Shown: one piece after another, positions 1-64,000 of the stretch | How positions within the stretch are numbered: position 1 is the first letter of the stretch | Layout: each line of letters begins with the position of its first letter | Source: Cyanobacterium sp. T60_A2020_053 | GTDB taxonomy: Bacteria > Cyanobacteriota > Cyanobacteriia > Cyanobacteriales > Cyanobacteriaceae | NCBI GenBank assembly: GCA_015272165.1 | Contig: JACYMF010000037.1 | Coordinates: 1-64,000, forward strand | DNA length: 64,000 nucleotides | Direction of reading: 5' to 3' | Notes under the pieces: generated by a model | Seen by the model: only the letters and a program-made list of their open reading frames with translations | What the model was told of the DNA's origin: nothing | Databases searched by the model: none | Made by a program: the position numbers and the translations under genes

Positions 1-2
1 CG

Positions 3-59
3 CTAAAATTGAATGTCAGTGAAAGTACAGGTATTATCCCAGAGAAGGAGGGAAACTAG
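3..59 (+). CDS. Possible 3' end of an upstream gene (partial)
   Basis: One plus-strand frame is open from the window edge to a TAG at 57-59, directly before the GTG of the WD40 gene. If real, it is the last 18 codons of an upstream gene whose tail carries the ribosome binding site (GGAGGG) of the next gene, which would indicate an operon. The stretch is too short to identify. Confidence 0.3.
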   Translation, partial: LKLNVSESTGIIPEKEGN

Positions 60-1679
60 GTGAGTGACGATACAACTATGCAAAAACAAGACTCTCGACA
101 CGAATTAAGAGAATTAGTTAATTCTCAATTAAGATTATTATTAGAACAAAATAATAAGGAAAATATCATGATTTTTAAAAATTTTACTAGGCTACAATGG
201 GGAGAATATGCCTTAAATTTCATGTTATTTATAATGTTAATTACTAATAATAATTTGCGTAATTATCCCCTACTTTTATTAATTATCATTTTAGTATTAA
301 TGGTTAATTTAATTAATCGTATATCTTTAGAAAATCGCACGAAGAAGCGCATCGCTGCCGCCTTAAAAATTCAGTTAAATAAGTTTACCGAAAAAGTCGA
401 ATATTTCCAAACGGAAATTGAAAAATTAAAAAGACAATCTGCCCTTATTCCTCCTCCTTTTTCTCCGCCATCCATATCTCTTTCCGATGATGAAATTATT
501 GCTTCTTTACAGCGAGATATGAATAACGTTAATGAATCTTTAGGGAGTATCATCAATTATTTTAAAAACCATGATTTAGAAGGCAGAATTAACACTATTG
601 AGCAAAAGTTATTATTTTTAAGTGTTAATTATTCTGATATTCCTGATACGGTTAATCAAATTAATTTACCAGGAAAAGCGACAATAAATCCAGAAATTAG
701 TGAATATAATCCTCAGCCACCGCCGAAAATTGCTTGGAAATGTATTAGTATTATTGATGCCCATGAAGAATCCATAACAGGTTTAGCTGTTAGTAATGAT
801 AAACAATATTTATTTAGTATTTCTTGGGATCAACAATTAAAAATTTGGTCTATAGAAAAAGGTATTGAAATTGATCAAATTTCAGGGTCTCAGCAGGGAT
901 TATTAACAGTAGCTATTAATCAAAATAATTATTTACATCGAGGAGTAGCTACAGGAAGTCTTGATCAAGATATAAAAATATGGTCATTAAAAAGTAAGTC
1001 AAAATCCCAATATGAGCTAATTTTAGAACAAACTTTAACTGAGCATAATGGCTCAATTCATGGATTAGCCATAGCGCCCGAAAATAACTTATTAATTAGT
1101 GGTAGTTATGATCAAACTATCAAAATTTGGAATTTAAGTAATGGTGAACTAATTAGTAGTTATTATGATGATAATGGTGCCATTAATGCTTTAGCTATTA
1201 ATGATCGAGTGGGCATTATTGCCAGTGGTGGCGGTGATGGCACTATTTCCATTTGGGGGATGAAGGGCGCTGGTAAACTATGTACTTTAGTGGGTAATCT
1301 GGCTTCGGTGGAATCTTTGGCTATTAGTAACTCAGGGGAATATGTAGCGGTGGGGGGCGCTGATGGTATGATCAAAATGTGGTATCTTCCCCCTAGTATT
1401 TTCGAGGTTTTTCAGGAAGTTTCCCCAACTATGGAGTTAAAAAGCCATCATGGACAAGTAATGGAGTTAATTTTTCATCCCGACGATCAATTACTTTATA
1501 GCGGTGGAGTTGATGGATTAATTAAAATTTGGTATGTTTTGACAGGTAAAGAATTAGGTCATCTCAATATCAGTGATAATAATCGTATTTTTTCTTTATC
1601 TTTAAGCGAAGATGGAGAGATTTTAGTGGCTGGTGGTGTGAATGGTGTGGTTAAAATTTGGCAAAAAAGTCAAAATTAA
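60..1679 (+). CDS. Membrane-anchored WD40 beta-propeller protein
   Basis: A 539-residue protein starting at GTG, with a good GGAGGG site 8 to 12 bases upstream. Residues about 48-90 contain two hydrophobic stretches, likely a membrane hairpin. Residues 90-210 are charged and helical, probably coiled coil. From about residue 230 to the end there are seven WD40 repeats, each ending in a variant of IKIW (LKIWS, IKIWS, IKIWN, ISIWG, IKMWY, IKIWY, VKIWQ). Seven repeats are enough for one closed propeller. WD40 propellers are protein-interaction scaffolds; no enzymatic domain is visible. The membrane anchor plus coiled coil suggests a scaffold at the cytoplasmic or thylakoid membrane. The partner is unknown. 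Confidence 0.8.
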   Translation: MSDDTTMQKQDSRHELRELVNSQLRLLLEQNNKENIMIFKNFTRLQWGEYALNFMLFIMLITNNNLRNYPLLLLIIILVLMVNLINRISLENRTKKRIAAALKIQLNKFTEKVEYFQTEIEKLKRQSALIPPPFSPPSISLSDDEIIASLQRDMNNVNESLGSIINYFKNHDLEGRINTIEQKLLFLSVNYSDIPDTVNQINLPGKATINPEISEYNPQPPPKIAWKCISIIDAHEESITGLAVSNDKQYLFSISWDQQLKIWSIEKGIEIDQISGSQQGLLTVAINQNNYLHRGVATGSLDQDIKIWSLKSKSKSQYELILEQTLTEHNGSIHGLAIAPENNLLISGSYDQTIKIWNLSNGELISSYYDDNGAINALAINDRVGIIASGGGDGTISIWGMKGAGKLCTLVGNLASVESLAISNSGEYVAVGGADGMIKMWYLPPSIFEVFQEVSPTMELKSHHGQVMELIFHPDDQLLYSGGVDGLIKIWYVLTGKELGHLNISDNNRIFSLSLSEDGEILVAGGVNGVVKIWQKSQN

Positions 1680-1768
1680 GTAGGCAAAATTAATTGTATG
1701 TTTACCTTACAAAAGGCAACAGGCAAAACGCAACGGGCAAGAGATTATTAAACAAATTTTATTAATTT

Positions 1769-1789
1769 CAAAATAGACAATCTATTTTG
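1769..1789. terminator. AT-rich hairpin between WD40 gene and methyltransferase
   Basis: Perfect inverted repeat CAAAATAGA / TCTATTTTG around a three-base loop, 90 bases after the WD40 stop. It has no clear T-tract, so it could be a weak terminator or a regulatory stem for the next gene. The rest of 1680-1923 holds only simple purine-rich repeats (variants of AAAGGCAACAGGCAAAA). Confidence 0.3.
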
Positions 1790-1923
1790 CATCAGCACTT
1801 AAACAAAAAAATAGAAGTTTTTCTCACAAAATAGGAATTGACAAAAATAAGCCAACAAAATTCTGATAAAATAATGAGCGTCAAGCCGTCTGATATAGAC
1901 GAGGTTTTCGACTGTAAAATTTC

Positions 1924-3270
1924 ATGAATAACCCCGAATCCTTAGCCCAAGTCAAAGAAAAAATTATCGAGCAATACGATAATCTCCCCTATCCTCATAT
2001 CCCTATCGAACAAAAACCTACTTTTGACTATAACGCTTTTTTTGTTCATGACATCACCACATCCTATTATTTAGCACAACAAAAAATTATTGAGCGTCAA
2101 GATAAAATTATTCTCGATGCAGGATGTGGTAGCGGTTGGAAAACTCAAACCATCGCCAATGCTAATCCGGGGGCGAAAATTGTCGGGGTGGATATTTCTC
2201 CGAAATCTATTGAAATTGCCGAAGCGAGGTTTAAATATCACGGTATTAGTAATTGTGAATTTCATGCCATTAGTCTTGATGAAATTTCCCAGCTAAATTA
2301 TCAATTCGACTACATCAACTGTGATGAGGTGATTTATTTATTACCTAATCCAGCCGAAGGTTTACAAATGTTGCAATCTGTTTTGAGTGCAAATGGTATC
2401 CTGAGAACAAATTTTCATAACTATTATCAAAGATTTCACCTGTTGAATATGCAGGAATTATTTGAAACGATGGGGTTGATGGAAGATAACCCCGATGATT
2501 TTGAGGTGGAAATAGTTAAGGAAACTTTTACTAATTTAAAAAATAATGTTGGTGCTAAGGGTTTTTGGCAAAGCGGTTTTGCCCCTTTTATAACTAATGC
2601 TGACAAGCTCAAAAGTAGTGTTTTAATGAATTATCTGCTACAGAGTGATAAGGGTTATACCATCCCCCAAGTCTTTACCATGCTGGCAGATGCCAATTTA
2701 CAATTTCTATCTATGACTGATTGGCGTAGTTGGAATGTGCGTGATTTATTTCAAAATAAGGAAAATTTGCCTGATGCTTGGGAAATGGGCTTAGAAAATA
2801 TTTCCCTTGAGGAAGAATTACATATCTATGAGTTATTAAATCCTATTCATCGCCTAATCGATTTTTGGTGTGTTAATGGTGATGCTTCTCTACCTCCGCA
2901 AGAATCGGTAATGGCATGGAGTTTCGATGATTGGTTACAAGCGCACGTCACCCTACATCCACAATTAAGGAATGATACCGTAAAAAATGCTTTCATAGAA
3001 GCCATTAAAAGCCAACAATCTTGCTATTTGAATCGATTTATCACTTTAACAGCCCAAGGCAATGTTGAGATTGAAAGTAATACGGCAAGTTGTTTATTAT
3101 CCTTGTGGGAAGGAAAACAAAGTTTTCAAGATTTAGTGAAACGGTGGCAACAAATTAAACCCATTAATTTATTAACCCTAGCGCCCGTCACCCATGAGGA
3201 AGTATGCCAAGATATGATTAAAACCCTAACAAAATTAGAAAGTTTCTTATATGTCTTAGTAGAAAAATAA
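1924..3270 (+). CDS. Class I SAM-dependent methyltransferase
   Basis: A 448-residue protein with a Rossmann-type methyltransferase domain at about residues 45-200. Motif I is LDAGCGSGWKT (about residue 61), followed by an acidic residue at the end of strand 2 in VGVDIS. This is the normal SAM-binding arrangement. The C-terminal 230 residues match no domain I can name and may determine substrate choice. The N-terminal EQYDNLPYPHIP motif resembles cyanobacterial methyltransferases acting on small molecules or proteins, but the acceptor cannot be read from sequence. The gene stands alone: a hairpin lies 9 bases after the stop and a restriction-gene remnant follows. Confidence 0.75.
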   Translation: MNNPESLAQVKEKIIEQYDNLPYPHIPIEQKPTFDYNAFFVHDITTSYYLAQQKIIERQDKIILDAGCGSGWKTQTIANANPGAKIVGVDISPKSIEIAEARFKYHGISNCEFHAISLDEISQLNYQFDYINCDEVIYLLPNPAEGLQMLQSVLSANGILRTNFHNYYQRFHLLNMQELFETMGLMEDNPDDFEVEIVKETFTNLKNNVGAKGFWQSGFAPFITNADKLKSSVLMNYLLQSDKGYTIPQVFTMLADANLQFLSMTDWRSWNVRDLFQNKENLPDAWEMGLENISLEEELHIYELLNPIHRLIDFWCVNGDASLPPQESVMAWSFDDWLQAHVTLHPQLRNDTVKNAFIEAIKSQQSCYLNRFITLTAQGNVEIESNTASCLLSLWEGKQSFQDLVKRWQQIKPINLLTLAPVTHEEVCQDMIKTLTKLESFLYVLVEK

Positions 3271-3278
3271 AGTTATTT

Positions 3279-3300
3279 CCCCTCTCCCACAGGAGAGGGG
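3279..3300. repeat. Palindromic CCCCTCTCC repeat, possible terminator
   Basis: Stem CCCCTCTCC / GGAGAGGGG with loop CACA, starting 9 bases after the methyltransferase stop. It is one of several copies of a dispersed cyanobacterial palindrome (others at 3723, 15603, 18152, 18188 and 19817). The position suits a terminator, although no T-run follows. Confidence 0.5.
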
Positions 3301-3335
3301 CTGGGGTAAGAAGAGAATTAATCGAATCCTTTGTC

Positions 3336-3509
3336 GTGGGATTTCTACCATTAGAAGAACAAAAAAGAATAGTAGAGAAAGTGGATAAAATGATGAAATT
3401 ATGTGATGAGTTAGAAGAAAAAATCACCGCTCAAACGGATACCCAAACAAGGCTTTTAGATGCTATGGTTTATCGCATTTCCCCACCGTGTAATGAATTA
3501 CACGGTTAA
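3336..3509 (+). pseudogene. hsdS: Remnant of type I restriction specificity subunit (hsdS 3' end)
   Basis: This frame is open to TAA at 3507-3509. It encodes GFLPLEEQKRIVEKVDKMM, then a helical segment with CDELEEKI and a terminal RLLDAMVYRIS. The PLxEQxxIVxxVDxLMxLCDELE pattern is the conserved C-terminal helix of HsdS specificity subunits. About 400 upstream residues are missing, and no hsdM or hsdR is nearby. It is a leftover, cut on the left by the CCCCTCTCC palindrome and on the right by the paired hairpin repeat, whose first hairpin overlaps the final codons. It is too short for the usual ORF cut-offs. Confidence 0.65.
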
Positions 3510-3534
3510 TGGTATCACGTTCAATGAATTGAAC
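3486..3534. repeat. Paired-hairpin dispersed repeat, copy 1
   Basis: Two hairpins lie in a row: CCGTGTAATGAATTACACGG (3486-3505) and GTTCAATGAATTGAAC (3519-3534), followed by TAAGAT. The same pair with the same tail is at 35148-35198. Both have short TGAA- or GA-type loops, like REP or small transposon-end elements. Confidence 0.6.
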
Positions 3535-3887
3535 TAAGATGTTATTTTTAAGGGTTATATTTTTCTAACTGAGCAATGGTAGTTTGATTTTTTATTTAAT
3601 CAATGAATAATAAAAGAGTTTAATTTATTAAACGAAATTACGATAGCCGTGAAATTTATTGCGCGGCGATATTAAACGATAGTCATTTCATATTTGCATG
3701 GGGTGGAGGGCGCTGGATTATTCCCCTCGCCTGTGGGAGAGGGGTTAGGGGTGAGGGATTATGGTGAAGGGCGCTTTGAAGTAAAGAGCAAAAAAGGCAA
3801 ATACTCAAGGCATTTTTAGTTTATAGGAAAAAGTAGAGGTATTTTCAGTTAAGATTAACTATTGATAGTTTTAGAAGCAAGTAAAAC
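3535..3887. other. Intergenic region before ndhB
   Basis: No gene is visible. It contains a palindrome of the CCCTCACCCC family at 3723-3757 and two GGGCGCT motifs near 3708 and 3767. The last 100 bases are AT-rich and should hold the ndhB promoter and leader; no clear -10/-35 pair could be fixed. Confidence 0.5.
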
Positions 3888-5438
3888 ATGGATTTTTCTA
3901 GTCAGATTGCTAGTCAGTTAAATGCCATGACGATTTTACCCGAAGGAATCGTCATCACAACTTTATTATTAGTTTTAATCGTTGATTTAATATTGGGGCG
4001 TAAATCAGCTTCCCTTCTTCCTTATCTCGCTATGATTGGTTTGGTTGGGGCGGTGGGCGCTTTAATTTGGAATTGGGATAGCCCTAATCCCCAATCTTTC
4101 CTAGGCTCTTTTATCGGTGACAATTTAAGTATTGTTTTTCGTATTATCATAGCGCTCTCCACCGCTATCACCATCGCCATGTCGGTGACTTATATCGAAA
4201 ATACTGGCACATCCCTGTCTGAATTTATCGCCATCATGCTAACTGCCACCCTAGGAGGAATGTTTCTCTGTGGCGCGTCAGAGTTAGTGATGATTTTTGT
4301 ATCCTTAGAAATGTTAAGTATTTCATCCTATCTCATGACAGGTTACATGAAGCGCGATCCTCGCTCTAACGAAGCCGCGCTAAAGTATCTCTTAATTGGG
4401 GCAGCGAGTTCAGCCATTTTCCTTTATGGGTTATCGTTACTATATGGTTTATCTGGTGGTTTAACCAAAATTACCGAAATTGCCTCAGTCATCACCCCTG
4501 GTAAAGGTTTAGAATCTCTCGGTTTAGCCATTGCCTTAGTATTTGTTATCGCTGGAATTGCCTTTAAAATTTCTGCTGTGCCTTTCCATCAATGGACTCC
4601 AGACGTTTATGAAGGTTCACCAACTCCCGTGGTTGCTTTCTTGTCTGTGGGTTCAAAAGCCGCTGGTTTTGCCGTTGCCATTCGTTTACTAGCCACTGCT
4701 TTCAATCCCATGGATGAGCAATGGCAGTTTATCTTTACCGCTTTGGCAATCCTTAGTATGGTATTAGGTAACGTGGTGGCATTGGCTCAAACTAGCATGA
4801 AAAGAATGTTAGCTTATTCCTCCATCGGTCAAGCTGGTTTTGTGATGATTGGCTTAGTTGCTGACAGCCAAGCTGGTTACTCTAGCATGATTTTTTATCT
4901 CTTTATCTACCTGTTTATGAACTTGGGCGCATTCACCTGTATTATTTTGTTTGCCCTCAGGACTGGTAGTGATAAAATTAGTGATTATGCTGGGTTATAT
5001 CAAAAAGACCCCTTACTCACTCTTGGATTAAGCCTCTGTTTGCTCTCTTTGGGCGGTATTCCACCTTTAGCTGGATTTTTTGGTAAAATTTACATTTTTT
5101 GGGCAGGATGGCAAGAAGGGCTTTATGGCTTAGTTTTAACGGCTTTAGTTACCAGTGTTATTTCAATCTACTATTACATTCGAGTAGTGAAAATGATGGT
5201 AGTCAAAGAACCTCAAGAGATGTCCGAAGTAGTGAAAAAATACCCCGTCGTGCGCTGGAGTGGTGTTGGTATGCGCCCCATGCAAATTTCTTTGGTGTTA
5301 TTGGTGATTGCTACTTCTATTATTGGCATTTTGTCCAATCCTATCGTTACTATTGCTAATGATTCTGTTAGTAGTAGTAGCTTTTTACAATCAGCTCTCA
5401 ATCCTGTGGAGTCTGTAATAGATGTTAGTTTAAGATAG
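3888..5438 (+). CDS. ndhB: NAD(P)H-quinone oxidoreductase subunit 2 (NdhB)
   Basis: A 516-residue, very hydrophobic protein of normal NdhB length, beginning [13 protein letters not shown] as in other cyanobacteria. NdhB is an antiporter-like membrane subunit of the photosynthetic NDH-1 complex in the thylakoid membrane, used in cyclic electron flow, respiration and CO2 uptake. Visible signatures include the proton-conducting core around GKIYIF and [20 protein letters not shown] (about residues 225-245), and the repeated transmembrane helices of the Mrp/ND2 fold. The gene is monocistronic in appearance, with the usual solitary location of ndhB. A GGGTTGAA hairpin follows 22 bases after the stop. 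Confidence 0.97.
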
Positions 5439-5460
5439 TTTGTGTTTTAAATTTTCGTGG

Positions 5461-5481
5461 GGGTTGAACATTGTTCAACCC
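5461..5481. terminator. Hairpin between convergent ndhB and usp genes
   Basis: Inverted repeat GGGTTGAA / TTCAACCC with loop CATTG, located between the convergent ndhB and universal-stress-protein genes. It is followed on the plus strand by TTAAAAAA rather than a T-tract. The same hairpin family recurs at 53234 (GGGTTGAATA) and 50325 (GGGCTGAAT). It could act as a bidirectional terminator. Confidence 0.4.
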
Positions 5482-5588
5482 TTAAAAAACGTACTAACGA
5501 AAATTAATCAAAATATAGTTGGTCTAGTCAAATGTCTATAAATCAAGAATCCCCCGTTATAATCTTTGATTTAACGGGTAAGCGTCAA

Positions 5589-6470
5589 CTAATCTTCTAC
5601 ATAGTGAATATAAAAGAGAGGAAACCAACTACGGTGTAAAATTTCTTGTCCAAAAGTCCTCAAAGTCCAATCCAACAAAATATTATCATGATCATCAGCT
5701 AAAGCAATAGCACTAATATCATATTCCAGTGCTACGTTAAGAGTTTCAGGAATAGGATCACCTTTTTTCACCAAATAATCCACATCCATACCCAAAGAAT
5801 CTAAATCTTGCTTAATTTTTTCTAATTCTTTTTTCGCACGATTAAAATTATCTTCAATTAACAAAGGAGACCTTGAAATGTCTTCAATTACGGTTAATAA
5901 TAAAATTTTGTGACCCTTACTAATAACTTTATCAGTGGCATACTGCTTAATTTTTTTGATTAAGTAATTAGAAGATTTACCTCCTTTATAAGGAATTAAC
6001 CAAAAATCATTCAAATGACGACAACGTAAAGCCAACTCCTCTTCCCGAAATATAGAGATTAACTGAGGACGTAAAATCATAATTGGAACATTTAATTTTT
6101 TGGTTAACTTAGTGGCAGTAGAACCAAAAATACCTTTCTGTATAGCATTTTTTAAAGCTGTGCCGATAATAACAAAATCACAATTAAATTTTTTTACTGC
6201 TTCCAAAATAGTATTACTAGCATCTCCTGAAGCAACCTCAATATTAACAGTCATGCCATCAGGAATAGAAGGCAAACTATTGTTTAAAAAAGCCTTTGCT
6301 TCATTAATTTTGTCAGTATCCACACGGGGAATCTCACCCTGAGTCCAAAGAGGTACACTATGAAAAAAGGTAATTTCTTCCAACCCACCAGCGCCCAAAT
6401 CCTCAACAAATTTGCTTAGTCTTTGCAAACCTTCCGTTAAATCAGTACAAATCAAACAACGCTTAAACAT
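5589..6470 (-). CDS. Tandem-domain universal stress protein
   Basis: A 293-residue protein made of two UspA-type domains. The first (about 1-140) starts MFKRCLICTDLTEG and keeps an ATP-binding-type glycine motif, GTALKNAIQKGIFGSTATKL. The second (about 150-290) is more diverged: after LADDHDN it lacks the full G-2x-G-9x-G(S/T) pattern. Usp proteins bind nucleotides and modulate stress responses in the cytoplasm; the exact target is unknown. A second tandem Usp in this window (46339-47220) follows a SulP transporter, but this copy is solitary and convergent to ndhB. Confidence 0.85.
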   Translation of the reverse strand: MFKRCLICTDLTEGLQRLSKFVEDLGAGGLEEITFFHSVPLWTQGEIPRVDTDKINEAKAFLNNSLPSIPDGMTVNIEVASGDASNTILEAVKKFNCDFVIIGTALKNAIQKGIFGSTATKLTKKLNVPIMILRPQLISIFREEELALRCRHLNDFWLIPYKGGKSSNYLIKKIKQYATDKVISKGHKILLLTVIEDISRSPLLIEDNFNRAKKELEKIKQDLDSLGMDVDYLVKKGDPIPETLNVALEYDISAIALADDHDNILLDWTLRTFGQEILHRSWFPLFYIHYVED

Positions 6471-6562
6471 TTATTTACTTAATAACAATTTAATTAATAT
6501 TCTTTGTTTTAGAGTAGCATTTCGACTCAAGAATCCGAAAAAATCTCTTTTATATCTTTTTA

Positions 6563-7456
6563 TCAACTACATAACTTATCCAAAACTCCCTGAGTCGAAA
6601 CCACATGATGATCTAAACCTAATTTATCAGGTTCAATACCCAAAGCCAAGCCAATTAACTGCGGTAAATGTAAAATCGGTAAGCCAATTTTTTCTTGTAC
6701 TACCTTCTCTACTTCAGGCTGTCGAGAATCGAGGTTGAGATGACATAATGGACAAGGGGTAACAATACAATCAGCGCCCTTCCCCTTAGCATCAAGTAAG
6801 TTATTTCCTGCCATCATAAAAGATTGCTTTGTCGCATAACTCGCTAGAGGCCAACCACAACACTTTATCCTACCATCGTAATACACAGGAGTAGCCCCCA
6901 GCGCCCGAAACACATTTTCCATAGATTCAGGATGAAAAGGATCATCAAAAGGAAGGTTTTTTTGAGCCCGGAGTAAATAACAACCATAAAAAGAAGCGCA
7001 CTTCAACCCAGCCAAAGATTTTTTGACCTTTGTTTGCAACTTATCTAAACCATAATCCCCCACCAGCGCCCACAATAAATGTTTAACATCTGTGGTGCCT
7101 TGATAGGGAGAGCAGTTTTCTTTGGTTAAAAAACCATTAACCTCGTTTAAATAATTAGGGTTGTTAAGTTTTGCCTCTTTCAGTCTTTCATCCACATGAC
7201 CAATAACCCCTTGACAGGTGCTACAGTGGGTTAAAAGGGGTAAATTAAGGGACTCAGCGAGGGCAATATTACGAGCGTTGACAGTATCCTCTAATAGTTG
7301 AGAGTCTTCCTTAAAAGTACCAGAGCCACAACAAGAGGCTTTTTTGAGTTCAATTAATTCTATTTCTAATACTTGACTAATGGCAACAGTAGAAATGTGT
7401 AACTCTCGACAAGCGCCTTGGGCTACACAACCGGGAAAATAAGCATAACGAAGCAT
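6563..7456 (-). CDS. HdrB-like cysteine-rich (CCG domain) oxidoreductase subunit
   Basis: The likely start is the ATG at 7456 (MLRYAYFPGCVAQGA), giving 297 residues. A longer frame to 7516 reads through simple repeats and looks artificial. Two CCG (cysteine-rich) domains are visible: ASCCGSGTF with HCSTCQG in the first, and IKCCGWPLAS with TPCPLCHLNLD in the second, each preceded by its spaced cysteine (FPGC, FYGCY). This matches heterodisulfide reductase subunit B and the related SdhE/GlcF/LutA-type proteins, which bind unusual iron-sulfur clusters. Cyanobacteria have no coenzyme M, so the electron partner is not established; a link to quinone or thiol reduction is inference. No other Hdr subunit is adjacent. 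Confidence 0.85.
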   Translation of the reverse strand: MLRYAYFPGCVAQGACRELHISTVAISQVLEIELIELKKASCCGSGTFKEDSQLLEDTVNARNIALAESLNLPLLTHCSTCQGVIGHVDERLKEAKLNNPNYLNEVNGFLTKENCSPYQGTTDVKHLLWALVGDYGLDKLQTKVKKSLAGLKCASFYGCYLLRAQKNLPFDDPFHPESMENVFRALGATPVYYDGRIKCCGWPLASYATKQSFMMAGNNLLDAKGKGADCIVTPCPLCHLNLDSRQPEVEKVVQEKIGLPILHLPQLIGLALGIEPDKLGLDHHVVSTQGVLDKLCS

Positions 7457-7564
7457 AATTATTAATTGATAATTGATAATTGATAATGGGTAAAAAGGGC
7501 AAAGGGCAAAGGGCAAAGGAAATTATTATTTCATAATTCATAATTGCCCTGTCTTCTTTTCTTC

Positions 7565-7655
7565 CCATCTCCCCTGCTTCCCTTTCTCCCCTGCTTCCCC
7601 TGCTTCCCCATCTCCCTTTCTCCCCCGCTTCCCCTGCTTCCCCATCTCCCTTTCT
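7565..7655. repeat. CT-rich tandem repeat (CTCCCCTGCTTCCC family)
   Basis: Low-complexity tract with units such as TTTCTCCCCTGCTTCCCC repeated at about 34-base spacing, ending next to the kinase stop. On the left it joins another simple tract (AAAGGGCAAAGGGCAAAGG, near 7495). These are common cyanobacterial intergenic repeats; nothing coding is seen. Confidence 0.75.
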
Positions 7656-8870
7656 CTAAATTTTGGGTATAGTAAAACTGACTTGAGAGCCTTTACCAAT
7701 ATGGGATTCAACTTTCATTGTACCGCCATTTTTAGCGACAAACTCCTGACATAATAATAAACCTAATCCTGTTCCCTTTTCCCCTTGTGTGCCGTCTCTA
7801 CTGATACAATGTTCTATATTAAATAATTTGTTAACCTGTTGTTGGGTCATACCTACTCCCGTATCACTAACTATAACCCTAATTAAATTATGCTCCACCT
7901 GTGATGATACTGTCACCTGCCCTTCTTCGGGAGTAAATTTTAGGGCATTATTAATCAAATTTTGCAAGACAGACTGTAACATTTTTGTATCCCCATAAAT
8001 AGTTTGTGCAGGGATAATTTTATTAATTAAAGAAATGCTTTTAGTTCTTGCTACTCCTGATAGCATTAATAGTATATCGTCAACAACTTCATTGAGATTG
8101 AGTCGAGTAGGCTTCCATGGTAAGCTACCAATTTCTAACATTGACCACTGTAAGAGATTTTCTAAAAGACGATAAGTGCTTTTGCCTGTGTTATAAATAT
8201 CACTACTGAGGTCTTTAATTTGTGTGATGTCTAAATTTTCGGCATTGCTTTGCAAGATGTCAGCAAATCCTAGCATGGAGTTGAAGGGCGCTTTTAAGTC
8301 GTGGGCGATAATGGAAAAAAATTTATCTTTACTGGCATTAACTTGCCTTAATTGTCTGGCGTAGTTTTGTAATTTACTGAAGGATAATCTTAATTCTAAT
8401 TGGGCGCTTACCTGTCGAGCCAGAATTTTGAGGGCTTTAATTTGGTCTGCTGAAAACTGGCGCGGTACGGTATCAATGGCGCATAATGTACCTAAAGAGA
8501 AGCCGTCTGGAGTGATGAGAGGGGCGCCGGCATAGAAGCGAATGTAAGGGCTTCCTGTGACGAGGGGATTATCGGCAAAACGCTCATCGGCGGTGGCATC
8601 CTCAATGATAAATACTTCGCTTTGTAATATTGCATGACTACAGAATGCTATATCTCGATTGGTTTCCCTTGGTTGTAAACCAACTTTTGATTTAAACCAT
8701 TGCCTATGGGTATCAATCAAACTAATCAAAGTGATGGGAGTGCCACAAATACTGGAAGCCAGTTGGGTTAATTCGTCGTAAACTTCCTCAAAATCCGTGT
8801 CTAGGATGTCATAGCGTAATAATGCTTCGATTCTTTGTTGTTCATTATCGGGGAGGGGCGCTGATTTCAT
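7656..8870 (-). CDS. GAF-domain sensor histidine kinase
   Basis: A 404-residue soluble kinase. A GAF domain occupies about residues 25-165 (TLCAIDTVPRQFS is typical of the GAF C-terminal part). The HisKA helix carries the phospho-acceptor in HDLKAPFNSMLGF (about residue 189). The HATPase_c domain has an N box (NLINNALKFTPEEG), G1 (SDTGVGMT) and G2 (GTGLGLLLC). All catalytic boxes are intact. There is no transmembrane segment, so it probably senses a cytoplasmic ligand or redox state. No response regulator is adjacent, so the partner is unknown. Confidence 0.92.
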   Translation of the reverse strand: MKSAPLPDNEQQRIEALLRYDILDTDFEEVYDELTQLASSICGTPITLISLIDTHRQWFKSKVGLQPRETNRDIAFCSHAILQSEVFIIEDATADERFADNPLVTGSPYIRFYAGAPLITPDGFSLGTLCAIDTVPRQFSADQIKALKILARQVSAQLELRLSFSKLQNYARQLRQVNASKDKFFSIIAHDLKAPFNSMLGFADILQSNAENLDITQIKDLSSDIYNTGKSTYRLLENLLQWSMLEIGSLPWKPTRLNLNEVVDDILLMLSGVARTKSISLINKIIPAQTIYGDTKMLQSVLQNLINNALKFTPEEGQVTVSSQVEHNLIRVIVSDTGVGMTQQQVNKLFNIEHCISRDGTQGEKGTGLGLLLCQEFVAKNGGTMKVESHIGKGSQVSFTIPKI

Positions 8871-8985
8871 CTTTTCGGTGAACTTTAATTTAGTTCTTTG
8901 ATAACATCATATACTTTTACTAAGGAAAAGGGAAGAGGGGGTTAATTATTGAATTATTGATTGTCGATTATAAATTTCCTTTTGA

Positions 8986-9663
8986 TTAGAGGGAGAATTT
9001 TGTAGTTAAAAATTCTTGACATTCTGTGACAGTTTTTCTTTGTTTCATCAATTCTACTAGCTTTAAATAGGCTTCTTGATGAGTTTCAATGATAGTTGTT
9101 GCCTGTAAAATGGCTAATCTTTGGCGCATAGCAACATTAACTATTCCATCACTTAATTGAGAATAAATCTGTTGAAATTTGATTTTATCTTCTTCTCCTC
9201 CCTGAGATGATTCATAAAAAATTTTTTCAGCAGCAATTCCAGCCATTAAAACTACACCTACTCTTTCTAACATCAAATTTTTTTCTCGCATATCTTGAGG
9301 GTTTTCTTGTAAAAATTCGGTGTCAAAGATGACTCCCCCACTACCTGTATTTTTTTTTGTTAAAGTTTCCCATGCTGAGAGGGTATAGCTTTGAATGGGG
9401 ATTTGGTTGACGTGCGCTGTGAGAAAATGTCCTGCTTCATGAAAAATTATTCTTTCTTTTTGTTCGGCAGATGCAAATATATCTACCAACAAATTTATGC
9501 CTTGATTTTGCCAATTAAGGGTGTCAATAGTTACTAAACCCAGTAAAACAAAGGTAATAGTAGCCGGGATGAAAGGAGATAGATTAATTAAAGGGCCTAA
9601 AAGTACTGATAGTGTAATGGTAAAAATGCTAATGGCTAAAATATTTAATCCTGTTTGTTGCAT
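8986..9663 (-). CDS. FtsH-like (M41) zinc metalloprotease without AAA domain
   Basis: A 225-residue protein. Residues about 5-60 form two hydrophobic helices. The zinc-binding HEAGH motif (RIIFHEAGHFLTAH, about residue 75) sits only some 15 residues after the membrane segments. A downstream AEKIFYESSQGGEEDKIKF corresponds to the part of FtsH that provides the third zinc ligand (Asp). The AAA+ ATPase domain of FtsH is entirely absent. This resembles short M41-type proteins of cyanobacteria and chloroplasts. It probably acts at a membrane. Without an ATPase it may process a membrane substrate on its own or assist an FtsH complex; that role is inference. Confidence 0.75.
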   Translation of the reverse strand: MQQTGLNILAISIFTITLSVLLGPLINLSPFIPATITFVLLGLVTIDTLNWQNQGINLLVDIFASAEQKERIIFHEAGHFLTAHVNQIPIQSYTLSAWETLTKKNTGSGGVIFDTEFLQENPQDMREKNLMLERVGVVLMAGIAAEKIFYESSQGGEEDKIKFQQIYSQLSDGIVNVAMRQRLAILQATTIIETHQEAYLKLVELMKQRKTVTECQEFLTTKFSL

Positions 9664-9828
9664 AGAGAAAGAATTATCAACTTTTATTTCAGTGTAACTT
9701 AAACCTTATTTTATATGGAATCTTCGGTATGCTTCTTTTCTTTATAACTTGATAGTGTAACATAGTTGATTCCTCCATGAAATTTCTGTTTAATTGTTGA
9801 TTGAAAAAAATAAATTGGGTAACTGATG

Positions 9829-9920
9829 TTACCCACAATAAAACTTAAAATACTAATTTTTCGTTCGCATTCAACCTCTGAAAGCATTAATATCCCCTTT
9901 GACTGCCTAACATCAGTTAT
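9829..9920. repeat. About 92-bp dispersed intergenic repeat, copy 1
   Basis: From GTTACCCACAATAAAACTTA to ACATCAGTTAT, roughly 80 percent identical to 25423-25515. The left end overlaps a hairpin GGGTAAC-TGAT-GTTACCC (9818-9835), and TAACATCAGTT at the right end is the inverse of AACTGATGTTA at the left, giving MITE-like ends. The rest of the 9664-10028 gap holds one GGGCGCT motif (about 9967) and no gene. Confidence 0.6.
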
Positions 9921-10028
9921 TACATTTGTTTAGCAGTTACTGAAAATCAGCAACGCCTAATGGTGGAGGGCGCTGTTTTTGATTGATAACTAGCCTAGCT
10001 TAAAATATTTAGGTATATTCAGAAGTTA

Positions 10029-10433
10029 TTAATGTTTTTTAATGCCCTTAATAACACTCTCTAGTATCTCATAATAACCATCAATTTGAAGAGTTAATTT
10101 TTTGATCAATATATTAACTTCTTCTTCTATTCTTTTGTCTCTTATTTGCTTCACAATGTTTAAAATATCATAAAATACTTGACCAACTATAGGATGTTCT
10201 CGCTCCAAAATTTCCAACCAAATAGCTTGGTCTTCTTTGTCGATTTCCCATATTTTTACATGATGTTTTATGATGTCGTTAATATAATTATTCAAATCTA
10301 AATTAGATTTTATTAACTTTAACTTTTGGGGATATTCAGATGAAAAAGTATTAACAATCTTTTTTGCAAATGGTTGCCAAACAGTCTCAAACTGTTTATT
10401 CCAATCTTGTCTATCTTGAGTTATTTTCAACAT
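10029..10433 (-). CDS. Small hypothetical protein downstream of dynamin-like genes
   Basis: A 134-residue, lysine- and isoleucine-rich, predicted all-helical protein (MLKITQDRQDWNKQFETVW). No known domain is recognised, and there is no signal or membrane segment. It lies 26 bases after the end of the second dynamin-like gene on the same strand and has the same very AT-rich codon use, so it is probably the last gene of that cluster. It may be an accessory protein of the dynamin pair, but this is position-based inference. It appears intact, unlike its neighbours. Confidence 0.5.
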   Translation of the reverse strand: MLKITQDRQDWNKQFETVWQPFAKKIVNTFSSEYPQKLKLIKSNLDLNNYINDIIKHHVKIWEIDKEDQAIWLEILEREHPIVGQVFYDILNIVKQIRDKRIEEEVNILIKKLTLQIDGYYEILESVIKGIKKH

Positions 10434-10459
10434 AAGTTTAAAACAAATAATTATAATTT

Positions 10460-11365
10460 TCAGTTTTTTAAATCATTAATAGTTTTATCTATAAAATCTA
10501 AGAAAATGTTTGATTGTAGAATAATATCTTGATAGATATTCATATCATAATAAAGAGAAAGTAAATCTTTAGATGGTTCTATGTTAGGTTGATTCTTTCT
10601 CTCATAAATTTTTACATTTTCCCCGATTAAAAGAAGATATTGATCAACACTATTTCTTAATACTTTTTCTCTTTGTAAAATTTCTTTTTTGACATTATTA
10701 AAAATGTCATCTCTAGTATTTTTATTAGAGATAAAATTTTCTATATCTCTTGAAAATTTAAGAGTGAAAGTACCCCAATTTCCTATATTGTTACTAACAT
10801 TAGTAATTAAATCTTCTTTTAACTCTAAATGCTGTAAAAAGCTACTGTAATTCCATTCGGGAAAAATGTTAATTTCATCAATTTTATCATTAGACCTTAT
10901 AATACTTGTGTTTAAATAATCAATAAATGTTTTATTTCCAAAATTCCATTCTTCTTTTAGTTGATTTACCCACATCGGTTTATCTTCTTTAATCAAATAT
11001 TTTGCTTCAGAAATTATTTTATTTATTATAATTTTTAAATTACTAAAAATAGATTGTTTTTCTTTCTCTAAAATTAATCTAATTGATTCTACTTTTTTCA
11101 CAAAGTGAAGTTTTCTTTTTTCTGAAACTTTTTCCCTTAAATCTTCCAATTCTTTTATCTTTTCTTCCACCGTGAAAATTTTAAATTGACAGTGACTAAC
11201 CACATTTTTTAAATGTTTTTGAATTTTACTGAGTCTTGGTAATAAAATTAGTCTTTCTGTAATAAAAGAATCCAATAAATATCTTAACTGAAGTTTAAAA
11301 TTATTGATATTTTTTTGATAATGAGTCGCCATTTCTGATTCATCTTGTTTAAGAATCGATACCAA
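10460..11365 (-). pseudogene. C-terminal helical part of a second dynamin-like protein
   Basis: A frame of 301 codons, mostly charged helices (NINNFKLQLRYLLDSF, IKELEDLREKVSEKRK), as expected for the stalk or helical bundle of bacterial dynamin-like proteins. It overlaps the end of the upstream GTPase fragment by 17 bases in another frame. A stop (TAA) lies just upstream in its own frame, so its apparent start (MVSILKQDESEM) is not a natural N-terminus. I interpret it as the 3' part of a gene whose GTPase domain was deleted and frameshifted. An alternative is a separate small coiled-coil gene. Confidence 0.55.
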
Positions 11366-11786
11366 TTATTTCCGAAATTTTTCCTATCTTAGAATCAAAA
11401 AGAATCTTGGCATACTCTTTAGAATCATAGCTAATAGTAGTAATTACACCAGTTGCTCTATTTGTACGACTGGGTAATATTTTTTTCCCTAAAATTGCAT
11501 TGATAAAAGTAGATTTGCCAGATTTAAAAACGCCAAATACAGAAATTCTTTTTTTGTGTGTTAACAAATCATATTGTAATTCATAAAAGCGATTAATTAA
11601 AGAGTCAAAGTTTTGTATTTCTGTTCTTAATTTAATCTTACTAAAAATAGCAGATATACTTATGAGCTGAGTTGCGATATATTTAACCTCATGGGAAAAA
11701 TAAACAAAATTAAATTGTTCATTTTGCGGAACAAAACAATTTGGGTCATTAGCATAAAAGCGATTTACCATAATATTTTTTGACAA
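11349..11786 (-). pseudogene. Truncated dynamin-like GTPase (N-terminal part)
   Basis: The frame encodes 145 residues with a dynamin-type P-loop GVFKSGKS (residues 85-92), followed by AILGKKILPSRTNRATGVITT, where the Thr of switch I (G2) is expected. It ends about 50 residues after the P-loop, before any G3 (DxPG) or G4 (NKxD) motif, so it cannot be a complete GTPase. The next frame (10460-11365) supplies only helical sequence. The most likely history is an internal deletion with frame change. It starts 15 bases after the upstream dynamin gene ends, suggesting that the two were once co-translated, as in other paired bacterial dynamin systems. Confidence 0.6.
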
Positions 11787-11801
11787 GAAATATATTTTTA
11801 T

Positions 11802-12212
11802 CTAATTTTTTATAAGTTTTTTCCCTTTGTAAAGCCACTGTATTTCATCTAAAGAATATTCTTTATCGTAGGCATTTTTACAGATTTCATTAAATAAATA
11901 GATAACTTCATTTTTAATAGCAGAAATTCTTATTTTTTCTTGTTCTATAGAAAATTTTTTATTCTTTTTATCCTCGATTATTTTTTGTTGTTCTTTCCTC
12001 ACTTCCTCTATTTGTTCTTGAATAGTACAAATTATTTGAGTTTTCAAGTTAGTAAACTGTTCATTAATTTTTTCATTGATACGCCATTGTAGTTCTGGTA
12101 GTTTTTCATCGACTTTTTCAAAAAGTTTTTTCCCTATACTTGTAATTAATTTATTTTTAGATTTTCCTCCCTTAATAACAAATTGAGTTATTTCGGCAGC
12201 GATTAAGGCAAT
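11802..12212 (-). pseudogene. C-terminal tail of first dynamin-like gene, beyond an in-frame TGA
   Basis: After the TGA at 12213-12215 the same frame stays open for another 136 codons to TAA at 11802. The tail begins IALIAAEITQFVIKGG and continues as a long charged coiled coil containing QEQIEEVRKEQQK. It is hydrophobic at the start, as if continuing the membrane-inserting segment (LVTFILSIFGGPIE) that precedes the stop. The simplest reading is one original gene of which this is the tail, interrupted by a nonsense mutation. A TTG at 12047 could start an 81-codon reading frame, but there is no sign of independent expression. Confidence 0.6.
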
Positions 12213-14177
12213 TCATTCAATAGGACCTCCAAATATTGATAAAATAAATGTTACTAATACTGCTTGTTTAATAGTTTCTAAAAAGAAATTTGACCAATCA
12301 TTATCTCCCATTAAACTACTATTGATAGTGCTGAAATCACCTAATATAGTGCTGATAATTAACTGCATTACAGTATCCGTACGATTTTCAATTACATCAA
12401 TTAAATTCTCACCAATAAAAAGAGATTCAATTAAAGAAATTTCTCTAGCGAAATCTTGAATAGATGTATCTAATTGTTTTTGTAAACTACTTAAATCTTT
12501 GTTGATGATAATAGGAATGCGATTAGCCCATTCTTCAAATTTAAACTTTAAATATTTCATTAAATCTTCATTGATCGCTTTTGTTGTAGAATTACGGACT
12601 AACTCATCAAATACCATAGACCCAACACTTAAAAAATTCAACTGATCTAGTTCTGTAAATTCTTTGTAGTCAAATTGCCAATCATCTTTCATTTTCATGA
12701 TATAAGTTTCTATATCAAAACATAATTTATCGGTAATATTATTAGCGTATAAATTGATAATTTCTTTAATTCTATTTTCTCTTTCTTCTAATAGTTTTAA
12801 TTTTTTTTCTGCGATGATTCTTCTCTCTTCTAATACTGATAATGGTTCACCCAATAGTTTTTCTTGTTGAGTTATTTTTTGCTCTAATTTATCTATGGTT
12901 AATATCAATAAATCAACTACTGAGCTTATTCCTGCTCTAAATTTTGCTCCTGTAGTTAAGAAATTCTCTAGTTCCTTTTCAAATGCTAAAATTCCAGATT
13001 TTTCTATTAAAGATTGCTTAATTGGTTCTTTTTTTCTTCCTTTAAAAGCTGATTTAGAATCAACTAGATATAATCGTTTATTTAATAATTCTTGATCTAA
13101 GTTTGTTTTTTGATTTGAATATAAATTTTTGAGATAGTTGGCAAAGTATTTACCTATTTTTTCTCTACCGTCATTATCATCGTCGTCATCATCATCATCA
13201 ACTAAGTCTATTTTATTAACCACAAAAAAGATATTTTCGTTGCTGTTGTTATTATTAAAATTATCTTCAATAAATTCTCTTTCTTCTTGTCTCAATGGAT
13301 GAGTTGCATCAAAAATAAAGATAACTGCGTGGGATTGTTGTAAAAATTCTGTGGTTAATTTTGTTCGGGAAATTTGCTCCCCAATACCCGGAGAATCAAT
13401 TAATCTAACTCCCCCTTTACATAAGTTATATCTACACTCTATTTCAGCAAATTCAATGTCTTTAAATCTATTTATATAATGAGTTGTTTGTAGAGTTTCT
13501 TGGTCGTCAATATCTAAAACATATTCTTGATCAAATTCTTCAAACGTTATATATTTAGGCTCTTGATTATTACTATAATGTAGCTTAACTTTTCCTTCTT
13601 CTCCATAGACTAGCATTGTTATAATAGCCGTTGCAGGACAATTATCCATTGGTAGTTTTCGACTGCCTAACATGGCATTTAACAGGGTACTTTTTCCGTT
13701 ACTAAATGTACCTAAAACCAGTACATTAAAAATTCCATGTTTTAAGTCTTTTGAACGTTTTTGAAGATTTTTTGCTTCGCTAGTTATACCTAATCCTGCT
13801 TTAAGTTTTTTTCCATCATGTAAGGATATTTCTGTTTGCTGATAATCACCTATTAAAAGAGATATTTTATCTATAGCAGTGGTAACATTTTCTATTTTTT
13901 TACTGATGCTTTCATAGCCTTCTACCTTATTATCATTAGCAAAATTACCCATTAACATTGCTGTAAAACTATTAATATTATCTTCTATTTCTATGGCTTT
14001 TTTGATGCGGTGATTTATTTCTTCTTCTGTTAATTTTGTTTTGTTAATTTCTTGTTGTAAAATTTCAATTTCTTTTAAAGCATCTTGATATTTGAATTCT
14101 GCTTCTTGTTTTAATTTTTCTATTTCTTGTTTTTTTTGAGATTCTAGGAGTGCGATAGCATCTTGTTTTTGTTTCAA
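12213..14177 (-). CDS. Bacterial dynamin-like GTPase (interrupted gene, core part)
   Basis: Numbering the 654 residues from a TTG at 14177, a coiled coil covers 1-60. The dynamin GTPase domain has G1 GTFSNGKS (156-163), G2 in PATAI, G3 DSPG (261-264) and G4 NKID (321-324), so the nucleotide-binding motifs are complete. An aspartate run of eight residues (327-334) follows G4. A hydrophobic segment near the end (TIKQAVLVTFILSIFGG) resembles a membrane paddle. The frame actually continues upstream to about 14510 with DUF4145-like sequence (GNNATHINYDQP, HIKYAWELSIWYYRSF) and downstream past a TGA to 11802. Bacterial dynamins remodel membranes; pairs occur in division, membrane repair and phage defence. 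This copy is probably damaged. Confidence 0.75.
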   Translation of the reverse strand: MKQKQDAIALLESQKKQEIEKLKQEAEFKYQDALKEIEILQQEINKTKLTEEEINHRIKKAIEIEDNINSFTAMLMGNFANDNKVEGYESISKKIENVTTAIDKISLLIGDYQQTEISLHDGKKLKAGLGITSEAKNLQKRSKDLKHGIFNVLVLGTFSNGKSTLLNAMLGSRKLPMDNCPATAIITMLVYGEEGKVKLHYSNNQEPKYITFEEFDQEYVLDIDDQETLQTTHYINRFKDIEFAEIECRYNLCKGGVRLIDSPGIGEQISRTKLTTEFLQQSHAVIFIFDATHPLRQEEREFIEDNFNNNNSNENIFFVVNKIDLVDDDDDDDDNDGREKIGKYFANYLKNLYSNQKTNLDQELLNKRLYLVDSKSAFKGRKKEPIKQSLIEKSGILAFEKELENFLTTGAKFRAGISSVVDLLILTIDKLEQKITQQEKLLGEPLSVLEERRIIAEKKLKLLEERENRIKEIINLYANNITDKLCFDIETYIMKMKDDWQFDYKEFTELDQLNFLSVGSMVFDELVRNSTTKAINEDLMKYLKFKFEEWANRIPIIINKDLSSLQKQLDTSIQDFAREISLIESLFIGENLIDVIENRTDTVMQLIISTILGDFSTINSSLMGDNDWSNFFLETIKQAVLVTFILSIFGGPIE

Positions 14178-14470
14178 AATTTGCTGATATTTAGATTCTG
14201 TTTTTTGCTGTAAAATTCCTATGGCTTCTTTTTCTTTTACTTCAGCTTCCGCTAGTTTTTTAACTCTCTCCGCTTCTTGTTTTAGTTCATTTAATTGCTT
14301 TTCTATTTCGAGGGTAGGATTCGGTGGAATAATAAATTCTTGGAAATGAAAATGATCATCATAAAATGAGCGGTAATACCAAATACTTAATTCCCATGCG
14401 TATTTAATATGAGCTAAAGCTGTTTTATAATCAGGCTGATCATAGTTAATGTGAGTAGCATTATTTCCCT

Positions 14471-14656
14471 CTATTCTAATATAGAAATACCGACTTTTAA
14501 TGCAACTTGTTTAGCTAATAACTCTCCAAACTGTCTAAGTTTTACTAAACAAGTATTGGTATCAAGATGTAAACAGTATTCAGCTAGAGAAGCTAAATGA
14601 GTTAATTGTTTATTCTCTGACTGTAGAAAGCTAAAATTAGAGGAGACAGGTATCAT
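14471..14656 (-). pseudogene. Frameshifted N-terminal DUF4145-like segment of dynamin gene
   Basis: Reading from ATG at 14656 (MIPVSSNFSFLQSEN) gives LASLAEYCLHLDTNTCLVKL and RQFGELLAKQVALKVG, then a stop. This is the start of the DUF4145-type domain found at the N-terminus of many HsdR and related proteins. The second half of the same domain (GNNATHINYD, IKYAWELSIWYYRSF) is in the overlapping frame of the dynamin gene. About 25 residues normally between the halves seem to be missing (from memory of the family), pointing to a small deletion plus frameshift. An alternative start at 14692 adds 12 residues. Confidence 0.55.
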
Positions 14657-14882
14657 GAAAGGGTATAATCTGATTTTTCTGTTGGTTATCACATCATAGT
14701 AAATCCTGACAAGAACGAAACGAATTTCGATTTATCTTAATTTTTTTTTAACTTTCGTAATTATAATTTGTATTATGGTGAAAAGATAAAAACGTTAATC
14801 TCAAAATATCTAATACAGTTCTCAACTTTTCAAGTAATTGATCATTATCGATGGTTACTTCAAACCCAGCGCCCTCCACCGT

Positions 14883-15497
14883 TTACCATGCTTTGGGTTG
14901 AAATTCATCACCATTAAAAATAGCAACACTTTCGCCACTTTGACCTAAGACAAATATACCTTGACGATAAGCATATTTATCAGCGCCCTCCTCCATTTCT
15001 ATTCCTGCTACTGCACCATATAAATTTTTCTGACTATATTCTGGAAAAAACCGTTTAAATCTCTGTAAATCTTTGATTAAATCTTTCACATCATTAACAC
15101 CTAAACTACTTTTGACTTCCACCACTAAAACATGATTTTCGTTAGTCACTAACACATCAATTTCGAGAATGTCACCATCAAGACGTTTTTTTACCCGTTG
15201 ACTAACTTGATGCACAGGAATACCACGACTAAGGAATAAAGTTTCGCAGGAGGGCGCTACCATATTTTCCACAAAGCGCCCCCATTTACCCCCCAGATTA
15301 CCAATTTCTTTACTTAATCGGGTTATTTGACGGTCTGTTTCTTGAAAACGGCGATCTGTTTCTAAAGATTGCTCTTTAAGAATATCCTTTGTTTCTTGAA
15401 AACGGCGATCTGTTTCTTGAAAACGTTGCTCTGTTTCTTTTTGAGCTTCTGTTAATTCTGCTAATAGTCTCCAAACATCATCGGCGGTAGTTGTCAT
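14883..15497 (-). CDS. DUF3782 PD-(D/E)XK nuclease-like protein
   Basis: A 204-residue protein with an N-terminal coiled coil built from repeats of RFQETDRRFQETK and a C-terminal nuclease-like domain. The domain starts at KWGRFVENMV. It contains EIDVLVTNENHVLVVEVKSS, giving the D-x(n)-ExK pattern of PD-(D/E)XK folds, and ends with a conserved GIFVLGQSGESV-type strand. Such DUF3782 proteins are widespread in cyanobacteria as multicopy genes. The biochemical role is not settled, though a DNA-cleaving or nuclease-derived function is presumed from the fold. A truncated relative lies at 19963-20130. The gene carries four GGGCGCT motifs in or beside it. Confidence 0.75.
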   Translation of the reverse strand: MTTTADDVWRLLAELTEAQKETEQRFQETDRRFQETKDILKEQSLETDRRFQETDRQITRLSKEIGNLGGKWGRFVENMVAPSCETLFLSRGIPVHQVSQRVKKRLDGDILEIDVLVTNENHVLVVEVKSSLGVNDVKDLIKDLQRFKRFFPEYSQKNLYGAVAGIEMEEGADKYAYRQGIFVLGQSGESVAIFNGDEFQPKAW

Positions 15498-15602
15498 AAA
15501 TATTCACATTACTAATCTTGTACTAACTGATACTATTTTATCTTATTTTTTGATCTATTTTTATGACCAGCGCCCTCCACCCCATGCCAAAATCTCTTAC
15601 TT

Positions 15603-15637
15603 CCCTCTCCTGCGGGAGAGGGGTTGGGGGTGAGGGC
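15603..15637. repeat. Palindromic CCCTCTCC...GGGGTGAGGG repeat
   Basis: Copy of the dispersed palindrome (CCCTCTCCTGCGGGAGAGGG followed by GTTGGGGGTGAGGGC) between the divergent DUF3782 and GH116 genes, next to an AGCGCCCTCCACC motif at about 15569. The promoters of both genes must lie in 15498-15712. Confidence 0.6.
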
Positions 15638-15712
15638 AAATCTTTGTTTGTGGGGTTTCGTGCCTCCACCCAAGCGACTATAATTATTAATTGTTAATTT
15701 AATCCATAGGTT

Positions 15713-18118
15713 ATGTTAAAAATCGAACTACCCCAAATTCCGTCTCAGGCTTGGCAGTGTGAAATAGGTAAAACTTGGGATAATCCCTACACTGTACGTT
15801 ATTCCAGTAACCTTGATGATGGTCCTAATCACGGAATGCCGTTAGGGGGGATGGGCGCTGGATGTATTGGTAGAAGTCCATCGGGCGATTTTAACCTATG
15901 GCACATTGATGGCGGAAATCATACCTTTCAAAGTCTCCCAGCTTGTCAGTTTGCGGTGTTTGAGCAACCAGAAGGGGGAGAAGCCCAAGTTTATGCCCTG
16001 AATACTAATGCCCCTGAAGATGGCAGTTTATCCCGTTGGTCATGGTATCCTCAAGGTAAGGGAAGTTATCATGCTTTATACCCTCGCAGTTGGTTTCAAT
16101 ATGAGGGAATATTTCAATCTCAGTTGATATGTGAGCAATTTTCCCCTGTTTGGGCTGGAAGTTACCAAGAATCAAGTTATCCCGTAGCAGTATTTGAGTG
16201 GAGTATCCACAACCCCACCGATAAACCCATCACCATGAGTATTTTATTATCGTGGCAAAATAGCGTCGGTTGGTTTACTAATGCCATAAAATCCCTTGAC
16301 GTGAAAGTTAGAGATGACGGTAGCCCCGTGTATGAATATCAACCGCGCTGGGGAGATAGTACAGGTAATCTTAACCAATTAATCCAAGATTCCTTCCGTG
16401 TAGGTTGCTTATTTGACCGCATTCGCATGGGTGATGAACCAAAGGAAGGGGAAGGACAATGGGCATTTGCCACCACTACAAATCCTACGTTAGAAGTATT
16501 TTATCATACCCGTTGGAACCCCAAGGGGGATGGAAGCGAAATTTGGGATCGCTTTGCTTATAATGGCTCATTACCAGATTACCAAGACGAGACACCGGCT
16601 GAACCTACGGAACAAATTGCCGGGGCAATAGCGATCAGATTTACTATTAGACCGGGTAAAACTAAAAAAATTCCTTTCATTTTAAGTTGGGATTTTCCCG
16701 TGACAGAATTTGCTCAAGGAATTAACTATTTTCGCCGTTATACGGACTTTTTCGGGCGCAACGGGCGTAATGTGTGGGCAATGATTCGCACGGGTTTAAA
16801 ACACCATGATATGTGGCAAAATAAGATCAAATTGTGGCAAGAACCGATTTTAAATAGTTCTCGTTACCCTGAATGGCTGAAAATGGCTTTATTTAATGAA
16901 TTATACCTATTAACTCAGGGGGGAACTTTATGGACGGCTGCCACGGAAACTGATCCCGTTGGTCAGTTTGGTATCCTTGAGTGTATTGATTATCGTTGGT
17001 ATGAAAGTTTAGATGTACGTCTTTATGGTTCATTTGCACTATTGCAACTGTTTCCCCGTTTAGAAAAAGCCGTGATGGAAGCCTTTTCTCGTGCTATTCC
17101 CACGGCAGATGATACTCCGCGCGTAATTGGTTATAACGGGGCAAGTGCCATCAGAAAGGCGAAGGGCGCTACTCCCCACGATTTGGGCGCACCTAATGAG
17201 CATCCTTGGGTTAAAAGTAATTATACCAGTTATCAGGATTGTAATTTGTGGAAGGATTTAGGCTCAGATTTTGTCCTTTTGGTATATCGAAACTATCTCT
17301 TGACGGGTAAAAATGATCAAGATTTCCTCTGGGAATGTTGGGATAGTGTGGTGGAAACTTTGCACTATTTAAAAGGTTTTGATTTGGATAATGACGGTAT
17401 TCCTGAAAATGGGGGCGCGCCTGATCAAACTTTTGATGATTGGCGTTTACAAGGCATCAGCGCCTATTGTGGTGGTTTATGGATTACGGCGTTAGAAAGC
17501 GCCCTCCGCATCGGTAATATATTGTTGGCTAATCCCCCTGTTAATCCTAATTTAGAGCGTGAAAATGCGCAGGAAGAAATAACAGCGTCTTTGGTTTTAT
17601 TCGAGGATTGGTTGCAACGGGGGAGGGCGCTGTATCATGATACCTTGTGGAATGGTCAATATTATCGCCTTGACACGGGAAGCGGTTCGGATGTGGTGAT
17701 GGCTGATCAACTTTCGGGGCAATATTACGCGCAATTATTGGGTTTACCTGATGTGGTTGAGTCTCAATACGTCAAAACAACTTTACAAACTATTTATCAA
17801 TCCTGTTACCTAAATTTTCACGGCGGTAAATTCGGCATCGCTAACGGTGTTAAGCCAGATGGTAGCGCGGAGAAAGAAAATGATACTCACCCCTTGGAAG
17901 TGTGGACTGGCATTAATTTTGGTATCGTTGCTTTTATGATTCTTAATGGTATGAAAGAGGAAGGTTTACAAGTTGCTGAAACGGTGGTTAATCAAATTTA
18001 TGATAATGGTTTACAATTCCGCACTCCCGAAGCTATCACGGCGGTTAATACTTTCCGCGCTAGTCATTATTTGAGGGCGCTGGGCATTTGGGCGATTTAT
18101 CATGCTTTGAATAAGTGA
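15713..18118 (+). CDS. GH116 family glucosidase (GBA2 / bile-acid beta-glucosidase type)
   Basis: An 801-residue protein with the two-part GH116 layout. The N-terminal beta-sandwich (GBA2_N) covers about 20-330, with the family signature GMPLGGMGAGCIGRSPSGDF. The (alpha/alpha)6 catalytic domain (DUF608) covers about 380-795. ILECIDYRWYESLDVRLYG holds the glutamate expected to be the nucleophile, and GAPDQTFDDW the aspartate expected to be acid/base; this assignment is from memory of the family. The family hydrolyses beta-glucosides, including glucosylceramide, in other organisms. In cyanobacteria the natural substrate is unknown but glycolipid or polysaccharide turnover is plausible. There is no signal peptide, so it is predicted cytoplasmic. 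It appears complete. Confidence 0.9.
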   Translation: MLKIELPQIPSQAWQCEIGKTWDNPYTVRYSSNLDDGPNHGMPLGGMGAGCIGRSPSGDFNLWHIDGGNHTFQSLPACQFAVFEQPEGGEAQVYALNTNAPEDGSLSRWSWYPQGKGSYHALYPRSWFQYEGIFQSQLICEQFSPVWAGSYQESSYPVAVFEWSIHNPTDKPITMSILLSWQNSVGWFTNAIKSLDVKVRDDGSPVYEYQPRWGDSTGNLNQLIQDSFRVGCLFDRIRMGDEPKEGEGQWAFATTTNPTLEVFYHTRWNPKGDGSEIWDRFAYNGSLPDYQDETPAEPTEQIAGAIAIRFTIRPGKTKKIPFILSWDFPVTEFAQGINYFRRYTDFFGRNGRNVWAMIRTGLKHHDMWQNKIKLWQEPILNSSRYPEWLKMALFNELYLLTQGGTLWTAATETDPVGQFGILECIDYRWYESLDVRLYGSFALLQLFPRLEKAVMEAFSRAIPTADDTPRVIGYNGASAIRKAKGATPHDLGAPNEHPWVKSNYTSYQDCNLWKDLGSDFVLLVYRNYLLTGKNDQDFLWECWDSVVETLHYLKGFDLDNDGIPENGGAPDQTFDDWRLQGISAYCGGLWITALESALRIGNILLANPPVNPNLERENAQEEITASLVLFEDWLQRGRALYHDTLWNGQYYRLDTGSGSDVVMADQLSGQYYAQLLGLPDVVESQYVKTTLQTIYQSCYLNFHGGKFGIANGVKPDGSAEKENDTHPLEVWTGINFGIVAFMILNGMKEEGLQVAETVVNQIYDNGLQFRTPEAITAVNTFRASHYLRALGIWAIYHALNK

Positions 18119-18151
18119 TCCCCCCTAACCCCCCTTCAAAAGGGGGGAAAG

Positions 18152-18222
18152 CCCTCACCCCCAACCCCTCTCCCACAGGAGAAGATACCCTCACCCCCAA
18201 CCCCTCTCCCACAGGAGAGGGG
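18152..18222. repeat. Tandem copies of CCCTCACCCCCAACCCC palindrome
   Basis: Two copies (18152-18182 and 18188-18222) of CCCTCACCCCCAACCCC followed by TCTCCCACAGGAGA, immediately after GH116. A G/C hairpin (CCCCCCTT / AAGGGGGG, 18131-18147) precedes them and may terminate GH116. The second copy with its tail (AGTAAGAAAGCAAAGAGTAA) recurs at 19817-19879. Confidence 0.7.
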
Positions 18223-18282
18223 AGTAAGAAAGCAAAGAGTAAGAGAAAGGGTGGAGGGCGCTGGATGAAGCAAAAACCTTAA

Positions 18283-18486
18283 TTATAAATACTCCGATAA
18301 ATTAGCTTGTTTTAATAAATATCTCAATAGTCCAATTTTTAGGTCTTTATTGCCATGAATTGGTACAGAAATTTTAACTTTGACATCCGTTTTGCTGTAA
18401 ATATGATGGCTTCCTTGTATCCGAATTAATTTCCAGCCATTTTTTTCTAATAATTGGGCTAATTTTTTGCCTGTCATTGATTTCAT
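18283..18486 (-). CDS. hicA: HicA-type mRNA interferase toxin
   Basis: A 67-residue protein from ATG at 18486 (MKSMTGKKLAQLLEKNGWK), preferred over an upstream ATG that would add five residues inside hicB. It has the double-stranded-RNA-binding-like HicA fold. The catalytic histidine lies in IQGSHHIYSK and a conserved VPIHGNKDLKIGLLRYLL follows. HicA cleaves mRNA and is neutralised by HicB. Its start overlaps the hicB stop by four bases (ATGA), so translation is coupled. The last ~20 codons and downstream sequence are duplicated at about 20130-20205. Both toxin and antitoxin look complete. Confidence 0.9.
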   Translation of the reverse strand: MKSMTGKKLAQLLEKNGWKLIRIQGSHHIYSKTDVKVKISVPIHGNKDLKIGLLRYLLKQANLSEYL

Positions 18487-18686
18487 ACAGCAATTTCCCA
18501 CACTGTTGAATTATCTTCTAATGTTAAAGATTCTGTATCGACTAATAAATATCCTTCAATGGCTTCATAAAGATTTTGTAATAATTCTTCAAAAGAATCT
18601 CCTTGAGTGGCACAACCGGGTAATGATGGCACTTCCGCCCAATATCCACCTTCTTCTGCTGAATGTATAATTACTTTTATTTTCAT
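18483..18686 (-). CDS. hicB: HicB-type antitoxin
   Basis: A 67-residue protein (MKIKVIIHSAEEGGYWAEVP) with the HicB core pattern YWAEVPSLPGCATQGDSFEE followed by LLQNLYEAIEGYL. It is the short form without a separate C-terminal DNA-binding domain. It binds and blocks HicA and probably represses its own operon. Here hicB precedes hicA on the minus strand, with an ATGA overlap. The upstream region (18687-18810) is shared with the divergent vapB gene. Confidence 0.9.
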   Translation of the reverse strand: MKIKVIIHSAEEGGYWAEVPSLPGCATQGDSFEELLQNLYEAIEGYLLVDTESLTLEDNSTVWEIAV

Positions 18687-18810
18687 AAAATTTAATTAAT
18701 TTTAAGTGTGATTTTACATATCATAGCAAAAGATTTGAGAACTTATCTGAAAAATTGCTAAAATAAATACTTGGCATTTTATATTCTAAAATAAAGATTT
18801 TGCAATCAAT

Positions 18811-19044
18811 ATGAATGAGATTATTTTAAAAGAAATTAAGCCGAGTTTACTATCAAAATTAACTAATTTAGCAACTTTACATAGTCGTACATTAGAGGAA
18901 GAAATTACGGCAATTTTAGAGGATGCCACCGCAAATAAAACTTGGTCTGCTAATTTTTTTGAGCTTACTTCTGGTTGTTGGCAAGGTGAATCTTTAGTCA
19001 GGGAAACACAACCAGCATATCAAGAAAGAGAGGATTTATTGTGA
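18811..19044 (+). CDS. vapB: FitA/VapB-type ribbon-helix-helix antitoxin
   Basis: A 77-residue protein. The N-terminal half (LKEIKPSLLSKLTNLATLHS, then RTLEEEITAILEDA) fits a ribbon-helix-helix DNA-binding domain of the FitA/VapB type. The C-terminal half is the toxin-binding tail. Its stop overlaps the GTG start of a vapC gene by four bases (GTGA), the usual coupled arrangement. Because vapC is internally deleted, the antitoxin is probably an orphan that may still repress its own promoter. The start ATG has no strong ribosome site. Confidence 0.75.
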   Translation: MNEIILKEIKPSLLSKLTNLATLHSRTLEEEITAILEDATANKTWSANFFELTSGCWQGESLVRETQPAYQEREDLL

Positions 19045-19160
19045 GTTATTTGTTAGATACTAATACTTGCATTCGTTATTTTAATTCTGCTAATCATAAT
19101 GTTTCTGAGTTTTGTCGTGTAGATAATTTACAGTATGAGGATTGGGAAATAGAAAATTAA
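19041..19160 (+). pseudogene. vapC: Internally deleted VapC PIN-domain toxin
   Basis: A GTG-started frame of 39 residues. It begins MSYLLDTNTCIRYFN, the normal first strand of VapC with the first catalytic Asp. It then jumps to SEFCRVDNLQYEDWE, the normal C-terminal motif of the family (EFxRVxGLxxEDWE). Some 90 residues, including the remaining acidic residues of the PIN active site, are gone while the frame is preserved. The result cannot be an active nuclease. Confidence 0.7.
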
Positions 19161-19231
19161 TTAATGATCTTTTTTTCTTGTCAGCAGATATGATAAAACG
19201 AGGTCACAATTTCAAAATAATGAGGTCAAAA

Positions 19232-19816
19232 ATGGTCAAAAACATTACCCCCCCCTACAAAAATAAGGGTTTCAGGGCTTTTAATTTTTTAGCAACTCTC
19301 GGCATCGCTTCTCTAGGATTATTAATGTCTCAAACTTCGGCGGAGGGCGCTGGTTTAAGTTTTAATTGGTCATTTGTGATTGGTAATGGTTCTACTGGGC
19401 AAGTTGGAGAAACTGTCAGTGGCACGATTTCTGGTTTACAAAACGGCAGTAATGATGGTAATGGTTTAGCTATCGTTGTCACTGATACCCCTACAGATGA
19501 GTTCGAGGGATTAAGTGATTGGAGTTTTCTTCGCACAGGGGGAGGTGAAGATGCTTTCATTGTCACAGATGGGGAAGTGACTCTTGCTAATGCCCTCTTC
19601 TTGAGTTCAGGTCCTAGTTTATTCTTTGGTGGCTTTGTGGACTTTACCTTTATTCCACAGTTAGTTGACTTGGATAGCGATCCCAACTGGTTCAACGTCG
19701 ATGGAGGAAAAACCCAATTTACCCCTCTCAATAGTGTTACCACTCCTGAACCTAGTATGATGGTGGCAACTGTGATCGTAATGGGCGCTACTCTTATTTT
19801 CAAGAAGAAGAAATAA
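19232..19816 (+). CDS. PEP-CTERM sorting domain protein
   Basis: The start at 19232 (MVKNITPPYKNKG) is supported by GAGG seven bases upstream; a frame to 19142 overlaps the vapC remnant. The 194-residue protein has an N-terminal signal peptide (FLATLGIASLGLLMSQTSAEGA) and a low-complexity Gly/Thr/Asp-rich beta domain. The C-terminus is PEP-CTERM: TPEPSMMVATVIVMG, a hydrophobic stretch, then a KKKK tail. PEP-CTERM proteins are exported and sorted by an EpsH/XrtA-like exosortase, often with extracellular polysaccharide. The lysine-only tail is slightly atypical (usually arginine-rich). No domain identifies the function of the exported part. Confidence 0.8.
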   Translation: MVKNITPPYKNKGFRAFNFLATLGIASLGLLMSQTSAEGAGLSFNWSFVIGNGSTGQVGETVSGTISGLQNGSNDGNGLAIVVTDTPTDEFEGLSDWSFLRTGGGEDAFIVTDGEVTLANALFLSSGPSLFFGGFVDFTFIPQLVDLDSDPNWFNVDGGKTQFTPLNSVTTPEPSMMVATVIVMGATLIFKKKK

Positions 19817-19879
19817 GCCCTCACCCCCAACCCCTTTCCCATAGGAGAGGGGAGTAAGAAAGCAAAGAGTAAGAGAAAG
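19817..19879. repeat. Duplicate of the post-GH116 repeat segment
   Basis: CCCTCACCCCCAACCCC, then TTTCCCATAGGAGAGG and the tail AGTAAGAAAGCAAAGAGTAA: nearly the same as 18188-18250. Together with the hicA fragment at 20144 it shows that one stretch from 18.2-18.35 kb was duplicated here in two pieces. Confidence 0.7.
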
Positions 19880-19962
19880 AGAAAGGATTGCCAATAGGTA
19901 AGTCGTATCCAACCCAAAAATTGGTAAAATTGAACTGTTGAAATACGACAGCGATAAGGATT

Positions 19963-20130
19963 ATGGCAATAACAGCAGATGATGTGTGGGCAATTTTAGC
20001 TGAAGTAACGATCAAACAACAAGAATTAACAGAATCACAACCAAAAACCGAGTTATCTCAACAAAAAACTGATTTACAAATTAGTAGGTTAAGTAAAGAA
20101 ATTGGAGCATTAGGAGGGCGCTGGATTTAG
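19963..20130 (+). pseudogene. Truncated DUF3782 gene (5' part only)
   Basis: ATG at 19963 opens 55 residues, MAITADDVWAILAEVT through RLSKEIGALGGRWI, then a TAG. It aligns with the N-terminus of the intact DUF3782 protein at 14883-15497 (MTTTADDVWRLLAELT ... RLSKEIGNLGGKWG). It stops exactly where the nuclease domain should begin. The break falls within GGAGGGCGCTGGAT, a copy of the abundant genomic motif, after which the sequence becomes a hicA fragment. Confidence 0.75.
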
Positions 20131-20143
20131 ATGAAAACTTCGA

Positions 20144-20205
20144 TTATAAATACTCCGATAAATTGGCTTGTTTTAATAAATATGTCAATAGTCCAATTTT
20201 TACCT
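20144..20205 (-). pseudogene. hicA: Duplicated 3' end of hicA
   Basis: Minus-strand codons VKIGLLTYLLKQANLSEYL and stop match the end of the intact hicA at 18283. The flanking bases (TTATAAATACTCCGATAAAT) are also shared. The rest of hicA is absent; the open frame beyond 20205 is unrelated sequence. Confidence 0.7.
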
Positions 20206-20271
20206 CAGTTCGATGCAAGAATGTTTGATAAGCGCAGGTTTCAGGTATTGGAAAGGGTGTAATTTTCAGAC

Positions 20272-20397
20272 AATCAGATAATTCTTCACAGTTTTGAGGT
20301 TTTGAAGTAAATTGAGCAGGAGACAAACAGTTAAATATTGAGGTAAATTAAATTGATTTTTTAAATGTTGTTGATAAATATTAGGGAGTAGAAACAT
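20272..20397 (-). pseudogene. Possible transposase N-terminal remnant (IS4-like)
   Basis: A 41-codon minus-strand frame, MFLLPNIYQQHLKNQFNL followed by PQYLTVCLLLNLLQNLKTV, resembles the N-terminus of cyanobacterial IS4-type transposases (MLPNFYQxHLxxxLTxxxYLLLxxLLxxLQxxKxV). No DDE motif or inverted repeats were found. The 20398-20541 stretch contains a CTACTTTGTCGCCCCCACAG segment also found near 42974 and nothing else recognisable. Confidence 0.35.
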
Positions 20398-20541
20398 TTT
20401 TTTGACATCAAGAATATTTTGGTGCAACAGATTCTATTTTCTCAGAAGTATTACCTTTACACTCTTTTATTTTCCATCTTTTCAGCTACTTTGTCGCCCC
20501 CACAGCAATTTATATTCATTGAAAACCTAAATTTTTTATTA

Positions 20542-21480
20542 TCAAGAAATGGGAAAATTTGAGGCTAGATAATAAGCTAACTTTGGTGGCACCGCATTGC
20601 CAATTTGAATATAGGCTGAACCATTAGAACCATAAAAAACAAAATCATCATCAAAAGTTTGTATTCTGGCACATTCTCTTACTGTCAGTCTTCTATGTAA
20701 GTCAGGATGGGGATGTATTACAGCACCACCTGTGCCTCCGCCTCTACCTAAAATAGTAGGCGAAGGTTTATTCCAATCTAACTGTCTATTTCCTAAATAA
20801 TTATTAACTTTAACTTTATGTTGTGAACCTTGATGATTATTAATTTTGTGGCAATATTCTCTCGGCAAATCAAAAATAGCATCTCGTATTGTTTTATATT
20901 CATCTTTTTTATAAATAATTTTTGGAAATTGATAAGTAAAATTAATATCTTGTCTAACCCCAATAATAATTACTCTTTTTCTTAATTGAGGTACACCATA
21001 ATCAGCAGAATTTACAATTTTCCAATTAACTTTATATCCAGCTAATTGAAAATCATTTAAAATCATTTTAAAAACTTTTCCAGTTTTATTCTTTTTATCT
21101 TCTACTGTTTCATAGCCACCTAAATTAGTAATTCCTGTAACATTTTCTGCTAAAAAAAACTTAGGTTGTTTGTCTGTTATTACTCGTAATAATTCTAAAT
21201 ATAATTTATTCCTTGTATCTTCTTCTTTTCGATAAGGATTTGCCACAGAAAAACCTTGACAAGGAAAGCCTCCTATGATAATGTCACTATTAGGAATTTT
21301 TTTTGAATCAATATTTTCTATAGAATCTAAAACTAATTTTGTTTTTGTAATATCAAAATTTTTTTTATAAGTTTCAATAGCATTTTTATCTATATCATTT
21401 GCCCAAATAATATCATGTCCTGCTCTTTCAAATCCTAAATCTAATCCTCCACAACCACAAAATAAAGAAACTACTTTCAT
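20542..21480 (-). CDS. DNA (cytosine-5) methyltransferase
   Basis: A 312-residue C5-cytosine methyltransferase. Visible motifs in order: motif I SLFCGCGGLDLGFERAG (SAM binding), motif IV GGFPCQGFS (catalytic Cys, about residue 75), motif VI LAENV, motif VIII VPQLRKRVIIIGV, a short target-recognition region, and motif X QIGNAVPPKLA. The length and motif order are those of a small type II M.5mC enzyme. Its start overlaps the stop of the upstream gene by one base (TAATG), so the two form a restriction-modification operon. The recognition sequence cannot be read from the protein. Confidence 0.93.
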   Translation of the reverse strand: MKVVSLFCGCGGLDLGFERAGHDIIWANDIDKNAIETYKKNFDITKTKLVLDSIENIDSKKIPNSDIIIGGFPCQGFSVANPYRKEEDTRNKLYLELLRVITDKQPKFFLAENVTGITNLGGYETVEDKKNKTGKVFKMILNDFQLAGYKVNWKIVNSADYGVPQLRKRVIIIGVRQDINFTYQFPKIIYKKDEYKTIRDAIFDLPREYCHKINNHQGSQHKVKVNNYLGNRQLDWNKPSPTILGRGGGTGGAVIHPHPDLHRRLTVRECARIQTFDDDFVFYGSNGSAYIQIGNAVPPKLAYYLASNFPIS

Positions 21481-22499
21481 TAACTTATTCCCTCCCTATT
21501 TTGCTCAATAGTATTTATAATTTTATCTAACTCTTCAAAGATTAATTGCTTGTAATTATCTTGAGGGTCATTGATATATTTTACTAATAAAGATGATATT
21601 TTTTCTTCAAAATTAGAAAAATCCTTCAAAATTGAATCTTGTAAAAAACGAAAATCTAATTTTATATGCTTAGATATATTTAAAATTTTACTTCGGTCAA
21701 CTCTTAAAGAATTTCCCTCCCACCTATTAACTACCATTAAAAATTTATCAATATCGATAATAATTTCTTTTAACAAGTTAATAAATTTTCTTCTAGGTAA
21801 AAAATACAAATCCATAATTTCATCATCTTTTATGGCAATTAGAAAATCTGCTGAAAATATATGTTCAGCCATATCAATAAATCTTTCTTGAAACTTTTTA
21901 AGTTTATTATTATGCTCTAATAGTTTTAATAAATTTTTTAATAAATTACGGGAACCTAAACCTACTGTTAATGTTTCATTATTAATTTTTACTTCTTTCC
22001 CTTTTCTTTCATTTAAGTAATCCTCAACATCTAGTAAATAAAACAAAGCTGTTTTTTCAAAAGAACCTAAGTTTATCTCTTTATTTGTTTTAATTAAAGT
22101 TTTAATAGAAAGTTGATAATTATTTGCAAAAATTAAATCTCCTTTCTCACGGCGATTAGATAGTACAAAATTAGTGATAAAATGATTTTCTATAAAAATA
22201 TCTTGGTTATCAATTTGCTTATTAACTCTTTTAGTTTCATCACTAATAATACCATTAAATATTATAGATAAATAATCTTCTAAATCTCTGGCTGATGTCT
22301 TTCTTTTTGCCATGTCTTTCGCTGAAATATTTTTCCATAAATAGTTAAGCAAGTAAGCACTATTAAACTTTTGTCTTGATTCTATTAAGTACATAAAAAA
22401 ATCTTCAAAATCTGTAATAGATGTATTTTCAGATTTTAATAATTGTTTTTCTACCAAAAATTCTTTAATAATTTTAATAATTGAATGTTGAGCAATCAT
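21480..22499 (-). CDS. Probable type II restriction endonuclease partner
   Basis: A 339-residue, AT-rich gene directly upstream of and overlapping the C5-methyltransferase. I do not recognise a named family. A candidate PD-(D/E)XK core is EKGDLIFANNYQLSIKTLI (about residues 115-135): an Asp followed after 9-10 residues by SxK, with a preceding conserved-looking NFVLSNRREKGDL. The remainder is helical. The endonuclease assignment rests mainly on the coupled position and gene size. Other options are a specificity or accessory protein of the same system. Codon use is more AT-rich than neighbouring uvrA, consistent with transfer. Confidence 0.65.
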   Translation of the reverse strand: MIAQHSIIKIIKEFLVEKQLLKSENTSITDFEDFFMYLIESRQKFNSAYLLNYLWKNISAKDMAKRKTSARDLEDYLSIIFNGIISDETKRVNKQIDNQDIFIENHFITNFVLSNRREKGDLIFANNYQLSIKTLIKTNKEINLGSFEKTALFYLLDVEDYLNERKGKEVKINNETLTVGLGSRNLLKNLLKLLEHNNKLKKFQERFIDMAEHIFSADFLIAIKDDEIMDLYFLPRRKFINLLKEIIIDIDKFLMVVNRWEGNSLRVDRSKILNISKHIKLDFRFLQDSILKDFSNFEEKISSLLVKYINDPQDNYKQLIFEELDKIINTIEQNREGIS

Positions 22500-22527
22500 A
22501 AATAAATAGATTTAGGTTGAATAAAAA

Positions 22528-25368
22528 TTACAATAAATGTTTTAAATACTTAGCCAAATAAGATGTTTGGGATTTAGCGATTGTTTCAGGAGTACCAAAA
22601 GCAACAATTTCACCCCCATTATTACCCCCTTCTGGACCTAAATCAATGATCCAATCAGCGCCCTTCACCACATCCAAATTATGCTCAATTATCACCATAG
22701 AATTACCTTTATCAGTCAACTTTTGTAAGACATTTAATAAGTGGTGAACATCATAAAAAGATAAACCTGTGGTAGGCTCATCAATAAGATAAATGGTTTT
22801 ACCTGTCGCGCGCTTCGATAACTCAGAAGCCAACTTCACCCGTTGCGCTTCCCCCCCAGAAAGAGTTGGCGCACTTTGTCCTAATTTGACATAATTTAAA
22901 CCCACATCCATGAGAGTTTGCAGACGACTGACAGCGCGCGGAATATTCTCAAACACCTGCAACGCTTCCTCCACCGTCATATCCAACACATCTGCAATAG
23001 AATAACCCTTATATTGTACTTGTAAGGTTTCCCTATTATACCTAGCGCCCTTGCACACGTCACACTGCACATAAACATCAGGCAAAAAATTCATGGAAAT
23101 AACGTTAACCCCTTGCCCCATACAGGCTTCACATCTTCCTCCCTTCACATTAAACGAAAAACGCCCAGCCTTATAACCCCTTGCCTTCGCTTCCACCGTG
23201 TGGGTGAATAACTCCCGAATCACGTCAAAAAGCCCCGTATAAGTAGCAGGATTTGAGCGCGGAGTGCGCCCGATGGGAGATTGATCGATGACAATTACCT
23301 TATCAATAGCTTCTATGCCTTCTAAAGCCCCTAACTGTTTAGGAAAAGGCACATTGCGATTAAGGTAATGTTGTAATGCAGGGTAAAGCAAATCATTAAC
23401 CAAAGTTGATTTACCGCTACCAGATACCCCCGTAATACATACCAACTTCCCTAAGGGAATTTCCACATCGATATTTTTTAAATTATTGCGGTGACAATTT
23501 TGCAGAGTTAAAAACTTGCCGTTACCTTCCCTTCTGGTGGTGGGTATGTCAATTTTACGCCTTCCCGATAAATAAGCGCCCGTCACCGAATCTTCACAAG
23601 CCATCACCTCTTGCAAAGTACCTTGTACTACAATAGTACCACCATGAACCCCAGCCAAAGGACCAATATCGACAATATGATCAGCGCCCTTCATGGTATC
23701 CTCATCATGTTCCACCACAATCAAAGTATTATCAAGGTCTCGTAATTTTTTGAGAGTAGCCAAAAGACGATCATTATCCCGTTGATGTAAACCGATGCTA
23801 GGCTCATCCAATACATATAATACGCCAGTTAAACCCGAACCGATTTGAGTAGCGAGGCGGATGCGTTGCGCTTCTCCCCCCGATAAAGTCATGGCAGGGC
23901 GATCCAAAGTGAGGTAATCTAAACCCACATCCAATAAAAATTGTAACCGCGCTTTGATTTCCCTTAACGCTAAATCGCCGATTTGAGCTTGTTTTGGAGT
24001 AAGTTTAATGTTATTAATTTTGGTGAGACAATCACGGAGAGGGGCGCTGGATAACTGATCAATGGTATATTGTCCTAATCTTACCGACAAAGCCTCTGGT
24101 TTCAAACGCTTACCGTGACAAGTTTCGCAAATTTGTTCTTCCAAATACTGCTCTAACTTTTGCTTAATAATGTCAGAATTACTTTCAGCGTAAGTTTTTT
24201 CCAGCATGGGAATCACCCCACGATAATAACCATGTTGTAAATTTTGGATTTGTTGATCGCCGTAGAGGATAATCTGCTGCTGCTGGGGGGTTAAACTCGA
24301 CCATTTGGCACTTAACTTAAAATTATATTCCTTAGCGACATATTGCAACAAAGAGAGATAATAAGGGTTTTCTTTTTCAACCCAGGGAGCGATGGCAACG
24401 GTGACGGGCGCTTGAGGATTGGGTATGATCAAATGGGGTGAAAACTGCTTAAAACTACCCAAACCGTGACAACTTAGACAAGCGCCGTAGGGAGAATTAA
24501 AAGAAAATAAACGGGGTGACAACTCCTCCATCACCGCGCCATGAATTGGACAAGCAAAATTTTCCGAAAACACAACTTCAGCGCCCTTCCTTTGCGCCTC
24601 CGCGCCTTTGCGTGAAACATCATCCAAAGCGCCCTCCGCCTCACTTTGATGATCCAAAACCTCAACTATTGCAATCCCCTCAGCTATTTTTAAGCAAGTA
24701 GAGAGAGAATCTGCCAACCTTTCTTGAATAGTGAATTTCACCATCAAACGATCAACTAAAACGCTAATATCATGTTTCTGTTGCGCTTTCAACTGGATAT
24801 TATCCGCCAATTCCCGAATTTCCCCATTAATTTTCACCCTCACAAAACCCTGAGAGCGTAAACTAGATAATAATTGCTGATGATTACCCTTTTTGCCACG
24901 GATGACGGGCGCTAGAAGATGTATTTTCGTTTTTTCTGGTAAAGCTAAAATGCGATCACACATTTCATCAATAGTTTGCGGTGCGATGGAATGATCACAA
25001 ATGGGACAATGGGGAATACCTGCCCTACCATATAGTAACCTGAGATAATCGTAAATTTCCGTTACAGTGCCGACAGTTGAGCGTGGATTGTGGGAAGTGG
25101 ACTTTTGATCGATAGAAATAGCTGGAGATAAACCCTCTATACTATCCACGTCTGGTTTATCCAACTGTCCTAAAAATTGCCTAGCATAGGCGCTTAATGA
25201 TTCTACATAACGGCGTTGCCCTTCTGCGAAAATAGTATCAAAAGCAAGGGATGATTTACCGCTACCTGATACCCCCGTAAAGACGATTAATTGATTGCGC
25301 GGTAATTCTAAATCGATATTTTTAAGGTTGTGTTGACGGGCGCCTTTAATGATAATTTTGTCGGACAT
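22528..25368 (-). CDS. uvrA: Excinuclease ABC subunit A
   Basis: A 946-residue UvrA, the damage-recognition ATPase of nucleotide excision repair. It has two ABC modules. The first has Walker A GVSGSGKSSLAFD (about 31-43). The second has GVSGSGKSTLVND, with LSGGEAQR signatures in both. Zinc modules are visible: C-P-I-H...C-L-S-C in the first (second ligand His, as often in cyanobacteria) and CEAC...CDVC in the second. Residues about 239-267 (SEAEGALDDVSRKGAEAQRK) look like an insertion translated from a CGCAAAG-type intergenic repeat, just before the first zinc module. It is otherwise complete and probably functional. Confidence 0.97.
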   Translation of the reverse strand: MSDKIIIKGARQHNLKNIDLELPRNQLIVFTGVSGSGKSSLAFDTIFAEGQRRYVESLSAYARQFLGQLDKPDVDSIEGLSPAISIDQKSTSHNPRSTVGTVTEIYDYLRLLYGRAGIPHCPICDHSIAPQTIDEMCDRILALPEKTKIHLLAPVIRGKKGNHQQLLSSLRSQGFVRVKINGEIRELADNIQLKAQQKHDISVLVDRLMVKFTIQERLADSLSTCLKIAEGIAIVEVLDHQSEAEGALDDVSRKGAEAQRKGAEVVFSENFACPIHGAVMEELSPRLFSFNSPYGACLSCHGLGSFKQFSPHLIIPNPQAPVTVAIAPWVEKENPYYLSLLQYVAKEYNFKLSAKWSSLTPQQQQIILYGDQQIQNLQHGYYRGVIPMLEKTYAESNSDIIKQKLEQYLEEQICETCHGKRLKPEALSVRLGQYTIDQLSSAPLRDCLTKINNIKLTPKQAQIGDLALREIKARLQFLLDVGLDYLTLDRPAMTLSGGEAQRIRLATQIGSGLTGVLYVLDEPSIGLHQRDNDRLLATLKKLRDLDNTLIVVEHDEDTMKGADHIVDIGPLAGVHGGTIVVQGTLQEVMACEDSVTGAYLSGRRKIDIPTTRREGNGKFLTLQNCHRNNLKNIDVEIPLGKLVCITGVSGSGKSTLVNDLLYPALQHYLNRNVPFPKQLGALEGIEAIDKVIVIDQSPIGRTPRSNPATYTGLFDVIRELFTHTVEAKARGYKAGRFSFNVKGGRCEACMGQGVNVISMNFLPDVYVQCDVCKGARYNRETLQVQYKGYSIADVLDMTVEEALQVFENIPRAVSRLQTLMDVGLNYVKLGQSAPTLSGGEAQRVKLASELSKRATGKTIYLIDEPTTGLSFYDVHHLLNVLQKLTDKGNSMVIIEHNLDVVKGADWIIDLGPEGGNNGGEIVAFGTPETIAKSQTSYLAKYLKHLL

Positions 25369-25422
25369 GGAGATAATTATTGTTATGTGAATCTATCGGC
25401 ATAAAATATATTACTATCTGAA

Positions 25423-25515
25423 GTTACCTACAATAAACTTTAAAATACTAAATTTTCGTTCGCACTTGACTTCTGAAACTATTAATATCTCGTTTGATTG
25501 CGTGGCATCAGTTAC
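25423..25515. repeat. About 93-bp dispersed intergenic repeat, copy 2
   Basis: GTTACCTACAATAAACTTTA ... GGCATCAGTTAC, upstream of uvrA and of the divergent 25550 gene. It aligns along its whole length with 9829-9920 at about 80 percent. Both are intergenic and non-coding. It may contribute promoter sequence to uvrA. Confidence 0.6.
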
Positions 25516-25549
25516 TATAATTATCTCATAAAAAATATTTTAGAAAATA

Positions 25550-26404
25550 ATGTTTCATAATCGTCCTAATTTTACTTATTTTTCCCAGTCTTTAGATATT
25601 AAAAATAAGTTTGCTTTAATTCTTACCGCTACCATATCTGTTGATAATATACCTAAAGCTTATCCTTCTGATAAAAATGTGCGAGAACAACAATATATGC
25701 GAACACTTAGATATTATCTTTGTAATTATCCTGATTTAAGGAAAATTATTTTTATTGAAAATTCAGCAAGTTCTTTAGATAATCTTCAACAGCTTGTATT
25801 AATGAATAATCTTTACCAAAAAGAGATAGAATTTATTTCTTTAGACACTAATCTTTATCACAGTCAAAAAGGCAAAGGATTTGGAGAATGCTTATTACTT
25901 CAAGAAGGTTTAAGTAAATCTCAATTAATCAAAAATGTGACTCATTTTGGCAAAGTTACAGGTAGAATTATACTGAGGAATATTATGGATATTATGAAAA
26001 CTATTCCTGCTAATTTTGATTGTATTTGTGATTATAAAGATCAAGGCTATAAAGTTAAGAATATTTTGTTTAATCAAAATAAATCTCCATTTTGTGATAC
26101 ACGTTTCATCGCTTTTAGTAAAAATTTTTATCAGCAAAATCTAGTAAATTTGCACATTAATTTTTTAGCAAATCAACCAAATAGTTATTTTTGTATAGAG
26201 AGTGAATATTTTAAAAAAATTAAATCTTTAGAAAATCAAAGTAATATTATCAAACGTTTTAAAATAGAGCCTAAATTTCAAGGAATATCTGGTCATACCG
26301 GAAGTAAGAAATATGGTGGTAAAAATTATAACTCACCCTATGAAAAAATAAAGTTTCATATAAGAAATTTTCTAAGAAAAATATTACCCGTATTACATTT
26401 ATGA
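25550..26404 (+). CDS. Hypothetical protein, possible glycosyltransferase-like
   Basis: A 284-residue protein with no signal peptide or clear membrane helix. The N-terminal part alternates beta strands and helices (FALILTATISVDN, KIIFIENSASSLDN, IEFISLDTN), as in nucleotide-sugar transferases of the GT-A type. A THFGKVTGRIILRNI segment and DTRFIAFSKNFYQ resemble parts of bacterial capsule or LPS glycosyltransferase-like families. There is no certain DxD motif. The C-terminal tail is basic. The gene is AT-rich, stands alone and is divergent from uvrA. The sugar-transfer role is only a suggestion. Confidence 0.5.
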   Translation: MFHNRPNFTYFSQSLDIKNKFALILTATISVDNIPKAYPSDKNVREQQYMRTLRYYLCNYPDLRKIIFIENSASSLDNLQQLVLMNNLYQKEIEFISLDTNLYHSQKGKGFGECLLLQEGLSKSQLIKNVTHFGKVTGRIILRNIMDIMKTIPANFDCICDYKDQGYKVKNILFNQNKSPFCDTRFIAFSKNFYQQNLVNLHINFLANQPNSYFCIESEYFKKIKSLENQSNIIKRFKIEPKFQGISGHTGSKKYGGKNYNSPYEKIKFHIRNFLRKILPVLHL

Positions 26405-26801
26405 ATTAAATAGATAAATCCAGCGCCCGTCAAACTAACTATTAGCCCTCGATTCATCTTAATTTTAGTTGATAGATAACGGTGAAGGGCGCTGTGAGAA
26501 TTAGATTTAGAGCTAATAACATTAGAATGTCATCATTTACCAACATAATTTAGATATTGTCTTACAAAACACATTATTCTTGCTAAAATTACGGTGTTAA
26601 TTATTAGCTCAGTTAATCATAGCAATTATTGTGAAGATTAGGCACAAGACGATACCCCTAAATCCCCCTTTACAAGGAGGACTTGAGAATAATCAACTTA
26701 CCTCATTATCATGAAAAACGCTATATTATCAAACAAGCCCTACGAATTAGTGTTATTTAAAAATATCTATGACAGCTTCAGTCTGTTAGAGAGTTAACAA
26801 G
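26405..26801. other. Intergenic region with short repeats
   Basis: No gene. It contains CAGCGCCC (about 26422) and GGGCGCTG (about 26486) motifs flanking 60 bases, and a CCCCTAAATCCCCC / GGAGGACTTGAG segment at about 26659-26687 that is a common cyanobacterial dispersed repeat. A promoter for the GNAT gene is expected in the last 100 bases. Confidence 0.45.
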
Positions 26802-27275
26802 ATGAATTTTAGCCATATTGAATTTTCCACAGAAAAAGAAAGAATCGATTTATTGCAATTACTTGCTTTATATCATAAAACCGCTTTTTGGGCAGAAAAT
26901 CGTTGTTTAGAAGATTTACGCATTGCCATTACCCACAGTAATCCCATTGTCTCGGTGTGGGATAACCAAAAGCTAATCGGTAGCGCCCGTGCCACTTCCG
27001 ATGGGATTTATCGTGCTACCATTTGGGATGTTGTTATCGATCCAGAATATCAAGGCTTTGGCTTGGGGCGCAAATTAGTAGAAACTATTATTAGTCATCC
27101 TTTAGTTAACCGTGTGGAAAGAGTCTATTTAACTACTACCCATCAACAAAATTTCTATCGTAAAATCGGTTTTATCGAAAACCAAACTACTACAATGGTA
27201 TTACAAAATAATTATCTTCATACCGAAGATTTATTTACCGAGTCTCAAAGTTTGGAAACGATACCTCTAAAGTAG
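26802..27275 (+). CDS. GNAT family N-acetyltransferase
   Basis: A 157-residue acetyltransferase. Motif A, the acetyl-CoA pyrophosphate loop, is VIDPEYQGFGLGRKLVE (about residues 86-102). Motif B follows in VYLTTTHQQNFYRKIGFIE. This type, with an N-terminal ALYHKTAFWAENRCLEDL, is shared by cyanobacteria and plastids and includes plastid NSI/GNAT2-like lysine and serotonin acetyltransferases. The substrate here is not determinable. The 3' end overlaps the convergent kinase-like gene by 41 bases. Confidence 0.88.
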   Translation: MNFSHIEFSTEKERIDLLQLLALYHKTAFWAENRCLEDLRIAITHSNPIVSVWDNQKLIGSARATSDGIYRATIWDVVIDPEYQGFGLGRKLVETIISHPLVNRVERVYLTTTHQQNFYRKIGFIENQTTTMVLQNNYLHTEDLFTESQSLETIPLK

Positions 27276-27996
27276 TTGAAATGGGGATAATATTTTGAAT
27301 AGTAATTTTTCCCCCCATTACTTCTATTAAAGTAGAAGCTAAACTCATTTTCAGTCCTGCAGATAATTCAGGATTTTGATTAAGTTTCTCTATTTCTGTC
27401 AAAGGCAATTCACTAAAATTAATTGACTCACTAAAAATATATTCATCATAGGGTAATGATAATTTAATAGTAGTGTTTTGATCTTGACTTTCAGCACTTA
27501 AAAGAATAGTAGCTAACTCAAAATGAGCGATAACTACCTCTAGTAAATAACAGAATCCTTGCAGTAGTTTTTCTTGATCAACATAAAGAAAACAATCAAT
27601 CATATTTTGATCTAAAACTAGATTGATGTTACCATTAAAGGCTTGAATTTCCATTATTCTTATTAAAGAAGCCAGAAACTCTTTACTTCTAATAATTTTT
27701 AAATCTAAAGATAATTTACCTACATTAAGTTTAGATACTTCGATGACTTGATCCATCAAATTAAGTAGTTTTTTAGCATAGTCATAAGCATTTTTGATAA
27801 ACTCTTTTTCTTCTTGAGGATTTTCGCACAAATCATTAAGTATTAACTGATGTAAGCTCATTAAACTGCCGAGGGGCGCTCTTATTTCGTGCGCTACTCT
27901 ACCTAAAAAACCAGCATGAAAGTTAGCATTTTGTACGGCATTTTGATAGGCTATTTTTGTTGCTTTCAACTCTTGTTTTAACTCAGTGTCACTCAT
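27235..27996 (-). CDS. Degenerate sensor kinase with HisKA helix but no ATP-binding boxes
   Basis: A 253-residue protein. The HisKA dimerisation helix with HEIRAPLGSLMSLHQ (His about residue 37) is intact. The following region is the length of an HATPase_c domain and ends ASTLIEVMGGKITIQNI and TTLEVSFP, as in real kinases. However, no N box, G1 (DxGxG) or G2 (GxGxG) motif is present. It therefore probably cannot bind ATP. It could be a phosphotransfer protein, a dimer-forming regulator of another kinase, or a decaying gene. It is cytoplasmic and has no sensor domain beyond a short N-terminal helix. Confidence 0.7.
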   Translation of the reverse strand: MSDTELKQELKATKIAYQNAVQNANFHAGFLGRVAHEIRAPLGSLMSLHQLILNDLCENPQEEKEFIKNAYDYAKKLLNLMDQVIEVSKLNVGKLSLDLKIIRSKEFLASLIRIMEIQAFNGNINLVLDQNMIDCFLYVDQEKLLQGFCYLLEVVIAHFELATILLSAESQDQNTTIKLSLPYDEYIFSESINFSELPLTEIEKLNQNPELSAGLKMSLASTLIEVMGGKITIQNIIPISTTLEVSFPNFETR

Positions 27997-28455
27997 AACT
28001 TTCGATTTATTAATATATTAGAAACAGAGAATTTAAACTTTTTATTAAAAAAGTATAGTTTTGGGTAAATTATAATCCTAAAGTTCTAAAACTAAACAAT
28101 TTTCTTGAATCATCAATCAATTTTTATTTAAAAAAAACACATATATAGCGATTCCAAATCAAGTCTGCTGAGAAAATGCAATCGTTAGGTGTAGGGCAAA
28201 GGTTAAAATTGTTATATATCAAAGACTTTGGCTTACTAACTGTAGTTTATACTAAATGTGGAAAAGAATAAAAAACGGGAACATAGAAAAGGAAAATAGA
28301 GAGAAAATAGGCCTTGCTAATTTTAGATATGAAAAGACTTAAAATACATCTTCTCTCCTGCGAAAAAGTGTTAGTACATTTTTGAACTTTAGATAGTGAA
28401 TCAATAATGATACTGAATATTTTAACCTTTGTTTTGTTTCCTTCATCTTACCAAA
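27997..28455. other. Intergenic region with degenerate MITE-like end
   Basis: No gene is seen. At about 28164-28190, CTGCTGAGAAAATGCAATCG is a degenerate copy of the TGCTGAAAAAGTGCAAT end sequence found elsewhere in the window; ATCAAAGACTTTGGC follows, as in other copies (AATTAAAGACTTTGCC). The rest is AT-rich. Confidence 0.4.
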
Positions 28456-29142
28456 CTAAAAAGCTAATTGAGATAAACGAGCTTGTAGCATGGCAGGAAA
28501 AAGATTGTAATAACGTTGGTTGAGGGGCGAAGGATGGGGAAGAGGATAAATGGTAACTTTTTTTTGGTAGGATTTGCCCACTTTATCAGTGGCAATTAGG
28601 TTCACCTCAATACTTTGATGATAACGTTGATCGGCATTACTCCAAAAATTATTAAAAGTTTCTTTATCGCTATAGTTTTGATACCATTTGAAGGCTTCTG
28701 TGCCTAAAGTAATAATTTGATTTCCCTGCCAATGAATGGTTAAAAATTGTTCAATAAAAGGGCGAAATCTTTTTTTAACTTTTACCGAATAGGCTTTGTT
28801 TTCAGGTGGTTTATAAGGCACTGTATTCGTTAAAATTGCTCTTTCTGCAATGGTATTTAATTTAGATTGCTCATTAGTTTTTTCTCGGTGGATAGCCTGA
28901 TAAAATACTTGGCGAACTAATGTACCAGCTTGACCGATTAACGGTTGACCAGCCATAACTTCATCTCTGCCTAAATCTCGACCGAAAAAGCAAATATTAC
29001 TTTTTAGATTACCATAATATAAAATAGGTTTTGTGGCTTCTTTTTTCGCTGATTGATATATAGCTAAATCGAGAGGAAATTCTTCCCTTTTTGCTTCTTT
29101 TTCGATGTCTTGGATTAATTCTTCTAAAGTTATATTTACCAT
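28456..29142 (-). CDS. Uracil-DNA glycosylase superfamily protein
   Basis: A 228-residue member of the uracil-DNA glycosylase fold. Motif 1 is FFGRDLGRDEVMAGQPLIG, a variant of the GxxPGxxE loop seen in families 4/5-like UDGs. NTVPYKPPENKA follows. Motif 2 is LPHPSPLNQRYY (HPS-P). The cysteines that hold the 4Fe-4S cluster of family 4 are not evident, so this is a cluster-less branch. These enzymes remove uracil from DNA as the first step of base excision repair. Activity in this variant is not guaranteed. It lies near ligA and uvrA but is on its own promoter. Confidence 0.75.
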   Translation of the reverse strand: MVNITLEELIQDIEKEAKREEFPLDLAIYQSAKKEATKPILYYGNLKSNICFFGRDLGRDEVMAGQPLIGQAGTLVRQVFYQAIHREKTNEQSKLNTIAERAILTNTVPYKPPENKAYSVKVKKRFRPFIEQFLTIHWQGNQIITLGTEAFKWYQNYSDKETFNNFWSNADQRYHQSIEVNLIATDKVGKSYQKKVTIYPLPHPSPLNQRYYNLFPAMLQARLSQLAF

Positions 29143-29502
29143 TTTCTTGAATAGTTAATTATGTTGGATTGAAAATTATTATCTTAAATTTATTGTTTAT
29201 TTATAATTTTTTTTACAAAAAATTGATATTTATGATATTGTCTAAATAATAAAAAACTATTTACTTTTAGTCTGATATAAAGGCATTAGTAATATATTCT
29301 TTATAAGTTCTACATTGACAAAAAAGAGAAAAAAAGTCAAGAAAAATTTATTTTTTATGATCTCAATCTCTGTAAGGGTAGAATAATATTTAATCTCTAT
29401 GAGAGATAGTCATTTAAAATGACAATGACAAGTTTTCGTACTATTAATAATAATCGCAAAATATCAAATACTGGGCAATTTCCAACGTAAAAATTTTGAA
29501 AT

Positions 29503-29533
29503 TTGTCTCAATCTGAATCGAAATAACTATAAT
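29503..29533 (+). promoter_or_regulatory. Possible ligA promoter
   Basis: TTGTCT (29503-29508) and TATAAT (29528-29533), separated by 19 bases, a little longer than ideal, end 26 bases before the ligA ATG. The rest of the 29143-29559 gap is AT-rich and shows no gene or repeat. Confidence 0.35.
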
Positions 29534-29547
29534 AGAAAATAATTTAG

Positions 29548-31572
<2,025 letters not shown>

Positions 31573-31705
31573 AAAGCAAAAGTTAAAATGCTGTAAAATC
31601 AATAATTGTTCATTACCAATTCCTAAATTTTGTTAACATGAAGTTAAAAAACTCCCTAAATTCTTACAATGAAAGTAGGAAGCTATTAATTACTAAGGAT
31701 AGAAT

Positions 31706-31912
31706 ATGACTATTTGGGTTAACGAACAAATTGACAGTTGTGGCATTATTCAAGCCTGTATTGCTGGTTGTGACGAAAAAGCCGCCTTAGAATGTCATGA
31801 GGATTGGCAACAAAAATTAACTACAGAGCAACAGAAACAAGGTTGGAAAGCAGTATTAAGAAGTGTTAGTAGCTGGGATGAAGTGCCTGTTAACGCTTTA
31901 AAATTAAGTTAA
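31706..31912 (+). CDS. Small conserved-looking hypothetical protein
   Basis: A 68-residue acidic protein, MTIWVNEQIDSCGIIQACIA, with four cysteines (C-x5-C-x3-C early, one more at ALECHEDW). No family is recognised. A GGA stretch lies 8 bases before the ATG. The cysteine spacing might bind metal, but that is speculative. Its last 13 codons and the downstream sequence are tandemly repeated (31874-32035). Confidence 0.6.
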   Translation: MTIWVNEQIDSCGIIQACIAGCDEKAALECHEDWQQKLTTEQQKQGWKAVLRSVSSWDEVPVNALKLS

Positions 31913-32035
31913 AGCAGTAGGTTGGGTTGAGGCAACGAAACCCAACAAATAGTAAAACTTGTGGGATAAAATTCCTGTTAACCCCTGAAAATTAAGCTAA
32001 AGTTATCGGTTGGGTAGAGGTAACGAAACCCAACA
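31874..32035. repeat. Tandem duplication of a gene end plus hairpin
   Basis: 31874-31947 and 31962-32035 are diverged copies of one 74-base unit. Each has TGGGAT...CCTGTTAAC...AAATTAAG, then a hairpin of the type GGTTGGGTT-GAGGCAACG-AAACCCAAC. The first copy includes the end of the 68-residue gene, so the second contains a non-coding echo of that end. The hairpin itself is a common cyanobacterial repeat and could act as a terminator. Confidence 0.65.
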
Positions 32036-32071
32036 CAAGTTTTGTAATAAATACATCAACATAATTTATTT

Positions 32072-33172
32072 ATGGGAAAAAAACCCACCAGCTTAGGTAC
32101 AAAGTTATTTTTATCTCATCTGGCAGTAATGGTCGTGGGTTTGAGTACATTTTTTGTAATTGCCAAATTTTCTTCACCGCAATTTTTTGTTTTAAGATTA
32201 GAACAATTAGAACAAAAAGGATTTATTACGGTTAGGTCTGCTAAAACTTATTTAATAGAAGGATTTGAAACGGCGTGGAATCGTAGCGCTACTTGGTCAT
32301 TAATTATCGGTAGTGGCATGGCTGGAATGCTTAGTTTTTATTTGAGTAAGAGAATAATGAAACCTCTAATGCAAATGAAAAATATTACTCAAAATTTTGC
32401 GAAAGGGCATTGGGAAGAAAGAATGCCGGAAAGCGAAATCGCTGAATTAAATCAGTTAAGTATCAGTTTTAATCGCATGGCAAGTAGTCTGGAAGATGTG
32501 GAAGCGAGACGAAGGGATTTAGTGAGCGATTTAACCCACGAATTACGCACCCCTTTAACGGTGGTGAGGGGATATTTAGAAGAGTTGGCATCGGGAGATA
32601 TTGAGCCTTCAGCGCCCCTCTTCCTTAACCTAGTGAGGGAAACGAGGAGATTAGAAAACCTTACCCGTGATTTACAAGAATTATCAAAAGCCGAAGCTGG
32701 TTATCTTTCCATTAATGTGAAACCTTTTCACGTTTTACCTTTGTTAGAGTCTCTAGTGAGACGATTTCGAGATCAATTATTGGAAGATGGTCCAGAATTA
32801 AAGTTAGATTATCCTGCTTCATTACCTCTGGTGATGGGGGATAGTGATCGCACGGAGCAAATTTTAGTTAATCTGTTAGGTAATGCTATTCGCTATACTG
32901 AATCTGGTTTTATTACCATTTCTACTGCTGTGAGGGGGAAATTTTTATGGATTACGGTGGCTGATACGGGTATAGGTATTAGTGAGGAAGATTTACCTCA
33001 CATTTTTGAGCGGTTTTGGCGCGCTGATCGTTCCCGTTGCAGTTATTCTGGAGGTAGTGGCATTGGTTTAGCGATTACCTTGCGCTTGGTGGAGTTACAG
33101 GGGGGAAAAATTGAGGTTGCAAGTAAACTACATCACGGTACAACTTTTCGTTTTTCTATTCCCCTCAAATAG
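32072..33172 (+). CDS. HAMP-domain sensor histidine kinase
   Basis: A 366-residue membrane kinase. TM1 is at about residues 13-32 and TM2 at about 74-92, enclosing a short 40-residue external loop. A HAMP domain follows (KRIMKPLMQMKNITQNFAKG). The HisKA His is in LTHELRTPLTVVRGY (about 156). HATPase_c boxes are NLLGNAIRYTESG, VADTGIGISEEDLPHIFERFW and GGSGIGLAI, all intact. It resembles BaeS-like stress kinases. The very short periplasmic loop suggests sensing within or at the membrane. No response regulator is adjacent. A purine-rich simple repeat follows (about 33215-33300). Confidence 0.92.
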   Translation: MGKKPTSLGTKLFLSHLAVMVVGLSTFFVIAKFSSPQFFVLRLEQLEQKGFITVRSAKTYLIEGFETAWNRSATWSLIIGSGMAGMLSFYLSKRIMKPLMQMKNITQNFAKGHWEERMPESEIAELNQLSISFNRMASSLEDVEARRRDLVSDLTHELRTPLTVVRGYLEELASGDIEPSAPLFLNLVRETRRLENLTRDLQELSKAEAGYLSINVKPFHVLPLLESLVRRFRDQLLEDGPELKLDYPASLPLVMGDSDRTEQILVNLLGNAIRYTESGFITISTAVRGKFLWITVADTGIGISEEDLPHIFERFWRADRSRCSYSGGSGIGLAITLRLVELQGGKIEVASKLHHGTTFRFSIPLK

Positions 33173-33357
33173 CAGGAGATTTGTAAACTCGAACCAAAAA
33201 TCTAAATTTTGGCAGGGGAGAAAGCAGGGCATTTTCAAAGTCAGGTACAAAATTGATTTGTTTTGCAGAGGAAGCAGAGGAAGCAAGGGAGAAAGGGATA
33301 TTTTTGCTATTAATTGGTTTGTTAGTAATTAAAAACCTCTAGGAGCATCTTTTTTCA

Positions 33358-33585
33358 TCAAGCAGAAACAGGACTTATTTCGTCTTCTCGAAAATGAGCT
33401 TTGAATTTTTTGTTAAATTTAACCAGATAAGGTAAATTTGCGCTCACCGGGCGCCCTTGCCAATTGGTGACAATCTCGATTAATTCTCCTTCCATGCCTT
33501 TTATGTCAAAAGCAGTTTTTTTGTATTCGGGGTGATGATAGACAATTACAGATGCGGTTACTTTAACTTGATCGCCAACTTTCAT
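33358..33585 (-). CDS. ftrV: Ferredoxin-thioredoxin reductase, variable subunit
   Basis: A 75-residue SH3-like beta-barrel protein, MKVGDQVKVTASVIVYHHPE ... GMEGELIEIVTNWQGRPVSA, of the FTR alpha (variable) chain. It partners the catalytic 4Fe-4S subunit FtrC to pass electrons from photosynthetic ferredoxin to thioredoxins in the cytoplasm. The variable subunit has no redox centre of its own and stabilises the dimer. Length and sequence are typical. ftrC is not in this window. Confidence 0.93.
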   Translation of the reverse strand: MKVGDQVKVTASVIVYHHPEYKKTAFDIKGMEGELIEIVTNWQGRPVSANLPYLVKFNKKFKAHFREDEISPVSA

Positions 33586-33821
33586 AGTTTAGATAAGATT
33601 AATAATAGATTCAATAAAATATAGTTAGTTAGTCTCCCTTCAGGAGTAATCGGTTTTTTTCTCAAAAAAGACAACCTCATTATATTCTCATATTTCGTCA
33701 TTTCTGCCAACTTTTAGGCTAATTATGATTGTTGTTAAAAGGGCAAGGGGCAAAGGTAAATTAAAAGATAGCTTGGACTACCATTAAATTTGCTTACGTC
33801 TGAAAAGATAGAGTTTTAAAC

Positions 33822-33844
33822 TTGTCAATCTGCGATAATGACAA
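33822..33844. promoter_or_regulatory. Small inverted repeat upstream of ferredoxin gene
   Basis: TTGTCA (33822-33827) and TGACAA (33839-33844) separated by 11 bases, about 80 bases before the ferredoxin ATG. This could be an operator for a dimeric regulator or part of a promoter; no known box is matched with confidence. The remainder of 33586-33921 is AT-rich and empty apart from an AAAGGGCAAGGGGCAAAGG tract. Confidence 0.3.
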
Positions 33845-33921
33845 AACGGGTTAAGATATATTAAGCTAATTTTTTCAGCATTATAAAAAACTGAGATCAG
33901 CAAAATTGAGGAAATAAAATC

Positions 33922-34146
33922 ATGCCCCATTCTATTGTGACAGATGTTTGTGAAGGTGTAGCGGATTGCGTGTCGGCTTGTCCTGTTGCTTGTATTCACG
34001 AGGGAGAAAGCAAAAATATTAAAGGTACCGATTGGTATTGGATTGATTTTGATACTTGTATTGATTGTGGCATTTGTTTACAGGTTTGTCCGGTGGAGGG
34101 CGCTATATTACCCGAGGAGCGTCCAGAGTTACAAAAAATGTCCTAA
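33922..34146 (+). CDS. Bacterial-type ferredoxin with two Fe-S cluster motifs
   Basis: A 74-residue ferredoxin. The C-terminal cluster motif is standard, CIDCGICLQVCP. The N-terminal set is CEGVADCVSACPVAC, with the 7Fe-type spacing (C-x5-C-x3-C-P-x2-C), allowing a 3Fe-4S or 4Fe-4S cluster. It is a low-potential electron carrier in the cytoplasm, distinct from the 2Fe-2S photosynthetic ferredoxin. Small 2[4Fe-4S]/7Fe ferredoxins of this type are common in cyanobacteria; the redox partner is unknown. The 3' end carries a GGGCGCT motif. Confidence 0.9.
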   Translation: MPHSIVTDVCEGVADCVSACPVACIHEGESKNIKGTDWYWIDFDTCIDCGICLQVCPVEGAILPEERPELQKMS

Positions 34147-34268
34147 TCTTAATTAGGGTTTACCGAAAAAGTGAACTCATGAAGGCAAATTGACAATTGA
34201 TAATGGACAATGGACAATTAAAGTTTTACAAGATAATTACCAATTATAGTTAATTTCACCAAACCCTT

Positions 34269-34988
34269 ATGAGTAAGTTGCTGGAAGTAAATAATGTTTA
34301 CGCTGGATATATCAAAGATTTAAACATACTACAAGGTATTAATTTTTGTGTTGAGGGCGGAGAATTAGTTACGGTAATTGGACCGAATGGCGCAGGTAAA
34401 TCCACTCTCGCTAAAACTATTTTTGGTTTATTAGCACCTAATGAAGGGGAAATCATTTTTAAGGGTGAAAAAATCAATGGCTTAAAACCTAATGAAATTG
34501 TTAGGCGTGGAATGTGTTATGTGCCTCAAATTGCTAATGTTTTCGCTTCTTTGACGGTGGCTGAAAATTTGGAGATGGGCGCTTATATTTTGTCTGGCTC
34601 TTGTCATAGGCAAAAAGAGTTAATTTATACTATGTTTCCGAAGTTAAAGGAAAGAGCAAAGCAGAAAGCTGGTACTTTGTCGGGGGGTGAAAGGCAAATG
34701 TTAGCTATGGGTAAGGCATTGATGTTAGACCCTGATTTGTTAGTATTGGATGAGCCTTCGGCGGCGCTTTCTCCTATTTTAGTGAATAGTGTGTTTGAGC
34801 AAATCCAAGCAATTAATGCCACAGGAAAGGCAATTATTTTGGTGGAACAAAATGCGAAAAAGGCTTTGATGATGGCTCATCGAGGCTATGTGTTAGAAAG
34901 TGGTAAGGATGCTATCACGGGGAGGGGCGCTGATTTATTAAATAATCCTCTCGTAGGTGAATTATATCTCGGTGTGGTTCATAAATAA
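34269..34988 (+). CDS. ABC transporter ATP-binding protein, LivF/NatE-like
   Basis: A 239-residue ABC ATPase. Walker A is GPNGAGKSTLAK, the signature TLSGGERQMLAMG, and Walker B LLVLDEPSAALSP. Sequence features (YVPQIANVFASLTVAENLEMGA, LVEQNAKKALMMAHRGYVLE) place it with LivF-type ATPases of branched-chain or neutral amino-acid transporters; NatE is the cyanobacterial version. The permease, binding protein and LivG partner are not in the window, so it works in trans with a system elsewhere, as is usual for the scattered nat genes. The substrate is inferred only from the family. Confidence 0.85.
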   Translation: MSKLLEVNNVYAGYIKDLNILQGINFCVEGGELVTVIGPNGAGKSTLAKTIFGLLAPNEGEIIFKGEKINGLKPNEIVRRGMCYVPQIANVFASLTVAENLEMGAYILSGSCHRQKELIYTMFPKLKERAKQKAGTLSGGERQMLAMGKALMLDPDLLVLDEPSAALSPILVNSVFEQIQAINATGKAIILVEQNAKKALMMAHRGYVLESGKDAITGRGADLLNNPLVGELYLGVVHK

Positions 34989-35290
34989 GGGTTGCTGAAA
35001 AACTAATGTCGTGAGGACAAATTGACAATGGATAATTGACAATTATGAGGTTTTACTATGCCTGTGTAGTATGTGTAATTTCGTAATCTGCTTTATATCA
35101 TGTTCGGATAGTCTATTACAAAAGATTATATCTTCGTCATTTACCCACCGTGTAATGAATTACACGGAACCAATAGTATGTCGTTCAATAAATTGAACTA
35201 AGATATTGATATTACTAATTTGTAAGTGGTCAAGTGAACTTGATATTAACCCTTATGAATAAACATTTTTGATTTATTTAGCAGACCCTA
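34988..35290. mobile_element. MITE-like element with TGCTGAAAAA / TTTATTTAGCAGACCCTA ends
   Basis: Left end AGGGTTGCTGAAAAA (34988), right end TTTATTTAGCAGACCCTA (to 35290), imperfect inverted repeats of each other. The 303-base interior has no gene, but carries the paired-hairpin repeat (35148-35198) and an AATTGACAATGGATAATTGAC simple tract. Related elements lie at 42645-42904 and 61927-62086; single ends lie near 34151, 48398 and 53363. It starts within the stop codon of the LivF-like gene. It fills the 34989-35340 gap. Confidence 0.5.
35148..35198. repeat. Paired-hairpin dispersed repeat, copy 2
   Basis: CCGTGTAATGAATTACACGG (35148-35167) and GTTCAATAAATTGAAC (35183-35198), then TAAGAT. 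Same order, spacing (about 14) and tail as 3486-3534; the loop of the second hairpin differs by one base and stems are conserved, which suggests that the structure matters. Confidence 0.6.
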
Positions 35291-35340
35291 ATTATATAAA
35301 AAGTAGTATCATTAAATAAAGGTAAAATGTCCTAAAAAAT

Positions 35341-35913
35341 ATGACAAATTTAACCATTGATATTCAAGCAATTAGTCTCAGTGATGAGCAGTTTTTTGAG
35401 TTATGCCAAAAAAACCGTGATTTGAAATTTGAACTTAGCGCCCGAAGAGATTTAATTATCATGCCACCTACAGGAGGAGAAACAGGCAATCGCAACATTG
35501 AAATTGCTTATCAACTACAAAAATGGAGTAGAAATAATCAAAGGGGTATTGCTTTTGATTCTTCCACTGGTTTTAAATTACCTAACAGCGCCCACCGCTC
35601 TCCCGATGCTTCTTGGCTAAGATTAGAAAAATGGCAGAGTTTGACTCCTTCTCAACAACAAAAATTTTTACCTTTTGCTCCTGATTTTGTGATTGAATTA
35701 TTATCCCCTAGTGATAATCTCAAAGAGACTCAAAATAAGATGATAGAATACATAGAAAATGGCACTCAATTAGGTTGGTTAATCAACCGTAAAGATAAAG
35801 AAATAGAAGTTTATTATCAAGATAAAAGTAAAGAAATTTTACAGCAACCTAAAGCAATTTCAGGGGGAGATATTTTGCCAGACTTCACCTTAGATTTACA
35901 ATTTATTTGGTGA
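35341..35913 (+). CDS. Uma2 family endonuclease-like protein (DUF820), copy A
   Basis: A 190-residue Uma2/DUF820 protein with the PD-(D/E)XK fold. The core is RSPDASWL (Asp), FVIELLSPSDNLKETQNKM (Glu in IELLSPSD) and GTQLGWLINRKDKEIEVY. Uma2 genes are strongly multiplied in cyanobacteria and are thought to be nuclease-derived; no firm function is established. The start ATG is preceded by AAATGTCCTAAAAAAT, a sequence repeated before copy B. Confidence 0.85.
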   Translation: MTNLTIDIQAISLSDEQFFELCQKNRDLKFELSARRDLIIMPPTGGETGNRNIEIAYQLQKWSRNNQRGIAFDSSTGFKLPNSAHRSPDASWLRLEKWQSLTPSQQQKFLPFAPDFVIELLSPSDNLKETQNKMIEYIENGTQLGWLINRKDKEIEVYYQDKSKEILQQPKAISGGDILPDFTLDLQFIW

Positions 35914-35963
35914 TGGTAGTTTATTATAATGAATAAAAGTAGCGGCAAAATGTCCTAAAAAAT

Positions 35964-36536
35964 ATGACAAATTTAACCATTGATATTCAAGGAATTAGTT
36001 GTAGTGATGAGCAGTTTTTTCAGTTATGCCAAAAAAACCGTGATTTAAAATTTGAACTTAGCGCCCGAAGAGATTTAATTATCATGCCACCTACAGGAGG
36101 AGAAACAGGCAATCGCAACATTGAAATTGCTTATCAACTACAAAAATGGAGTAGAAATAATCAAAGGGGTATTGCTTTTGATTCTTCCACTGGTTTTAAA
36201 TTACCTAACAGCGCCCACCGCTCTCCCGATGCTTCTTGGCTAAGATTAGAAAAATGGCAGAGTTTGACTCCTTCTCAACAACAAAAATTTTTACCTTTTG
36301 CTCCTGATTTTGTGATTGAATTATTATCCCCTAGTGATAATCTCAAAGAGACTCAAAATAAGATGATAGAATATATAGAAAATGGCACTCAATTAGGTTG
36401 GTTAATTAACCGTCAAAATAAAGAAATAGAGGTTTATTATCAAGATAAAAGTAAAGAAATTTTACAGCAACCAAAAAATATTTCAGGGGGAGATATTTTG
36501 CCAGATTTTACTTTAGATTTACAATTTATTTGGTAG
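35964..36536 (+). CDS. Uma2 family endonuclease-like protein (DUF820), copy B
   Basis: A tandem duplicate of copy A at a 623-base period, 190 residues, differing at only a handful of positions: GISCSDEQFFQLC versus AISLSDEQFFELC near the start, and RQNKE/KNISG near the end. The middle 130 residues are identical and nearly identical in DNA. The catalytic motif IELLSPSDN is unchanged. The pattern, differences at both ends and none in the centre, suggests recent duplication or gene conversion. The stop overlaps the possible start of cobT. Confidence 0.85.
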   Translation: MTNLTIDIQGISCSDEQFFQLCQKNRDLKFELSARRDLIIMPPTGGETGNRNIEIAYQLQKWSRNNQRGIAFDSSTGFKLPNSAHRSPDASWLRLEKWQSLTPSQQQKFLPFAPDFVIELLSPSDNLKETQNKMIEYIENGTQLGWLINRQNKEIEVYYQDKSKEILQQPKNISGGDILPDFTLDLQFIW

Positions 36537-37648
36537 TTATTTTGATTCATAAAGATATAAAAATCTATCATGGGTTTGAGCAAGGGGAAAAATGGCTTAA
36601 CCGTTATGATGGCTGTCGCCCTATTTTCACTTGCACCCTAGGATTCACTGAAACAGCTTTAATTGATGGCATTTCGGCGGCGGGCGCCACTGGGTCATCT
36701 CGCCGTTATACCGCCGTAGCCGATGCAGAATTTTTGGTTAATGGTGTCAGCGCCCTCCCCCGTTATCCTTTACCACCCTTGTCTGAAGGCATTTCACCCA
36801 CTTTTATCACCCGTGCGGTGGTGGAAACTTTACAATTACCAGTCTATATTTTTAATGCCGGATTGCCTGTCACTCCTTCTGTGCCGGTGATTGATTTGCA
36901 GGGAAAACCAGCGCGCTGTCTCTCCACAGGCAACGCCATGACTTTGACTCAGGTTAAACATTTATATCAACAAGGCTTGATGTGGGGTGAAAAATTAGCG
37001 CAGGAAAACCCTAATAGTTATTTAATTTTAAGTGAATGTGTGGTGGGGGGTACAACTACGGCGCTGGGAGTGTTGAGGGCGCTGGGCATTAACGGTATGG
37101 TCAATAGTAGCCATCCTGTATGTAATCACAGTCAAAAGGAAAAAATTGTCCAAGAGGGGTTGCAACGAGCCAATTTGCCATCTTCTGCTACGGCTTTGGA
37201 CATAGTCGGAGCGGTGGGTGATCCTATGCAAATTTTTGTGGCAGGGATGGCGCTTTCCGCTAGTGGTTATCAAGGGGTAATGTTGGCAGGTGGCACACAA
37301 ATGTTAGCGGTATTAGCTTTAATGCAGAGACTGGTTAGGGATGGGGTGACGGGCGCTAACTTTGATAATATCATTGTGGCTACGACTCGTTGGGTAGCTG
37401 AAGATACCACTGGTAATACGGTTGCTTTAGCACAAATGGTGGCAGACATCCCCCTTTGTGCCACTCAGTTGAATTTTAGTAATTCCATCTATCCTAGTTT
37501 ACAAGCCTATGAGCGAGGTTTTGTCAAAGAAGGGGTGGGCGCTGGGGGAAGTGCGCTGGCATCTCATTTATTGCAGTTATCCTCATCTGAGTTAATGATT
37601 GCCGTGGAGGGTATTATTTCTCGTTTCTCCCATAGTACGATTAGCTAA
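36530..37648 (+). CDS. cobT: Nicotinate-nucleotide-dimethylbenzimidazole phosphoribosyltransferase-like (CobT)
   Basis: A protein of about 370 residues of the cyanobacterial CobT type (TIGR00303-like). Recognisable segments: FTCTLGFTETALIDGISAAG, ARCLSTGNAMTL, LILSECVVGGTTTALGVLRA (substrate loop), GAVGDPMQIFVAGMALSAS and GVMLAGGTQMLAVL. CobT activates the lower base during (pseudo)cobalamin assembly by transferring phosphoribose from nicotinate mononucleotide. The start is uncertain: TTG at 36530 overlaps the Uma2 stop by seven bases, and another TTG lies at 36542. No ATG fits. The 3' end overlaps the convergent hypothetical gene by 57 bases. Confidence 0.85.
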   Translation: MVVILIHKDIKIYHGFEQGEKWLNRYDGCRPIFTCTLGFTETALIDGISAAGATGSSRRYTAVADAEFLVNGVSALPRYPLPPLSEGISPTFITRAVVETLQLPVYIFNAGLPVTPSVPVIDLQGKPARCLSTGNAMTLTQVKHLYQQGLMWGEKLAQENPNSYLILSECVVGGTTTALGVLRALGINGMVNSSHPVCNHSQKEKIVQEGLQRANLPSSATALDIVGAVGDPMQIFVAGMALSASGYQGVMLAGGTQMLAVLALMQRLVRDGVTGANFDNIIVATTRWVAEDTTGNTVALAQMVADIPLCATQLNFSNSIYPSLQAYERGFVKEGVGAGGSALASHLLQLSSSELMIAVEGIISRFSHSTIS

Positions 37649-38056
37649 TAGCTGATCTTCTAAAGATGCGATACGATGATAGGCAGCTGTAAGTTGGGCT
37701 GTGAGTCTTTGCACTTGATCCTCACAGGATATACTATTTTCGTCACAGGTAAGATGAGAGTTTTGTCTTTTTTTATGTTCTTCTTCTTCTAAAATATCTT
37801 GATGTTTTTTTCCTTTTTTAGACTGTTTAGAATTTGTTACTTTATCTTCTATTTGTGATAATGAATTAATGGCTAAATCTTGCTGTCTAGCAGTAAAATC
37901 ATTCACCAGTTCAAAATTTTCTGATGAGGTTTTTATGTTAAAGGATAAGTCTTCTATCCCTTCCCAACCTATGCGATTACCTAGTTGTTTGACGATAACA
38001 TAAAGTCGATCTATCTTATGAGTAAGTTCCCATATTTCTTGTCGTTTTATTTCCAT
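37592..38056 (-). CDS. Hypothetical coiled-coil protein
   Basis: A 154-residue charged protein (MEIKRQEIWELTHKIDRLYV). The N-terminal third is helical with a hydrophobic heptad pattern, the centre is lysine/glutamate rich (SKQSKKGKKH, LEEEEHKKR), and the C-terminus is another helix (VQRLTAQLTAAYHRIASLED). No known family. The last 57 bases overlap cobT on the other strand, so the final ~19 residues may be an extension past an ancestral end. Confidence 0.6.
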   Translation of the reverse strand: MEIKRQEIWELTHKIDRLYVIVKQLGNRIGWEGIEDLSFNIKTSSENFELVNDFTARQQDLAINSLSQIEDKVTNSKQSKKGKKHQDILEEEEHKKRQNSHLTCDENSISCEDQVQRLTAQLTAAYHRIASLEDQLLANRTMGETRNNTLHGNH

Positions 38057-38238
38057 AATTTAATTATTTTGACCTTAATTCTGATAAATATTGTTAATTA
38101 TCTTCATACTAAGATCATTTATCCCGCGCCCCTCAACTATTCCTGATTATTTTAATAATTCCCCTTTTTTTGGCAGGGTTGTTTTAAAGTAGTTATCAAA
38201 ATGGATTTGTTTTGGAAAGGGAAGAAGGGGAGGTAGTG

Positions 38239-39243
38239 TTAATTCATCAGTAATTCAGCAATTTGCACGGCATTTAAAGCCGCACCCTTGCGAATTTGAT
38301 CGCCACAAAGCCATAATTCTAAACAATTTGGGTGAGAAATATCTTGACGGATTCTCCCCACCAAGACATCATCTTTTCCTGTGGCATCTATGGGCATAGG
38401 GAAATAATTTTGTTGCCAATCCTCCACTAATTTCACTCCAGAGGCTTGAGAAATAATTTGTTTGGCTTCTTCTACCGCAAAGGGTTGCTCAAATTCTAAA
38501 TTAATAGATTCAGAGTGCGCCCTCAACACTGGTACACGCACACAGGTGGCGCTAATATTCATGTGAGGTGTGGAGAAAATCTTACGAGTTTCATTAACCA
38601 TTTTCATTTCTTCCTCACAGTAGTGATTATCGAGGATAGGAGAGTTATGGGGAAATAAATTAAAGGCGAGAGGATAGGGTAAAATTTCCGCTTGAGGATT
38701 TTCGCCGTTAAGAATAGCTTGGGCTTGGTTTTTCACTTCTTCCATTGCCATAGCGCCCGCACCGGAAGCGGATTGATAAGTAGAAACAATAATTCTTTTA
38801 ATGGCTTGTCTTTGATGGAGAGGATAAATAGCGACTCCCATCAGAATAGTAGTACAATTAGGATTAGCAATAATACCTTGATGACTTAGTAACGCTTCAG
38901 GATTAATTTCTGGTACCACAAGAGGGACATTGGGATTCATGCGGAAGGCGCTAGAATTATCGATCATCACTGCCCCAGCTTTGACGATAGTATCCGCCCA
39001 TTTTTTTGAAGTTGAGCCTCCAGCAGAAGCCAAGACAATATCAACATTATTAAAAGAATCTTCTTTCACCGCTTCAATGGTTAAATCTTGGTTTTGAAAA
39101 GAAAGAGTTTTTCCAGCCGAGCGAGGAGAAGCCAATAATTTTAAGTCACTGAGAGGGAAGGTGCGCTCATCTAAAAGGTTAATTAGTTCTGCACCCACAG
39201 CGCCCGTCGCCCCTAAAATTGCCACTCGCATTGATTTAGACAA
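38239..39243 (-). CDS. asd: Aspartate-semialdehyde dehydrogenase
   Basis: A 334-residue Asd of normal length. It reduces aspartyl phosphate to aspartate semialdehyde with NADPH, the branch point to lysine/diaminopimelate, threonine and methionine. Visible motifs: AILGATGAVGAELINLL (NADP-binding), DNSSAFRM, VVPEIN, and the catalytic cysteine in IANPNCTTILM (about residue 130). STYQSASGAGAMAMEE and the C-terminal RIRQD complete the active site. The gene is single. In many cyanobacteria asd is followed by dapA, but here it is not. Confidence 0.96.
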   Translation of the reverse strand: MSKSMRVAILGATGAVGAELINLLDERTFPLSDLKLLASPRSAGKTLSFQNQDLTIEAVKEDSFNNVDIVLASAGGSTSKKWADTIVKAGAVMIDNSSAFRMNPNVPLVVPEINPEALLSHQGIIANPNCTTILMGVAIYPLHQRQAIKRIIVSTYQSASGAGAMAMEEVKNQAQAILNGENPQAEILPYPLAFNLFPHNSPILDNHYCEEEMKMVNETRKIFSTPHMNISATCVRVPVLRAHSESINLEFEQPFAVEEAKQIISQASGVKLVEDWQQNYFPMPIDATGKDDVLVGRIRQDISHPNCLELWLCGDQIRKGAALNAVQIAELLMN

Positions 39244-39587
39244 ATATTTTTCCTCCGATAAATAAAAAACTGTGTTAATTTAAATAATATTATAGTTATG
39301 ATGCCCTATCATGTCTATTTTTCAGAATTATCAGCGCCCTTCACCTCATTGACAAAATTCTGTATTTATTTTTAGTATCAATTTTGTAGTTTTTTGTATA
39401 ATTTGACTAAATATTTCAGGTTACAATAACTGTAAAGTTCTTTCTCACTGAGTAGGAGCTTGTAAATTTTCCTAAAATCTCTTCCCACGACAACAAATTT
39501 CATCAAATGCCAATTACATACAGTGTAATTGTCCATTGTCAATTTTCCATTATTCTCACGACACCACTTTTTCATCAGCGCCTATTT

Positions 39588-42500
39588 ATGGAATCTTTAC
39601 CTCATTCTACAAGGGAATTAACGGAAAATTTAACTCAAAGTTTGTCTTGGTTAGATAATTTATCTTGCATTTTTTACCGTTGTCGCAATACTCCTCAATG
39701 GCACATGGAATATATCAGTCGTGGTTGTGAAATAATTACAGGTTATACGGTGCAAGAATTTATTGATGATGAGCCTATTTTCTTTAATAATCTTATTCAT
39801 CCTGATGATCGACTGCAAGTATGGCAGGAAGTACAAAAAGCGGTTGATTTACGTTCTTCTTATAATGTAGAATACCGCATCATTCATCGTAACGGTGAAG
39901 TGCGCTGGATGAGTGAACAAGGAGAGGCAATTTATGACCATAATGGAGAAATAAGTTACTTAGAAGGCATTGTTATTGATATTAGTGACAAAAAGAAAAT
40001 TGAACAGGAAAAAACCCTGTTACTGAATCTGTCTCAAGCTATTTCCAGCGCCCCTGACTTTGAATCAGCGCTACTCTATACTATCGAACAAGTATGTCAG
40101 TTAACTGGATGGGATTTTGGGGAAGCATGGTTGCCTAATTTGTGGGGTGACTGCCTGAATTATTCCATCGGATGGTTTCCTCCTCACAAAAATAAATTAT
40201 CACCTCATCATGTCTCGTTACAAGAATTTCAAGAAAAAAGCCATGCTGTAAGTTTTAAAAAAGGTAGCAGTTTACCCGGGAGAGTATGGCAGTCAAAACA
40301 AATTGAATGGATGAATGATATTGACAAGAATCCTTTATTCTCTCGCCGTCAGATGGCAGAAAATTGTCGTCTCAAATCTGCTTTTGCTGTGCCTATTGTT
40401 GCTAATGATGAAATAGTTGCCATTTTGGTATTTTTTCTGCGCCAAAGAATCATTGTTGATGCTAACCTGTTTTCTTTAGTAGAAATAGTTGCCCATCAAT
40501 TAGGTAATATTTTTCGTCATAAACAAATTGAGTTAGATTTACAAGAAAGTCAAAGACAGCTTAACAGCTTAATTAAATCTACTTCAGGAGTGTTTTTTCG
40601 TATTAGTTATAATAGACAGTGGAGAGAAGATTATATAAGCGATACCTGTGATAAATTAACGGGATACCAACCCTATGAATTAATTAAAAATGACAATATC
40701 AATTTAGCTCAAATTACCCATCCCCTCGATTTGCAACGGGTGATTACTACTATCCAATATGCTATAAATCACCAGAAACCTTATACCATTGAGTATCGAA
40801 TTTTTACTAAAGATAATCAAGAAAAATGGATTTGGGAAAAAGGGGAAGGGGTTTACGATGAAGATAATAATGTTTTGGGTATTGAGGGGTTTATTACTGA
40901 TATTAGCAGTCTGAAATACATGGAGAGGGCGCTATTAGAGGCGGAAAATAAGTATGGCAGTATTTTTGACAATGCCATCGAGGGAATTTTTCAAACTACT
41001 ACTAATGGTTATTATCTCAATGCTAATCAGGCTTTAGCCAAAATGTATGGGTATGATAATCCAACTCAATTAAAGGCTAGTTTAAACGATATTGAAAATT
41101 GTTTATACGTTAATCCCCAACGTCGTCAAGAATTTATGGAGGCTTTGGAAAAAAATGATGTAATTACTAATTTTGAATCTCAAGTTTATCGTCGAGATGG
41201 TAAAGTCATTTGGATTTCGGAAAATGCGCGCGCCATACGAGATATTAATGGTAATTTACTTTATTACGAAGGCACGGTAGAAGAAATTACTAAGTATAAG
41301 GAAGCACAGGAAAAGTTACAACGTCAAGCATTTTATGATTATTTAACTAATTTGCCTAATCGTAGTTTCTTTTTACAAAAACTAACTGATTGTTTATATA
41401 AAATCAAAAAATATGAACGAGGAAAATATGAATTTGGGTTACTATTTTTAGACTGTGATCGTTTTAAAATGGTTAATGATAGTTTAGGTCATCATATTGG
41501 GGATTTACTCCTCGTGGAAGTTGCTAAAAGATTGCGGAAGGCGCTGGGAAATACTCATGTGGTGGCACGTTTAGGCGGTGATGAGTTTACTATTTTGTGT
41601 TATCAAGTCAATAATATTAAACAGTTAATAAAAATAGCTGAAAAGATTAATGATGTTTTTAAACCACCTTTTTTAATTGAAAAACATCGTCTTTTTTGTG
41701 GTATTAGTATTGGCATATTTTTTAGTAGTAATTTAAGTGATCAAGATTTAAAAAGTGTTACTCCTGCTCAAATTATTCAATATGCTGATACTGCTTTGTA
41801 TCGTGCTAAATCTAGTCGAAACAGCTATTATCAGATTTTTCGAGCAGAAATGCACAATGAAGCCTTAGCAGAATTACAATTAGAAAATGATTTACGTCAG
41901 GCGATTGTTTTAGAAGAATTCGTCCCTTTTCATCAACCAATAATTAATCTTTTTGATCAAAAAGTTCATGGTTTTGAAACTTTAATTCGATGGCAACACC
42001 CGATAAAAGGGATCATTTCTCCAGCTAGTTTTATTCCTCTTGCTGAACAAACTGGGTTAATTATTCCCATCGGTTTATGGATGTTTAAACAGGCTTGTTT
42101 ACAGTGGGTGAAATGGCTTAATAAGTTTCCTGATCAGCTATTTTTTATCAGTGTTAATTTATCTTCTCAAGAGTTTAATGCTGATAATTTCTTAGAGCAA
42201 ATTGACTTAATAATTAAGGAAACTAAGGTTAATCCAGCTTATATTAAACTAGAAATAACGGAAAGTTCTCCTATTTTACATGATAGCTCTGCTTTGCAAC
42301 GGTTGAGGGCGCTGATTGACCGTAATTTAAAGTTATGGATTGATGATTTCGGCACCGGTTATTCTAGCTTAAGTTATCTTCATAAACTGCCTATTCATGG
42401 CTTAAAATTAGACCAATCTTTTACTTCTGATATTGAACATAATTTTATTAAGGCTCGAATTGTGGAAGCAATTTTTAGTTTAGCTCAAGATTTGAATTTA

Positions 42501-42632
42501 GAAGTAGTTGCTGAAGGTATCGAAACGGAATCTCAGCTAGAAAAATTGCAAGAATTAGGCTGTCAATTAGGGCAGGGTTATTTATTTGCTAAACCGATGA
42601 ATGTTAAAGATATTGAGCGTTTTTTGAATTAG
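39588..42632 (+). CDS. PAS-GAF-PAS-PAS-GGDEF-EAL sensory c-di-GMP protein
   Basis: The start is taken at ATG 39588 (MESLPHSTRELTENL); an upstream frame to 39507 reads through repeats. The protein has 1014 residues. PAS with PAC is at about 20-145, GAF at about 150-320, PAS at about 325-450 and 455-580. GGDEF is at about 585-760 with an intact RLGGDEF (about 659). EAL is at about 770-1010. In the EAL domain the first motif is ETL (FETLIRW), which keeps the glutamate; later motifs KLEITES and DDFGTGYSSLSYL are canonical. Both synthesis and hydrolysis of c-di-GMP are therefore possible. No transmembrane segment is present. Confidence 0.92.
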   Translation: MESLPHSTRELTENLTQSLSWLDNLSCIFYRCRNTPQWHMEYISRGCEIITGYTVQEFIDDEPIFFNNLIHPDDRLQVWQEVQKAVDLRSSYNVEYRIIHRNGEVRWMSEQGEAIYDHNGEISYLEGIVIDISDKKKIEQEKTLLLNLSQAISSAPDFESALLYTIEQVCQLTGWDFGEAWLPNLWGDCLNYSIGWFPPHKNKLSPHHVSLQEFQEKSHAVSFKKGSSLPGRVWQSKQIEWMNDIDKNPLFSRRQMAENCRLKSAFAVPIVANDEIVAILVFFLRQRIIVDANLFSLVEIVAHQLGNIFRHKQIELDLQESQRQLNSLIKSTSGVFFRISYNRQWREDYISDTCDKLTGYQPYELIKNDNINLAQITHPLDLQRVITTIQYAINHQKPYTIEYRIFTKDNQEKWIWEKGEGVYDEDNNVLGIEGFITDISSLKYMERALLEAENKYGSIFDNAIEGIFQTTTNGYYLNANQALAKMYGYDNPTQLKASLNDIENCLYVNPQRRQEFMEALEKNDVITNFESQVYRRDGKVIWISENARAIRDINGNLLYYEGTVEEITKYKEAQEKLQRQAFYDYLTNLPNRSFFLQKLTDCLYKIKKYERGKYEFGLLFLDCDRFKMVNDSLGHHIGDLLLVEVAKRLRKALGNTHVVARLGGDEFTILCYQVNNIKQLIKIAEKINDVFKPPFLIEKHRLFCGISIGIFFSSNLSDQDLKSVTPAQIIQYADTALYRAKSSRNSYYQIFRAEMHNEALAELQLENDLRQAIVLEEFVPFHQPIINLFDQKVHGFETLIRWQHPIKGIISPASFIPLAEQTGLIIPIGLWMFKQACLQWVKWLNKFPDQLFFISVNLSSQEFNADNFLEQIDLIIKETKVNPAYIKLEITESSPILHDSSALQRLRALIDRNLKLWIDDFGTGYSSLSYLHKLPIHGLKLDQSFTSDIEHNFIKARIVEAIFSLAQDLNLEVVAEGIETESQLEKLQELGCQLGQGYLFAKPMNVKDIERFLN

Positions 42633-42644
42633 TCTTGAGTAATT

Positions 42645-42904
42645 AGATGTTGCTGAAAAAGTGCAATGGTGAGGGGAGGTGTCAGGCTTCGGGTTTCAGG
42701 TTTCAGGTGAAATACTTATAAATTAAAGACTTTAGCCAAATAGTTATTTTTCATAAATTGCTCATTTGTATCAATTATTTTTGATTCGGATAGAAAAAAT
42801 AGAGTATTTTTAAAGAAAAAAATCAATTTATGACACTTTTTGTTATGTAGAATAGACTTTGAACCTTTATTTGACAAGGGTTTCGATTTATTCGGCAGAC
42901 CCTA
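42645..42904. mobile_element. MITE-like element, second copy
   Basis: Left end GTTGCTGAAAAAGTGCAATG (42650), right end TCGATTTATTCGGCAGACCC (to about 42903). About 115 bases of the left half, including TTATAAATTAAAGACTTT, are shared with 48398-48500. No open frame. It follows the EAL gene directly. Confidence 0.5.
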
Positions 42905-42995
42905 ATTAAATTCCATGTTTGGAGTTTACTAAAAAAGTAGTGTCATGTCTATTTCTGATTTTCTCATCCTCTCCTACTTTGTAGCCCCCACAGTT

Positions 42996-43173
42996 ATTTT
43001 TCAAGAGTTAGAATGTGATAATCCTTTTGTGTTGGGTTATATTGAAAAAATGAAGGGTTATACTGATTAGAGAAGGTAATTATCGTATTGGTTTAACCAT
43101 TGATAAAAAGGATAAGATTATTGTTTCTGAAAGAGTTGCCCATCGTCGAGAAATTTATCGAATTTTTCCTTAA
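42996..43173 (+). pseudogene. relE: RelE-family toxin remnant
   Basis: One frame reads QELECDNPFVLGYIEKMKGY then a stop; the adjacent frame continues IREGNYRIGLTIDKKDKI and ends VAHRREIYRIFP with TAA at 43171. LxGxxxYRxRxGxYRIxY...xHRRExYR is the C-terminal half of RelE/ParE mRNA interferases. A single frameshift and loss of the N-terminus make it a relic. No antitoxin is visible. 42974 carries a CTACTTTGTAGCCCCCACAG segment also found at about 20484. Confidence 0.55.
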
Positions 43174-43200
43174 TCTCATTTTCTGATAATATTTGGTTGG

Positions 43201-43220
43201 GGTGGAGGGCGCCCTCCACC
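43201..43220. repeat. Perfect 20-bp palindrome of fused genomic motifs
   Basis: GGTGGAGGGCGCCCTCCACC is a perfect palindrome. Each half is the common extended motif context (GGTGGAGGGCGC...), so two head-to-head copies appear to be joined. It lies between the relE relic and the 43376 gene; the bases from 43221 to 43375 hold nothing recognisable. Confidence 0.6.
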
Positions 43221-43375
43221 GTTACTTAAATCTTAATTATTTTAAATCTTTTCTTAAATTTATTTGCTCTTTTTCAAGACTTTCTAATTTAGCTAAAATT
43301 TGCTTTAATAATTATTCTTGATAAAGATTAATCTTAAAGATTATCAAAAAAATTCGATAAAATCTCTGAAAAAGA

Positions 43376-43732
43376 TTAAGAATAAGAAGGCAATTTCTTA
43401 ATTATTTGAGCTTCAATTTCTTCTAATGCGGGTACAATTCCAACAGTTGAATCATCCAAAGTATAATTTTTTAACTCTGTTAAATAATCGAAAATATTTT
43501 TTCTTAAAGTGGGACGAGATTTTTCTACCATTTTGCTATAATCCCAAACATCCCATACCAAAAAACCAATAGCGAATAAAGGATCAGCCAATTTAGCAGT
43601 GGTTGATAAAACAATGGAAGTACCACTTTTTACAGCGACTTTACTACTTGCCTTGACAGCAACCTTACTCAATAGTTTCGTACCAATGACAGCACCAACA
43701 ACTGAGCCTTCTGTTAATGCTGAACTCGCCAA
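43376..43732 (-). CDS. Possible C-terminal fragment of a hypothetical protein
   Basis: A 118-residue frame, [20 protein letters not shown] then [20 protein letters not shown], with a small-residue hydrophobic centre that could contact a membrane. The only start near the top is TTG at 43732, and the frame runs upstream without a stop into the antisense of hisA. It therefore looks like the 3' part of a longer gene cut off beside hisA. No domain is recognised. It may be non-functional. Confidence 0.4.
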
Positions 43733-43808
43733 ATTTTCGATCGATAATTTTATCTGGAACTCAGGTGATATAATAGCGACTTGGCAAATATGGCTTAATG
43801 ATGAAGTT

Positions 43809-44573
43809 ATGGAAGTAATACCGGCAATAGATTTATTAGATGGGCGCTGTGTGCGTTTGTATCAGGGAGATTATGCCCAATCCCAAGTATTTGATGAAAA
43901 CCCTTTGGCTGTTGCCCAAAAGTGGGAAGCCCAAGGCGCCCCTCGCCTTCACCTTGTGGATTTGGATGGAGCAAAAGAAGGAAAGACGGTAAACTTATCA
44001 GTTATTGAGCAAATTGTCAAGCATTTATCAATTCCCGTGCAAGTAGGAGGGGGATTACGCCAGCGCCCTTCGGTGGAGCGTTTATTTGATTTAGGGGTAG
44101 AAAGGGCGATTGTTGGCACAGTGGCGGTAGAAAACCCGGAATTAGTGCAGGAATTATGTGAAGCCTTTCCCCATCGTATCGCCATCGGTATTGATGCGCG
44201 CAATGGCAAGGTAGCCACCAAAGGATGGCTAGAAACTTCAGAAGTGGAGGCGGGCGCCCTTGCCCAAACTATTTCACCCCTCGCCGCCGCCATTATTTAC
44301 ACTGACATTCATCGAGATGGCACGTTAGTAGGTCCTAATTTAGAGGCTTTGCGCGAGTTGGCACAAGTTACCGATATTCCCATTATCGCTTCTGGGGGGG
44401 TTAGTTCTCTTACGGATTTATTGAGTTTATTAACCCTTGAACCTTTGGGGGTGACGGGCGCTATTGTGGGTAAAGCTATTTACACGGGGAAAGTTGACCT
44501 CACAGAAGCTGTTAAAGCATTGGGTGACGGGCGCTGGCAAGATGTGCCTCCTCCTAACTCCCGCTTAGTCTAA
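43809..44573 (+). CDS. hisA: Phosphoribosylformimino-AICAR ribotide isomerase (HisA)
   Basis: The start is ATG 43809 ([20 protein letters not shown]), giving 254 residues, the family norm; the frame is open upstream to 43599 but that part is not HisA. It is a (beta/alpha)8 enzyme of histidine biosynthesis that isomerises ProFAR to PRFAR. Catalytic acid/base candidates are the Asp in VIPAIDLL and the Asp in [11 protein letters not shown]. Phosphate loops are VQVGGGLR and IIASGGVSS. It is not in a his operon here, as is usual in cyanobacteria. Confidence 0.96.
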
Positions 44574-44828
44574 TTTTGACAGGAAAAAATTTGACTATTT
44601 GACTATGAATATGATAGGTTTTTTCTGAAAAGGGCTTAAAAACAGCAAGTATGTGATTAAACTGCCATAATTGTCGATTAAGCAAAAATTAATCCTTTTG
44701 TGGTCTTAACCTTGATTCAATGCCAGTTATTCAGTTATTTTCTATTAATGTGTCATCACCATCCCAGACATTCCTCGAAAAATATCAATCAAGATGATTG
44801 ATACACTAATTAAATAAAATCTGAAAAA

Positions 44829-46316
44829 ATGTTTATCAACCCAACCACCTTAAAAAGAGAATGGCTTTCCAATATTCAAAATGATATTTTAGCAGGGGCA
44901 GTGGTAGCCTTAGCACTTATTCCCGAAGCTATTGCCTTTTCTCTCATTGCTGGACTTGATCCCCAATCCGGTCTCTATGCTTCTTTTTTGATCGCTATAG
45001 TAACCGCCGTATTTGGAGGAAGAACAGCTTTAATTTCTGGAGCAACCGGTGCTATCGCTCTTTTGGTTGTCCACTTAGTAAAAGATCACGGTGTCGAATA
45101 TTTGTTTTGGGCAACTATTCTCATGGGAATTTTCCAAATTATCTTTGGCATGTGCAAATTAGGGAAGCAAATGAAATACATCCCTAGAGCTGTGATTATT
45201 GGTTTTGTTAACGCCTTAGCCATCTTGATCTTTCTCGCACAACTGCCACAGTTAAATAATGCTTCCCTTACTGTATATGTAATCACGGCAGTGGGATTAG
45301 CAATCATGTACATTTTACCCCGATTGACTACCATCGTCCCAGCGCCCCTCGTCGCTATTATTTCATTAACGGCTGTGTCTATCATCTTCAATCTTGACGT
45401 GCCTACGGTGGGAGACATGGGCAAATTACCCACTTCCTTACCCGTTTTCCATTTCCCCGAAGCACCTCTCAATTTTGAAACTCTACAAATTATTTTTCCT
45501 TTCTCCCTCACTATGGCTATTGTGGGGTTACTAGAATCTTTATTGACGGCGTCAATCCTCGATGAATTAACCGATTCCCCCAGTGACAAAAATAGAGAAT
45601 CAACAGGACAAGGTCTTGCCAATATTATTGCAGGGTTTTTCGGTGGTATGGGAGGATGTGCCATGTTAGGTCAATCCGTAATTAATATCCAGTCTGGAGG
45701 GCGCACGAGATTATCCTCCTGTGTTTCTGGCGTATTTCTGCTCGGGTTTATCCTCTTCTTAGGAGAATGGGTGCGACAAATCCCCATGGCATCTCTAGTG
45801 GCGGTGATGATGATGGTGGCTATCGGTACATTCAATTGGCCCTCTGTTAAAAATATGAAAAAAGTGCCTCGTAGTGAAACGATGGTGATGATTACCACCG
45901 TAATTGTTACCATCTTATCCCACAATCTGGCTATTGGTGTAATTATCGGTATTGTTCTAAGTACAGTATTTTTCTCAAGAAATATTGCTCAACTGGTATT
46001 TGTTGACAAATATGTGGATGAAACCAAACAAAAATGTACCTACAGCATCTCTGGTCAGCTATTTTTCATTGCCATTGATGAATTTTTAGAATCATTTGAT
46101 TTTGAAGAAGTTTTTGAACTGGTTATCATTGACTTAACCAATGCTCACTTATGGGATCAAGCCGCTATCACAGCCATTGATAAAGTTGTTCTCAAGTTCC
46201 GTCGCCATGGAGCTGAGGTGAGTTTGATTGGTCTGAATGAAGCTAGTGCTACCCTATTAAACAGGCTAGCAATTCATAACGATCCCGATGCTCTAGAAAA
46301 AATGGCAGGTCACTGA
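44829..46316 (+). CDS. SulP family inorganic anion transporter
   Basis: A 495-residue membrane transporter. The SulP core has 12-14 helices (GAVVALALIPEAIAFSLIAGL, the conserved SulP signature region near the start). A C-terminal STAS domain occupies about 400-490 (VIIDLTNAHLWDQAAITAID). SulP members carry sulfate, bicarbonate (BicA) or other anions with sodium or protons. The short length and the following universal stress gene resemble marine and freshwater cyanobacterial SulP-Usp pairs. The substrate, bicarbonate or sulfate, is undecided. The STAS domain often provides regulation by partner proteins. Confidence 0.9.
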   Translation: MFINPTTLKREWLSNIQNDILAGAVVALALIPEAIAFSLIAGLDPQSGLYASFLIAIVTAVFGGRTALISGATGAIALLVVHLVKDHGVEYLFWATILMGIFQIIFGMCKLGKQMKYIPRAVIIGFVNALAILIFLAQLPQLNNASLTVYVITAVGLAIMYILPRLTTIVPAPLVAIISLTAVSIIFNLDVPTVGDMGKLPTSLPVFHFPEAPLNFETLQIIFPFSLTMAIVGLLESLLTASILDELTDSPSDKNRESTGQGLANIIAGFFGGMGGCAMLGQSVINIQSGGRTRLSSCVSGVFLLGFILFLGEWVRQIPMASLVAVMMMVAIGTFNWPSVKNMKKVPRSETMVMITTVIVTILSHNLAIGVIIGIVLSTVFFSRNIAQLVFVDKYVDETKQKCTYSISGQLFFIAIDEFLESFDFEEVFELVIIDLTNAHLWDQAAITAIDKVVLKFRRHGAEVSLIGLNEASATLLNRLAIHNDPDALEKMAGH

Positions 46317-46338
46317 GTAAGCAAGAAAATTACTAATT

Positions 46339-47220
46339 ATGAGAAAATTACTAATTATGAAAAGTATCTTATTATGTACGGATGGTTCAGATTTTGCTGA
46401 AAATATTTATCGTTATGGTGCTTGGTTTGCTAAAAAATTAGATAGTAAACTGAATGTGTTATCTGTGACGGATATCCGTTCTCAGCAAGTTGTCTCTACT
46501 AATAATTTTAGCGGTACTCTTAATCTGGGTACTTCTCAAAAGTTATTAGAGAAATTAGTAGAGATAGAACACCAAAAAGCACATTTAAACCACGAAAAAT
46601 CTAAATTAATTTTACAAGCAGCCGCAAACTTCCTTCATCAGGAAGATATTACTAATATCAGTTTGATTAATAAAACAGGTTTTCTTGTGGATGTGTTGCA
46701 TGAGTTTGAGACGGAGAATGATTTAATTATCTTAGGGAAAAGAGGAGATAACGCTCAGTTTGCATCTAATCATTTAGGTGCAAATGTAGAAAGAATTTTG
46801 CGTAGTAGCCATAAACCTTGTTGCGTTATTCCCCGTGAATTTAAGCCTGTAGAAAGTTTACTATTAGCTTATGACGGCGGTGCTAGTTGTCAAAAATTAA
46901 TTAGTTTCATGGCATCTTTTCCTATTTTTCAAGATTTGGAGCTACACTTGATTACTGTGGCTCAGAATAATCACGATCAAAATGCCAAGGCAAGTTTTGC
47001 GGAAGGAAAAGAATTAGCCACCAAAGCTGGTTTTAACCCTATTGCTGTCTTAAAAGAAGGACATCCCGAAGATGCCATTGCTCAATATATCGCCGAGCAT
47101 GATATTAGTATGTTATTGATGGGCGCTTATGGTCATAGTCGTATCCGTCAATTAGTGATCGGCAGTGTTACCGCTCAAATCCTTCGTGCTACTGATATTG
47201 CCACTTTTGTTTTTAGATAA
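46339..47220 (+). CDS. Tandem universal stress protein, paired with SulP
   Basis: 293 residues if read from ATG 46339, or 287 from ATG 46357 (MKSILLCTDGSDFAENIYRY); the second is the better family start. An 18-base direct repeat (GAAAATTACTAATTATGA) created two in-frame ATGs. Two Usp domains are present: the second ends GAYGHSRIRQLVIGSVTAQI, a full G-2x-G-9x-G(S/T) ATP-binding motif, while the first has a partial one. It starts 22 bases after the SulP stop, so the two are probably co-transcribed, suggesting a role in controlling anion uptake or signalling its state. That role is inference. Confidence 0.88.
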   Translation: MRKLLIMKSILLCTDGSDFAENIYRYGAWFAKKLDSKLNVLSVTDIRSQQVVSTNNFSGTLNLGTSQKLLEKLVEIEHQKAHLNHEKSKLILQAAANFLHQEDITNISLINKTGFLVDVLHEFETENDLIILGKRGDNAQFASNHLGANVERILRSSHKPCCVIPREFKPVESLLLAYDGGASCQKLISFMASFPIFQDLELHLITVAQNNHDQNAKASFAEGKELATKAGFNPIAVLKEGHPEDAIAQYIAEHDISMLLMGAYGHSRIRQLVIGSVTAQILRATDIATFVFR

Positions 47221-47244
47221 TTTCAGCTAAAAATAATCATCAGT

Positions 47245-47261
47245 GTTGGAAATTCTCCAAC
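47245..47261. terminator. Short hairpin after the SulP-Usp pair
   Basis: GTTGGA / TCCAAC with loop AATTC, 25 bases after the usp stop. It has no T-tract, so a weak terminator at best. The following 150 bases lead to hemC and show no other feature. Confidence 0.3.
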
Positions 47262-47417
47262 CCTGAACGAATCTAAGCTGTACGCTTTTTGGGAAGAATC
47301 AATATTTGCAGATTTTGGGCATTTCCTTAAGAAACTAAGATTGCTGAGAGAACTCACGTTACTCCTTTTCTGATACCCTAGATCGAGTTGTAAAAACTTA
47401 TTATAAAAAATATTTAT

Positions 47418-48371
47418 ATGAATGATCAAGCTCGTACCATCGTTATTGGTACTCGTAAAAGTAATTTAGCATTAGTACAAACTTATTGGGTCAAAAAAGA
47501 GTTAGAAAGTCATTTCCCCGATGTGGATTTTGAAGTGGAAAAAATGAGTACCCAAGGGGATAAAATTCTTGATGTAGCTTTGGCAAAAATCGGCGATAAG
47601 GGTTTATTTACCAAAGAATTAGAAGTAGGCATGATCAATAATGAGGTTGATTTTGCGGTGCATTCCCTCAAAGATTTACCTACTAATTTACCTGATGGCT
47701 TAATGCTAGGTTGCGTTACTAAACGGGTTAATCCTGCTGATGCTTTAGTTGTTAATGAAAAGCACCTTAATAAACAGTTAGACACCCTTGCCGATGGTGC
47801 GGTGATAGGTACTTCTTCTTTACGCCGTTTGGCACAATTACGCCACCATTTCCCCCATTTAACTTTTAAGGATGTGCGCGGTAATGTTAATACTCGTTTA
47901 GCGAAGTTAGATGCTGGGGAATACGATGGGATTATTCTGGCTGTGGCTGGTTTAGAGCGTTTGGATATGGCTGATCGAGTTCATCAAGTTATTCCTAGTG
48001 AGATTTCCCTTCATGCGGTAGGGCAAGGGGCGCTGGGCATTGAATGTCGTATCGGTGATAATACTGTGTTAGATTTGGTCAAAGTGATCGAAGATAAGGA
48101 TACCCTTGATTGTACTTTAGCAGAGCGTTCTTTTCTCAGGACTTTAGAGGGCGGTTGTCAAGTGCCTATCGGTGTAAATACTTCTATTACGGATAATCAA
48201 TTAACTTTGGTTGGTATGGTTGCTAGTCTTGATGGTCAAACTTTACTAAGAGAAACTGTTGTTGGTGAAAGAGATCAAGCGGAAGATATTGGTAAGCAAT
48301 TAGCGGAAAGATTGAAGGCGAAGGGCGCTGGTGATATTCTTCAAGCTATTATCGCTTCGGCAAGGAGTTAG
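47418..48371 (+). CDS. hemC: Hydroxymethylbilane synthase (porphobilinogen deaminase)
   Basis: A 317-residue HemC. It polymerises four porphobilinogen molecules for heme, chlorophyll and bilin synthesis in the cytoplasm. Recognised segments: [18 protein letters not shown] at the N-terminus, [13 protein letters not shown] (catalytic Asp), [23 protein letters not shown], and the dipyrromethane-cofactor cysteine in [11 protein letters not shown] (about residue 251). All are intact. The gene is preceded by its own leader and is not in an operon. Confidence 0.97.
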
Positions 48372-48397
48372 AATTTTTGGACAGGGGGGAGTGATAA

Positions 48398-48721
48398 GTA
48401 GGCTTTGCTGAAAAAGTGGAGTGGTGAGGGGAGGAGTCAGGAGAAATGCTTATAAATTAAAGACTTTGCCGTAATAATCATTTTTCATAAGTTGCTCTTT
48501 TAACCTTTGCCCTTTGCCCTTTTAACTTTGCCCTTTTTTAGCCTTTGCCTTTTTCACTTTGTTCTTTTACTCAATCTCTTGTCAAAGTAAGTTATAATCA
48601 AAAAAGTGAATTTTGTTACAAAACTTCATGAAATATTCAGGGTGTTGACATCCTGTGAGGGAATTGGAGACTAAAAAAATTAGCAAAAAATTCCTTAAAT
48701 TGACCAAAAATAAACGTTATT
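48398..48721. repeat. Intergenic repeat block with single MITE-like end
   Basis: Starts AGGCTTTGCTGAAAAAGTGG (48399), then TTATAAATTAAAGACTTTGC, matching the left half of 42645-42904. A simple tract follows (CTTTGCCCTTTTAACTTTGC, about 48500-48560). No right end of the element was found. The rest of the region is leader sequence for the SDR gene. Confidence 0.45.
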
Positions 48722-49450
48722 ATGGAAAATTCCCCCAGTCAGAAACACGCTATAATTACCGGGGCAAGTAGCGGAATCGGTAAAGCCACCGCCATAAAAT
48801 TCGCTCAAGCAGGAATAAATGTTAGTTTGATTGCACGTTCTAGCAGTAAACTAGCGGAAGTTGCTCAAATAGTCAGTGATTATGGAGTACAAGTCAAAAC
48901 CCATGCTTTGGACTTAGAGGAGGTTACAAAAGTTCAAGCAGAAGTAGAAAATATTGTTATTCAGTGGGGAGGCGTTGATATTCTCGTCAATAACGCTGGG
49001 ATTGGTTATACCAATTTTCTGCAAGAAACTACTCTTGCAGATTGGCAACAGGTGATCAATCTCAATTTAACCAGTGTATTTCAATGTATCATGGGGGTGT
49101 TACCTACCATGAAAAAACAACAGCAAGGCACAATTATTAATGTAGCTTCGATCGCTGCAAGTAATCCCTTCCCCGGCTGGGGTGCTTATTCTGTCAGTAA
49201 ATCTGCTTTAGTTACCCTCAGTCAGTGTTTATCGGCGGAGGAAAGAGGTAACGGTATCCGAGTGACTACTATTTCACCGGGCGCTGTTGATACTCCTATT
49301 TGGGATACTGACACGGTGAAAGTGGAGTTAAACCGCAGTGCTATGTTAACTGCTGAAATGGTTGCAGAAACAATATTACAGGCGGTTTTATTACCTCAGT
49401 CAGCAGTAATAGAAAATCTAACCGTTACTCCTAGTTTGGGAGCGCTTTAG
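48722..49450 (+). CDS. Short-chain dehydrogenase/reductase (SDR)
   Basis: A 242-residue classical SDR. Cofactor motif TGASSGIGKA (about 14-23), NNAG (about 90), and the catalytic set S-Y-K in NVASIAASNPFPGWGAYSVSK (Tyr and Lys of YxxxK). A basic residue after strand 2 (ARSSSK) suggests NADP(H). It is followed 102 bases later by folE on the same strand; cyanobacterial SDRs in this position may reduce pterins (sepiapterin-reductase-like) or be general 3-ketoacyl reductase relatives. The substrate is inferred only from neighbourhood. Confidence 0.88.
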   Translation: MENSPSQKHAIITGASSGIGKATAIKFAQAGINVSLIARSSSKLAEVAQIVSDYGVQVKTHALDLEEVTKVQAEVENIVIQWGGVDILVNNAGIGYTNFLQETTLADWQQVINLNLTSVFQCIMGVLPTMKKQQQGTIINVASIAASNPFPGWGAYSVSKSALVTLSQCLSAEERGNGIRVTTISPGAVDTPIWDTDTVKVELNRSAMLTAEMVAETILQAVLLPQSAVIENLTVTPSLGAL

Positions 49451-49552
49451 GTTGCTTTGATTAATTTTTAAGTCCTTGAGACTACATATCAACTATTTTC
49501 AAGTAGCTGATATTTCCTAACTCACATATTTAGTAATTTTATTTCTTTTATT

Positions 49553-50275
49553 ATGACAGTATTTGCCAACGGTTCTGACCCTTCTCAACAAAATCCTCTT
49601 ACTTCTCAATCTATCACTACTGAAGTTTTTAATAATGTTAGTAGTCGCCCAGATCGTAATACCCATAATGGGCAGGAAGCTAAAATTCAGGAAGCGAAGG
49701 AAGAAAATAAACAGCAGATGATGGATTCAGTATATAAGATGCTGGAATCGATCGGGGAGGATCCGCAACGGGAAGGACTTTTAAAAACGCCTAAAAGGGT
49801 AGCTGAAGCGATGCAGTTTCTCACTCAAGGTTATAGTCAATCCCTTGAACAACTTGTTAACGGGGCAATTTTTGATGAAGGTCATAACGAGATGGTGTTA
49901 GTGCGAGATATTGACTTTTTTAGTCTTTGTGAACATCATATGTTGCCTTTTATGGGGCGCGCCCATGTGGCTTATATTCCTAATCAAAAGGTTGTGGGTT
50001 TAAGTAAGTTAGCTCGTATTGTGGAGATGTATTCTCGTCGTTTACAGGTGCAGGAAAGATTAACTCGTCAAATTGCTGAAGCGGTACAAACTATTTTAGA
50101 CCCTCAAGGGGTGGCTGTGGTGATGGAGGGCGCTCATATGTGTATGTCTATGCGCGGGGTGCAGAAACCGGGTTCTTGGACTGTTACCAGTGCTATGATT
50201 GGGGTGTTTCAGGATGAGACTAAAACTCGTGAGGAGTTTCTTAATTTGATTCAGCATCAACCTCGTTTTATGTAA
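49553..50275 (+). CDS. folE: GTP cyclohydrolase I
   Basis: 240 residues with an extra, low-conservation 50-residue N-terminus. The catalytic domain is complete: [34 protein letters not shown] (zinc Cys and His pair), [24 protein letters not shown] and [14 protein letters not shown] (second zinc Cys). It converts GTP to 7,8-dihydroneopterin triphosphate, the first step of folate, pterin and queuosine-related pathways. A strong terminator follows. Confidence 0.96.
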
Positions 50276-50289
50276 TCTTTTCTTTTGTC

Positions 50290-50352
50290 TTCGGGCTAGA
50301 AGCCCGAAATACGTTTGATTGTAGGGGCTGAATAATATTCAGCCCTTTTTTA
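50290..50352 (+). terminator. Double hairpin terminator after folE
   Basis: First hairpin TTCGGGCT-AGA-AGCCCGAA (50290-50308). The second hairpin, GGGCTGAAT-AAT-ATTCAGCCC (50325-50345), is followed by TTTTTT, a textbook intrinsic terminator, about 50 bases after the folE stop. Confidence 0.8.
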
Positions 50353-50372
50353 TAGAAATTTTTGGGGTGATT

Positions 50373-51764
50373 ATGATGATTTACAATAAATTAATTAGAG
50401 ATAAAATACCTGATATTTTAAGTAAAAATAATCTTCAATATAATATAGATAATTTTAGCGATCATGAATATCAACAAGCTCTAAAAGATAAACTTTTAGA
50501 AGAAGTGCAAGAGTTATTAATATCTAAAAATAGTCAAGAAATAGAAGAAGAAATCGCTGATATTTACGAAGTACTGGATAGTTTAATTGATATTTTTGGT
50601 TTAAATCAAGAAAAAATTAAAGATATTCAAGTACAAAAAAGAATTGATAAAGGTAGTTTTCGAGCAAACATTAAGCTAGTTTCAGTTACTAATAAAAGTT
50701 ATTTTATTATCGATAGTAAAGAAGAAAGTGTTTTACAAGAATTAGAGATTTTTTTGGAAGAAAAAGTTAAATCACAAGCAGAAATTATTGATTTTGATAG
50801 CTATTTATTAGCTAATATTGTTAATGAAATAAAAACTATTAATCCACTTTGGTTTAATTTAAAAGTACCTAAAAATTTAGGAGGTTTGGAGTTTAGTAAC
50901 ACTGCTTTTTATCGTTGGCAAACCTTGATAAGTCAATATTCAGGGGCTCTAAGTTTTTTACAAACTCAACATCAAAGCGCCCTCCACCAAATTGCCAATA
51001 GTGATAATTATTATTTAAGGGAAAAGTATTTAGCGCCCTCCATCTCAGGGAAGATATTATGTGGTGTGGGTTTTTCTCATTTGCGCCGTAGAGATAAGGT
51101 AATGTTAAGTGCAAAACCTGTTAACAATGGGTATCAATTAACGGGGGATATTAGTTGGATTACTGGTTATAATTTTTTTGATTATTTTATTGTGGGTGCA
51201 ACTTTACCTGATGGCTCAGAATTGAAGGCAATTACGCCTTTTTCGTCTCATAATCATGGTGATAGTAGTCTTAATTTTAGTGAAATTATGAGGTTAGGGG
51301 CGCTGTCTAGCACTAATACAGTGACAGGAAAAATGGTTAACTGGTTTATTCCTCAAGAGAATTTAGTTAGTATTAAACCCCCTAATAATATTCATCAGCA
51401 AGATCAACAAAATATTCTACATCATGGTTTTTTTGCCCTAGGTAATACTCTTGCAACTATGAAATTGATTAAAGAAAATTGCCGAAAATTAGGGATTAAT
51501 TATGATGAGAAATTAACTGCAAAAGTGGTTAATTTAGAAGAAGAAATGTTCAGCGCCCTCCACCATGAATTAAGTTATCATGAAAAATTGCAACTCAGAG
51601 TAAAAGCGATTAAATTAGCTTATGAATGTGCAGAAAAAGCGGTAATGAGTAGTAAGGGGGGCGCTAATTTGTCATGTCACCCTGCCAATCGTCTTTATCG
51701 AGAAGCGCTGGTATATAGCGTTTCTGGACAAACTATGGATGTTTTAACCGCTTGTTTATGTTAG
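50373..51764 (+). CDS. Fusion of MazG-like pyrophosphohydrolase and acyl-CoA dehydrogenase-like domain
   Basis: The start is at ATG 50373; GTG at 50367 is also possible. The protein has about 463 residues in one continuous frame. Residues 1-105 are a MazG/PRA-PH-like all-alpha NTP pyrophosphohydrolase: YNKLIRDKIPDIL, KDKLLEEVQELL, EEEIADIYEVLDSLID, with the ExxE..ExxD metal-binding pattern intact. Residues about 140-463 resemble acyl-CoA dehydrogenases: PLWFNLKVPKNLGGLEFS, a beta domain (ILCGVGFSHLRRR, GDISWITGYNFFDYFIVGA) and a helical C-terminus with SVSGQTMDVLTA. The expected catalytic glutamate of the latter is not clear. This combination is not one I know. The reaction may be salvage of a flavin or CoA-linked substrate, but that is a guess. 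Confidence 0.75.
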   Translation: MMIYNKLIRDKIPDILSKNNLQYNIDNFSDHEYQQALKDKLLEEVQELLISKNSQEIEEEIADIYEVLDSLIDIFGLNQEKIKDIQVQKRIDKGSFRANIKLVSVTNKSYFIIDSKEESVLQELEIFLEEKVKSQAEIIDFDSYLLANIVNEIKTINPLWFNLKVPKNLGGLEFSNTAFYRWQTLISQYSGALSFLQTQHQSALHQIANSDNYYLREKYLAPSISGKILCGVGFSHLRRRDKVMLSAKPVNNGYQLTGDISWITGYNFFDYFIVGATLPDGSELKAITPFSSHNHGDSSLNFSEIMRLGALSSTNTVTGKMVNWFIPQENLVSIKPPNNIHQQDQQNILHHGFFALGNTLATMKLIKENCRKLGINYDEKLTAKVVNLEEEMFSALHHELSYHEKLQLRVKAIKLAYECAEKAVMSSKGGANLSCHPANRLYREALVYSVSGQTMDVLTACLC

Positions 51765-51771
51765 TTAATGA

Positions 51772-53211
51772 TTAACAATCTTTTAACTTAGCTAAGTGCA
51801 AAATAATTTTATCAATATTTTCTCTTAAAATACTGACACTCTGATTTGAATTATTAACAATAATAGTCACGATTAAATTATCAAAATTTTCCCCGTCTAA
51901 ATAACCAGCAAGAGCGACAGCGCCCGTCAGCGTACCAGTTTTCCCCCTTAATTTTCCCTCAACAATAGTATCTTTAAAACGATTGCTTAATGTGCCGTCA
52001 ATTCCAGCAATACTAAGGGAATTAACAAAACTTGGTTCATTTTGCATCAATTTTAAAACGGTGTGGAGGGCGCTGGGGGTAACTAAATTTTGACGAGATA
52101 AACCAGAGCCATCATTTAAGAAGAAACTACCATTTTCTAATCCTAAATCTGTTAATATTTTGGTTAAACTTTCAATTTTACTATCTTGATTATTAGCTAA
52201 ATTATCATATAAAAATTCTGCGTATAAATTATTACTATCCTTATTGGTTGTGGCAATTATTTCTTTTAAAATTGGTGATTTAATTTCTTGATATAACTGA
52301 TAATCTGACAAATTATAACTATCATTCACCTGAGAAGTATTGACTAGAATATTATTAGTTTGTAAAATATTCACCAGAGAATCAAGGAAATATTGACTAG
52401 GATTAGGAATAGTTAAACGCCAATCACGAGATTCTGAATTAGGAGGCATTTCCCCCGTCAAATTAATTTGGTAATTTTGCCAATTAACTGTTAACTTTAT
52501 TTGACTATCTTTAATATTATTATTAACTAAAATTTGATTATTAACACGCCACTGCTTTCCCCCTAAATTATCTGACCAATTAATGATTGGTAATTGATTA
52601 TTTTCTCTACTAATTACATTAAAAGAAACTACATTTTCTACTAAATTAAGTTTACTAATTGGTGGGGCATAAGCAAAAGGCAAATCAGAAACTTCCCAAG
52701 TGCCATTCACTAAATTATCAGTTTGGTTATCACCAACAACAATTACTTTATTAATAGATTTAATGCCATCTTTTTTTAACTTTTGAGCGATGTTTTTTAA
52801 ACTGTTATGGGTTAAAGTAGGATCGCTTGAACCCATTATAATTAAAGTATCTAAAACCGGCGCACTCCCCCGTATATAAACAGGGGTGGTTACTTGATAA
52901 TTTTTGCCAAATTTAATTAAGCTACTGGCGGTAATTAATAACTTTGCATTAGAAGCGGGAAGAAAATATTTATCGCTATTGAGTTGATAAAAAGTTTCAT
53001 CATTATCCCCATTTTTTACAATAATTCCCCAATTTGCCTTTTTTAACTCTGGTTGATTAATAATATTATCGATAGTTTTAGGTAAATCTTGGCGACAGAA
53101 AGATGTTTCAGTTTGTGCTTTAATTTGTGATGGACTAAAAGCATTAATTACAACAAATAAACTAAAAAAAGACGCTTGTAATAAAAGCTTTAACCGTTGC
53201 TTAATATTCAT
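51772..53211 (-). CDS. dacB: D-alanyl-D-alanine carboxypeptidase/endopeptidase (PBP4, DacB)
   Basis: A 479-residue S13-family penicillin-binding protein with an N-terminal signal peptide (LLLQASFFSLFVVINAF). Active-site motifs: SxxK in LPASNAKLLITAS (about residue 82), SxN in NDGSGLSRQN, and KTG in LRGKTGTLTGAV. The large insert between SxxK and SxN is present. It trims and hydrolyses peptidoglycan in the periplasm. Complete length for the family. Its stop is eight bases from the convergent fusion gene. Confidence 0.95.
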   Translation of the reverse strand: MNIKQRLKLLLQASFFSLFVVINAFSPSQIKAQTETSFCRQDLPKTIDNIINQPELKKANWGIIVKNGDNDETFYQLNSDKYFLPASNAKLLITASSLIKFGKNYQVTTPVYIRGSAPVLDTLIIMGSSDPTLTHNSLKNIAQKLKKDGIKSINKVIVVGDNQTDNLVNGTWEVSDLPFAYAPPISKLNLVENVVSFNVISRENNQLPIINWSDNLGGKQWRVNNQILVNNNIKDSQIKLTVNWQNYQINLTGEMPPNSESRDWRLTIPNPSQYFLDSLVNILQTNNILVNTSQVNDSYNLSDYQLYQEIKSPILKEIIATTNKDSNNLYAEFLYDNLANNQDSKIESLTKILTDLGLENGSFFLNDGSGLSRQNLVTPSALHTVLKLMQNEPSFVNSLSIAGIDGTLSNRFKDTIVEGKLRGKTGTLTGAVALAGYLDGENFDNLIVTIIVNNSNQSVSILRENIDKIILHLAKLKDC

Positions 53212-53233
53212 ATTTGCTCATTAGAATTTGTAG

Positions 53234-53255
53234 GGGTTGAATACTTATTCAACCC
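53234..53255. repeat. GGGTTGAATA hairpin upstream of dacB
   Basis: Stem GGGTTGAATA / TATTCAACCC with a CT loop, preceded by TAG, the same family as 5461 and 50325. It lies between the dacB start and the LON-domain gene end, so it could terminate the latter. A single MITE-type end (TTTTTCAGCAACCCCTAAT) lies at 53363-53386, over the stop of that gene. Confidence 0.5.
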
Positions 53256-53380
53256 ACTGATTTTAACCTCTTTATTTAACAAAAACTGGGATTTATTTGA
53301 CAAATTTAGATGCTAAAATCTCATAATTATCTACTTTGTACTTTTAATTTGCTCCCAAGAGTTAACTTTTTCAGCAACCC

Positions 53381-54019
53381 CTAATTAAAAGCATCTTTAA
53401 GGGCGGTGCGCGCTGCCAAATTACTGCGAGTAGTATTCAAAATATCGGCTTCTCTGTCAAGACGCTCCGCCGTATCTCTCATTTCCAATAATACTTGTTG
53501 TTCAGAGGCCACGCCATACAAATTACTGGCTACCCAATAGGATAACTCAGAAGGAGAAGTGGGTAAATTTTCGGGTAATTCTATTTTTTGATCCGTTAAT
53601 TTAGCAGATAATTTGACTACATCTTTTAATAAACTTTTCACTTCTAAGGCTTTCCCTCTTAAATCATGAGGGGAAGATAAATCTTCAATCCATTCCACTA
53701 AACCCACTCGATAGGGTTTTTCTCTCACATATTCCAACAATCTGAAGCGTTGTTGTCCCAGAGTTAGCACTTTCATGCGATCATCAGGTAATTTCTCGAA
53801 ATGGATAATTTCTGCACAACATCCCACGGGTGCAATTTCCCCACTGCTAGAGTCGATCATCAGTACCCCAAAACGGCGATCATATTCTAGGATGGTATTC
53901 ATCATCATACGATAACGAAACTCAAATATATGTAACGGTAGAGGGCGCCCGGGAAACAAAACTACTTCGGGAAGAGGAAATAGGGGTAATTCTCTAACGG
54001 CAATGGAAGATGATGTCAT
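53381..54019 (-). CDS. LON peptidase substrate-binding domain protein
   Basis: A 212-residue protein equal to the N-terminal (LAN, PUA-like) domain of Lon protease without ATPase or protease parts: ELPLFPLPEVVLFPGRPLPL, HIFEFRYRMMM, FGVLMIDSSSGEIAPVGC, AEIIHFEKLPDDR. The C-terminal 60 residues are helical. Such stand-alone proteins occur in most cyanobacteria and plants. They may bind unfolded substrates or partner proteases; the role is not settled. The start ATG is at 54019. Confidence 0.9.
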   Translation of the reverse strand: MTSSSIAVRELPLFPLPEVVLFPGRPLPLHIFEFRYRMMMNTILEYDRRFGVLMIDSSSGEIAPVGCCAEIIHFEKLPDDRMKVLTLGQQRFRLLEYVREKPYRVGLVEWIEDLSSPHDLRGKALEVKSLLKDVVKLSAKLTDQKIELPENLPTSPSELSYWVASNLYGVASEQQVLLEMRDTAERLDREADILNTTRSNLAARTALKDAFN

Positions 54020-54409
54020 GATTTACTCTCTGGTAATGTATTTTTTATCAAAAATTGCTAATAATAATTGTTTCGATTGTATCACAGGGCGAATAATGGA
54101 CAACTCTAATGGACAATTGACAATGAATAATGGATAATGGATATTTTAGAATTTACACACCAATGATCAAGTATTAAAACTTCATAACTAATAATTCATA
54201 ATTTTCCCCATCCCTTTTCCCTAACTAAACTAATAATTGACATATTCAAAGTAAGAGAGCCAAAATTAATAATATTTCTTCACATAAACAAGAAGAGATT
54301 TACTAAATCTTAGATTTTCTATATAAACGGATATAAAATGACAAATAAATAAAAAGTTTGTGAAAGTATTCGATTTCGGTTTCAGAAAAGTAATATTTGA
54401 TGTACGATA

Positions 54410-54560
54410 AAGGGAGATTTTGGTTGCCCCTTTTGGGGAAGTACCTTACAAAAATAGGATAGTAATACTATTAACGCTTCCGTGGGTGAAGCAGTCTGTT
54501 AAATCAGATAACATAAGTGTCTTAAAAATATTTTTTAAGGCTTTGAGGGATACCTCCTTT
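54410..54560 (+). ncRNA. Candidate structured leader or small RNA upstream of the FHA gene
   Basis: The 54020-54718 gap holds no gene. Within it, several stems lie in a row: CCCC-TTTT-GGGG (54427-54438), GCTTC-CGTGGGT-GAAGC (54476-54492), CTTAAAAA-TAT-TTTTTAAG (about 54521-54539), and GAGG-GATA-CCTC followed by CTTTT (54545-54560), a terminator-like end. A further hairpin, TTTGAGT-ATTTT-ACTCAAA, follows. The run fits a small RNA or attenuator but matches no family I can name. Left of it are simple tracts (AATGGACAATTGACAATG). Confidence 0.3.
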
Positions 54561-54718
54561 TGAGTATTTTACTCAAATGCTATTGCAGTTTATTACGGTA
54601 TATGCCGTTTTATTCTGCATAAACGTATCAGAAAACAAATATGATGAATGATAAGGAATAATGACAGCCAAAAAGTGAGCTAGAATAACCTAAGCATAAA
54701 CTATCTAGGTGTATATCG

Positions 54719-57202
54719 ATGAGTGAAACTCAAGAATTTCGTCACATATTAGTTATTGAAGACCGTAAAGGCAGAAGAATCGTCTCTTTAGAAGATAGTA
54801 ACTATACTTTGGGTCGAGATTCTAATAACCCCATCGTTATCTACGATTATCAAGTGTCTCGCACCCATGGCACTTTAATCAGGAAAATTGATGATGAAAC
54901 GGGAGGTTATTCTTATCGTATCATTGACGGAGATTTGCAGGGCAAGAGAAGCACCAATGGTTTATTGATTAATGGACATTCTAAAATTTCCCATGAGTTA
55001 AAGCATGGGGATAGTATTCGTTTTGCTAATGAAGCGAAAGCAAACTACTACATTATCGCTACGGAGTCGGGTATAGATTTATTTAATCCTGATGATTTGG
55101 GTAATATGAACAGCGCCCGTAGCACTTTAACTAATTCGGCGACTCAAACCTTAATTTCTAAAGAAGAGGAAACCCACGAAGGAAGTGCAGAAGACCAAGA
55201 AGAATTAATTAGGTTAGCATCTTTTCCAGAGTTAAGCCCCAATCCCATCATTGAGTTAGATTGGGAAGGAAATATAACTTATCTCAATCCAGCGGCCAGT
55301 ATCAAGTTTGAAACTATCCAAGATGATAAACTAGCGCACCCCATCCTAGCTGATTTATTGTCAGAATATAACAATCGTCAGGGTAATTTATTCCTCAGAG
55401 AAGTAAAAATTGGCGCAGAAGTATTTGAACAATATGTCCATTATCTCTCAGAAAAAAAATTAATTAGGTCCTATGTTTTTGATTTTACCAAGAGAAAACA
55501 AGTGGAAGCACAATTGCGAGAAAGTGAGGCTAGGTATCGCGCCATCATTCGTCAAACTTCTGAGGGCATAATTCTAGCTTATGCCAACAACAAACGCATT
55601 ATCGAGGTTAACGATACTTATTGTCGCATGGTGGGTTACACCAGTGCCGAATTACAACAATTCACCCTTTATAATATCATCGCCACGGATTTACAGAAAC
55701 TAAACCAAGATTTAACTAATATTACCGACACAAAGCAGGACTATGTTACTCAATATCTCCATCGCTGTAAAGATGGCTCATTATTAAATTTAGAGTGTAG
55801 TATCAGCGTTAATAGTTACCAAAATAAAGAAATTTTCTGCATTGTGCTGAAAAAAACCAGCGCCCTCAACCAAGAGTCGGAATATAGTATTTATGACAAC
55901 TTTCATGATGTCTTGACTAAATTACCCAATGAAAAACTATTTCGAGAACAACTTAGCATCGCTTTAGCTAATGCCAAAAGATACCAATATTTAATGAGTT
56001 TGATTGTGGTAGAAATCCATAATCTTGCTGAGTTTAGAGATTTAAGAGGAGAAAAAGAAACAGAACGATTTATCCGCAATTTTGCCCAAACTTTCCAATC
56101 CTGTTTACGCGCCGGGGATTTAGCCGCGCGCTGGAATGATAACACTTTTATGGCTTTATTTTCCAGAATTAGAGGACCTAGAGACCCTGCTAAAATTGCC
56201 AAGCGTATGTCTAATGTTTTAGAACAATATTTACAAGAACAAAAAGGTAATATTGATTTAAAATTAACAGTGGGTATGGTGGTATATCCCCTTGATGGTG
56301 ATGATACGGATACTCTAATCAAAAATACCCTTAATTCTTTGGATGAGGGGAGGGGCGCTACGCCACAAAGTTACGGCTTAACGGGCTTCACCATTAGCCC
56401 CAAAACTGCTAGTTTACTAAAATTAGAAAACTTAATCGGTAGTGCCATCCAAGAACAACAGTTCTTCCTTTGTTATCAACCTCAAGTAAATGCACAGGAT
56501 CAAAAATTACAAGGTTTAGAAGCCCTATTACGCTGGAATCATCCTGAATTAGGGAAGGTAACACCACAACATTTCTTACGGTTAGCGGAAGAAACAGATT
56601 TTATGTTGCCTCTCGGTATCTGGATATTACAAACTGCCACCGCTCAAATGCAAAAATGGAATGAAGAGGGATTGCCAAAATTGATTATTGGCGTTAATAT
56701 ATCTGGTCGTCAGTTTAATCAGTCTAATTTCCCTGAAATCGTAGAGAAAGTTTTAGAACAAACAGGATTGCTCCCACAACAGTTAGAATTAGAAATTAAT
56801 GAGGCTTGTTTGTCACAGAACCCTGAATTTGCCACCCGTACTATTAATCGATTATCTCAGTTAAATGTGGGTTTGTGTTTGGATAACTTTGGGGTAGGTA
56901 ATTCCTCCCTCGGTTATTTACAACAGTATCCTTTCCGAGCGGTGAAAATTAGTCCGAGTATTATTACTAAAATGGATCAACATTCTTTACGGGAAAATAC
57001 TCTGGTGAGGGCGCTGGTTACATTCGCTCAAGGTTATAATTTAAGGGTGGTAGCTGTGGGAGTAGAAAAATTAGAACAAATTGACCTGCTTCGAGATTTT
57101 GGCTGTGGGCAAATTCAGGGCAATTTATTTTCTCGCCCTTTACCAACCCAAGAAATTATCGATTTCTTAAAACAAGACAATCACTCTTTAATTTCAGACT
57201 AA
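54719..57202 (+). CDS. FHA-PAS-PAS-GGDEF-EAL protein, first of three (both catalytic domains degenerate)
   Basis: An 827-residue protein. The FHA domain covers about 8-115, with phosphothreonine-binding residues in YTLGRDSNN, VSRTHGTL and KRSTNGLLING. PAS domains are at about 165-260 ([17 protein letters not shown]) and 275-390. The GGDEF-like domain (about 395-555) has WNDNTF (about residue 472) instead of GGDEF. The EAL-like domain (about 575-820) keeps EALLRW (about 599), but DDFGTG has become DNFGVG (about 719). It therefore probably neither makes nor breaks c-di-GMP and may act as a receptor or regulator. FHA suggests input from a Ser/Thr kinase. The following gene starts 38 bases downstream. 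Confidence 0.9.
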   Translation: MSETQEFRHILVIEDRKGRRIVSLEDSNYTLGRDSNNPIVIYDYQVSRTHGTLIRKIDDETGGYSYRIIDGDLQGKRSTNGLLINGHSKISHELKHGDSIRFANEAKANYYIIATESGIDLFNPDDLGNMNSARSTLTNSATQTLISKEEETHEGSAEDQEELIRLASFPELSPNPIIELDWEGNITYLNPAASIKFETIQDDKLAHPILADLLSEYNNRQGNLFLREVKIGAEVFEQYVHYLSEKKLIRSYVFDFTKRKQVEAQLRESEARYRAIIRQTSEGIILAYANNKRIIEVNDTYCRMVGYTSAELQQFTLYNIIATDLQKLNQDLTNITDTKQDYVTQYLHRCKDGSLLNLECSISVNSYQNKEIFCIVLKKTSALNQESEYSIYDNFHDVLTKLPNEKLFREQLSIALANAKRYQYLMSLIVVEIHNLAEFRDLRGEKETERFIRNFAQTFQSCLRAGDLAARWNDNTFMALFSRIRGPRDPAKIAKRMSNVLEQYLQEQKGNIDLKLTVGMVVYPLDGDDTDTLIKNTLNSLDEGRGATPQSYGLTGFTISPKTASLLKLENLIGSAIQEQQFFLCYQPQVNAQDQKLQGLEALLRWNHPELGKVTPQHFLRLAEETDFMLPLGIWILQTATAQMQKWNEEGLPKLIIGVNISGRQFNQSNFPEIVEKVLEQTGLLPQQLELEINEACLSQNPEFATRTINRLSQLNVGLCLDNFGVGNSSLGYLQQYPFRAVKISPSIITKMDQHSLRENTLVRALVTFAQGYNLRVVAVGVEKLEQIDLLRDFGCGQIQGNLFSRPLPTQEIIDFLKQDNHSLISD

Positions 57203-57240
57203 TATAGAAAAAACCCTAGATTAATTGACGAAAAATACCC

Positions 57241-59793
57241 ATGAATGGCGATAATACCAGAACGATCATAAATAACAACTTGAAAGGTTTAACCCATGTT
57301 TTAGTCATTGAAGATGAAAGGTCTCGTCAAACCATTGTACTAGACGAGGGGAAATATTCTGTAGGCAGAGACCCTCGCAATACAATTCCTATTAGTTCTA
57401 AAAAAGTCTCTCGTTTTCACGCCACTGTTTTAAAACGTACGGACACTAAAAATAGTACCTTTTCTTATTGGTTGTTAGATGGTGATTTGCAGGGAAATCG
57501 TAGCACCAATGGCATTTTTATCAATGATGAGAGATGCTTAGTTAAAGAGCTAAAACATGAGGATACCATTAAGTTTGGTCTGGAAATCAAAGCCACTTAT
57601 TATGTCGTCTCAAATGTGGCTGATTTAATGCTATTGCAGTCAGGAGATTTTACGCCCTCAGCGCCCCCCAGCACCACCATAGAGACAGGTAGTGAGTCCA
57701 TAGATTGGAAACAAACCTTTGTGATGCCAGAAGGGAAATTAGAAACCTCAGAGCAAATTCCCAGCAATGCCCAAAGTGAGGAAATGAGCAAATTAGCATC
57801 ATTTCCAGAGTTAAGCCCTAACCCCATTATTGAGTTAAGTTGGGAAGGGGTGATTACTTATTTGAATCCTTCAGCGACCACTAAATTTCCAGAATTACAA
57901 GTTGGTCAATCAAAAGATGATCATCCTCTGTTAGTAGGATTGGTCAAAAATACTAAAAATCATGGTAGTAATACTAATCTTTTTGTTAGAGAAATAAGTA
58001 TTAAAAATCAAGTTTTTGAGCAATATATTCATTATTTATCTGAGCAGAAATTAATCCGTTGTTATGTATTTGATTTTACTAAAAGAAAAGTAATTGAAGC
58101 CCAATTAAAAGATAGTGAGCAAAGATATAAAACAGTTTTAAACCAAACCAGAGAAGGAATATTTTTAGTAGATGCCAGTAATAAAAAAGTCTTGGAAGTT
58201 AATAACGCTTTTTGTGATCTATTAGGTTATAACTTAGAAGAAATTTATTCTCTAAATCTTTATGATTTATTGTCTTTAGAGCAACAGGAAATTGATGTAA
58301 AAATTAAGAGTATTATTAGCAGGAAAACTACTCAGTGGAAAGAAGAACAAAGAGCAAGTTTTCTCAAAAAAGATGGTAGTTTAATTGAGGTAGAATGTAA
58401 TTCTTCTTTGATTACTTATGGTGATCAAAAAATTATTTCCTTCAGTTTAAGCCCTCTCGGTAGGCAAATTGATCAATCCACAGTAATTCAAGAGCAAGGA
58501 TTATATGATTTAGAAACAGGATTACCCAATCGTCATTTGTTTATGGAGCAATTAAACACGGCTATAGCTAATAGTACTCGTACTCAGGGTTTATTGTGTG
58601 TGATTTTTATTGAGTTGGCATTACAAACAAATTCCACGGAAGCGGTTTCCTATCGTCTCAAAACCAGTATTATTGATGGTTTTTCTAAACGTTTGCGCGC
58701 TTCTTTACGTTCGGGGGATACTGTGGCAAGATGGCAAGATAATCAATTTGTTTGTCTTCTCCCCATTGTTAAAACCGTTAAGGATATAGGCAAAGTGCGT
58801 AATCGAGTGGTAGAGGCACTGAAACCACCATTTTTTATTGATAATCAAAAAATTTACGTTAGAACTAATATTGGTATTGCTATCTATGGAGAAGAAAGTA
58901 ATCAATCTAACACCATTCTTAATCATGCCCAAACTGCTATGTTGAAAAGTAAGGAGACGGGCGCTGGTAGCTATCAATTCTATGATATTAAGGTACAACA
59001 GGAAATTGATCGTCTCTTAAGATTAGAAAAATTGCTATATCATGCCCTAGATAAACAGGAATTTTCCCTATACTATCAACCCAGAGTAAATATTAAAACC
59101 AAACAAATCAAAGGAGTAGAAGCTCTGTTAAGATGGTCTCATCCTGAATTAGGAGAAGTTAAACCTTCTCAGTTTATTCCTTTAGCCGAAGAAACAGGGT
59201 TAATTGTGCCTATTGGTGAATGGGTATTGGAAACCGCTTGTTTTCAGCATAAAGTGTGGCAAAAAAATAATGTGACTAACCAGCCTATTCACGTTAATAT
59301 TTCAATACAACAGTTTCAGCAACCTAATTTTGCCAGTGTCGTGTCAAATATTTTAGACAAAACTAAATTACAGCCTGAATTTTTAGAGTTGGAAATTACC
59401 GAAAAAATTATTACTGCTGATGTGGATTTGGCGGTAAAAACTTTGACAGAGTTGAATCAGTTGGGGGTAAAAATTTGTCTTGATGATTTTGGTGTGGGAA
59501 TGTCGGCGGTGGGTTATTTAAAACAGTTTAAATTTCACACTATGAAAATTGATAACGTGGTAGTACAAAATTTACACCACAAATCAGAAGATTTACCCAT
59601 GATTGGGGCAATTATTGCCATTGGCAAGAGTTTTCACTTAGACGTGGTAGCAGAAGGTATTGAAAATCAAGCTCAATTAGATTTACTATGTGAGTTAGGA
59701 TGTGATGAAATACAGGGTAATTTATTTACTCAACCGCTACCGATGGAGGATGCTACTAATTTTTTGGCAAATCCTACTTATAATTTTACTTAA
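57241..59793 (+). CDS. FHA-PAS-PAS-GGDEF-EAL protein, second of three (degenerate GGDEF)
   Basis: An 850-residue paralogue of the preceding gene. The FHA domain shows [18 protein letters not shown] and RSTNGIFIN (about 15-120). Two PAS domains follow ([17 protein letters not shown]). In the GGDEF-like domain GGDEF is replaced by WQDNQF (about residue 496). In the EAL domain, EALLRW (about 625), ELEITE and DDFGVG (about 746) keep most catalytic residues, so phosphodiesterase activity is possible. Located 38 bases after the first and 20 bases before the third, in one operon. Confidence 0.9.
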
Positions 59794-59813
59794 TTATTTC
59801 CTAATAATATCTA

Positions 59814-61922
59814 ATGAGTAGTAGTCACCTCAAGATTAATCATGTGCTAGTAGTGGATGAGTCTGGTGTACAGAGATCAATTATGCTAGAGTCTAGTATT
59901 TATTCTGTGGGCAGACATTCTGATAGTAGTGTTAAGCTAAATTCTCCAGCCGTTTCGAGGAATCATGCTACTTTAATTCGCAGCGACATTAATGAAAATC
60001 AATGCGCTTACATTCTCATTGATGGGGATTTACAAGGTAATCGTAGTCAAAATGGTATTTTAGTTAATGGCAAAAAAACTATTCGTCGTCAGTTAGAAAA
60101 TGGCGATGTAATTTTATTTGGTAGTGATGAGATTAGGGGAATTTATCAAATTGAAATTGACACTAATCACAAAAAAGACGAACCAGAAAAGGATGATAAT
60201 TGGCGAGTTGATGGTAGCTATCGTTTTAATATTCCTAGGGAAGAGTTACAAAATACTTTAATCATTTCTGAACAAAATTTGAGTGGTAATTTGCAGGAGG
60301 GCGAGATGAAAAGATTAGCTTCTTTTCCTGAGTTGTCTCCTCAGCCGATTATTGAGCTTGATTATAGCGGTGCGATAACTTATATGAATCCCAGCGCCCA
60401 CCTCTGTTTTGGGGATTTGTTGCCTACGGTAGAAAATCCCATTCATCCTCTCATTGCTAATTTAGCCATTCCAAAGGATACCCAAAATAGTCAATTAGTA
60501 GTTAGGGAAATTCAAATTAAGGATCAGTTTTTTGAACAATATATTCACTATCTTTCTAAATATAATGTTATTCGCAGTTATATTTTTGATATTACCGAGC
60601 GGAAAAACTCTGAAGTTAAACTAAAATATCAGGCATTTCATGATTCTTTAACGGGTATCGGTAATCGAGATTATTTTTATTGGCAACTACACAAATTATT
60701 ATTGGATGTGGAGGAAAATAAAGATAAGTTGTCGGTATTATTTATCGATATTGATCGTTTTAAAAATGTTAATGATACTCTAAACCATACTACAGGGGAT
60801 AGGTTACTAGAAAGTTTTGCTTATCGTTTGTTGTCAATTTTACCTAGTAATTGCTGTTTGGCTCGGTGGGGGGGAGATGAATTTACGGTGGCAATCCAAG
60901 ATACGGTTGTCCATAATGTCAATCATGTTATTGAATTAATTATGGGCAGTTTAAAAGAGCCATTCCTCATTGATAATTACACTATCTATGTTACTTGTAG
61001 TATTGGGGCAGCCATTTATCCCCAAGATGGGCAAAGTTTAGAGCAATTAATTCGTAATGCTGATATTGCTTTGTCTCGCGCCAAGCAAATGGGCAAAAAT
61101 AACTCTCAATACTATACCAATGATTTAAGTCAACAACAAATGTTTTTATTTGAGTTGGAAAATAGTTTATATGATGCCATTGCTCAAAATGAGTTATATC
61201 TTAATTATCAACCTAAGTTGGATTTACAAACTAACCAGATTATTAGTGTGGAGGCGCTGGTGCGCTGGAATCATCCTTCTTTAGGAGTAGTATCTCCCAG
61301 CAAGTTTATCCCCTTGGCTGAGGAAACGGGCTTAATCATACCTATCGGTGAATGGGTGTTGGAGTGCGCTTGTCGTCAAACTAGGCAATGGTTAGATATG
61401 GGTTTTAATTTACATTCTATTGCCGTTAATGTATCGGTAAAACAGTTTAAACAGGATAATTTTGTGGAGAGAGTCAAGGAAATTATTACTTCTACTGGTT
61501 TGAAACCCGAACTTTTGGAGTTGGAAGTAACGGAGAGTTTGTTAATGCAGGATAGCGAAAAAACAGCGAAAGTCATTAAGAAATTGACGGAATATGGCGT
61601 TAAATTCTCTTTGGATGATTTTGGCACCGGTTATTCTTCCCTTAGTTATCTCAAAAAATTTCCCTTTCATACCATCAAAATTGATCAGTCTTTTGTCCGA
61701 GATTTGACGGTAAATCAACAAGATCAGGCTTTAATTGATGCGGTAATTACTCTCGGTAAGGGTTATAACATGAAGGTGATTGCTGAGGGAGTGGAAAATG
61801 AGGCTCAGTTAAAAATTTTACGGGATTTTCAATGTAATATCATTCAAGGGCAATGGTTAAGTATGCCCATGGGCGCTGATGATTGCACTGCTTTTATGAG
61901 AAGTTATCCTCAACGTTATTGA
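59814..61922 (+). CDS. FHA-PAS-GGDEF-EAL protein, third of three (canonical motifs)
   Basis: A 702-residue, shorter paralogue. The FHA domain (about 10-115) contains YSVGRHSDSSV, VSRNHATL and RSQNGILVNG. A single PAS domain ([17 protein letters not shown]) is followed directly by a complete GGDEF domain (about 270-440, RWGGDEF about residue 349) and a complete EAL domain (about 455-700). The EAL domain has EALVRW, ELEVTES and DDFGTGYSSLSYLKKFPFHTIK. Unlike its two neighbours it looks able to both make and degrade c-di-GMP. It starts 20 bases after gene two. Confidence 0.92.
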   Translation: MSSSHLKINHVLVVDESGVQRSIMLESSIYSVGRHSDSSVKLNSPAVSRNHATLIRSDINENQCAYILIDGDLQGNRSQNGILVNGKKTIRRQLENGDVILFGSDEIRGIYQIEIDTNHKKDEPEKDDNWRVDGSYRFNIPREELQNTLIISEQNLSGNLQEGEMKRLASFPELSPQPIIELDYSGAITYMNPSAHLCFGDLLPTVENPIHPLIANLAIPKDTQNSQLVVREIQIKDQFFEQYIHYLSKYNVIRSYIFDITERKNSEVKLKYQAFHDSLTGIGNRDYFYWQLHKLLLDVEENKDKLSVLFIDIDRFKNVNDTLNHTTGDRLLESFAYRLLSILPSNCCLARWGGDEFTVAIQDTVVHNVNHVIELIMGSLKEPFLIDNYTIYVTCSIGAAIYPQDGQSLEQLIRNADIALSRAKQMGKNNSQYYTNDLSQQQMFLFELENSLYDAIAQNELYLNYQPKLDLQTNQIISVEALVRWNHPSLGVVSPSKFIPLAEETGLIIPIGEWVLECACRQTRQWLDMGFNLHSIAVNVSVKQFKQDNFVERVKEIITSTGLKPELLELEVTESLLMQDSEKTAKVIKKLTEYGVKFSLDDFGTGYSSLSYLKKFPFHTIKIDQSFVRDLTVNQQDQALIDAVITLGKGYNMKVIAEGVENEAQLKILRDFQCNIIQGQWLSMPMGADDCTAFMRSYPQRY

Positions 61923-61926
61923 TAAA

Positions 61927-62086
61927 TAGGATTTGCTGAATAAATCAAAACCCTTATTAAATAAAGTTTTTAAGCATAGCTGTAAAGGTGTCAGGTATCG
62001 GGTGTTAGGTATTAGGTTTGAAAATTACACCTAAAACCTGCAACCTGAAGCCTGAAACCTTTGCCCTCACGATTGCACTTTTTCAG
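61927..62086. mobile_element. MITE-like element, third copy (inverted)
   Basis: Ends TAGGATTTGCTGAATAAATC and, on the right, ATTGCACTTTTTCAG, the inverse of CTGAAAAAGTGCAAT. The interior has pairs of short imperfect repeats (GTCAGGTATCGGGTGTTAGG; CCTGAAGCCTGAAACC). It is followed by a CGCAAAGTCGCAAAGTTGCC tract (62090 on), a repeat of the CGCAAAG family also seen inside uvrA. No gene. Confidence 0.45.
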
Positions 62087-62186
62087 TCTCGCAAAGTCGC
62101 AAAGTTGCCAAGTTGAGATGATACTTTGGGTTAAGATAAGGAGAGAAAAGTTGATGAAAAGGTTTAGGTATTTTTGAGGTTAATGT

Positions 62187-62783
62187 ATGAGTATTAAAGT
62201 AGGACAAAAAGCACCCGATTTTACGGCAACAGCCGTAATTGAGCAGGATTTTCACACGATCAAGTTATCGAATTATAGTGATAAATATGTGGTGCTGTTT
62301 TTTTATCCTCTTGATTTTACTTTTGTTTGCCCTACCGAAATTATCGCTTTTAGTGATCGTTATGAAGAATTTAGCGCCCTCAACACTGAGATTTTAGGGG
62401 TATCGGTGGATAGTGAGTTTGCTCATTTGGCTTGGATACAAACGGAAAGGAAACAAGGGGGCATCGGTGAGATTAATTATCCCTTAATTTCTGATTTACG
62501 CAAGGAAATTTGTACTACTTACGGAGTTTTGGAAACTGAAGCAGGAATTGCTTTAAGGGGTTTATTTATTATTGATCCTGATGGTACTATTCAATATATG
62601 ACGGTCAATAATTTTTCTTTTGGTCGTAGTGTGGATGAAACTTTGCGAGTTCTTAAAGCGATTCAGTATGTGCAATCTCACCAAGATGAAGTCTGCCCCA
62701 TCGATTGGCAAGAAGGCGATAAAACTATGGTAAATGATCCCGTGCGCTCTAAGTCTTATTTTGCCGGTGATACGGAAGATTAA
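62187..62783 (+). CDS. Typical 2-Cys peroxiredoxin
   Basis: A 198-residue thioredoxin-dependent peroxidase. The peroxidatic Cys is in FTFVCPTEI (about residue 52), and the resolving Cys in [10 protein letters not shown] (about 173). The GGIG and C-terminal YF motifs (KSYFAG) are present, which in this family go with sensitivity to overoxidation. It reduces hydrogen peroxide and alkyl peroxides in the cytoplasm and protects the photosynthetic machinery. The ATG is preceded by TTGAGGTTA. Complete. Confidence 0.95.
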
Positions 62784-62855
62784 TATTAAGTTTGGTAATT
62801 ATTGTATCTGTGTTAGCAGGTAAGGTTTGAGAGTCACCTCTCTCCCCTCCCCTAA

Positions 62856-62889
62856 GAACCGTGGGTGACTGTTACCAATCACACGGCTC
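62856..62889 (-). ncRNA. Group II intron domain V (34 nt)
   Basis: On the minus strand, GAGCCGTGTGATTGGTAACA and then GTCACCCACGGTTC form the 34-base domain V hairpin, the catalytic core of group II introns. It is followed toward 62815 by a domain-VI-like GAGAG-GTGA-CTCTC stem and AAACCTTACC. The 3' end of the intron is expected near 62815-62822. The intron's domains I-III are absent from the window. Confidence 0.75.
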
Positions 62890-62899
62890 AAGCCTTACT

Positions 62900-63502
62900 T
62901 CAAGCCTTCAACTTGGATTTAGAATGCACCTGTTTATGACAAGGCTTGTGTAAGTGTACAAGATTATCAGTGGAATCTTCACCACCATCTTTAACAGGTA
63001 CTATATGATGGGTTTCTATTTGCTCTCCGTTAAATAAGTTTTCTCCACATATAGGGCATTTCCAATTTTGATTAATGGCTACTTGATAGTATTTACTACC
63101 TTTTGTCCAATAGTTTTTACCCTGTTTGAGTTTGCGGTAATTCCAATATTCTCGGAGTGAGGAATCCTATGGACTAGCATTGCCTTTGACTTTGATATGT
63201 CTAATGATTGGGGTACTAGCTATATTGTATAGGATATGAGTTACTTGTTGTCCTTTTCTGCCAATACCCTTACACATAAACACACCATTTCTTCCTCTAA
63301 AACTATGAAAATAGCGTTTGAATACCCATGTTTGTCATTTATTGGGATGCCTACGTTTAGCCCAACGGTAGAGGTAATGCCATACTCGGTTTTCGATGTA
63401 TGAGAAGGTTTCTTTGCTACCTACCCCTCTGTAATAGTTGGCAAAACCTCTGAGAAGTGGATTCAATTTTGTGATAACATCTTCTTGAGTCCGAGCTTTC
63501 AT
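62900..63502 (-). pseudogene. Group II intron-encoded maturase, C-terminal remnant
   Basis: The minus-strand reading is KARTQEDVITKLNPLLRGF, YIENRVWHYLYRWAKRRHPN, then a TGA, RYFHSFRGRNG, HIKVKGNASP and a TAG, then YWNYRKLKQGKNYW and KWKCPICGENL...ETHHIVPVKDGGEDSTDNL. It ends HKPCHKQVHSKSKLKA with the stop at 62900. The order is the X (maturase) domain followed by an HNH-type C...C...HH endonuclease domain. The reverse transcriptase domain is missing. Two in-frame nonsense codons make it non-functional. 63503-63655 holds nothing recognisable. Confidence 0.75.
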
Positions 63503-63655
63503 TTCTGATAGTCTTTAATAGTCTGAAATTTAGATATTTTTAGCTACTAATAAATCAATTAATATTACAAAATCCTCCTGTCTTCCAGTCCTAAACAAAT
63601 CCATTTCAATCCTTACTTTGTGAAAACCCTGCCCAAAAAGGGGAGGGAATGTTTT

Positions 63656-63964
63656 TTAAGCGGAAATCAACTCCAATTCTTCATTAAAGGCTTTTTTTTC
63701 CTCTTGATCATCAATTAAAGATAAACTGGTACAAGGTATGGTATCAGAAAGAATAGAACTTGCCATCATACCCGAATGTACCTCTAATTGTGCTTGGGGT
63801 AAGGCTTCAAACAATAATCTTTGTCCGGGAAATACCACTCTTTCAAAATACCAATTATTAATATTAGTGATTCTTGCCACCTGAATTTGACTGGTGGCAT
63901 TAACATAACAGCACATGATCTTATTGTTATCATCGTTAGGGATGGAGTCTAGTATCTGAGCCAT
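63656..63964 (-). CDS. DUF1830 domain protein
   Basis: A 102-residue cyanobacterial protein of the DUF1830 type: NKIMCCYVNATSQIQVARIT, NWYFERVVFPGQRLLFEALP, then a conserved small-residue tail. DUF1830 proteins are short, soluble and largely confined to cyanobacteria; the function is unknown. The typical C-C-Y-x-N start of the domain (MCCYVN) is intact. The start ATG at 63964 has no strong ribosome site. Confidence 0.85.
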   Translation of the reverse strand: MAQILDSIPNDDNNKIMCCYVNATSQIQVARITNINNWYFERVVFPGQRLLFEALPQAQLEVHSGMMASSILSDTIPCTSLSLIDDQEEKKAFNEELELISA

Positions 63965-64000
63965 AATCTATCTTTTTTATTTATATTTTTATTTATTCTG

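Follow-up and report, generated by a model that had tools for sequence, protein, structure and literature searches.

A conserved cyanobacterial triplet of FHA-GGDEF-EAL paralogues with complementary catalytic and feedback sites and a shared linker threonine

Two questions about c-di-GMP signaling meet at one locus of Cyanobacterium sp. T60_A2020_053: how Ser/Thr kinases communicate with c-di-GMP, and how genomes come to keep GGDEF-EAL proteins that are catalytically dead. The window (the whole stretch analyzed, 64,000 nucleotides of contig JACYMF010000037.1) carries three paralogues that form a natural trio, in which catalytic and feedback sites are partitioned identically in every readable copy from 15 genomes of the source genome's family. 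Each paralogue also has a predicted phosphothreonine beside its FHA domain, which reduces both questions to a few single-residue tests, and some of the cyanobacteria that carry the set are likely to be culturable.

The genes are consecutive open reading frames on the + strand, which encode proteins of 827, 850, and 702 aa (54719..57202, 57241..59793, and 59814..61922) and are separated by 38 and 20 bases, as the earlier note had described. It had also reported FHA joined to c-di-GMP domains in each gene, and all three proteins indeed have FHA, GGDEF, and EAL Pfam matches above the cut-off. The two sister paralogues share 48 and 38% identity with gene 1. Gene 1 comprises an FHA domain (54803..55024, Pfam match in the genome scan), a linker, a PAS-like block, a PAS domain, a degenerate GGDEF, and a degenerate EAL; gene 2 has the same order with an intact EAL; and gene 3 consists of FHA, linker, PAS-like block, an intact GGDEF without I-site, and an intact EAL. 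The label FHA-PAS-GGDEF-EAL thus fits genes 1 and 2 but not gene 3, which has the N-terminal PAS-like block common to all three and no second PAS. The AlphaFold model of gene 1 (mean pLDDT 83.6, pTM 0.41) and the structure model of gene 3 (mean pLDDT 85.4, pTM 0.56) were used solely for domain order and disorder, since these pTM values and the low full-chain TM-scores in the gene 1 fold search leave the relative orientation of the domains unsettled. In both models the linker falls below a pLDDT of 50 (residues 126-166 in gene 1, 118-160 in gene 3).

Motif reading locates the differences between the paralogues. In gene 1, NDNTF (residues 473-477, 56135..56149; WNDNTF) stands where GGDEF is expected, and the RxxD I-site is kept as RAGD (R464-D467, 56108..56119). 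In its EAL domain, D722 and N723 (56882..56887; DNFGVG) occupy the positions of D295 and D296 in RocR numbering, and V780 (57056..57058) that of E352, AEGVE reading AVGVE; residue roles follow the available text of PMC7911125. Gene 2 has QDNQF (58735..58749; WQDNQF) at the A-site, RSGD (58708..58719) at the I-site, and DDFGVG in the EAL region. Gene 3 has an intact GGDEF (60870..60884; WGGDEF) and DDFGTG, with PSNC (60843..60854) at the I-site position. The A-site and EAL motifs given by the earlier note for genes 1 and 2 are confirmed, as are the canonical GGDEF and DDFGTG of gene 3; in the gene 1 EAL, it had overlooked the second loss, at E352.

This pattern is fixed across the 15 genomes of the family, where the set occurs in one copy per genome. 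In all 14 readable copies, gene 1 has lost the A-site, kept RxxD, and lost the EAL metal ligands D296 and E352 (E352 to V); these are the only losses among ten EAL positions checked, and Q161, E175, R179, N233, E265, D295, K316, and Q372 are invariant in a 13-row alignment. Gene 2 has lost the A-site and kept both I-site and EAL residues (14/14 readable copies). Gene 3 retains WGGDEF in the 14 readable genomes, has lost the I-site in 14 of 14 readable copies, and keeps the EAL positions E175, N233, E265, D295, D296, K316, E352, and Q372 (13/13 readable copies). The three paralogues thus retain A-site and I-site in complementary fashion. Because the I-site is kept in genes 1 and 2, the EAL is whole in gene 2, and the I-site is gone from gene 3, the earlier description of a graded loss does not hold, nor does that of gene 3 as fully canonical, given its PSNC and missing second PAS. 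The triplet and its motif losses are conserved and hence not specific to one strain.

We claim this complementarity only within the clades of the triplet. In a quick tree of 114 of the 135 FHA plus PAS-like ORFs (identical N-terminal modules collapsed, modules shorter than 200 aa excluded; the linker counts below use the same set), each paralogue forms one starred clade (SH-aLRT 100, 99, 99), that of gene 3 meeting a long branch (L043_6338) flagged by the tree program. Among the 90 of these 114 rows with exactly one readable GGDEF, 49 have lost the A-site and kept the I-site, 17 keep both, 15 keep the A-site without the I-site, and nine have lost both; the association over this wider set was not significant in a phylogenetic test, as it comprises just three independent starred contrasts, or six over all branches.

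Gene order 1-2-3 is found in 11 of the 15 family genomes. In two others, the genes lie at three separate places (L097-L099; L102-L104) with the motif pattern unchanged, which means that the set does not require a shared operon; promoter and terminator scans returned counts at shuffle level (30 vs. 32.0 and 4 vs. 4.9). A few copies are broken: in one genome (G002) gene 2 is missing, gene 1 is fused to gene 3, and the gene 1 EAL is truncated; in another (G012) gene 3 is interrupted by two in-frame stops; and in a third (G005) all three genes lie in broken frames. The lesions in G002 and G005, together with the lost catalytic motifs, are what could be expected if genes 1 and 2 were decaying duplicates without function. 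However, dN/dS is 0.020-0.121 in the degenerate GGDEF domains (four to five genome pairs) and 0.052-0.092 in the gene 1 EAL where computable, values that are rough because synonymous sites are often near saturation (dS close to or above 1 in many cells; three values, two for gene 1 and one for gene 3, not computable). In addition, among the matches listed, and with fragments and the fusion counted, gene 1 is present in 15 of 15 genomes (by a search profile for which 13 of the copies it later recovered had served as input) and gene 2 in 14 of 15. The dead domains are under purifying selection, and on these grounds decay was rejected as hardly credible. The in-frame fusion of gene 1 to gene 3 (L091) was also considered as a sign of protein contact and set aside; it is equally likely to be a deletion, since it truncates the gene 1 EAL and removes the FHA domain and linker Thr of gene 3.

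The explanation that we put first, as plausible though slightly less likely than not, is a three-part c-di-GMP module with a fixed division of labor, gated or assembled by FHA/phosphothreonine binding. Gene 3 would make c-di-GMP and could also break it down; its A-site and EAL residues are those of a bifunctional GGDEF-EAL enzyme, from which it differs in its RxxD site. Product inhibition through an RxxD I-site is common, although not universal, among such enzymes, and with this site lost, gene 3 would work without the usual feedback. Feedback sensing, normally housed inside one cyclase, would instead be divided among sister proteins.

Gene 2 would be unable to synthesize c-di-GMP but could still bind the messenger through its retained RxxD, and could act through its complete EAL as a level-sensing phosphodiesterase. 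With all tested EAL residues kept, phosphodiesterase activity is the more likely prediction for this protein. It has been described that GGDEF proteins with a degenerate A-site and an intact I-site, such as PopA and SgmT, are receptors (available text of PMC3509222). Genes 1 and 2 resemble them in having lost the A-site and kept RxxD (14/14 readable copies per gene), but PopA is a response regulator and SgmT a hybrid histidine kinase. Neither is known to have an FHA domain, an EAL domain, or a set of paralogues. A different activity would follow if the degenerate GGDEF of gene 2 bound GTP and so activated the phosphodiesterase in the manner of CC3396, whose degenerate GGDEF and active EAL form the same arrangement (available text of PMC3527489). 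The second glycine survives in some gene 2 copies (WQGSQF, WEGPIF), but none of the 14 copies retains the first glycine or either acidic residue, which makes GTP binding doubtful and this reading very improbable.

Gene 1 alone looks dead at both catalytic sites. Its I-site and most EAL ligand residues are retained, and it may be a c-di-GMP receptor with an output relayed through protein contact. The earlier proposal, that two paralogues inhibit the third or serve as its effectors, is unsupported as stated, since gene 2 retains every EAL residue tested. Degenerate GGDEF-EAL receptors are known in FimX and LapD (available text of PMC3527489, in which the FimX EAL is said to keep four of the ten residues listed as essential). 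Gene 1 is likewise a dual degenerate GGDEF-EAL protein, which has lost EAL catalytic residues and kept ligand residues, at eight of ten checked positions compared with the four of FimX; PDB chains of both FimX and LapD match the gene 1 profile, and LapD also matches by fold. FimX has a REC-PAS make-up, LapD a periplasmic region and HAMP, and neither is known to contain FHA. Carrying FHA and PAS instead, gene 1 may work like them without being a member of either group.

Alternatively, the action of genes 1 and 2 could rest on protein contact alone, whether they modulate gene 3 or other GGDEF-EAL enzymes as allosteric partners or inhibit them by titration, with RxxD kept as a structural element and not as a binding site. 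This fits the degeneration of both GGDEF domains at A-site residues, and the N-terminal module shared by the paralogues makes mixed oligomers possible. However, genes 1 and 2, which have no A-site, each retain RxxD in 14 of 14 readable copies, and gene 3, with a live A-site, has lost it, so the fold seemingly does not need it; we consider this alternative unlikely.

How the division of labor could be tied to kinases is suggested by the N-terminal region. FHA domains recognize phosphothreonine, and the pocket residues G32, R33, S47, R48, H50, and N80 do not vary across the 62 family proteins aligned; the looser patterns GR, SRxH, and SxNG occur in 114, 114, and 113 of 114 rows. In all 40 triplet rows, the linker that follows the FHA domain holds a T-hydrophobic-hydrophobic motif whose Thr is invariant; the structure alignments comprised 62 and 40 rows picked among 80 full-length ORFs. 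The gene 1 linker carries Thr136 and Thr144 (55124..55150), both invariant in 13 rows and again in 15, and its motif, TLI, starts at Thr144; the motif Thr is Thr159 in gene 2 (57715..57717; KQTFVMPE; 13/13 rows) and Thr148 in gene 3 (60255..60257; QNTLIISE; 12/12 rows).

The motif was found in 93 of 114 members of the FHA-PAS set, against 25.6 ± 4.2 in shuffles. Its definition followed inspection of the sequences, and the excess becomes smaller when redundancy is removed more strictly, from 28 of 44 vs. 9.6 at 60% identity to 12 of 23 vs. 5.4 at 50% (shuffle maximum 12) and 9 of 17 vs. 4.2 at 45% (shuffle maximum 10). The Ser version is not enriched, either in the 114 rows (22 vs. 39.0 expected) or after redundancy removal at 90% (19 vs. 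30.2), which fits an FHA ligand given the phosphothreonine preference of these domains.

In the favored reading, the Thr of the linker, a segment modeled as disordered in genes 1 and 3, would be phosphorylated by a Ser/Thr kinase and bound by the FHA of its own or a sister chain, which would gate activity or build mixed complexes. The earlier suggestion of kinase coupling is supported by the invariant pocket and made more specific by the conserved Thr. The window's contig has no Pkinase match and no kinase adjoins the genes; 18 matches above the cut-off occur in the whole genome. Context suggests no partner gene either, since a search for five proteins that flank the set, made at 23 loci whose own flanks are short, returned a single recurring neighbor, a LON-domain gene from one genome represented twice (L107, L041). 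The motif could also be a short binding or structural element that is never phosphorylated. The shuffle sets are silent on phosphorylation, and in the models a helix follows the motif (157-168 in gene 1, 153-159 in gene 3); the missing enrichment of Ser speaks against this account, which we regard as distinctly unlikely.

A precedent for self-recognition exists in DgcB of Bdellovibrio, an FHA-GGDEF enzyme gated by FHA recognition of its own Thr peptide (available text of PMC6733907). The window genes share with it an FHA adjoining a GGDEF domain, the pocket residues, and the conserved Thr in the same chain. However, the Thr of DgcB lies in an N-terminal tail, that of the window genes follows the FHA, and the +3 residue, hydrophobic in the DgcB type, is Ser in gene 1; gene 2 has Met there and gene 3 has Ile. 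DgcB is, moreover, a single enzyme with an I-site. It is not known to have PAS or EAL.

The same module is also used elsewhere: it precedes HisKA-HATPase in both proteins checked (L048 and L120), and the Thr motif is present in 22 of the 23 module proteins in which no GGDEF was detected. Together with two short FHA proteins described below, this could mean that FHA and linker Thr form an independent module for recruitment to kinases or other FHA proteins, with the c-di-GMP domains as cargo. Such a reading leaves the strict c-di-GMP motif pattern of each paralogue unexplained, and appears still less probable than an unphosphorylated motif. A more ambitious form of the favored reading, possible but doubtful, is a kinase-addressed c-di-GMP homeostat with feedback-free synthesis, level-sensing hydrolysis, and a dead read-out, assembled in trans as the FHA domains bind one another's phosphorylated linker threonines. 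In this view, an ancestral enzyme's catalytic and feedback sites were divided between the paralogues and have remained divided throughout the family. If it were true, the FHA-Thr-linker-PAS block would be, more generally, a portable phospho-switch that cyanobacterial histidine kinases also use.

By domain order, the closest studied relative in the literature consulted is CdgSH of Anabaena PCC 7120, a cyanobacterial protein that similarly joins FHA and sensor domains to GGDEF-EAL (FHA-PAS-GAF-GGDEF-EAL) and is bifunctional with dominating phosphodiesterase activity (PMC8682488). Unlike the window genes, it has a GAF domain and all catalytic residues, and an auto-inhibition site is mentioned; the available text of that paper mentions neither a triplet nor a dead paralogue. 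An FHA-GGDEF-EAL hybrid with the same three domains was reported in 23 of 24 Microcystis aeruginosa genomes, one per genome among the rows listed, and the available text mentions no degenerate paralogue set (PMC7063779). A reading of Synechocystis slr1692/slr1693 as FHA-GGDEF genes found no support in the literature listed, which names slr1693 in a paper on response-regulator mutants and slr1692 in none. Degenerate GGDEF-EAL and FHA-GGDEF systems are thus already known, and the linker Thr motif is new here; the accessible part of the openly licensed literature yielded no description of an FHA-GGDEF-EAL triplet or of this motif.

In the source genome, the linker motif is missing from the two other FHA-PAS proteins examined (L125, L126), a point against the favored reading. 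Of six further stretches that contain FHA genes, two (L164, L165) yielded no protein with a custom FHA profile. Two short FHA proteins (L162, L163) end near TLI and TVM.

Three consecutive genes on the + strand, gene 1 (54719-57202), gene 2 (57241-59793) and gene 3 (59814-61922), encode proteins of 827, 850, and 702 aa and are separated by 38 and 20 bases, as the earlier note had described. The FHA-PAS-GGDEF-EAL architecture that it assigned to all three stands for FHA, GGDEF, and EAL, which Pfam recognizes in each protein, but a Pfam PAS domain is found in genes 1 and 2 only. An extra block after the FHA domain, which opens with a 15-residue stretch (not shown here), is common to the three proteins, and its strands and helices follow one another in PAS-like fashion in the models of gene 1 (mean pLDDT 83.6, pTM only 0.41) and gene 3 (mean pLDDT 85.4, pTM only 0.56). 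The N-terminal modules of genes 2 and 3 are 48 and 38% identical to that of gene 1, and the solved structures of MorA, DosP, PA0575, and LapD match the GGDEF-EAL half of gene 1. The whole genome contains 10 EAL matches. A fourth GGDEF-EAL gene of the window (39507-42632, +; 1041 aa ORF) has intact LGGDEF and EAL motifs, and no FHA domain was found in it with the FHA profile used here.

Catalytic and feedback sites are partitioned among the three proteins (EAL residues numbered after RocR; roles according to PMC7911125). In gene 1, NDNTF replaces GGDEF at the catalytic A-site, the inhibitory RxxD I-site is kept as RAGD, and the EAL domain is without two of its metal ligands, with N at D296 and V at E352; the earlier account lacked the E352 substitution. 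Gene 2 has QDNQF in place of GGDEF and keeps both the I-site (RSGD) and all EAL residues checked. Gene 3 had been called fully canonical, but, although its GGDEF and checked EAL residues are kept, its I-site reads PSNC. The set therefore consists of two A-dead, I-kept proteins beside one A-live, I-lost protein.

The FHA-PAS module was matched in at least 72 of 100 genomes, own included (E <= 1e-20), and at 51 loci of named genomes. In the window's taxonomic family, all 15 available genomes (own included) have matches. Conservation of the triplet and its motif losses, which the note's reading supposed, is borne out: the order 1-2-3 on a single strand occurs in 11 of the 15 family genomes, and the motif pattern in every readable copy. 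Counting one copy per genome, gene 1 has lost the A-site and kept the I-site in 14/14 readable copies, all of which also lack both D296 (N, G, or S) and E352 (V). Gene 2 combines a lost A-site with kept I-site and EAL residues in 14/14 copies; gene 3 keeps the A-site without the I-site in 14/14 readable copies and the EAL residues in 13/13. Within the ordered genomes, a contig end cuts gene 3 of G001. The metagenome-assembled Geminocystis sp. GBBB08 (G012, L106) has a gene 3 broken by two in-frame stops, either a pseudogene or an assembly error. G005 (67% complete) has three FHA matches in the order 1-2-3 with broken frames, and G007 and G010 each carry the triplet genes at three separate places. 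In G002, gene 1 runs on in frame into gene 3 (L091:4046-7768, 1240 aa), and no gene 2 match was found in that genome; gene 1 ends inside its EAL domain and gene 3 begins just after its linker threonine, which could reflect either a deletion or a functional fusion.

Among the matches listed for 291 genomes of the order, a gene 1 profile scored 1543-1655 bits in the 13 full-length family copies from which it was built, 1282 bits for the G002 fusion, and at most 1022 bits outside the family. E352 is retained at 12 of the 16 gene 1-like loci examined outside the family and replaced by Gln at the other four (L146-L148, L159); none has Val. A quick tree built from 114 FHA-PAS modules, with GGDEF and EAL columns excluded, places genes 1, 2, and 3 in separate clades (15, 13, and 12 rows; SH-aLRT 100, 99, and 99), with a tool warning of a long-branch join adjoining the gene 3 clade. 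Gene 1 groups with rows from Gomphosphaeria and a Prochloraceae genome (support 94). Because the checked EAL residues are intact in these neighbors, and the Gomphosphaeria row has GGEEF, the double death of gene 1 most likely arose within the family. In close genome pairs (up to five per gene), dN/dS was 0.020-0.120 and 0.034-0.121 for the dead GGDEF of genes 1 and 2, 0.052-0.092 for the dead EAL of gene 1, and 0.00-0.040 for its FHA and PAS-like parts; though rough, since dS is high, these values argue for kept function of the dead domains.

FHA domains read phosphothreonine, and the pocket residues are invariant in 62/62 aligned rows. The variable segment between FHA and the PAS-like block (pLDDT <50 in both models; gene 1 126-166, gene 3 118-160) holds a threonine followed by two hydrophobic residues (Thr144, Thr159, and Thr148 in genes 1, 2, and 3). 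Q, E, or D stands before the motif in 77 of its 116 occurrences. The motif is present in 40/40 triplet rows, its Thr invariant within each paralogue group. As the pattern was picked after the sequences were seen, the following figures are descriptive only: 93 of 114 proteins carry it vs 25.6 ± 4.2 in shuffles (Ser version, 22 vs 39.0 ± 4.8), with 45/62 vs 12.9 and 28/44 vs 9.6 after redundancy removal at 70 and 60% identity, and 12/23 vs 5.4 and 9/17 vs 4.2 at 50 and 45%, where the best shuffle equals or exceeds the observed count. The motif was not found in two further FHA-PAS proteins of the genome (L125, L126). This genome has 12 FHA matches, three of them in the triplet, and its 18 Pkinase matches over cut-off all lie outside the triplet's contig.

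A GGDEF domain with a dead A-site and a kept I-site can serve as c-di-GMP receptor, as in PopA and SgmT (PMC3509222), and an EAL domain without essential residues can bind c-di-GMP, as in FimX (PMC3527489). The triplet probably divides labor in three: gene 3 would be a cyclase/phosphodiesterase that lacks feedback, gene 2 would hydrolyze c-di-GMP as a phosphodiesterase that senses its level via the I-site, and gene 1 would be a receptor without enzyme activity, while binding of the phosphorylated linker Thr by FHA, in cis or across paralogues, would gate or assemble the set. Trans assembly and kinase identity are the least secure of these steps. FHA-GGDEF-EAL proteins are already known from Microcystis (PMC7063779), and an FHA-PAS-GAF-GGDEF-EAL enzyme, CdgSH, has been studied in Anabaena (PMC8682488). 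The FHA domain of Bdellovibrio DgcB binds a Thr peptide from the N-terminal tail of DgcB itself, switching on the attached cyclase (PMC6733907); in the triplet, by contrast, the Thr follows FHA and precedes the PAS-like block. Degenerate receptors have been described, and so, separately, has FHA gating by a self-peptide. In the accessible part of the openly licensed literature, no description was found of a conserved three-paralogue set with partitioned catalytic and feedback sites, or of the FHA linker threonine.

The FHA/Thr-linker block is also fused to HisKA-HATPase histidine kinases with GAF or receiver domains (L048:9968-12094, L120:2440-4482), which suggests that two-component systems receive a phosphothreonine input. 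In the window's genome, two short FHA proteins (L162, L163) have tails similar to the Thr linker; L162 (G000:C8:53500-57000), of 141 aa, combines a related FHA domain with a stretch reading DITLID in its C-terminal part and is possibly a free adaptor carrying the motif. Short FHA frames (144-184 aa) match in most family genomes. Further tandem pairs or triplets with dead GGDEF occur at L042, L043, L045, L110/L111, and L116-L119. A separate lineage of double-dead GGDEF-EAL proteins (L044, with L123 on the same contig, L128, and L129) has WDSHQF, WDSQEF, and WDNHQF, AQNVT or AQGVT, and a kept LRAGD I-site. In Pleurocapsales and relatives (L045, L073, L076-L082), the degenerate GGDEF recurrently shows a WxEDKF-like signature, the I-site is mostly intact (lost in L078), and several linkers contain two Thr motifs in a row.
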